In this document: positions 1-33,723 of the stretch, piece by piece | Layout: every line of letters begins with the position of its first letter | Numbering within the stretch: the stretch's first letter is position 1 | Assembly (NCBI GenBank): GCA_028875125.1 | Contig: JAPPGC010000070.1 | Span: forward strand, 1-33,723 | Reading direction: 5' to 3' | Origin: Bacteroidota bacterium | GTDB taxonomy: Bacteria; Bacteroidota; Rhodothermia; Rhodothermales; Bin80 | Length of the DNA stretch: 33,723 bases | Translations under genes and position numbers: made by a program | The notes under the pieces: model-generated | Told to the model about the DNA's origin: nothing | What the model saw: the letters and a program-made list of their open reading frames with translations, nothing else | Databases searched by the model: none

Positions 1-85
1 CCGTCAAATTGATCTAGCAGAAACTGATAATGGTTACTATTAGATATAATTCCCACAGATTTACAGTGATACGCTCAGTGACGCA
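1..85 (+). promoter_or_regulatory. Upstream region of the ABC importer operon with a TATAAT box
   Basis: This stretch is non-coding. A perfect TATAAT hexamer lies at 45-50, about 35 bases before the first ATG of the ABC operon. No convincing TTGACA-like box sits 16-18 bases upstream of it; the window begins just left of there, but the expected position is inside the sequence and reads AACTGA. The -10 call is therefore weak. No ribosome-binding sequence precedes the ATG at 86. Confidence 0.25.
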
Positions 86-1198
86 ATGAGCAAGCTTAAT
101 AATAAGACCCATGTTGAGTTCAAGGGGGTCAGCAAGAGCTACGACGGACGCACAGTGGTCGTCAAGGATCTTGACCTTAGCATACGCACAGGCGAGTTTG
201 TGACATTACTGGGGCCGTCAGGATCTGGCAAGACGACGATCCTGATGATGCTTGCCGGTTTCCAGACTCCCACAGCGGGCGAAATATTACTCGATGGGCA
301 ACCCATTCACAACATGCCGGCGCGCAAGCGTGGGATTGGGATGGTGTTCCAGAACTATGCACTGTTCCCACATATGACTGTTGGTGCGAACCTGGCGTTC
401 CCGTTGGAGGTACGTCGCATGGGTACCGAGGAACGTAGCGAGCGGGTTGAGCGGGTTTTGCGCCTAGTTCGGCTGGAAGGATTTGCCGACCGCAAACCAG
501 GCCAGCTTTCAGGTGGCCAGCAGCAGCGGGTTGCAATCGCCCGGGCCCTAGTCTTTGAGCCCTTCTTGGTGCTGATGGATGAGCCCCTGGGGGCGCTTGA
601 TCGCAGTCTGCGCGACGAAATGCAATATGAGATACGTCGCATCCATCGTACATTGGGAGTAACTGTGGTCTATGTTACGCACGATCAGCAGGAGGCTATG
701 GTCATGTCGGACCGGATCGCAGTGCTGCGTAAAGGCATCGTTGAACAGATTGCAATGCCTGAAGGGTTGTACGAAGAACCCACATGCAGTTTTGTTGCCA
801 GTTTCATTGGTGAGAGCAATCAACTCCATGGACGCGTTCTGGGAATGTCAGAGGAGGATAATGTCTATGAAGTAGAAACTGGTGGTGAGATGATTCATGC
901 GCTAAAGGTGGAACCATGCAAGGTGGGAGACGACGTCACGCTCTCAATTCGCCCTGAGCGAGTCAAGATCAATCCAGAGGCAGGTCGTTACACGAACGAA
1001 GTGGATGCCACTGTGGAGGATCTAACGTTCCTGGGCAATCAACTGCGCGTACGCCTGTCCACATGCGGTCGGGAGGACTTCATCGCCACAATTCCAAATA
1101 TTGTGGGACATGGAGGGTGGATCACTGGAGACTCTGTTCGCCTTGGATGGACAACTGTTGATTGCCGTGCCCTCAACCATGAGCAGTTTTCTGATTAG
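86..1198 (+). CDS. ABC importer ATP-binding protein, PotA-like (spermidine/putrescine type)
   Basis: Cytoplasmic ATPase that powers import through the two permeases encoded downstream. Walker A is GPSGSGKTT at residues 43-51. The Q-loop (VFQNYALFPHMTV), the signature LSGGQQQR, Walker B LVLMDEPLGALD and the switch histidine in YVTHDQQEA follow in order. The last ~120 residues form a TOBE-type regulatory domain, with SIRPERVKI as its typical segment. At 370 residues it matches PotA/FbpC-type ATPases. It is the first gene of a four-gene run; the lipoprotein gene starts 10 bases after its stop. Substrate cannot be read from the ATPase. The polyamine-type assignment rests on the COG0687-like binding protein and the permease pair, and related systems take other small cations, amino acids or 2-aminoethylphosphonate. 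Confidence 0.93.
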   Translation: MSKLNNKTHVEFKGVSKSYDGRTVVVKDLDLSIRTGEFVTLLGPSGSGKTTILMMLAGFQTPTAGEILLDGQPIHNMPARKRGIGMVFQNYALFPHMTVGANLAFPLEVRRMGTEERSERVERVLRLVRLEGFADRKPGQLSGGQQQRVAIARALVFEPFLVLMDEPLGALDRSLRDEMQYEIRRIHRTLGVTVVYVTHDQQEAMVMSDRIAVLRKGIVEQIAMPEGLYEEPTCSFVASFIGESNQLHGRVLGMSEEDNVYEVETGGEMIHALKVEPCKVGDDVTLSIRPERVKINPEAGRYTNEVDATVEDLTFLGNQLRVRLSTCGREDFIATIPNIVGHGGWITGDSVRLGWTTVDCRALNHEQFSD

Positions 1199-1208
1199 AA
1201 GAAAAGTC

Positions 1209-2303
1209 ATGAATTATTGCACGAAATCATTTGCTTTCTTGTTTGTGGTCCTCCTGTTTGTTGCCGGGTGTGGAACGGATGAGTCGCGTTCAGTCACGGC
1301 GGTTTCTTGGGGAGGTTCATACGGACGAGCCATCAATGAGGGTGTGAATATTCCCTTCGCTGAGGAGAGCGGTATTGGCGTTGTGGTCGAAGATTATAAC
1401 GGAGGTCTTGCGCAGATACGTGCGCAGGTAGAAATCGGGGAGATTCACTGGGATTTGGTTGATCTGGAGATAGCTCATGCAATGCGGGGATGTGACGAGG
1501 GACTCCTGGAACGTTTGGACATCAACCAACTACCGCCCAGCCCCGATGGGATACCAGCTGCCGAAGATTTTTTGGCAGGAACCTTTACCGATTGTGGAAT
1601 GGGCACGTTCTTCTGGTCAATGGTGTATGCCTATAATGAGGAGAATATCCTTTCTGAGACGAAGCCCAGCACGATGGCTGACTTTTTCGACCTGAATACC
1701 TTTCCTGGTCGTCGGGGAATGAGGCGCGTGCCACAGATGAATATTGAGTTTGCACTGATTGCCGATGGGGTGCCGCTGGATCAGGTCTATGCTACGATGA
1801 GTACTCCCGATGGGCTTGATCGTGCCTTTGCTAAGCTTGACATGATCAAGGAGGACGTGATCTGGTGGGAGGCGGGTGCCCAGCCACCTCAAATGCTGGC
1901 AGACGGAGAGGTGATTATGTCCACTGCGTACAACGGCCGCATTTTCAATGCACAGGTGCTTGAGGATCAGCCGTTTGTGATCGTGTGGCATGGACAGCTT
2001 CTTTCCATTGGGCAAATGGTGATCGTTGCAGGTACTCCTCGACTTGATGAGGCCTTGGAATATCTCAAGTTTGCAAGCACTCCTGAAGCAATGTCGCGCG
2101 TATCCAACCGGATCTCATATTCACCTGCGCGTAGGTCGGGAGCATCGCTAGTGGCAACTCATGTGGCCACCGGCATAGAAATGGAGCCACACATGCCAGC
2201 TAGCACCGCCAATGTGGCGCATGCTGTACGGTATGACTGGTCTTGGTGGGCAGATCATCAGGACCAAATGAATGAGCGGTTTAGTGCATGGCTGGCCCAA
2301 TAA
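1209..2303 (+). CDS. Extracellular substrate-binding lipoprotein, PotD-like
   Basis: Captures the substrate outside the cytoplasmic membrane and hands it to the permeases. I start it at the ATG at 1209, because this gives a lipoprotein signal peptide with a charged n-region, a hydrophobic core and lipobox FVAGC (Cys21). The open frame extends further upstream but there overlaps the ATPase gene. The mature part begins with a segment of the family, TAVSWGGSYGRAINEG, followed by DLVDLEIAHAMRG, which resembles family-1 polyamine and Fe-type binding proteins (COG0687). Length is 364 residues, in the usual range. An AGAAG stretch upstream is a weak ribosome-binding site. The 3' end overlaps the next permease gene by 16 bases, which supports co-translation. 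Ligand identity is inferred only at family level. Confidence 0.9.
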   Translation: MNYCTKSFAFLFVVLLFVAGCGTDESRSVTAVSWGGSYGRAINEGVNIPFAEESGIGVVVEDYNGGLAQIRAQVEIGEIHWDLVDLEIAHAMRGCDEGLLERLDINQLPPSPDGIPAAEDFLAGTFTDCGMGTFFWSMVYAYNEENILSETKPSTMADFFDLNTFPGRRGMRRVPQMNIEFALIADGVPLDQVYATMSTPDGLDRAFAKLDMIKEDVIWWEAGAQPPQMLADGEVIMSTAYNGRIFNAQVLEDQPFVIVWHGQLLSIGQMVIVAGTPRLDEALEYLKFASTPEAMSRVSNRISYSPARRSGASLVATHVATGIEMEPHMPASTANVAHAVRYDWSWWADHQDQMNERFSAWLAQ

Positions 2304-3508
2304 AGCTGTCTGGTGGTTCAGGATACCGAGCGAAGTTACGAGCGCTTGGTCTTGTTGCTCCACTCTTGATCTTCATTGTAGTAACCTTCGTTGCCCCTTT
2401 GGGGACAATGTTGGTACGTAGTGTCTACGATCCCGTTGTCGCCGATGCGTTTCCTGAAACACTGGAATTACTTGATGATTGGGATGGGTTGGCACTCCCT
2501 CCGGAAGCTGTGTATGCCATGGTGGCCAGGGAAATCAAGCGGGCAGGAGACGAGCGCACGCTTGGTCAGGTGGCAAGTAGGGTCAACCGGGTGCAGGGCG
2601 GACTTCGAAGTGCGATAACGCGTACCGAGCGAGAACTGCGAGAAATCGAGCAGGGGCCTTGGCGCGAGTCAATGACGACCATTGACTCGGTCTGGGCCGA
2701 TTCCGCGGTCTGGTACGCAATCAAGACAACAGGAGAACGTTTCACAGCGCGTCACTACTGGAATGCTCTGGATCTGCAAAGCCTGCCCGACGGTTCGGTG
2801 GTCAGGCAGCCCGAGGATCGGCGAATCTATTTACGACTGCTCTGGCGGACTTTGATGATCAGCGGCCTCATTACGGTGCTGTGTCTGATTTTAGGCTATC
2901 CGATAGCCCATTTGATTGCGTGCTCGTCGCCCAGTCGTGCGAATTTACTGCTGATCCTGGTACTGGTCCCATTCTGGACCTCACTTCTGGTACGAACGAC
3001 TGCATGGATTGTGTTGCTGCAGACACAGGGGGTTCTGAACGAATTTCTAGTTACGATTGGTCTGATCAGCGATGGCGGACGTTTGGCTATGATCTACAAT
3101 ATGACGGGGACTATCGTGGCAATGACCCATGTACTTCTGCCATTCATGGTTTTGCCACTCTACTCGGTAATGAGTTCAATTCCGTCAACCCAGATGGACG
3201 CAGCAGCCTCGCTTGGTGCGACACCTGTGCAGGCATTTCTGCGCGTCTACTGGCCTCAGTCACTACCGGGCGTGGGGGCAGGTGCTCTCCTCGTCTTTAT
3301 CCTGGCGATCGGATACTATATCACCCCTGCACTAGTGGGGGGAAGTGATGGGCAGTTGATTTCTAATATGATTGCCTATCACATGCAAACCTCACTTAAC
3401 TGGGGGCTCGCTGCTGCATTGGGAGGCGTGCTGTTGTTGATCGTACTGGTCCTCTATGCTGTGTACGAACGGCTTCTGGGGGTAGAGAAAATTGGATTGG
3501 GAGGATGA
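2288..3508 (+). CDS. ABC importer permease, PotB-like, with large N-terminal extracytoplasmic insertion
   Basis: One of two membrane subunits of the importer. The first membrane helix lies at about residues 20-42. It is followed by a soluble stretch of roughly 150 residues (about 45-190) that would face the periplasm, and then by five further helices. The EAA loop that docks on the ATPase is visible as AASLGATPVQAFLRVYWP near residue 304. PotB proteins of E. coli type are about 275-290 residues; this one has 406, the excess being the insertion after helix 1. Such long PotB-like permeases occur in proteobacterial polyamine-type systems. The gene overlaps its upstream neighbour by 16 bases and the next gene by 4 bases (ATGA). 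Confidence 0.9.
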   Translation: MAGPIKLSGGSGYRAKLRALGLVAPLLIFIVVTFVAPLGTMLVRSVYDPVVADAFPETLELLDDWDGLALPPEAVYAMVAREIKRAGDERTLGQVASRVNRVQGGLRSAITRTERELREIEQGPWRESMTTIDSVWADSAVWYAIKTTGERFTARHYWNALDLQSLPDGSVVRQPEDRRIYLRLLWRTLMISGLITVLCLILGYPIAHLIACSSPSRANLLLILVLVPFWTSLLVRTTAWIVLLQTQGVLNEFLVTIGLISDGGRLAMIYNMTGTIVAMTHVLLPFMVLPLYSVMSSIPSTQMDAAASLGATPVQAFLRVYWPQSLPGVGAGALLVFILAIGYYITPALVGGSDGQLISNMIAYHMQTSLNWGLAAALGGVLLLIVLVLYAVYERLLGVEKIGLGG

Positions 3509-4329
3509 TGGGTGCCGCGCGACTAAATCTAGGCCGAATTGCTTACCTGGGATTTTGCACAATCGTATTTGTATTCCTGGTGGCTCCCATCATTGTTATC
3601 GTTCCTCTCAGTTTCAATGCTGAGCCGTACTTCACATTCACTGAGGGAATGTTACGCCTTGATCCAGATGCTTGGTCGCTGAGATGGTACCGCGAGATCA
3701 TTCAAAGTGAGGCCTGGGTGAGGAGTTTAGTGAACAGCATGTTCATTGGTGTTAGTGCGACTGTATTGGCCACGGTTCTTGGTACCGTAGCAGCACTGGG
3801 GCTCGCCAGTTCAGCTATACCTGCACGCCGTGCGATCATGGGGGTCATTATTTCGCCGATGGTCACTCCCGTGATTATCGCTGCGGCCGGAATGTTTTTC
3901 TTCTATTCGGGGCTGGGATTGGGACAGACGTACGTGAGCATCATCTTGGCTCATGCGGCGTTGGGTGTCCCCTTTGTCGTCGTGACGGTTACTGCGACAT
4001 TGGCCGGCTATGATCCTAATTTCAACAATGCAGCGGCAAGCTTGGGGGCGGGTCCGTGGACCATTTTCCGGCGCGTGCAATTTCCTTTGATCTCTCCTGG
4101 GGTGATCTCGGGTGCTCTTTTTGCCTTTGCAGTATCGTTCGATGAGGTTGTTGTGGTATTGTTCATGGCCGGGGTTGAGCAACGTACGATTCCGCGTCAG
4201 ATGTGGTCGGGGATTAGAGAGCAGATCAGCCCGGCGATTCTGGCGGTCGCTACTTTCCTCGTTGTATTTGCAGTACTTCTACTGCTCACAGTAAACTGGT
4301 TGAGACGCAGAGGAGAAGGTGGCGCCTGA
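3505..4329 (+). CDS. ABC importer permease, PotC-like
   Basis: Second membrane subunit, 274 residues, the normal size for PotC. There are six predicted helices, the first at about residues 15-37. The cytoplasmic EAA loop reads AAASLGAGPWTIFRRVQ near residues 176-192. Two ATGs stand side by side (3505 and 3508) right behind a GGGAGG stretch. The second leaves three bases between that stretch and the start and may be the one used; the first overlaps the previous stop as ATGA. It ends the importer operon. About 400 bases without a convincing gene follow. Confidence 0.9.
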   Translation: MMGAARLNLGRIAYLGFCTIVFVFLVAPIIVIVPLSFNAEPYFTFTEGMLRLDPDAWSLRWYREIIQSEAWVRSLVNSMFIGVSATVLATVLGTVAALGLASSAIPARRAIMGVIISPMVTPVIIAAAGMFFFYSGLGLGQTYVSIILAHAALGVPFVVVTVTATLAGYDPNFNNAAASLGAGPWTIFRRVQFPLISPGVISGALFAFAVSFDEVVVVLFMAGVEQRTIPRQMWSGIREQISPAILAVATFLVVFAVLLLLTVNWLRRRGEGGA

Positions 4330-4726
4330 TTTCTGGAAGGCATGAATCCAGGATACGTATTTTGCTTTAAGCAAGTCCAATTCCTAACGGGCATGGGTTT
4401 CGAGCCTTAAAACCTGATTCTAAGATGGAAGAGTGCCTGTGACCACGTATGCCATTGGTAATTCTGAGACTATTTGTGCCTGCTCCCCCGTCTTTGGTTG
4501 CATTAACCAGAAAATTGAGGCCTGCTAAATTCAATTATTCTCCACATTCACGGGATTTGCAAGAAGCTTACCCCTTTCGCGCAACAAAACTCGCCAAGTT
4601 CGATAGACGCCATTATATCCGAATAATATCTTCACTTCGGATATGTCGAGTTCGCTATGATGGTACTTCGTTCATTATCGTAGAATTGTCCGTGGACCAT
4701 TCTCCAACTGTTGTAAAAACTCCTTA
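4330..4726 (+). other. Non-coding gap between the importer operon and tdh
   Basis: The gap is about 400 bases. It holds a 13-base perfect palindrome at 4362-4374 (TTGCTT-T-AAGCAA) shortly after the permease stop, and a 9-bp inverted repeat at 4615-4644. A TATGAT hexamer at 4656-4661 could be a -10 box for tdh, but no clear -35 element matches it. A 92-codon open frame from 4449 ends exactly on the tdh ATG; its sequence looks random and I do not call it a gene. I see no tRNA or rRNA here. Confidence 0.5.
4615..4644. promoter_or_regulatory. Operator-like inverted repeat upstream of tdh-kbl
   Basis: ATATCCGAA at 4615-4623 is repeated in perfect inverse as TTCGGATAT at 4636-4644, with a 12-base spacer. 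The half-site centres are 21 bases apart, two turns of the helix. This is the geometry expected for a dimeric repressor or activator. It lies 82 bases before the tdh start and just upstream of the TATGAT hexamer at 4656. No T-run follows, so it is not an intrinsic terminator. The binding protein is unknown. Confidence 0.4.
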
Positions 4727-5755
4727 ATGAAAGCGCTCGTCAAGGAAAAAGCCGACGTTGGTTTGTGGTTGAAGGACGTGCCCGAGCCAGAGCTTGGCAT
4801 CAGTGACGTCCTGATCAAAGTAAAACGCGCTGCCATCTGCGGCACCGACATGCATATTTACAACTGGGACGACTGGGCCCAGAACACAATCCCCGTTCCC
4901 ATGGTGGTTGGTCACGAGTTCGTCGGTGAGATTGTCAAGGTCGGTTCTAACGTCATTGATTTTCACCCCGGCCAGATCGTCTCAGGTGAAGGTCACGTGG
5001 TTTGCAGTCGCTGCCGCAACTGTATGGCGGGTCACAGGCATCTGTGTGCACATGCCAGTGGTATCGGTGTGAACTGGCCAGGCGCCTTCGCAGAATATGT
5101 GGCATTGCCAATGTCCAACGTGTGGGAACACCGGCCCGGCATCGACCTTGATGTGGCCTCGCTTTTTGATCCATTGGGCAATGCCGTCCACACGGCCCTT
5201 CAATGGGACCTGCTCGGCGAAGATGTGCTGATCACCGGTGCCGGGCCAATTGGCTCGATGGCTGCCGCTGTTTGTCGTCATGCCGGCGCACGCCATGTGG
5301 TGATCACTGATGTGGTTCCGGAACGACTGGAGACCGCCAAAAAACTTGGCGCCACCCGCACGGTTGATGTTCGTAATCAAAACCTGAAAGATGTGCAGGC
5401 TGAACTCGGAATGATCGAGGGTTTTGACGTGGGGCTTGAGATGTCCGGCAATAGCTCGGCCCTCAACGATCTGATCGAGAACATGTGTCATGGTGGTAAG
5501 GTCTCCATTCTAGGAATTCAGACCAAAGGTGCTGAGATCAACTGGGAGACCGTCATCTTCAATATGCTGACGATCAAGGGCATTTACGGCCGTGAGATGT
5601 ATGCAACTTGGTATAAAATGTCTGTTATGGTTGAAAATGGGCTGGATATTTCGCCGGTGATCACACACCGTTTGCCGTATCAGGAATTCCAGGAGGGGTT
5701 TGATCTGATGAATGCGGGCGAAGCCAGCAAAGTTGTTTTAAACTGGGAAGCGTGA
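4727..5755 (+). CDS. tdh: L-threonine 3-dehydrogenase
   Basis: Zinc-dependent medium-chain dehydrogenase that oxidises L-threonine with NAD+ to 2-amino-3-ketobutyrate in the cytoplasm. The catalytic zinc ligand positions Cys38, His63 and Glu64 are present, as are the structural-zinc cysteines Cys93, Cys96, Cys99 and Cys107, at the numbering used for E. coli Tdh. The Rossmann motif is [10 protein letters not shown] near residue 172. Length is 342 residues against 341 in E. coli. kbl starts 9 bases after the stop, so the product can pass directly to the next enzyme. No Shine-Dalgarno precedes the ATG. Glycine codons are nearly all GGC or GGT, unlike the GGG/GGA-rich flanking genes, which suggests acquisition from another lineage (inference). 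Confidence 0.96.
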
Positions 5756-5764
5756 GGATACGCA

Positions 5765-6946
5765 ATGCATGGAGATTTTAAAGATCATCTGACCGGCATG
5801 CTGAACGGTATCAGGGAAGCAGGCCTTTATAAAAACGAACGCCAGATCACCACACCGCAGGGTGCGAGGGTCGGCATCTCTGACGGCAGTGAAGTTATCA
5901 ACCTATGTGCCAATAATTATCTGGGCCTCGCCCAGCATCAGGAAGTCAGCGCTGCTGCAATGCAGGGCCTGAATGAGTGGGGTTACGGCATGGCTTCCGT
6001 ACGCTTCATCTGCGGCACACAAACCCTGCACAAGCAGCTTGAAGACGCGTTGAGTGACTTCCTAGGGGCCGAAGACACCATTCTTTACCCGAGCTGCTTT
6101 GACGCCAACGGTGGCCTGTATGAAACCATTCTCGGTCCGGAAGACGCGGTGTTCTCGGATGAGCTCAATCACGCTAGCATCATTGACGGGATTCGACTCT
6201 CAAAAGCGAAACGCTACCGCTACAAGAACAACAATATGGAAGACCTTGAAGCCAAGCTAAAGGAAGCTGATGCACGGTATAAGCTGATCACTACCGACGG
6301 TGTCTTCTCCATGGACGGTTATTTCGCTCAACTCGATAAGGTCTGTGATCTTGCTGAAGAATACAATGCACTTGTGCATTTTGATGACTGCCATGCAACC
6401 GGCTTTGTCGGTGCAAGCGGCAAGGGAACGCATGAGCATTGCGGCGTAATCGACCGGGTTGATATTATCACCGGCACGCTTGGCAAAGCGCTGGGCGGCG
6501 CAAGCGGTGGTTTCACCAGTGGCCGCAAGGAAATCATTGAACTGCTACGCCAGCGTTCTCGGCCTTACCTTTTCTCAAATACTGTTGCCCCGCCTGTTGT
6601 GGCAGGTGCACTCAAGGCCATTGAGCTTGTGACCCGATCTAGTGACTTGCGCGAACAGCTTGCAGAAAATACAGCCTATTTCCGGCAGGGTATGGAAGCA
6701 CTTGGCTTCGACCTGCTCCCGGGCGTACACCCGATTGTACCCGTCATGCTTTATGATGCAGCTTTGGCTGCCAAGTTTGCTGACGAGATGCTGAAACGCG
6801 GCATCTATGTGGTTGCTTTTTCTTATCCCGTAGTACCAAACGGCAAGGCCCGTATTCGCACTCAGATGTCAGCCGCCCTGACCCGTGAAGAACTAGACCA
6901 AGCCATCGCCGCTTTTGGTAACGTGAAACGTCAGTTGGGCATCTAA
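5765..6946 (+). CDS. kbl: Glycine C-acetyltransferase (2-amino-3-ketobutyrate CoA ligase)
   Basis: PLP enzyme of the alpha-oxoamine synthase family. It cleaves 2-amino-3-ketobutyrate with CoA to glycine and acetyl-CoA, completing threonine breakdown begun by Tdh. Recognisable segments are NNYLGLAQH near residue 50, FDDCHATGF near residue 207 (the aspartate that holds the PLP nitrogen), and [13 protein letters not shown] with the Schiff-base lysine at residue 241. At 393 residues it is close to the 398 of E. coli. GAGGA seven bases before the ATG is one of the few good ribosome-binding sites in the window. Gene order is tdh-kbl, the reverse of E. coli. It shares the GGC/GGT-biased codon use of tdh. 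Confidence 0.96.
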
Positions 6947-6962
6947 GCCGACTGAGACGGGT

Positions 6963-6984
6963 GGCAGAGGTACTACCCCCTGCC
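6963..6984 (+). terminator. Hairpin after kbl, possible terminator without a U-tract
   Basis: GGCAG at 6963-6967 pairs with CTGCC at 6980-6984, and an inner GG/CC pair can extend the stem past one mismatch. The hairpin begins 17 bases after the kbl stop, in the convergent gap between kbl and glnS. No run of T follows on either side, so at best it is a weak or factor-dependent end, or a stabilising 3' stem. Confidence 0.3.
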
Positions 6985-7095
6985 AAGATGAGTGAATCGA
7001 ATCTGGTCAGCCCCGAATTATTCAGACGATAACAGGCTTGGGGTTATGCTTGAAGGGGATACTTGTAGCTAGTGTGAGAGCCGATGTAGGTCGCA

Positions 7096-9420
7096 TCACG
7101 CGGCACGGCCTGCGAGTTCTTCCTCAATCAAGGCCCTAGTCTGTCTGGGATCAGCTTTTCCGTTGGTTCGCCGCATAACCTGTCCTACGAAGAAGCCAAG
7201 CAGGCCGGTTTTTCCCGCAAGGTAGGCATCAACACGATCTTCATAGTCGGTCAATACGTTTCCAATTACGTTTCTGAGGACCTCGGAGTCATTCACGGCC
7301 GAGGACTGTATACCGGCTAGAAGTTTTGTCGGTGATCCCTCGCCTGCCAACATGAGCATTAGCACAGCTCGAGCTTCGTGAGCACTTGCTTTTCCGTTAT
7401 CCGCTAACCGGACTAGTTCCGCAAACTCAGACGGACCAAAGGGCAAACTGGATAGGGGCGCTCCGCTCAGTGCAGGCAAAAGTTGGTTCGCCATCCAGTT
7501 GCCAACCGATACCCGTGAGACATTCTCTGAGGCGGCTTCAAGGAACTCCGATGCGGCAGGGACACCATATATAGCCAGACCTGTCGCAGCACTCAATCCA
7601 CTTTTTTTCAACCACTGCTCTTCATCGGCGTTCAGAGGACGCTGTTCGGCCTTGGATTTGTTCGTAGGAGGAGTGTTTGTCTCAGATTGATGTTCCGGTC
7701 GAACATCGTGAGAGCGACCAACTCCGTCGGGCTTCCCAGTTTTTGATGTAACCTGAGCAGGCTTAACGTGATCATAAATAGCCTGGCGAAGAGTAACAAT
7801 GCAATTAAATACAGGGAGATCGCTGTCTATTTGCTCTGGATCGCGCCAATAGAATCCCAATCGGGTAAACTGATATCGCTGCTCTGGTGGGTCAGCAGCG
7901 ACGCTTGGCTCAATACGTGCATCCTTGTACTCAACGAGGGACGAGGGATTGAGGGCTTCTAGAAAATCATCTCCTGGGACAGATTGAGCAAATAATCGGT
8001 CATATGCCCGAACGATGACCGGAAGTGACTGCTTCGCATCAACCCAATGAATAGTGCCCTTGGGCTTGAGCGCAGCCTTGGATCCACTTCGTGTGCCCTC
8101 AATCCATTCACAGTGCAATCGAATCACCTTGCCCGTCTTGTCTTTCTCAATGTCATTGCACCGAATGATGTAGGCATGTCGCAAGCGCACGATTCCCCCA
8201 GGTGTTAGCCTCCGGAATCCTTTTGGAGGATTTTCTGAAAAATCATTCCTCTCAATCAGCAGCTCCCCGGAAAAGGGAACTGGGCGGACACCATCCCGCG
8301 GAACATCGTGAGGCCAGTACGGCGCAGATATGGTCTCCGTTCGGTCCTCCGGCCAATTTGTGAGGGTTACTGGCAAAGGATCCTGTACACAGAGTATCCT
8401 TGGAGCGCGATGATTCAGGTCATCCCTGATGCAATGTTCAAGCAATCCAGGGTCATGGATGCTGTCGACCTTGGTAGTTCCTATGGAATTGCAGAAAGTC
8501 TTGATTGCTTGCGGACGCACGCCACGGCGTCTGAGGCCGGCGAGTGTTGGCATCCGCGGGTCATCCCAGCCGTCCACGATACCTTCCCGTACCAGGTGAA
8601 GCAGCTTTCGCTTGGATGTGATTGTGTATGCTAGGTTTAATCTTGCAAACTCGTATTGGTATGGGCGAGGAGAAATGCCGAGTGCGTCGAGATACCAGTC
8701 ATACAAGACTCGGTTCGTGGAGAACTCGAGCGTACAGATTGAATGAGTGACCCCCTCGATGGCATCAGATTGCCCATGTGCCCAGTCATAAAAGGGATAG
8801 ATACACCATGCATCTCCTTGGCGGTAGTGCGTAGCATGACGAATCCGATACATGAGTGGATCCCGCATCTTCATGTTTGGATGCGTCATGTCGATCTTGG
8901 CCCTAAGTACCCGTGAGCCATCTGCAAAAGCACCGGCGCGCATTGCCTCAAACAATTCAAGGTTCTCCTCCGGCGCCCGGTTACGATAGGGACTTTCTGT
9001 TCCCGGGGTTGTGACCGTACCCCGCATCTCCCGAATTAATTCCTCGGGGGAATCATCGACATAGGCCAAACCCTTAAGGATGAGTTGGCGTGCCCAGTTG
9101 AACAAGGTTGCAAAGTAATCGGAAGCATAGTACTCATGGTCACCCCAGTCAAATCCCATCCATTGTAGATCACGCTTGATTGCATCTACGTATCTCTGAT
9201 CTTCCGTGGCAGGGTTGGTGTCATCAAAACGGAGGTGACACTGCCCGTTATATTCAGTCGCCAGCCCAAAATTGAGCGTACTACTCTTTGCGTGTCCAAT
9301 ATGCGGAAACCCATTGGGCTCCGGTGGAAATCGTACAATTACACGTTCGACCGTCCCAGATGCAAGATCTTTATCGATAATACTTCTTATAAAGTCAGCT
9401 ACAGTTGCCTGCCGTGCCAT
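7096..9420 (-). CDS. glnS: Glutaminyl-tRNA synthetase with C-terminal YqeY/GatB-type domain
   Basis: Class I synthetase that charges tRNA-Gln with glutamine. The HIGH motif is PHIGH at residues 39-43, inside FPPEPNGFPHIGH. The KMSKS loop has the form TSKRKL near residue 270. Canonical GlnRS domains, including the beta-barrel anticodon-binding part, run to about residue 590. A charged linker follows, and then an extra ~170-residue domain rich in helices that matches the YqeY/GatB tail (GNWMANQLLPAL, LADNGKASAHEARAVL, GFFVGQVMR). GlnRS-YqeY fusions are known, for example in Deinococcus, where the tail helps tRNA binding. At 774 residues it is about 220 longer than E. coli GlnRS. It is the last gene of a minus-strand run, 13 bases after meaB. 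Confidence 0.95.
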   Translation of the reverse strand: MARQATVADFIRSIIDKDLASGTVERVIVRFPPEPNGFPHIGHAKSSTLNFGLATEYNGQCHLRFDDTNPATEDQRYVDAIKRDLQWMGFDWGDHEYYASDYFATLFNWARQLILKGLAYVDDSPEELIREMRGTVTTPGTESPYRNRAPEENLELFEAMRAGAFADGSRVLRAKIDMTHPNMKMRDPLMYRIRHATHYRQGDAWCIYPFYDWAHGQSDAIEGVTHSICTLEFSTNRVLYDWYLDALGISPRPYQYEFARLNLAYTITSKRKLLHLVREGIVDGWDDPRMPTLAGLRRRGVRPQAIKTFCNSIGTTKVDSIHDPGLLEHCIRDDLNHRAPRILCVQDPLPVTLTNWPEDRTETISAPYWPHDVPRDGVRPVPFSGELLIERNDFSENPPKGFRRLTPGGIVRLRHAYIIRCNDIEKDKTGKVIRLHCEWIEGTRSGSKAALKPKGTIHWVDAKQSLPVIVRAYDRLFAQSVPGDDFLEALNPSSLVEYKDARIEPSVAADPPEQRYQFTRLGFYWRDPEQIDSDLPVFNCIVTLRQAIYDHVKPAQVTSKTGKPDGVGRSHDVRPEHQSETNTPPTNKSKAEQRPLNADEEQWLKKSGLSAATGLAIYGVPAASEFLEAASENVSRVSVGNWMANQLLPALSGAPLSSLPFGPSEFAELVRLADNGKASAHEARAVLMLMLAGEGSPTKLLAGIQSSAVNDSEVLRNVIGNVLTDYEDRVDAYLAGKTGLLGFFVGQVMRRTNGKADPRQTRALIEEELAGRAA

Positions 9421-9433
9421 TAGATTTACTTAG

Positions 9434-10438
9434 TCAGGATGATCCTTCAACGTCAGGATCGGTATTTGAATCCATCGTGCGGTAGATACGGACTAATTCA
9501 TGCGCAGCGTCGGTCACTGTACGCGTTCCTGCTGTGACCTGCTGCTGAAAGTTTTCTACCGCCGCATCAATGATTCTTGATTCGCTAAATTCGGACAGCA
9601 ACAAGGTCTTTGCGGTTTCCAGCAGTGCGGTCTTAATTTGCTCACTACGCCTGAACTCAAAGGAGCCATTTTCATGGGCCGTACGCTCAATGTCCTTTAT
9701 AGCTTCCCAGATTTCAGGGATTCCTGTTTTTTCGTGTGCACTTACCGTCTTAACCTTGATGACCCGGGAGCGTTCGGGATAGAGGTGCAACGCGCGCCTG
9801 TATGCATTGGCTGTGAGGCGTGCTTGGTTTACCATGTTCCCATCGGCTTTCGAGACTGCAATCAGGTCCGCAATTTCCAGGATACCCCGTTTTATCCCCT
9901 GCAACTCATCACCCGCGTTCGGCAATAACATGAGGAGAACGATGTCAACGATTTGACTGACTAGGGTATCTCCCTGGCCTGTGCCTACAGTTTCAATCAG
10001 TACTACGTTAAACCCCGCGGCCTCACACAGGCGCATTGCACGACGCGTGGTGTTGGCAATGCCGCCGGGAACGTTCCCTGAAGGGGATGGACGAATGAAT
10101 GCGTTCGTATGATTTGCAAGTTGGGGCATGCGTGTTTTGTCTCCCAAAATGCTTCCTCCCGTTTGGGGGCTCGAGGGATCCACGGAGAGCACGGCTACGT
10201 GGTAATCTGACTGTACAAGGTGCATCCCAAGCGCCTCAATCAACGTACTCTTGCCCACACCCGGGGCGCCAGTTACAGCTACGCGCAGTGCTTTACCAGT
10301 TTTGGCATGAACGCCATTGAGCAGGCGGTCGGCGTCTTTCATGTCAGCGAGCAGCGCACTCTCCACAAGCGTGATCCCGCGACTTAGGCTGTTGCGATCT
10401 CCTGAGAGAATGTCTTGCACACTGGGAACTCTACTCAT
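9434..10438 (-). CDS. meaB: Methylmalonyl-CoA mutase-associated GTPase MeaB (ArgK family)
   Basis: G3E-family GTPase that protects methylmalonyl-CoA mutase from inactivation and gates loading of adenosylcobalamin. Walker A is GAPGVGKST. The family segment [18 protein letters not shown] and the switch region with ETVGTGQGD follow, and SKADG serves as the base-recognition NKxD-like motif. Length is 334 residues, as usual. Its start overlaps the mutB stop by 4 bases (ATGA), so it is translated with its client enzyme. Older annotation calls this family ArgK or LAO/AO transport kinase; the neighbourhood here fixes the mutase role. Confidence 0.95.
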
Positions 10439-12537
10439 GACTCGTCTAGGAGGTCTTGGAGAATAGACAAGGCTGCCTCGGCAATTACTGTACCAGGCCC
10501 GAATACAGCCTTAACTCCTGCATCTTGGAGCAATGCGTAATCCTCAGATGGAATTATGCCACCTACAACAACTAGAATGTCTTCGCGCTGATTACGGGAT
10601 AAGGTTCTTGTAAGCTCCGGTACCAATGTTCGGTGGGCGCCAGCAAGACTGGAGATGCCTATGATATGGACATCGTTTTCGAGGGCTTGGCGGGCAACCT
10701 CCTCAGGAGACTGGAATAGTGGACCTATATCAACATCAAACCCCAGGTCGGCAAATGCTGTTGCGATCACACGTGCACCGCGATCATGGCCATCCAGTCC
10801 AAGTTTGGCTACCAAAATCCGGGGGCGGCGTCCGATCCGCTGTGCAAACTTGTCCGAAAGCAGCCGTGCGCGATTTGCAGGTTTGTCTGATTGCATAACA
10901 GCGGAGTATATACCGGTTGCGGTTTCGTTGCGGGCAGTATAACGCCCAAAAACAGTCTCAAGTGCACTGGTTATCTCACCTAGAGTTGCGTTTGCACGTG
11001 CGGCTTCCAAGGCAACATCCAGGAGGTTGGATCCCTCCTGTGCAGCCTTGTGCAGGCTTGTTAGGGAGTTTTTTACCCGATGATCATCACGTGATTTTTT
11101 AAGTTCGTTGAGTCGGGCGGACTGGTTCAGGCGCACCTCGTTGTTGTCTATCCTTAGGAGCGATATTTTGTTCGCAGACTTTGACCGGTAGGCATTCACG
11201 CCCACAATAATCTCTTCGCCCTTATCTATCCGCGCCTGTCTGAGAGCGGCGGCTTGTTCAATTCGCATTTTGGGCAGACCATTCGCGATGGCTTTGGTCA
11301 TTCCCCCCATGGATTCAATTTCCTGGATGTGCGTCCAGACCTTCTCAATTAACGTGTGCGTCAGATGCTCAACTACATAGGAGCCGCCCCAAGGATCAAT
11401 CGCGTGCGTAAGTTTCGACTCTTCCCGAAGCACGAGTTGGGTATTACGTGCAATTCTGGCGGCATTCGCAGACGGAAGCGCGAGTGCTTCATCCAGCGCG
11501 TTGGTATGTAAAGACTGCGTTTGTCCACAAACAGCAGATAATGCCTCGAGCGTCGTGCGAGCCACGTTATTATAGGGTTTTTGTGCAGTCAGACTATAGC
11601 CGGAAGTTTGGCAATGCATGCGCAGGGCCATAGACTTGGGATTCCTGGGAGCGAATGGCTTGATGAGCCGGGCCCAAAGTACCCGTGCTGCCCTGAGCTT
11701 GGCAATCTCGACAAGGTGATCCATGCCAATACCAAAGAAGAAGGAAAGCCGCGGCGCAAAGGAGTCAATCCTTAGTCCTCGACTTAGGCCGGTGCGCACA
11801 TATTCCAGGCCATTGGCAAGTGTATAGGCAAGCTCCAGATCAGCGGGAGCGCCTGCCTCGTGCATATGATAACCGCTCACGGATACAGTATTGAATCTAG
11901 GCATATTCTGGGCACACCATTCAATGATATCCCCCGTTATGCGCATTGATGCGGCTGGAGGGTAGATGTACGTATTACGCACCATAAACTCTTTCAGAAT
12001 ATCATTCTGAATGGTGCCTCTGAGTTGCTGAGGACTTACCCCGAACGACTCAGCCGCGACAATGAAAAATGCCATGACTGGCAAGACAGCACCATTCATC
12101 GTCATAGACACACTCATCTTCGAGAGAGGGATCCCCGCGAAGAGCACTTTCATATCCTCCACACTGTCGATAGCAACACCGGCTTGCCCTACATCTCCGC
12201 GCGAGATAGGATGATCGGAGTCATAGCCTCTGTGTGTTGGAAGATCGAAAGCTACAGACAGACCGCGCTGTCCGGCTTCCAGTGCTTTTCTGTAGAATGC
12301 GTTTGAGTCTTCTGCAGTGGAGAATCCGGCATATTGCCGAATCGTCCATGGACGACCTACATACATTGATGGATATGGCCCACGTAAAAAGGGTGGTAGA
12401 CCTGCCGCATAATCCAGGTGTGTGCACGCTTCAAGATCAGCAGCATCGCAAGTGCGGGTCTGACCCTGATCCTTGCGATCAATTGGAATGGAGACTCCGG
12501 ATCTCCGGTACGGAATGGAGGAAAAATCAGGCCGCAT
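10435..12537 (-). CDS. mutB: Methylmalonyl-CoA mutase, large (catalytic, B12-binding) subunit
   Basis: Catalyses the reversible adenosylcobalamin-dependent rearrangement of L-methylmalonyl-CoA and succinyl-CoA. The TIM-barrel domain is recognisable from [19 protein letters not shown] and [15 protein letters not shown]. The C-terminal cobalamin domain starts near residue 565 and carries the DxHxxG motif as [10 protein letters not shown], with [10 protein letters not shown] and VVGGIIP after it. I start at the ATG at 12537, which gives 700 residues starting [10 protein letters not shown]; the longer open frame would reach 26 codons back into mutA. It overlaps the mutA end by 11 bases. It partners with MutA as a heterodimer, with MeaB encoded next. 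Confidence 0.95.
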
Positions 12538-13948
12538 CACTATCCAAGAGTCGAAATAATTGATCCGCCGCCAGATGCAGCGGATCGCCGGAGGTGAGCG
12601 AAGCCTGTTCCCCACGGGTATTCTGAGCTGTGAATCCCGTTGGAGTTTTCGTTATTAATATGTTGACCGATTGAGTCTGAATATCACAGCTACACAAACT
12701 CAATAGGCGACGAAGCCAGGGATCATGCTCGCCCCGAACCTCAACCCGCGTTTTTTTAGTGAGAGCCTTTGCTCGTAGTCGTATGGCTTCGAGGGGGGCA
12801 GCAAGGCTGTTGGGGTAGGGGGCTACGTCGGGTATCTCAGGGGAGAGATACGTATTAACACCTACAACTGCTTCTGCTCCAGAAAGCACGGCGGCTTTTC
12901 GCTGGTTGCGTGCGTGCTGGATTTGCTTTTCTATCCAATCCCAGGACCGATCCAATCCGCCTGCTTGCTCAACCTGTTGGAAGAGTTGCCACGAAGCGGC
13001 TCCGAGGGCATCCGTCATATGTTCAATTATCCAGGCACCTGCAGCGACGTCTGCAGCGACTCCCAGTCGTCCCTCATGGCGCATAAGCTGCTGCATTTGG
13101 AGCCCCAGATCAGCGTCAGGGGCCGCGACAACGTCGCATCCGCCCAGTATAGCGGCAACACACTGCAAGGTCTGCCGGATCAGGTGTGTTTCCGGGTCCA
13201 GAGCCGATTCATAACGTCGGCTGGGAACTCCAATGATATTTACTTTTTGCGACTGTACTCTGTATGCATCAAGAACCGCGGCGGCGCCCACACGCAACGC
13301 ACGGAGGCGGGCAATATCCAAGAGATAACGCTCGCCAACAGGCACAGTGAAATACAGATGTTCAGTTGCAAAGCTTGAGCCTGCTTCTGCCAGAAGATCC
13401 GACAGTTGTGCCAGTGCACAAGCCAACTCCTGAACATGGGTCGCACCTTGTTCATGCCAAGGCTCGAGGCTAATGCATAGCGTCCACAGGCGAGTACCTT
13501 TCGCCATATCCAGGATTTGACAGACGGGGTACTCGGAAGAGATATCAACAGAACCACGGAGTTCCTCTGGGGCGTATCCTTTGCTGGCCGCACGCATGCG
13601 AAGCGTTTCGAGCAACTTGGGAGTTGCTCCCTTGCCACTGAAGAAAAGTGGGATTGTACCGATAGGTAAATCCTCCGGTAGTTTGGTTTTTTCCTTTGGC
13701 AGATTGAACCCCAGCGCGTCAGCGCCTGCAAGCTGCGCGCGCACAGCGTCCTTCATCTCCACATCTGCACGAATCAGCCATTCACGGTGATTAAAGATGT
13801 GGTTGGGGGTGGACTTGCCGCGTCGGTAGTAAGGGCGAACAGTCAATCCCTCGATGGGACGCCAGTCCAAATCTTCCGGGATCAGTTCTTCCCAATCCTG
13901 ATCGGAAACGGGTGGGAAGTGGCTGAGTAAGTCCAGAGGTTCACTCAT
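12527..13948 (-). CDS. mutA: Methylmalonyl-CoA mutase, small subunit
   Basis: Non-catalytic partner of MutB. The N-terminal part ([19 protein letters not shown]) and the degenerate barrel ([16 protein letters not shown] near its end) are typical of the subunit. At 473 residues it stops soon after the barrel; small subunits of the Propionibacterium type are about 620-640 residues and carry a degenerate cobalamin-like domain, which is missing here. Shorter small subunits are known in Bacteroidota, so this is likely lineage-typical and not damage. The gene starts 10 bases after the methyltransferase gene and overlaps mutB by 11 bases. No Shine-Dalgarno precedes its ATG. Confidence 0.93.
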
Positions 13949-13958
13949 TGCAGGTTCA

Positions 13959-14492
13959 TTACAATAGGCCTCGCAGAAGTCTCACCAGGTCAAAGACGGC
14001 AATCCCGTACGCTACTGCAACGTTCATGGACTGTTTTGCGCCGTACTGTTGAATCTCCAGTGCGTAGTCCGCTTGGGCCACAAGCCCCTCATCTACGCCG
14101 GAGAGTTCGTTACCCACCACCAGGCAAAGAGGGAATTCCTCCCGGGTTACAGCGGTTGTTTGCGTCGGAGTGTCGGTAAGCTCCAGGACGACAATTGTAT
14201 ATCCTGATTTGCGTAAATCGTTAATTGCGGTTGCGGCGTTTTGTTTGTATTCCCATGGTACGGTATCCTGCGCACCTAGTGCTGCCTTATGGATATGGGG
14301 GTTTTCTGGGGTTGCTGTAATTCCGGTAAGTATTATACGTTCAACGAGGGCAGCGTCGGAAGTGCGAAAAATAGATCCTACATTATGCACCGAACGAACG
14401 TTATCCAGTACAACAGTGATCGGGTGTCGAGGAACTAATCGAACGATACTGGCAGATACCCGACTAATTTCTTCATGACGAAGTTTTCGCAT
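13959..14492 (-). CDS. SpoU/TrmH-family RNA 2'-O-methyltransferase
   Basis: SPOUT-fold enzyme that transfers a methyl group from S-adenosylmethionine to a ribose 2'-OH in tRNA or rRNA. Motif 1 is LDNVRSVHNVGSIFRT, motif 2 VVGNELSGVDEG and motif 3 KQSMNVAVA, the set that forms the knot and AdoMet site. At 178 residues it is a minimal SpoU protein with no added substrate-recognition domain, so target RNA cannot be named. The ATG at 14492 is preceded by a TTG codon in frame; I prefer the ATG. It heads the minus-strand run into mutA and faces cmk, whose start is only 10 bases away. Confidence 0.9.
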   Translation of the reverse strand: MRKLRHEEISRVSASIVRLVPRHPITVVLDNVRSVHNVGSIFRTSDAALVERIILTGITATPENPHIHKAALGAQDTVPWEYKQNAATAINDLRKSGYTIVVLELTDTPTQTTAVTREEFPLCLVVGNELSGVDEGLVAQADYALEIQQYGAKQSMNVAVAYGIAVFDLVRLLRGLL

Positions 14493-14502
14493 CAAAGTTT
14501 AA

Positions 14503-15180
14503 GTGATTATAGCCATTGACGGTCCAGCCGCGTCTGGCAAGAGCAGTACTGCACGTGGCGTTGCCGCAGCTGCGGGATTTGTATATATGGATTCTGGCCT
14601 TATCTATCGGGCCGTAGCGTTGGGGTTCCTGAAAACTGGACTGCAAAGTACAGAAGAAGATGCTGAGATCAGCCTGCGACGGTTCCAGATTGAGGTCACT
14701 TGCGTCGAACGTCACATGCATGTGCATATAGATGGAGTAGATGTAACGGCAGAATTACATACACCTCAAATTACCGAAATGGCCAGTCAGGTTGCCGCGC
14801 TCAAAATTGTTCGGAAGCGTCTTTTTGGTCTTCAGCGTGGGTTTGGTGACCGGTATGGCGCTGATCCCGGTATTGTGGTAGTCGGCCGTGATATGGGCAC
14901 GATTGTGTTTCCGCATGCTGACTTGAAATTCTTTATAACTGCCTCACTTGAGGTGCGGGCACAGCGTAGGCTAATTGAGTTCCATCAAGTGGGGGAAGCC
15001 TCCTCATTTGAATCTGTGCTTGGGGCGATAGCTGCCCGGGACCGCCAGGACTCGGAACGAAAGATTGCTCCACTAAAAAAAGCCTTGGACGCAGTTTTGA
15101 TTGAGACGGACAAGTTAACACTTGCAGATCAGATTGACATGATACTCGGGCATGTTCTGGAACAATCAAACTCTATGTAG
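14503..15180 (+). CDS. cmk: Cytidylate kinase
   Basis: Phosphorylates CMP and dCMP with ATP in pyrimidine nucleotide salvage. The P-loop is GPAASGKSS at residues 7-15, followed by the short family insert and the LID region near RDMGTIVFPHAD, with RDRQDSERKIAPL towards the end. It has 225 residues against 227 in E. coli. The start codon is GTG at 14503; this gives the conserved N-terminus IIAIDGPAASGKSS. No ribosome-binding sequence can be placed, since the divergent methyltransferase start lies 10 bases away. cmk followed by rpsA is a common order in bacteria. Confidence 0.95.
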   Translation: MIIAIDGPAASGKSSTARGVAAAAGFVYMDSGLIYRAVALGFLKTGLQSTEEDAEISLRRFQIEVTCVERHMHVHIDGVDVTAELHTPQITEMASQVAALKIVRKRLFGLQRGFGDRYGADPGIVVVGRDMGTIVFPHADLKFFITASLEVRAQRRLIEFHQVGEASSFESVLGAIAARDRQDSERKIAPLKKALDAVLIETDKLTLADQIDMILGHVLEQSNSM

Positions 15181-15337
15181 ATAGAAGCTCGGCTGGTATG
15201 GTACTCGTGTTTACGCCTAGCGTCTGGTTCCCATCACGTTGTACCCATTCAAAATTTCAAACCCCCGTCCGGTGTCTTCTGCAGGGGAGCCCCAGAGCAT
15301 ATCTAACATCGGGCCCAGACGCACTTGGTGCACATAT

Positions 15338-17890
15338 ATGTCTGAAGAACAATTAAGAGCAGATACTCCATCTGAAGAATCACACGAGAACCTTGTTCCT
15401 ACGTCCGTTGCCTCTGAAAACGATGCCGGCGAGTTAGCCAAAGATGTTCCTGCTGATCCGCCAACTTCTGATTCCGATCAAGCACCGGAGACAACAATTG
15501 AACCGGAAGCGTCGGAGGTGAGCGAGGACAATTCTGCGGATTCATCAACCTCTGACTCCGATCAGGCGCCGGAGGCAACAACTGAACCGGATGCATCGGA
15601 GGCGAGCGAAGACAGTCCTGCGGATCCATCAACTTCTGAATCCGATCAGTCGACGGATGCAACAACTTCTGAATCCGATCAGGCGACGGATGCAACAACT
15701 GAACCGGAATCATCGGAAGCGAGCGAAGACAGTCCTGCGGATCCATCAACTTCTGAATCCGATCAGGCATCAGAGGTAACAATTGAACCAGAAGCATCGG
15801 AGGCGAGTGAGGGCAGCTCTGCCGATCCATCAACTTCTGAATCCGATCGGGCGACGGATGCAACAACTGAACCGGAAGCATCGGAGGCGAGTGAGGATAG
15901 TTCTGTGGATCCATCAACTTCTGAATCAGATCAAGCACCTGAGGCAATATCCGAACCAGAAACAGAGGCTACAACTGAACCAGAAGCATCGGATCCGGAA
16001 GGTGAAGCCCAGGAATCTGCAGATCCTGAGGATACCGATGAAGGCGCGGAACGAATCGGATACACAGGTGATATTCTAGGAGAGACTGTTCCACTATCTG
16101 AACTTGATGAACGACAAGAGACGAGTGAAGCAGAGCAGGAACGGGCAGAGGAATTGACACAGCTCATTGATGCCTCCCTCAATGAGGTTGTGAAAGATGA
16201 GATTATCACTGGACAGATTATTTCAGTTAGCGATAAGGATGTCGTCATCGATATCGGATTCAAGAGTGACGGAATCATCCCTAGGAATGAGTTCGAGGGC
16301 GAAGTCAATCCGGGGGACACGCTTGAAGTGTATGTCGAACGGCTCGAAAACTACCATGGTCAGCTCCAACTCAGCAAGGAGAGAGCGGAAAAAGTTCGTC
16401 GTTGGGAGCGAATTGAACGTGCATTTGAGAATGGGACGGTACTGGAAGGGACAATAACCCGTCGTATCAAGGGAGGAATGATTGTTGATCTCATCGATGG
16501 TTTGGAAGCATTCTTACCGGGATCCCAGATTGATATGCGACCGGTACGTGATTTTGATTCCTACCTTGATCGCAAAATGGAATTCAAGATCGTCAAGATC
16601 AATTCCGACAACGAGAACGTAGTTGTTTCGCATAAAGCGCTCATTGAACGTGACCTTGCTTCGCAGCGTGAGAGCATTCTCTCCACGATGGAAGCCGGAC
16701 AAGTTCTGGAGGGGGTTGCCAAAAACATCACGAACTTTGGTGTATTTGTTGATCTCGGGGGAGTGGATGGCCTGCTACATATAACAGATCTCACCTGGGG
16801 TCGGGTATCTCATCCGACGGAGGTGGTTTCTCTTGACGAAAACCTGAAGGTCGTTGTACTTGACTACGATAAGGACCGGCAGCGCATTTCGCTGGGGTTG
16901 AAGCAGCTTCAGCCCCATCCCTGGGAGAATATCGAGGAAAGGTACAAACCAGGGGATGTCGTTGAAGGCAAGGTCGTATCCATAACAGACTATGGTGCGT
17001 TCCTTGAAATAGAACAGGGAATTGAGGGACTCGTGCATGTTTCGGAGATGAGCTGGACGGGCCATATCCGACATCCATCGCGGCATGTTTCACTCGGCCA
17101 GGTCGTGAAAGTGTTCGTGCTGAGTATTGATCACAGCACGAAAAAGATTTCGCTTGGCATGAAGCAGTTCGAGACAAACCCGTGGGAGGGCATTTCGATG
17201 CGCTATCCCCCGGGCACGGTGCTCAGTGGTCGTGTGCGAAATATTACACACTTTGGCGTTTTTGTTGAGATCGAGCCAGGAATTGACGGACTAGTGCATG
17301 TATCCGATCTATCCTGGACTAAAACGATTCGCCATCCCAGCGAGATCGTTAAGAAGAGGCAAGAACTATCGGTCGTTGTGCTTGATGTCGATGAGAAACG
17401 TCAACGGATAGCACTTGGTCACAAACAGATTGAGACGAACCCGTGGACAAACCTCGCAACAGTCTATGAAGCGGGTACGGACCATCAAGCCAAGGTTGTG
17501 CGAGTTGAACGTAAAGGTTTGACAGTGGAATTGCCTCTTGAGGTTGAGGCTTTTGTACCCATCCGTGAGCTCAAAAACAAATCCACTACGGGCTTCCCTC
17601 CGTACCAGGAGGGGGATGAGATTGAGTTGCGAGTGATCCGACTGGATGCAAGCCAGAAAGAGATTGTGATGAGCGAAACTGCCAAGCAGCGACAAGAAAA
17701 AGCTAAAATCGAACAGAGTGAACGTGAAGCTAAGCGCGCAGTACGCCGCGAAGAGGAGAAAGCTGTTCGCCAGCATACCAAGCGTGAAAAGGCCACGAGT
17801 GGACCAACTACGATAGGAGAGCTAAGTGGACTGGAGTCGCTCAAAAAGCTTAATGATGAAGCAACTGACACTTCCCCGGTTGAGGAGTAA
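15338..17890 (+). CDS. rpsA: Ribosomal protein S1 with long acidic repetitive N-terminal extension
   Basis: Binds mRNA on the 30S subunit and helps start translation. I place the start at ATG 15338 (MSEEQLRAD), giving 850 residues; the frame is open further upstream but only with a TTG start. Residues 1-43 are acidic, 44-~220 are a Ser/Glu/Asp/Thr/Ala-rich tandem repeat, and ~220-287 is an acidic linker. Six S1 domains follow, beginning near residues 288, 366, 454, 539, 626 and 713. Domains 3-5 are the most typical (NFGVFVDL, DYGAFLEI, HFGVFVEI). The last ~60 residues are a charged helix. E. coli S1 has 557 residues and no such extension. It follows cmk by 157 bases. The extension would be highly negative and probably disordered. 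Confidence 0.93.
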   Translation: MSEEQLRADTPSEESHENLVPTSVASENDAGELAKDVPADPPTSDSDQAPETTIEPEASEVSEDNSADSSTSDSDQAPEATTEPDASEASEDSPADPSTSESDQSTDATTSESDQATDATTEPESSEASEDSPADPSTSESDQASEVTIEPEASEASEGSSADPSTSESDRATDATTEPEASEASEDSSVDPSTSESDQAPEAISEPETEATTEPEASDPEGEAQESADPEDTDEGAERIGYTGDILGETVPLSELDERQETSEAEQERAEELTQLIDASLNEVVKDEIITGQIISVSDKDVVIDIGFKSDGIIPRNEFEGEVNPGDTLEVYVERLENYHGQLQLSKERAEKVRRWERIERAFENGTVLEGTITRRIKGGMIVDLIDGLEAFLPGSQIDMRPVRDFDSYLDRKMEFKIVKINSDNENVVVSHKALIERDLASQRESILSTMEAGQVLEGVAKNITNFGVFVDLGGVDGLLHITDLTWGRVSHPTEVVSLDENLKVVVLDYDKDRQRISLGLKQLQPHPWENIEERYKPGDVVEGKVVSITDYGAFLEIEQGIEGLVHVSEMSWTGHIRHPSRHVSLGQVVKVFVLSIDHSTKKISLGMKQFETNPWEGISMRYPPGTVLSGRVRNITHFGVFVEIEPGIDGLVHVSDLSWTKTIRHPSEIVKKRQELSVVVLDVDEKRQRIALGHKQIETNPWTNLATVYEAGTDHQAKVVRVERKGLTVELPLEVEAFVPIRELKNKSTTGFPPYQEGDEIELRVIRLDASQKEIVMSETAKQRQEKAKIEQSEREAKRAVRREEEKAVRQHTKREKATSGPTTIGELSGLESLKKLNDEATDTSPVEE
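15467..15997 (+). repeat. 84-bp tandem repeats inside rpsA
   Basis: Five full in-frame 84-bp units (28 residues, pattern SESDQATDATTEPEASEASEDS-x-ADPST) run from 15467 to 15919. A 33-bp (11-residue) partial copy is inserted after the second unit. A decayed unit follows to about 15997. Copies differ at scattered positions but share DNA blocks such as CATCAACTTCTGAATCCGAT, so expansion is fairly recent. Because both the unit and the partial copy are multiples of three, copy number can change without breaking the S1 frame. Confidence 0.9.
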
Positions 17891-17979
17891 TAATCATTGG
17901 AGGTGCTGTTCAATTCATTGTACTGTTGTATCGATGAATACTGGAACCACAACTAGATCTTCATCCTCACCGGTGTAGG

Positions 17980-18354
17980 ATGACCATGCGACAAAAGAAT
18001 CGCATATGCAAGTTTGAGGAATGTCATGTTCCTGTTCGAGCCAGAGGTTTCTGCCAGGGACATTACCGGCAGTACATGAATGGCCGGAAAATGAAGCTGC
18101 TTCGTAGCCGCCTCAAGCCGGAGAGATGCCTTTATGAAGGTTGTGGCATCTATGCTGTATCCCGTGGGATGTGTAGCGGACATTATGCGCAGCACCGAAG
18201 GGGGCTGCCGCTGAATGACCTATTTGCACGTTCCAAGCGGAAGTGCAGTTTCTATGAATGTGACCGCAAACACCGTGCAAAGGGGTACTGCGGTGTCCAT
18301 TACCAGCAGCACAAAAGGGGGAAAAAGCTGACTCCTATCAGGGCAAGGCAGTAA
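17980..18354 (+). CDS. Small basic protein with three tandem CCCH zinc-knuckle repeats
   Basis: I do not recognise a named family. The 124-residue protein holds three copies of C-x4-C-x9-C-x2-H, with ligands at Cys10/15/25-His28, Cys50/55/65-His68 and Cys89/94/104-His107. Each ends in HY-x-Q followed by a basic stretch. The spacing between copies is 40 and 39 residues. Similar single units (GxCxxHYxRxxR) are found beside HNH nucleases and in phage proteins, so nucleic-acid binding with zinc is the natural guess. No nuclease core is present. ATG 17980 is the longest start; ATG 17986 has AGGA five bases upstream and may be the true one. It sits 89 bases after rpsA on the same strand and may be co-transcribed. 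Confidence 0.75.
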   Translation: MTMRQKNRICKFEECHVPVRARGFCQGHYRQYMNGRKMKLLRSRLKPERCLYEGCGIYAVSRGMCSGHYAQHRRGLPLNDLFARSKRKCSFYECDRKHRAKGYCGVHYQQHKRGKKLTPIRARQ

Positions 18355-18355
18355 A

Positions 18356-18458
18356 CCCTATTCTGGCAATCATTCATGGTTTAGGAAGCAGATCTGCCAA
18401 ATTTCGAAGAGGAACTACTTGGCGTTCTTACTCTGTTTGCCGCGGTTTGAGAATAGGG
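18356..18458 (+). ncRNA. Candidate structured leader element upstream of the ALDH7 gene
   Basis: CCCTATTCT at 18356-18364 is perfectly complementary to AGAATAGGG at 18450-18458. This could close a ~100-base domain. Inside it, GGCA/TGCC (18365-18368 with 18395-18398) and GAAC/GTTC (18412-18415 with 18424-18427) can form short hairpins. It starts right after the zinc-knuckle gene stop and ends 81 bases before the ALDH7 ATG. It could equally be a 3' structure for the upstream transcript or a chance pairing; it matches no riboswitch class I know. Confidence 0.25.
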
Positions 18459-18507
18459 CGAGCGGTACTCAGTAATGCTCCGATTTCGGTCATTTCGTAT
18501 TCATCTG

Positions 18508-18514
18508 TATAAAT
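18508..18514 (+). promoter_or_regulatory. Possible -10 box (TATAAAT) for the ALDH7 operon
   Basis: TATAAAT lies about 26 bases before the ATG at 18540 in an AT-rich stretch. The hexamer 17 bases upstream, TTCGGT, is a poor -35 match. If used, the leader would be short and would exclude the structured element further upstream. Confidence 0.25.
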
Positions 18515-18539
18515 ATTAATTTACTGTCGGCACATCAGG

Positions 18540-20069
18540 ATGAACACGAACTCTCTTCTTGATTCTCTTGGGATAGCGGGCCCAGGGGCCGGGTTGGCAA
18601 TAGGTACATCTACACACCTTGGTGGTGCGTCTCCCATAGATGTTTACAGCCCGATTGATGGGAGCCTAATTGAGCGGGTCGGTACCGCAACATCAGCGGA
18701 GGTGAAGGCGGGTTGTCAGGCTGCGCATGACGCGTTTCTTTTCTGGAGAAATGTCCCAGGTCCCCGTCGTGGAGAGTTGGTCAGGCAGTTCGGTCAACTA
18801 CTGCGCGAGTACAAGGAGGAATTAGGGGCATTGGTCACTTTGGAGGCAGGTAAAATTCAATCGGAGGCAGAAGGAGAGGTGCAGGAAATGATTGATGTCT
18901 GTGATTTTGCTACTGGATTGAGTCGTCAACTTTATGGGCTGACAATTCAAAGCGAACGCCCACAGCACCGCCTGATGGAGCAATGGCATCCATTAGGTGC
19001 AGTGGGGGTGATCTCAGCATTCAACTTTCCCGTTGCTGTATGGTCTTGGAATGCTGCACTTGCACTGGTCTGCGGGGATCCAGTCGTTTGGAAGCCCTCC
19101 GAGAAAACCCCGTTCTGTGCGCTGGCATGCCATAATCTGCTTATGAGGGTCATCTGTGACTTTGAAGATGCTCCAAATGCGCTGAGTGTTGTGGTCAATG
19201 GTGGTCGGGTTGTGGGTGAGGCCTTGGTTGATTCCCCTAAATTGCCGCTCATTTCGGCAACGGGATCAATTGCAATGGGGCGGGCAGTGGGTCAGCGTGT
19301 GGCCAAACGTCTCGGTCGGTCATTGTTGGAGTTAGGGGGTAATAATGCGCTGATCGTTGCCCCGAGTGCAGACCTTGATCTAGCTGTAAAAGCCATAACT
19401 TTTGCTGCAGTTGGGACGACAGGACAGCGATGTACCACACTGCGTCGCCTGATAGTTCACAAGAGTATTAAGGCTAAGTTGATTTCACGCCTGCTTAGTG
19501 CATGGGCCTCAATACGTATAGGGGATCCACGAGACGCCGGGGTATTGATTGGTCCGCTGATTGATAAGGAGGCGGAAATTGCAATGCGCGCAGCACTGGC
19601 ACTGGCAGTCGAACAAGGGGGACGTGTCCATGGTGGTGGACGCGTGACTGCAGGAGTACCTGCAAACGGAGTTTATGTAAACCCCGCTCTGGTCGAAATA
19701 TCTCCCGATGCTTCAATCGTGCAAACAGAAACATTTGCTCCAATTTGCTATGTACACGAGTACGACCGTTTGGAGGAGGCAATTGAGATTCAAAATGGTG
19801 TACCCCAAGGGCTTGCCAGTGCGATATTTACAGAGAATGTTCTGGAAGCAGAAATTTTCTGCGGTCCGTCCGGTAGCGATTGTGGTATAGCCAACGTGAA
19901 CATCGGTACCAGCGGTGCGGAAATCGGCGGAGCGTTCGGAGGTGAGAAAGAAACTGGTGGTGGACGCGAAAGTGGCTCAGATGCTTGGAAGAACTACATG
20001 CGCCGAGCCACGAACACTATCAATTATGGCAAAAACCTTCCTCTGGCACAAGGGGTAGAATTTGTTTGA
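18540..20069 (+). CDS. ALDH7-family aldehyde dehydrogenase (2-aminoadipate semialdehyde dehydrogenase type)
   Basis: NAD-dependent oxidation of an aldehyde to a carboxylate. It resembles antiquitin (ALDH7A1) throughout. The catalytic Cys298 lies in GTTGQRCTTLRRL and the general base Glu264 in LLELGGNNA. The cofactor segment reads SATGSIAMG where most ALDHs have TGST, and the end is the family-typical TINYGKNLPLAQGVEF. Known ALDH7 enzymes act on 2-aminoadipate 6-semialdehyde (in equilibrium with piperideine-6-carboxylate) in lysine breakdown; bacterial relatives are also used on other aldehydes. Length is 509 residues. A class I aminotransferase gene starts 11 bases after the stop, which fits conversion of 2-aminoadipate to 2-oxoadipate as the next step (inference). 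Confidence 0.92.
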   Translation: MNTNSLLDSLGIAGPGAGLAIGTSTHLGGASPIDVYSPIDGSLIERVGTATSAEVKAGCQAAHDAFLFWRNVPGPRRGELVRQFGQLLREYKEELGALVTLEAGKIQSEAEGEVQEMIDVCDFATGLSRQLYGLTIQSERPQHRLMEQWHPLGAVGVISAFNFPVAVWSWNAALALVCGDPVVWKPSEKTPFCALACHNLLMRVICDFEDAPNALSVVVNGGRVVGEALVDSPKLPLISATGSIAMGRAVGQRVAKRLGRSLLELGGNNALIVAPSADLDLAVKAITFAAVGTTGQRCTTLRRLIVHKSIKAKLISRLLSAWASIRIGDPRDAGVLIGPLIDKEAEIAMRAALALAVEQGGRVHGGGRVTAGVPANGVYVNPALVEISPDASIVQTETFAPICYVHEYDRLEEAIEIQNGVPQGLASAIFTENVLEAEIFCGPSGSDCGIANVNIGTSGAEIGGAFGGEKETGGGRESGSDAWKNYMRRATNTINYGKNLPLAQGVEFV

Positions 20070-20080
20070 CCTACTCAAGA

Positions 20081-21247
20081 ATGCTTGCAAAACATATCCA
20101 GTCAGTTCCTCCAAGCGGGATTCGCCGCTTCTTTGATATTGCGGCCACGATGGACGATGTGATTTCGCTGGGAATCGGTGAGCCTGACTTCGTTACACCC
20201 AATGCGGTGATTGATGCAGCGGTCGCCTCTCTAGCGGCAGGCAAGACAGGTTATACCTCCAATGCCGGATTGCTCGAGCTTCGTGAAGCAATTGCTACTC
20301 ATCTCAATGGTCTGTATGGATATCCTGTCGAAGCGGATCAGATTTTGATCACGGTTGGTGTTAGCGAGGCCATGGAGTTAGCCATGCTAGCGTTGCTCAA
20401 TCCTGGGGATGAGGTGCTGATACCGGAGCCGTGTTTTGTGTCTTATGGTCCTCTCGCCAGGTTTGCACATGGTCAAGTAGTACATGTACCCACCAGCGCA
20501 GAAAGGAACTTTGAAGTTACAGCTGAAGATATTGCCAGCAGGATAACTTCACGTACTCGGATGATTTTTATAGGTTATCCGAATAATCCTACAGGGGCAG
20601 TCCTGAAACGGGAAATTCTCGAGGAAATTGCTGCTCTGGCGGAGGAACATGATCTAATACTGCTTTCGGACGAGATTTACGATCAACTCGTTTACGGAGA
20701 AGCAAAATCGACTGGACATGCCAGTGCATGGGCTGTTGAATCCCTGCGTGAACGTAGTATTATTTTGGGGGGCTTTTCGAAAGCGTATGCAATGACCGGC
20801 TGGCGTCTCGGTTATGCTGTTGCACCCCACTCAATTTATAGGGGACTCTATAAGGTGCACCAGTATATGGTTATGAGTGCACCAACTATGGCCCAATACG
20901 GTGCACTTGCAGCAATCCTCGAATGCGCCCCTGACGTTGAACGTATGCGCCAGGCGTACGATGGTCGCAGGCGTGTGCTCGTGGACGGCTTGCGGGCAGC
21001 CGGACTCAGTACGTTTGAGCCGGAAGGGGCATTTTACTGTTTCCCCGATATCCGGTCAACGGGGCTGAGTTCGGAGGACTTTGCGCAGGGTCTGATTCGC
21101 GAGGAGTCCGTAGCTGTGGTACCAGGTGATGCTTTTGGTCCAAGTGGTGACGGGTTCGTGCGTTGTTCCTATGCTACGGCCGATGATAAGGTGGCTGAAG
21201 CTAGTCGTCGCATAGCCAGGTTTGCTCAAAAGTGTAGGGAAGCATGA
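20081..21247 (+). CDS. Class I PLP-dependent aminotransferase (AspC/AlaT-like)
   Basis: Cytoplasmic transaminase of fold type I. Visible segments are PPSGIRRFFDIA at the N-terminus, ISLGIGEPDF, YPNNPTGAVL, LSDEIYDQLVY and the PLP-lysine motif GGFSKAYAMTGWRLGY, with RCSYA near the end for the substrate carboxylate. I start at ATG 20081 (388 residues), which gives the usual family N-terminus; the longer frame would overlap the ALDH gene in another frame. Position right after the ALDH7 gene suggests 2-aminoadipate as amino donor. The sequence alone also fits aspartate, alanine or aromatic substrates. The next gene overlaps its stop by 4 bases. Confidence 0.92.
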   Translation: MLAKHIQSVPPSGIRRFFDIAATMDDVISLGIGEPDFVTPNAVIDAAVASLAAGKTGYTSNAGLLELREAIATHLNGLYGYPVEADQILITVGVSEAMELAMLALLNPGDEVLIPEPCFVSYGPLARFAHGQVVHVPTSAERNFEVTAEDIASRITSRTRMIFIGYPNNPTGAVLKREILEEIAALAEEHDLILLSDEIYDQLVYGEAKSTGHASAWAVESLRERSIILGGFSKAYAMTGWRLGYAVAPHSIYRGLYKVHQYMVMSAPTMAQYGALAAILECAPDVERMRQAYDGRRRVLVDGLRAAGLSTFEPEGAFYCFPDIRSTGLSSEDFAQGLIREESVAVVPGDAFGPSGDGFVRCSYATADDKVAEASRRIARFAQKCREA

Positions 21248-21654
21248 CCTTAAGGCTTCTGCTGGGTACCGTAACGGCTCTGGCGTTTCACCTGATGTTC
21301 GGATGGGCTTGGAGTGTTGCCGGGGGTATTGTAGCAGGGTTTCTTGGACGCAAGAGGGGGTGGCTTGCTGGAGGAATTGCTGTGGGATTGTCTTGGGGGC
21401 TATTTCTAGCACACGCATTCATTGTGGCATCGGCTCCAACGCAACGTCTCCTTGATATAATCGGGGGGCTTTTTGGAGGTATTCCGAGCATATTAGTTCT
21501 CGTGATTACCGTGTTGCCTGGGGTGCTGCTCGGGATAGCGGGTGGGGCACTTGGTACGTCGATTAATCCTTGGATTGCTCCTCTTCTTTCCAAATCAATG
21601 CTTCATTTTTTTCCTCGATTACTCGATTCTCAGAATTCAAAGAAGGGAAGCTGA
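21244..21654 (+). CDS. Small glycine-rich integral membrane protein of unknown function
   Basis: A 136-residue protein, not recognised. Three to four hydrophobic segments are visible, at about residues 4-22, 24-35, 40-64 and 71-105, rich in Gly, Ala and Val. A short positively charged loop (GRKRG) lies between the second and third, and the tail is polar. The start overlaps the aminotransferase stop as ATGA, and GGGA lies just upstream, so it is translated with that gene. A transport or membrane-anchoring role tied to the ALDH7/aminotransferase pair is possible but unsupported. Confidence 0.7.
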   Translation: MTLRLLLGTVTALAFHLMFGWAWSVAGGIVAGFLGRKRGWLAGGIAVGLSWGLFLAHAFIVASAPTQRLLDIIGGLFGGIPSILVLVITVLPGVLLGIAGGALGTSINPWIAPLLSKSMLHFFPRLLDSQNSKKGS

Positions 21655-21865
21655 TGAAGCGACCGCCTTGCATTGCTTTTTCTTCAGTAAGCTCTAAGAC
21701 TTAACAGGCCACCAAAAAAGTGGGGCCGTCTGGATTTCTGGAAGCCGAGATGCAGATATATCCGTGGCCAGGGGTTTTCCTCGCAAAGTCGTATTTGTCG
21801 CAGGTCCATCCGGCCACCTTCCGCACATGAGACAGCGCTGGCATAGAATGCAAACCGATCAATGT

Positions 21866-22897
21866 CTACGGACGAATCTCGAATACAGTGGCCAGCGTAT
21901 CCCGTAGCGCAAACACGTAATTGCCCGCGACATCTATGTCTCTCCATCGGCCAGGGACCTCAAACGAGTAGCTGTACGACCCGTCATCACCGTCATAGAC
22001 ATCCATAACTGTACTTTCCCTTTCGGCCGAAAGCACGCGGGATTCCATGTACAAGTGTCCGTCGAAATACACTAGGATATATTTGCCAGGAGGCCGGGAC
22101 TTAAACCGTAGACCAGTCATGCCCATGACGTCAATGGTCTCAAAAGTAGGCGGCTCCATCTGGTCCATCGTTTCTCGAGCATACACGATGTCTCCTGAGG
22201 GTGAATAGCGGGCCATGAATCCATAGTAGCTTGGGCTATAGATCATGTCGTCATCCACCGTTGTAACTTCGCCGCCAAGACCAAGAGGCTCCAAATCCGA
22301 AGTGCCAAAGGTATGAAGTGGCTGGTCCAGCCCCTGAGCGCTACCGAACATGTGCTCATCGCGAAGAGATCCGGACAGCATGAAATAATAGCGGCCTTCA
22401 TCCGTGAACGCCATACGATACAGCTGAAAGTCCAGTCTGGCTGTTTCTAGCAGTTCTCCTCCCGGCCCGAATCTGATGACCGAGCGCCTAACCGCATCAG
22501 GCACCACGACATTTCTCTCTGCGTCAATGGATATAGGCATGGGATTGGCGAATTCACCCGGCCCTTCTCCCCTTCCATTGCCGTAGGTCTGGACAAGACT
22601 GCCTGCAGCGTCGAAGTACTTGACCATCATGTCACCATAGTCCATGATGTAACTGCCGCCGTCTCTGGTACCGGCAATACCCATTGCCTGATAGAGCATT
22701 TGCTCTTCTGAGGTACCGATTACGGTTAAGGCTTCAAGCCCTACCTCCCGCCACTCGCGAGCACTTGACTCTTGCACGTGTATAGGAAAAGGAAACCCTT
22801 CAATCTCACTAAGTGCCAGATTCTCATTTCGCTGCTCGGAATTGCTGCAAGCGGTGAGAGCAATGAGAAGAATGCAAGGGAAGGTGTGTCGGGACAT
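21866..22897 (-). CDS. 6-bladed beta-propeller lipoprotein
   Basis: Exported lipoprotein of 343 residues. The signal peptide ends in lipobox ALTAC (Cys17). The mature protein shows repeated strand-rich units and the family mark YGNGRGEGPGEFANP, followed by a blade with VVVPDAVRRSVIRFGPGG. Such 6-bladed beta-propeller proteins are numerous in Bacteroidota and relatives and mostly have no known function; some sit with TonB/SusD systems, which are absent here. It is a lone gene, convergent with the aminotransferase operon and divergent from prfB. A second protein with the same GxGPGEF mark is encoded at 31942-33036. Confidence 0.85.
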   Translation of the reverse strand: MSRHTFPCILLIALTACSNSEQRNENLALSEIEGFPFPIHVQESSAREWREVGLEALTVIGTSEEQMLYQAMGIAGTRDGGSYIMDYGDMMVKYFDAAGSLVQTYGNGRGEGPGEFANPMPISIDAERNVVVPDAVRRSVIRFGPGGELLETARLDFQLYRMAFTDEGRYYFMLSGSLRDEHMFGSAQGLDQPLHTFGTSDLEPLGLGGEVTTVDDDMIYSPSYYGFMARYSPSGDIVYARETMDQMEPPTFETIDVMGMTGLRFKSRPPGKYILVYFDGHLYMESRVLSAERESTVMDVYDGDDGSYSYSFEVPGRWRDIDVAGNYVFALRDTLATVFEIRP

Positions 22898-23508
22898 TGG
22901 GATTGGATGAGTTGTAATAATTGACCAAGCTCCAATGACTAGCGCCCCTCACAGGGCGGATGTTTCAATTAATGTATGGGCCAGATGCGGATCGCAAATC
23001 CCTATGCCACTTGCAGCATGATTTGGTTCACATCGATTGGATTCTGGAGAGCTATAACGAAAATATACACCACATTATTCTTTATACCTCAGAATCCCTT
23101 TTTCGGACACTGTCAACTAAAGAGTGGTGAAGGTGGCAGATTAGCGACCTAGACGCATATCAGGATCCTGCTGGTTCGAATTGAAAATAGGATGCCCTTC
23201 ATAAGTGAAAGAATAGATACTAGGCTAGAGTCATTTCAACTATTGAAGGAGACGTTCAACAAAAAACCAGAGCCTAGGAACATGCGGCCAATAATTGCGT
23301 GTGACCTCCCCATGATTCCAACAACTGCGATTTGGACATCTGTGCGCTGAGGAGCACTGGGTTCTCATAATCCGTTCAAGAGGCTGGAATCACTTTGTTA
23401 CGTAACGAATTTATTCAGTCCTGCACCTCTCACCTAATTATTGGTTGCTGCAGAGTTTGAGGATAGGATCCTAGAAGATCAGTGCAGGAAGCAACATCAT
23501 ACTCAACA
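22898..23508 (+). other. 611-base gap before prfB
   Basis: I see no tRNA, rRNA or long open frame here. One 52-codon frame on the plus strand at 23192-23350 starts with ATG behind AGG, but its protein (MPFISERIDTRLESFQ...) resembles nothing I know and it may be chance. The prfB promoter must lie in the right part. No intrinsic terminator is obvious. Confidence 0.4.
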
Positions 23509-24610
23509 ATGATACCCCGACCTGAAATAGAAGGCTTACTGGAGCGTGCGCGCGTGCTCGGGGGCTATCTTTGACTTGGCCAAACGGTCAAAACGTGTTG
23601 AGGAGCTAAACCGGAAACGCCTGGCCCCCGGCTATTGGGATGATGCAGAGGAAGCACAAGCCACTGAGCGCGCGATCGCGTCAGAAAAAACCTGGCTTGA
23701 TGCATTCGAGACTGTATCTGGGCATGCGGAGGATATTTCGACGTTGTTAGAGCTTGCGGAAGAGGAAGGAGAGGACCTTGAGCAGGATATAGAGGCAAGC
23801 TTCCAGGCCCTGCTTGATTCCGTTGAATCCCTCGAGCTGCGGAGCATGCTGGCGGGAGAAGACGATCGGCGTAATGCAATCCTTACGATCAATCCGGGAG
23901 CGGGAGGAACGGAGAGCCAGGACTGGGCCGAAATGCTGCTGCGCATGTACACGCGATATGCCGAACGGCAAGGCTTCAAGGTGCTGTTGCTTGGATACCA
24001 AGAAGGCGATGTAGCGGGCATCAAAAGCGCCTCGCTGGGGATTCAGGGGGATTTTGCGTATGGATACCTGAAGGCTGAATCTGGGGTTCATAGGCTTGTG
24101 CGAATCTCTCCGTTTGATTCAAATGCACGTCGTCACACGTCTTTTGCAAGTGTATTTGTCTATCCTGAGATTGATGACACCATTGAGATTGATTTACGCG
24201 CTGCTGACATTGAGCTGCAAACGTTTCGCTCAGGTGGTAAGGGCGGGCAGAATGTGAATAAACTGGAGACCGGTGTACGGTTGATTTGGACGGGCATACT
24301 TTCAGATGGGGAACGGGTCCGGGTCGCGGCAGAATGCACTGAGGAGCGCAGCCAGCGTCAGAACAGGGATCGCGCTATGACCATGCTCAAGAGCCGCGTT
24401 TATCGCCTGGAACAGGCAATCCAGGAGGAGGAAAAAAACAAGCGTTCAGCGGAAAAGAAACGAATTGATTTTGGCAGTCAGATTCGCTCCTATGTGTTCC
24501 AGCCGTATACAATGGTGAATGACCATCGCACAGAGCTCAAGATGACCAATGTTCAGGCAGTGATGGATGGGGACCTGGATGCGTTCATCAAGGCTTATCT
24601 GCTGCAATAA
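23509..24610 (+). CDS. prfB: Peptide chain release factor 2, expressed by programmed +1 frameshift
   Basis: Recognises UGA and UAA stops and triggers peptide release. Translation starts at ATG 23509 and meets an in-frame TGA at 23572-23574 after 21 codons. The site reads TAT CTT TGA C, so the ribosome slips +1 on CTT and continues as Leu-Asp in the main frame. This is the classical RF2 autoregulation: little RF2 means slow termination and more frameshifting. The full product is 366 residues, against 365 in E. coli. The stop-recognition motif is SPF in RLVRISPFDSNARRH, and the catalytic GGQ is in SGGKGGQNVNKLE. nadB follows after 2 bases. An uncorrected call from 23546 would miss the true N-terminus. 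Confidence 0.96.
23560..23575 (+). promoter_or_regulatory. prfB +1 frameshift site
   Basis: GGGGG at 23560-23564 stands before TAT CTT TGA C. In E. coli the stimulatory run AGGGGG ends three bases before CTT; here it ends four bases before (CTAT). The slip codon CTT occupies 23569-23571, the skipped T is 23572, and reading resumes with GAC at 23573. Confidence 0.93.
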
Positions 24611-24612
24611 TC

Positions 24613-26214
24613 ATGGCAAATCAACATCAGTATGATTACCTCGTCCTGGGCAGTGGCATAGCTGGATTATGGTTTTCTCTGGGCGTCGCCGACCATGGCC
24701 GCGTAGCAATCATTACCAAAAAAGAGACTGCCGAGTCAAATACAAACTATGCACAGGGAGGTATTGCAAGTGTCTGGGATAAGGAGGATTCGCTTGAGAG
24801 CCATATAAATGACACGCTCATTGCCGGTGCAGGCCTCTGTGATGAGGACATTGTAAGAAGCGTGATTACCGAGGGTCCTCGTGAAATCCAGTCATTGATT
24901 GACCTAGGGGCCTCATTCACAAAGGCAGGAGGGCAGTTGCACCTCGGACGTGAGGGCGGACACGCCCATCCCAGGATCATTCATGCGAAAGACGCAACCG
25001 GGCAGGAAGTTGAACGGGTACTCCTGGCAGCAATCGTTGCACATCCCAACATCACCGTATTTGACTTTCATTACGCGGTCGACCTGATCACGGAGCATCA
25101 TTTAGGGCAGCATGTCACTCGGCTACGTCCAGATATTAATTGTTTTGGGGCTTATGTATTGGACGAAAAGGATGAGACCGTGCACACCTTCCTGTCCCGG
25201 GTAACTTTGCTGGCTACAGGCGGGTCATGCGAGGTATATCAACATACGACGAATCCATCCATAGCTACGGGGGATGGGGTTGCTATGGCATATCGTGCTA
25301 AAGCACGCGTAGCCAATATGGAGTTCGTACAATTTCATCCGACGGCGCTTTATCGGGGACGAGAGCATAGTGGGCGGGCATTTCTGATATCCGAAGCCGT
25401 TCGCGGGCATGGTGGCATTCTTTTGAATCAGAGCGGAGAAGCCTTTATGAAGCGTTATGATTCACGGGCTGAGTTGGCTCCTAGAGACATTGTGGCCCGT
25501 GCGATTGACGATCAGCTCAAGCATCGCGGCGAGAACTATGTTTTTCTGGATATTTCTCACATCCAGGCAAAAGAAATTGAAAAGTATTTTCCCCACATCA
25601 TTGAAACATGTCGCAAGTTTGGCGTAGATCCAGCGAATGAACCCATACCGGTTGTCCCGGCGGCACATTATCAATGTGGCGGAGTCCAGACCGATGAACT
25701 GGCAAGAACCAGTATCTCTGGATTGTTGGCTATTGGAGAGGTTGCCTGTACCGGGTTACATGGAGCGAACAGGTTGGCGAGCAACTCGCTACTTGAAGCC
25801 CTTGTATTCAGTCGGAGGGCCACCAAGGTCGCCATACAGATTGCAGGAACACGTGCATTCAATGAGAAGGTACCCGATTGGGATGCTTCGGGTACAGAGC
25901 GCCAGGGCGAGTGGGTGCTGATATCACATAATCGAGATGAGCTTCAGCGAACGATGTGGAATTACGTCGGCATTGTTCGGTCAAATTTGCGACTTGCCCG
26001 GGCATTGCGCCGAACAAGACTGCTTTACGAAGAGGTAGAAGATTTCTATCATCGGACACGGATTTCCAGCCGACTCTGCGAGCTGCGCAATCTGATTGCA
26101 GTTGCCTACCTGGTGATCCGTAGCGCGCAAATGCGGCGTGAAAGCCGCGGCTTACACTATACATTAGACTATCCAGAGCAGGTAAGCACCGAACGGCGCC
26201 CAACTTTGGTTTAG
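24613..26214 (+). CDS. nadB: L-aspartate oxidase
   Basis: FAD enzyme that oxidises L-aspartate to iminoaspartate, the first step of de novo NAD synthesis. The dinucleotide-binding motif GSGIAGLW lies near residue 13, and TNYAQGGIAS is typical of the family. HPTALYRG, SEAVRGHGG and the PRD segment of the active site (ELAPRDIVARAID) follow. A helical C-terminal domain completes 533 residues, the normal size. It starts 2 bases after the prfB stop, so expression is probably tied to prfB. nadA and nadC are not in the window. Fumarate reductase flavoproteins share the fold, but the NYAQGG segment and length favour NadB. Confidence 0.94.
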   Translation: MANQHQYDYLVLGSGIAGLWFSLGVADHGRVAIITKKETAESNTNYAQGGIASVWDKEDSLESHINDTLIAGAGLCDEDIVRSVITEGPREIQSLIDLGASFTKAGGQLHLGREGGHAHPRIIHAKDATGQEVERVLLAAIVAHPNITVFDFHYAVDLITEHHLGQHVTRLRPDINCFGAYVLDEKDETVHTFLSRVTLLATGGSCEVYQHTTNPSIATGDGVAMAYRAKARVANMEFVQFHPTALYRGREHSGRAFLISEAVRGHGGILLNQSGEAFMKRYDSRAELAPRDIVARAIDDQLKHRGENYVFLDISHIQAKEIEKYFPHIIETCRKFGVDPANEPIPVVPAAHYQCGGVQTDELARTSISGLLAIGEVACTGLHGANRLASNSLLEALVFSRRATKVAIQIAGTRAFNEKVPDWDASGTERQGEWVLISHNRDELQRTMWNYVGIVRSNLRLARALRRTRLLYEEVEDFYHRTRISSRLCELRNLIAVAYLVIRSAQMRRESRGLHYTLDYPEQVSTERRPTLV

Positions 26215-26329
26215 AATTAACTGAGAATGGAACACTAGACACCTAAAACAGTAACTACCCGCGCTACGGTCGTGCATCCGGGTGCTGAACCCTTGTATAG
26301 TTTCTGGTGATGATCGTTTGGCGGCAGAT

Positions 26330-26357
26330 GGGAGCTCGGTTGCGGGCGCCCTTTTTT
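26330..26357 (+). terminator. Terminator-like hairpin between nadB and rimP
   Basis: GGGAGC at 26330-26335 pairs with GCGCCC at 26346-26351 with one mismatch and a 10-base loop. TTTTTT follows at 26352-26357. It could end the prfB-nadB transcript, or act as an attenuator in the rimP-nusA leader. Confidence 0.45.
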
Positions 26358-26387
26358 GTTGTATTGACGTTGTGAGCTGCGCCCGTC

Positions 26388-26412
26388 ACGCCCGTCGAGA
26401 CTGGGCGTTTTT
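26388..26412 (+). terminator. Second terminator-like hairpin directly before rimP
   Basis: ACGCCC at 26388-26393 is the perfect inverse of GGGCGT at 26403-26408, with a 9-base loop, and the T-run spans 26408-26412. It ends five bases before the rimP ATG. That is an odd place for a plain terminator and would suit attenuation or occlusion of the start. Confidence 0.4.
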
Positions 26413-26417
26413 GACAT

Positions 26418-26888
26418 ATGGGACTTATGAATACTGTTGCACTTGAAGAGCGTGTTTGCACGCTCGTAGAAAATATGCTGAAAGGAGGTCCGGTCTTTCT
26501 GGTTGAATTTTCTGTGCGCGGCACGCAAGGCTCGCATGTGATTGACATTTTTGTTGAAAGTGACAATGCGCTTGGCGTCAATCAACTTGCTGAATTGAAC
26601 CGGGAGATCGGCTTTATCCTGGATACAGAGGATATTATGCCGGGACGTTACACGCTTAATGTATCCACGCCGGGGGTAAAGCGTCCCTTACGCCTCCCTC
26701 GGCAGTACCGAAAACATGTCGGGCGTAAGCTACGCGTTCACTATCGAAAAGAGAACGATGCCTTTACAGAAACCTGTGGGGAGCTAGTGGCAGTAGAGGA
26801 ATCATACATTCAGATTCAGAATGGAACCCGGTCCGCAGAAATTCCGCACGGTGATATCCAGTGGGCCAAAGTAGTATTGCCTTGGTAG
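26418..26888 (+). CDS. rimP: Ribosome maturation factor RimP
   Basis: Cytoplasmic factor for 30S subunit assembly. The N-terminal alpha/beta domain shows the family segments HVIDIFVESDN and LAELNREIGFILD. The central YTLNVSTPGVKRPL is the strongest mark (VSSPGxxRPL in homologues), and a small SH3-like C-terminal domain follows. It has 156 residues, like E. coli RimP (150). Two starts are possible, ATG 26418 and ATG 26427; neither has a good Shine-Dalgarno. It opens the rimP-nusA-infB-rbfA operon, an order conserved across bacteria. Confidence 0.93.
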   Translation: MGLMNTVALEERVCTLVENMLKGGPVFLVEFSVRGTQGSHVIDIFVESDNALGVNQLAELNREIGFILDTEDIMPGRYTLNVSTPGVKRPLRLPRQYRKHVGRKLRVHYRKENDAFTETCGELVAVEESYIQIQNGTRSAEIPHGDIQWAKVVLPW

Positions 26889-26909
26889 ACATAATCTTAG
26901 GTAACTGAA

Positions 26910-28190
26910 ATGCATAGTGGAGACCTTGTTTCGTCGTTCGCCGAGATTGCTCGCGAGAAGGATATAGATCGGGACACACTCCAATTGATCGTGGAAGATG
27001 TGATCAGATCGATGATCCGGATTCGATTTGGTTCAGACGAAGCCTTTGAAATTATTCTGAATCCAGATTATGGGGATGTTCAGGTTCTGCACATCCGAGA
27101 AGTTGTAGAAGACTATGACCTATCCGATCCAGTTACGCAGATAGAGCTCAGAGATGCTCTCAAGATTGAAGAAGACTTTGAAGTAGATGATGAGGTTGCT
27201 GAAGAAATATCTATTTCAGAATTTGGTCGGCGCGCAGTACAGGCAGCCCGCTATACTTTTCGCAATCGGATCAGGGATATAGAGAAGCAGAATATTTTCG
27301 CGGAATATTCTGACCTTGTAGGTGAGTTGGTAGTCGGTGAAATTTATCAGGTGCGACGCAGAGAAGTACTCGTCCTGCATAACAGAGTCGAGTTAATTAT
27401 GCCTCGCGAGGAACAGATCCCGCGTGATCGCTATCGCAAAGGAGACATGCTGCGGGCGGTTGTCAAAGAGGTGCGCCGTGATGCAGGCAGCAACCCGCAG
27501 GTGATTATTAGCCGCGCCTCGCCTCAACTCATGGAGCGCCTATTTGAGCTTGAAGTGCCGGAGATTGACGAAGGAATTGTCGAGATTAAGGCGGTCGTGC
27601 GTGAGCCGGGAGACCGGGCCAAAGTAGCCGTTGTCAGCTACGATGAGCGCATTGATCCTGTAGGTGCTTGCGTTGGGCTCAAGGGTAATCGCATACATGC
27701 AGTCGTGCGTGAACTTAGCAATGAGAATATTGATGTGATGGAGTGGACTGATGACCCGTTCACCTTGATCAAGCGAACGCTCTCTCCATCAAATCCGATC
27801 GAAGTCAAGATCAACGATACACTGGATCCACCTACTGCAAAAGTAGTCGTTAAGGCAGATGAGGTCAGTCAGGCCATTGGTAAGGGGGCGATCAATGTTC
27901 GCCTCGCATCGCGTATGACAGGTATTGAACTGGATATTTTCCGGGAGATACCAGCGGATGAAGAGGATGTGGAAATCGAAGAATTTTCCGATGAATTTGA
28001 CGACGAGATCATCCAGCGATTACGAAGCATTGGATGTGATTCCGCAAAGGCAGTGCTCCAGCTTTCCGTCGAAGAGCTTATTCGTAGGAGCCAACTGGAA
28101 GTTGAAGTAGCTACGCGTGTAATGGACGTAATTAAGTCAGAGTTTGATGACGAGGAGGGGGAGGAGTTGGAAGAAGAATTTGAGTTTTAA
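26910..28190 (+). CDS. nusA: Transcription termination/antitermination factor NusA
   Basis: Binds RNA polymerase and nascent RNA, and promotes pausing, termination or antitermination. The N-terminal polymerase-binding domain covers residues 1-~125, the S1 domain ~135-200 (VVGEIYQVRRREVLVLHN), and two KH domains ~230-345 (GACVGLKGNRI, QAIGKGAINVRLA). A single helix-hairpin region follows near residues 370-410, and the tail is strongly acidic. At 426 residues it is shorter than E. coli NusA (495) because it lacks the duplicated acidic repeats, as is usual outside gamma-proteobacteria. A weak AGG lies eight bases before the ATG. Confidence 0.95.
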   Translation: MHSGDLVSSFAEIAREKDIDRDTLQLIVEDVIRSMIRIRFGSDEAFEIILNPDYGDVQVLHIREVVEDYDLSDPVTQIELRDALKIEEDFEVDDEVAEEISISEFGRRAVQAARYTFRNRIRDIEKQNIFAEYSDLVGELVVGEIYQVRRREVLVLHNRVELIMPREEQIPRDRYRKGDMLRAVVKEVRRDAGSNPQVIISRASPQLMERLFELEVPEIDEGIVEIKAVVREPGDRAKVAVVSYDERIDPVGACVGLKGNRIHAVVRELSNENIDVMEWTDDPFTLIKRTLSPSNPIEVKINDTLDPPTAKVVVKADEVSQAIGKGAINVRLASRMTGIELDIFREIPADEEDVEIEEFSDEFDDEIIQRLRSIGCDSAKAVLQLSVEELIRRSQLEVEVATRVMDVIKSEFDDEEGEELEEEFEF

Positions 28191-28230
28191 CCGTATTGTG
28201 TTAGTGTAGAAACCGATTCAGACCGCGCAC

Positions 28231-31167
28231 ATGGCGACTACCGCCACCAAAAAACCGAAGAAGTTCAGAAAGGTCCGACTACATAAAGTAGTCAAGGAGC
28301 TTAACCTGACTACTGACACCATCGTCAATTATTTGACCGAGCATGGGTATGCAAGTGCGCTAAAGGGAAATGGGCTCAATGCGGCTATCACTGACCAGGA
28401 TGCTTACCTGGATCTTCTAGATAATTTTGCTGAAGACCGTGAAATTCGTGCTCGTGTGGAGGAGCTGCGCGCGATACGTGAGGCAGAGTTGGCTGCCTCA
28501 AGCGGCGACTCAGCACCGAGCAGTGCGCAAAAAACAGTTCCAACGGTGGCCCAGCCGATACAAGATGAGCCCGAGTCGACCGTCGAGGACACCCCTTCAG
28601 ATGGCCCTCAACCGGCCCCGGTGGAGGAACCGGTAGAATCTGTACCTCCTGAGGAGGAAGTGAAGGAAGAACTAGCCGCTCTGGAGGATGTGCCAGAAAC
28701 TCTTGTAGTCGAAAAACAGGAGGTTGAGGAAACTGCATTGGATGTTGTAGAGAAAGAACCAGCTACACGGGCAGAGACTGTAGATGCGCAAGAAGAACTT
28801 ATCGCTCTAGAAGAGTCTGAGGTACACGAGGAGGCAGGTGAACCCACCGTGGTCGAAGAGCCGGATGTGCCCTCTGACGTCCAGGAAGCTGCGGTTGATG
28901 TGCAGCCCGAGGAAGAAATCAGGCCTGAGGTTAGTGAAGAAGAATCCTCCGTGGTAACTGAGACGACTGACACAACGGAGGCTGCCCCGGAAGTAATAGA
29001 CGCTGAACAGACCGAGTCTCTCGAAGATGCAGAGGAGGTTATTGTGGCTGATAGGTATAAGTTGCAAGGCACGAAGATCCTTGGCAAAATAGATCTCGAG
29101 AAGGTCAAAGAGACCAAACCTCCCCGTGCCAAACGAAAGAAACGCAAACGTAAGAAGTCTGTCGCAGCTGCACCCAGCACTACAGAAGCAGCCCAAAAAA
29201 CGACAGAAAAACCGGCAGCAACTAAGCCTAAAAAGCGCAAGCGTAAACGTAAGAGCAAGGTAGATTCAGCAGAGGTTGGGCAGTCAGTTCAAGAGACACT
29301 CCGTTCGTTAGAGCAGGGCACAGCACGGGTGCGTCAACGGAGGCGGAGAGCTCGTCGTCAGGAACGAGCGGAAAAACGCCTTAATGTGCAGATCGAACAG
29401 GAGCAGAGGGAGCACGAGATTCGCGTCACCGAATTTGTGTCAACCGGCGAACTTGCAGATCTGATGGGGGTCCCCGTTACGGAGGTTATTAGCATGCTGT
29501 TGAGCTCTGGTATGATGGTTTCCATTAATCAGAGATTGGATGCCGATACCATCGCCTATGTGGCCGATGAATTTGACTGCAAGGTGGAATTCATTACCGA
29601 ATTTGGAGATGATGACGTTGAGGACGAGGCGGATGAACCGGGAGATTTGAGTCCTAGAGCTCCCGTAGTAACCGTTATGGGGCACGTAGACCACGGGAAA
29701 ACATCATTGCTTGATTACATCCGTAATGCAAGTGTAGTGGCCGGCGAGTCGGGAGGTATCACGCAGCATATCGGTGCATACAAGGTCAGACTCGACGATG
29801 ATCGTATGGTGACCTTCTTGGACACTCCAGGCCACGAAGCATTTACCGCTATGCGTGCTCGTGGTGCAAAAGTTACCGATGTAGTCATATTGGTTGTAGC
29901 AGCTAATGATTCCGTCATGCCTCAGACCATTGAGGCGATCAATCATGCTAAGGCCGCCGGTGTCGCCCTGATCGTTGCGATTAACAAGATCGACCTGGAG
30001 CAGTCCGACGTGCAGCGGGTTATGAAAGAACTGGCGGACTACGGGGTCTTGGTTGAGCAATATGGTGGAAAGATACAGTGTGCATTTGTCTCAGCAAAAA
30101 CAGGTGAAGGCATTGAGGATCTCCTGGAAAAGGTACTTCTGGAAGCAGATATCCTGGAGCTGAAAGGCAATGTCACACGTACTGCTCAAGGTATTGTAAT
30201 TGAGAGCAGACTGGATCGTGGGCGCGGCAATATTGCTACCGTCCTCGTTCAGAATGGTACACTCAGGATAGGAGATCCGTTTGTAGCAGGCATTTACGGT
30301 GGGCGGGTTCGCGCCATGTTTGATGAGCGCGACAATCGTATTGATGCTGCGGGTCCAAGTGAACCGGCCTTGGTTTTGGGATTGCCTGGTCAACCAATGG
30401 TCGGCGATCGATTGGCGGGAGTGGAGAATGAGTCGGAAGCACGTGACATTTCACAGAGACGTCAACAAATTTGGCGCGAACAGAAAATGCGCCAGTTCAA
30501 GCACGTGAGGCTTGAAGACATCGGACGCAGGATGGCGCTGGGAGATTTTAGTGAGCTTAATCTCATAATTAAAGCCGATGTTGGAGGCTCTGTTGAGGCT
30601 ATCAGTGACTCACTCCACAAGTTGTCAACCGATGAAGTGGCCGTCAGCATCATACATGCGGGAGTAGGTGCAATTACCGAAAGCGATGTTATGTTGGCCT
30701 CGGCATCTGATGCGGTAATCATCGGATTCCAGGTGCGTCCGACATCAGGAGCACGTATAGCAGCGGAACGCGAAGAGATTGATATCCATACCTATTCCAT
30801 CATCTACGATGCCATTGAAGACATTCGGGATGCATTGGAGGGCTTGTTGACGCCGGAGGAATCTGAAAAGATCACCGGTGTAGCGGAAGTTCGTGACATC
30901 TTCAAGGTTCCCAAAGCCGGGACCGTGGCAGGATGCTATATTTCCGAAGGGCGTATCAGTCGCAATGACACCGTACATCTTCTAAGAGAAGGCGTGGTTA
31001 TATACGAAGGACGGCTCGCGTCGCTTCGTCGTTTCAAGGATGATGTCCGCGAGGTGCTTTCTGGATATGAGTGCGGGATAGGCGTTGAGAACTACAACGA
31101 TATCAAAGTCGGTGACCAGATTGAGGCCTTCGAAATGGTCCAAACCAAGCGTACGCTTGACTTGTAG
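28231..31167 (+). CDS. infB: Translation initiation factor IF-2
   Basis: GTPase that brings initiator tRNA to the 30S subunit and drives subunit joining. An IF2_N-type module lies at residues ~9-65. Residues ~90-270 are a highly acidic Glu/Val/Pro/Ala stretch. A lysine/arginine block with two KRKRK clusters follows (~290-350), then a second IF2_N-like module near ~400-455. The G domain starts near 475 with [17 protein letters not shown] and NKID, and the C-terminal domains end with the fMet-tRNA-binding barrel. At 978 residues it is among the longer IF-2 forms, owing to the acidic-basic linker. It follows nusA by 40 bases with no Shine-Dalgarno. Confidence 0.96.
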
Positions 31168-31175
31168 CCGATACT

Positions 31176-31532
31176 ATGAGCGTGCGAACACAGCGCGTTG
31201 CCAAACTGATGCATCGCGAGATTGCGGGCATCCTCGCGCACGAATTCCCCGATAAATCCATGGTGACGGTGATAGGGGCCCGTGTGACGCGCGATTTGTC
31301 GATTGCGTATGTGGACGTTAGCATTCTGGTTGACTCAACGGAGGAGCGTCAAGATATATTTGACACTTTGGTGGAGCATACAGCCGCCATTCGAAAACTT
31401 CTTGCACAACGTATCCGGCACCAGATGCGTGCCGTTCCCAGTATTCGGTTTTCCCTGGACAGTTCACAGGAAGCGGGTCGCAAAATAGACCTACTGCTTG
31501 ATCGGATCAAGGAGCAGAAAAACAACAATTAG
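31176..31532 (+). CDS. rbfA: Ribosome-binding factor A
   Basis: Small KH-fold protein for late 30S maturation and cold adaptation. The N-terminal VRTQRVAKLMHREIAGIL and the central VTVIGARVTRDLSIAYVDVS are typical, and the C-terminal half has the expected RIRHQMRAVPSIRFSLD. Length is 118 residues, normal for RbfA. It starts 8 bases after the infB stop and closes the operon. truB, which often follows, is not there. Confidence 0.94.
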   Translation: MSVRTQRVAKLMHREIAGILAHEFPDKSMVTVIGARVTRDLSIAYVDVSILVDSTEERQDIFDTLVEHTAAIRKLLAQRIRHQMRAVPSIRFSLDSSQEAGRKIDLLLDRIKEQKNNN

Positions 31533-31851
31533 TCCTGCTCTAGGCTTGGCTCATGTGAGCATGTTCGATTGGTGGACGGAAGATATGTGCGCGTGGACAC
31601 ATGAAAGTAACCTTTCGTCTGATGTTCGGGGCCTCGTACTCACCTTGGATCAACGGACGTGTATACTGCTCTGAATCCAGTTTATCCCAGTGCCGGTTAC
31701 AGATTTGTTGGGTTCAAGCATAGGCATACCCAACGGATTTCCGTATGTCCATTATGCAACACTTTGTTGAAGACGATCAAGTATATTTGAAGGGCAAAAC
31801 GGCAGTTTAGGGCTATTTTTTTCACAAAATCCAGGATTATTAACCAAAATT
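31533..31851 (+). other. 319-base gap after rbfA
   Basis: Non-coding as far as I can see. GCTCATGTGAGC at 31549-31560 is a perfect 12-base palindrome 17 bases after the rbfA stop, and ATGTG/CACAT can form a small hairpin further on; neither has a T-run. A run of seven T near 31815 has no good stem before it. The promoter for the following lipoprotein gene should lie here but no clear boxes stand out. Confidence 0.4.
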
Positions 31852-31941
31852 ATGAGAGTAAACCGCTTCACTCTAACTCATAAAAATGGTCTTGCAAGAG
31901 GATCGTACAGCTGGGGGCATAATTCCCAAGTGAAATCGTTC

Positions 31942-33036
31942 ATGTTGAGAGGTGCCTTATTGTGGTCCGCACTTGTGGTCGCCGTGCTTTGTTTGTCAGG
32001 GTGCGCATCGGAACGGGCTGATCTGTCTGAGACCATAATACTATCTCCCTTGGCCTCACATGGTGCTCCGATCAGCGCCTCCAATCATGTGGCAAGCTTA
32101 TCTGAAGAGATTGTGTGCGTAATTAACTCCTATGAGTCCCATATTCATTGCGTAGACAGGAGTAATGGCAATGTCGCCATATTTGGGGGTGAGGGCAGGG
32201 GGCCAGGAGAGTTCGCATCTCTCTCCGGAATTGGGCGTAGTCGTGATGGTCATGTGGTGGCTATGGATATTGGGGAAGATCGTCTGACGTTCTTCAGGCC
32301 AAACGGCACGCTTGTGTCGGAGACGCGTTTGCCGCAAAGTTTCTCTCCAACCGAACTTCATGGTGACCGATTGTACGGGTTTGAATTGGTGATGCCGGAT
32401 TTCGTCACAGAATTCCGGCCCAGCTATGTTCCCATGGAAGTCGATATATTTTCTGGAGAGGTTCTATGGAAGCGAACGGGCCTAGCCGATGTTGTGGATC
32501 GTGAATGTTTTAATCCAGCGATAGGTGGCTCAACGCCAGGAGGAGGACTCATATTTCAGGTCTGCGAATATGAATTGGCTTTCTTTGTTGACAAGGATGC
32601 TTTGACGGCTACCGTGTTCTCTTCCCCTAGCTACGTCGAAGCTCTACCCAATGAACGTGACCTTGCCGCATACATGGATGATATAATTCCCCTTCGCTCT
32701 CTTGCTGGACCGATTCCTGAATCGGAGATGGACGCCATTGCAGCGGAGTTTCTAGAAAAACCCAAGGAATGGCTTCTCAAGCCGGCTCCATTCGGCTTTG
32801 ATAATCAGGACCGTCTCTGGGTAGCTACTACCCGTGACCGTGACGCACTCTCCTACTTTGATGTCTGGAGCGACACTACATATGTTGGTGCAGTGCGCGT
32901 CGAAGACCGGCTCCTTGGTTTTGACATTTACGATTCAACTCTTGTGACTCTCGTGGAGCGCGCACTTGATCAGGACGGTATTGGCGAGCGGGCAATTGAC
33001 TGGTACGATCTCGGCGAAATTGATTGGAGTCGCTAA
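31942..33036 (+). CDS. 6-bladed beta-propeller-type lipoprotein
   Basis: Exported lipoprotein. I start at ATG 31942, which gives a clean signal peptide ending in lipobox CLSGC (Cys21) and 364 residues. The frame stays open to an ATG at 31852, which would put an unusual 30-residue extension before the signal. The mature protein shows the mark GGEGRGPGEFASLSGIG, as in the protein encoded at 21866-22897, and then blade-like repeats (HVVAMDIGEDRLTFFRPNG). Function unknown; a sensory or binding role at the envelope is the usual guess for the family. The two window copies are only distantly alike outside the mark. It has no operon partner. Confidence 0.82.
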   Translation: MLRGALLWSALVVAVLCLSGCASERADLSETIILSPLASHGAPISASNHVASLSEEIVCVINSYESHIHCVDRSNGNVAIFGGEGRGPGEFASLSGIGRSRDGHVVAMDIGEDRLTFFRPNGTLVSETRLPQSFSPTELHGDRLYGFELVMPDFVTEFRPSYVPMEVDIFSGEVLWKRTGLADVVDRECFNPAIGGSTPGGGLIFQVCEYELAFFVDKDALTATVFSSPSYVEALPNERDLAAYMDDIIPLRSLAGPIPESEMDAIAAEFLEKPKEWLLKPAPFGFDNQDRLWVATTRDRDALSYFDVWSDTTYVGAVRVEDRLLGFDIYDSTLVTLVERALDQDGIGERAIDWYDLGEIDWSR

Positions 33037-33360
33037 TTCATTGAGCCGGTTGAGAGTATCTGTGGCCGCTCGGAGGGGCAGTGCGAATCCTTGTGTCGTG
33101 CCAGGAGATTTGGGAAAAGTCTTGGAATGGCCAATCGCAATGCGCGTTATTCAGCGCTTAGCATAAATCGGGCAATTTGCGTCACTATTTTCCCGGACGC
33201 TCGCAGATTCTCGTTTACGCCGGTACCGTAACACATCTTGTTTCTCCGCGTTAACGCTGTTGTTCTGTGCCCGGGTATCCACTTTGGCTGGCGTTGGGCT
33301 TGTTTCAATCATTGGGGAAATTTGATCTTTCCAACTGACAGGAATTGGGCGTATTCTTCG
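33037..33360. other. 324-base gap between the lipoprotein gene and the transposase remnant
   Basis: No convincing gene. A 53-codon frame on the minus strand (33151-33312) lies in the same frame as the transposase remnant, beyond its stop, and could be chance or decayed insertion-sequence DNA. I could not identify a terminal inverted repeat. Confidence 0.35.
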
Positions 33361-33699
33361 CTATGATACTTGTTCCCGGAGGGCTTTTTGCAGCTTTGCC
33401 AGATCCTCTGTAAGGGGAATATTTTGTACTTTGGTTTCCACCTCCAGCAGGCCCATGACGACCCATCGGTGGCATTGTTCGGAGCTTGTCCACCGCCGGA
33501 TCTTGCGGTAGCGCTCTTTGATCATGGCGTTGAGGCTTTCCATGATGTTCGTGGTTCGCAAATAGGTGCGCAGTTCCGCACGCACGCCCAAACGATGGAG
33601 CGTTAATGTATCCTCCAACCCTTCGCTGAGACTGTTGGCCGCCTCCATATATCCATCTTTTTCTAATTGCTGTATATTCAGATCAAATTGCCAGGGTAA
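33361..33699 (-). pseudogene. C-terminal remnant of an IS256/Mutator-family transposase
   Basis: The reading frame encodes the end of a Mutator-type transposase: SEGLEDTLTLHRLGV, LRTTNIMESLNAMIKERYRK and RRWTSSEQCHRWVVMGLLE correspond to the family tail with its TTN-x-IESLN motif and RW segments. Similarity begins around QQLEKDGYMEAANSL. In the same frame a TGA stands at 33700-33702, and the residues before it do not resemble the family, so the gene appears truncated or broken. Its catalytic first two aspartates would lie outside the window if they exist. Full members have about 400 residues; about 112 are left here. Confidence 0.72.
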
Positions 33700-33723
33700 T
33701 CAGATTGATGTTACCAGGGGTGC

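Follow-up and report, generated by a model that had tools for sequence, protein, structure and literature searches.

The small protein encoded directly downstream of rpsA in the window (the whole stretch of DNA analysed here, 33,723 nt) carries three tandem zinc knuckles and belongs to a known, common kind of zinc-knuckle array. Our preferred reading, to which we give a probability of roughly 0.6, is that it is a stand-alone, nuclease-less relative of the knuckle arrays of phage and plasmid HNH and endonuclease VII proteins, that it was acquired once, and that it probably binds DNA. Here the part of phage HNH proteins presumed to do the targeting occurs by itself on a bacterial chromosome and under purifying selection, which opens the array to study apart from the nuclease. 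A connection with ribosomal protein S1, tempting at first sight, is found to lack support.

A motif scan of the 124-residue open reading frame at 17980-18354 (+) found three units of the form C-x4-C-x9-C-x2-H, with steps of 40 and then 39 residues between their first cysteines (Table 1). These three units are the only matches to the pattern in all six frames of the window; when the bases of the window were shuffled 30 times, 28 shuffles gave no match and two gave a single match. Scan and shuffles together confirmed the three regular units, spaced 39-40 residues apart, that had been described in the initial annotation, and such an arrangement is far beyond chance. The length was refined from 124 to 122 aa: the ATG at 17980 is not conserved, being replaced by AAG in G004 and missing from G009, and the ATG at 17986 is common to all four species that have the gene, indicating that the latter is the start. 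The protein is strongly basic, with 31 K/R against 7 D/E and a computed pI of 10.4.

Table 1. Coordinates of the triple zinc-knuckle gene, its units and neighbours, and of the five-unit array genes.
Feature	Position	Strand	Remarks
rpsA, ribosomal protein S1	15239..17890	+	Upstream neighbour; several S1 domains between a long acidic stretch at the N-terminus and a short C-terminal tail
Stand-alone triple zinc-knuckle protein	17986..18354	+	122 aa from conserved start; 124 aa from ATG at 17980
Unit 1, CKFEECHVPVRARGFCQGH	18007..18063	+	Predicted ligands C8, C13, C23, H26
Unit 2, CLYEGCGIYAVSRGMCSGH	18127..18183	+	Predicted ligands C48, C53, C63, H66
Unit 3, CSFYECDRKHRAKGYCGVH	18244..18300	+	Predicted ligands C87, C92, C102, H105
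Aldehyde-dehydrogenase-like gene	18540..20069	+	Other side of insertion; named from sequence, without family search
Five-unit array gene	L005 1123-1920 (G008:C8)		Behind PfkB-type sugar kinase
Five-unit array gene	L006 1300-2145 (G009:C129)		Behind PfkB-type sugar kinase

Profile searches linked the protein to phage nucleases: it matched PHROG 5351 (E = 2.7e-22), 1271 (5.6e-19) and 19978 (4e-17), all annotated as HNH endonuclease, with the matches covering the knuckle part alone. A helix-turn-helix PHROG was also among the matches. A unit HMM made from phage and plasmid units alone, without the window protein, scored the protein at 112 bits, against at most 21.8 bits in 1997 shuffles with C and H held fixed, indicating a relationship that goes beyond the zinc ligands. 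Tandem units, a period of about 40 residues and homology beyond the ligands mark it as an array of the HNH-endonuclease-associated type. By tblastn, relatives were found in 57 phage records, mostly of actinobacteriophages and most commonly annotated as HNH endonuclease, and in 24 plasmid records. In the sampled relatives, between one and five units, repeated at a similar period, precede HNH, HNH_3 plus AP2, or endonuclease VII domains; three or four units lie upstream of HNH, HNH_3(+AP2) or Endonuclease_7 in Verity, 1191A, Corazon, an S. europaeiscabiei plasmid protein and BarnCat. In gp51 of Mycobacterium phage Marley1013 (L058 1006-1488), an RNA polymerase alpha-CTD-like domain is followed by two zinc knuckles. 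The fused partners identified are without exception DNA enzymes or DNA binders, so the nucleic acid contacted is probably DNA. Ligands, charge and partner domains suggest that the array would bind zinc and, on the same grounds, DNA. The PHROG and tblastn matches bear out the earlier remark that such units accompany HNH nucleases or occur in phage proteins. The accompanying view that a stand-alone triple array next to rpsA is an unknown family does not hold: phage HNH and endonuclease VII proteins commonly carry whole arrays with the same period, and plasmid stand-alone arrays exist.

The window protein shares with phage HNH endonucleases (PHROG 5351, 1271, 19978 and 3593) the C-x4-C-x9-C-x2-H unit, the HYxQ helix, the period of about 40 residues and an array that is often of three copies, but it stops after the array, with no HNH domain inside or downstream. 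Pfam found no HNH domain in the protein, which is not itself an HNH endonuclease, and the three forward frames, read as far as the following gene at 18540, showed nothing resembling a nuclease. Stand-alone arrays are also found on plasmids: the proteins of Priestia (WP_029320932, 128 aa), Rossellomorea (WJV31846, 164 aa) and Euzebya (WP_114594871, 115 aa) have three or four units without any other recognisable domain and are annotated as hypothetical, so a stand-alone array is not unique. They differ in being 27-30% identical to the window protein and in being plasmid-borne rather than chromosomal behind rpsA. The Priestia and Rossellomorea proteins exceed the Pfam cut-offs (DUF5763, PF19067; Zf_WRKY19, PF24906), whereas the window protein has only sub-threshold matches to these families (14.6 bits against a cut-off of 26.3 for DUF5763; 14.0 against 27 for Zf_WRKY19); both families, like WRC (PF08879), show a similar C-C-C-H pattern.

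Searches with the protein gave no match in NCBIfam, no match and hence no anti-phage defence model in PADLOC, nothing meaningful among PDB sequences and no relative in a scan of viral contigs. Literature searches found no paper on DUF5763 and, for tandem HNH zinc knuckles, no functional study of the C-x4-C-x9-C-x2-H unit. In plant EFFECTOR OF TRANSCRIPTION (ET)/HRT proteins, Cys/His repeats that vary in number and are described as binding zinc and DNA are joined to a nicking nuclease domain, GIY-YIG (PMC6585611). These proteins are parallel in design, an analogy without sequence comparison, but are confined to plants and carry another type of nuclease. In the same phylum as the window, a single knuckle lies near the N-terminus of a long, apparently membrane-bound protein (L071 199-1704, G264); the Marley1013 gp51 gene lies downstream of a DNA helicase gene.

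Our genus sample comprised ten genomes (G000-G009); judging by two close orthologues from named records, the genus belongs to the Rhodothermales. While rpsA was found in all ten, only four have the array downstream of it: G000, G004 and G008 carry it intact and G009 as a remnant. The other six (G001, G002, G003, G005, G006 and G007) lack it at this place. The four carriers form one clade with support of 1.0, both in the rpsA tree and in the sugar kinase gene tree, and this monophyly fits a single gain of the array. Across a 394-genome sample of the phylum, the array profile matched the intact carriers and, besides them, only two single-unit proteins that are unrelated; the sample yielded no further orthologue.

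Intact orthologues are present in two congeners, G004 (93%) and G008 (85%). For the three intact copies (G000, G004 and G008), dN/dS was 0.10, 0.14 and 0.15 at dS of 0.36-0.55: the gene is under purifying selection in three congeners. The copies differ at 9.0, 13.6 and 14.7% of sites, compared with 21.5, 26.9 and 26.9% in the 5' spacer and 16.4, 27.0 and 28.6% in the 3' spacer, a divergence about half that of the flanks. None of the 12 predicted zinc ligands, cysteines included, differs between the three orthologues, in which 23 of the 122 positions vary, although with so few sequences this invariance is by itself weak support (p = 0.07).

The fourth copy has decayed. Compared with the intact copies, G009 has an in-frame gap of 237 nt flanked by direct repeats of CATTACC, one in unit 1 and one in unit 3; the third Cys of the remaining unit has become Tyr, and a 4-nt insertion has put the stop used by the intact copies out of frame. 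Units 2 and 3 are just 35 and 42% identical to unit 1, which makes a recent one-to-three duplication in the other species unlikely, and loss of units in G009 is the simpler reading. That the array gene is broken in this species indicates that it is dispensable.

A second array gene, with five C-x8-C-x9-C-x2-H units, lies directly downstream of a PfkB-type sugar kinase gene in G008 and G009 and is absent from this site in eight of the ten congeners. Its product matches the same PHROGs as the triple array, and its dN/dS is 0.29; the G009 copy scores above the DUF5763 cut-off and has a weak, sub-threshold match to WRC. A tRNA-Arg(acg) gene is found about 0.8 kb beyond the five-unit gene, and G008 has a second, partial copy of the C-terminal part of the sugar kinase (G008:C56:29992-30315; 108 aa, 71% identity).

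An array built as in nucleases, one clearly decaying carrier and the likewise patchy five-unit array would all suit the leftover of a complete HNH homing nuclease, one whose nuclease half has been lost and which survives without any function. The selection signal in the three intact orthologues, that is, their low dN/dS at appreciable dS and a gene about half as divergent as its flanks, disfavours such a remnant, and we consider it improbable.

The structure of the triple-knuckle protein was predicted with alignment rows from the window, from genome loci and from one viral locus. The model (mean pLDDT 77, pTM 0.52) has a short helix predicted to start at or just past each third Cys. Among viral folds it matched best the HNH endonucleases of ClubL and MosMoris, and Foldseek against the PDB gave no match below E 0.001. 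When one unit was compared with solved folds using VIA-align, the best match, a weak one, was the A20 ZF7 ubiquitin-binding finger (Z 3.8, rmsd 1.4 over 30 residues); the DNA-binding GATA fingers (GATA3) scored lower, at Z 3.0, but were tied within error. With A20 ZF7 as the closest solved unit fold, the array might instead bind protein, for example as an adaptor or as an inhibitor of a phage protein. However, a Z below 5 over 30 residues may reflect merely a common arrangement, and the kinds of domain to which such units are fused point to DNA; we give a protein-binding array little credence.

If the protein is, as we prefer, a nuclease-linked array that stands alone, it would correspond to the presumed targeting part of phage and plasmid HNH and endonuclease VII proteins. 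Each unit of about 40 residues would bind one zinc through Cys-Cys-Cys-His, forming a small knuckle and then a helix; the basic helix-and-tail segments (HYxQxxRGxxLxPIR) may lie along nucleic acid, most likely double-stranded DNA, and three units in a row would cover a longer site. Lacking a cutting domain, the array could only bind, perhaps as a local regulator or architectural protein, or alternatively to compete with a related mobile nuclease for its site. The gene would have been gained once, presumably by horizontal acquisition, between rpsA and the aldehyde-dehydrogenase-like gene in the ancestor of the four-species Rhodothermales clade, and then kept by selection in three species while decaying in the fourth. 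A more tentative step, which we hold to be rather unlikely, is that of a domesticated regulator: a phage nuclease's targeting array would have become an independent DNA-binding protein encoded on the chromosome, recognising its sites in modular fashion according to the number of repeats. Just as tentatively, the triple array, the five-unit gene and the Priestia, Rossellomorea and Euzebya proteins could then be seen as a loose class of nuclease-free arrays.

The conserved start of the triple-knuckle gene lies 95 nt downstream of rpsA on the same strand, and no terminator-like site was found in the interval between the two, so co-transcription with rpsA is possible. The aldehyde-dehydrogenase-like gene comes after rpsA in congeners too, and the adjacency of array and rpsA is best explained as one shared insertion, which, being limited to a single clade, does not support a role in translation. 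The initial annotation had suggested a small RNA- or DNA-binding protein linked to translation. Nucleic-acid binding remains probable, but the translation link is not supported: rather than the conserved rpsA neighbourhood of an rpsA-linked translation factor, we find the array there in four of ten congeners, all in one clade with one copy degenerate, and nowhere in the rest of the 394-genome sample. Nor does any of the relatives inspected elsewhere adjoin rpsA. An RNA-binding accessory to ribosomal protein S1 or translation would suit a basic protein encoded so close behind rpsA and perhaps co-transcribed with it, but with this distribution and a broken gene in G009 it is the least probable of the readings.

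The S1 protein itself varies among the congeners (window 15239-17890 and L082-L087). Past the last conserved motif, its tail measures 9-16 aa in the four array carriers and 95-225 aa, of low complexity, in the six non-carriers, so that a short tail co-occurs with the array; the tail of G007 includes runs of N. At the N-terminus of S1, a long acidic repeat (STSESDQAPEATTEPEASEASEDS-like; window 15350-16150) also varies in length among congeners.
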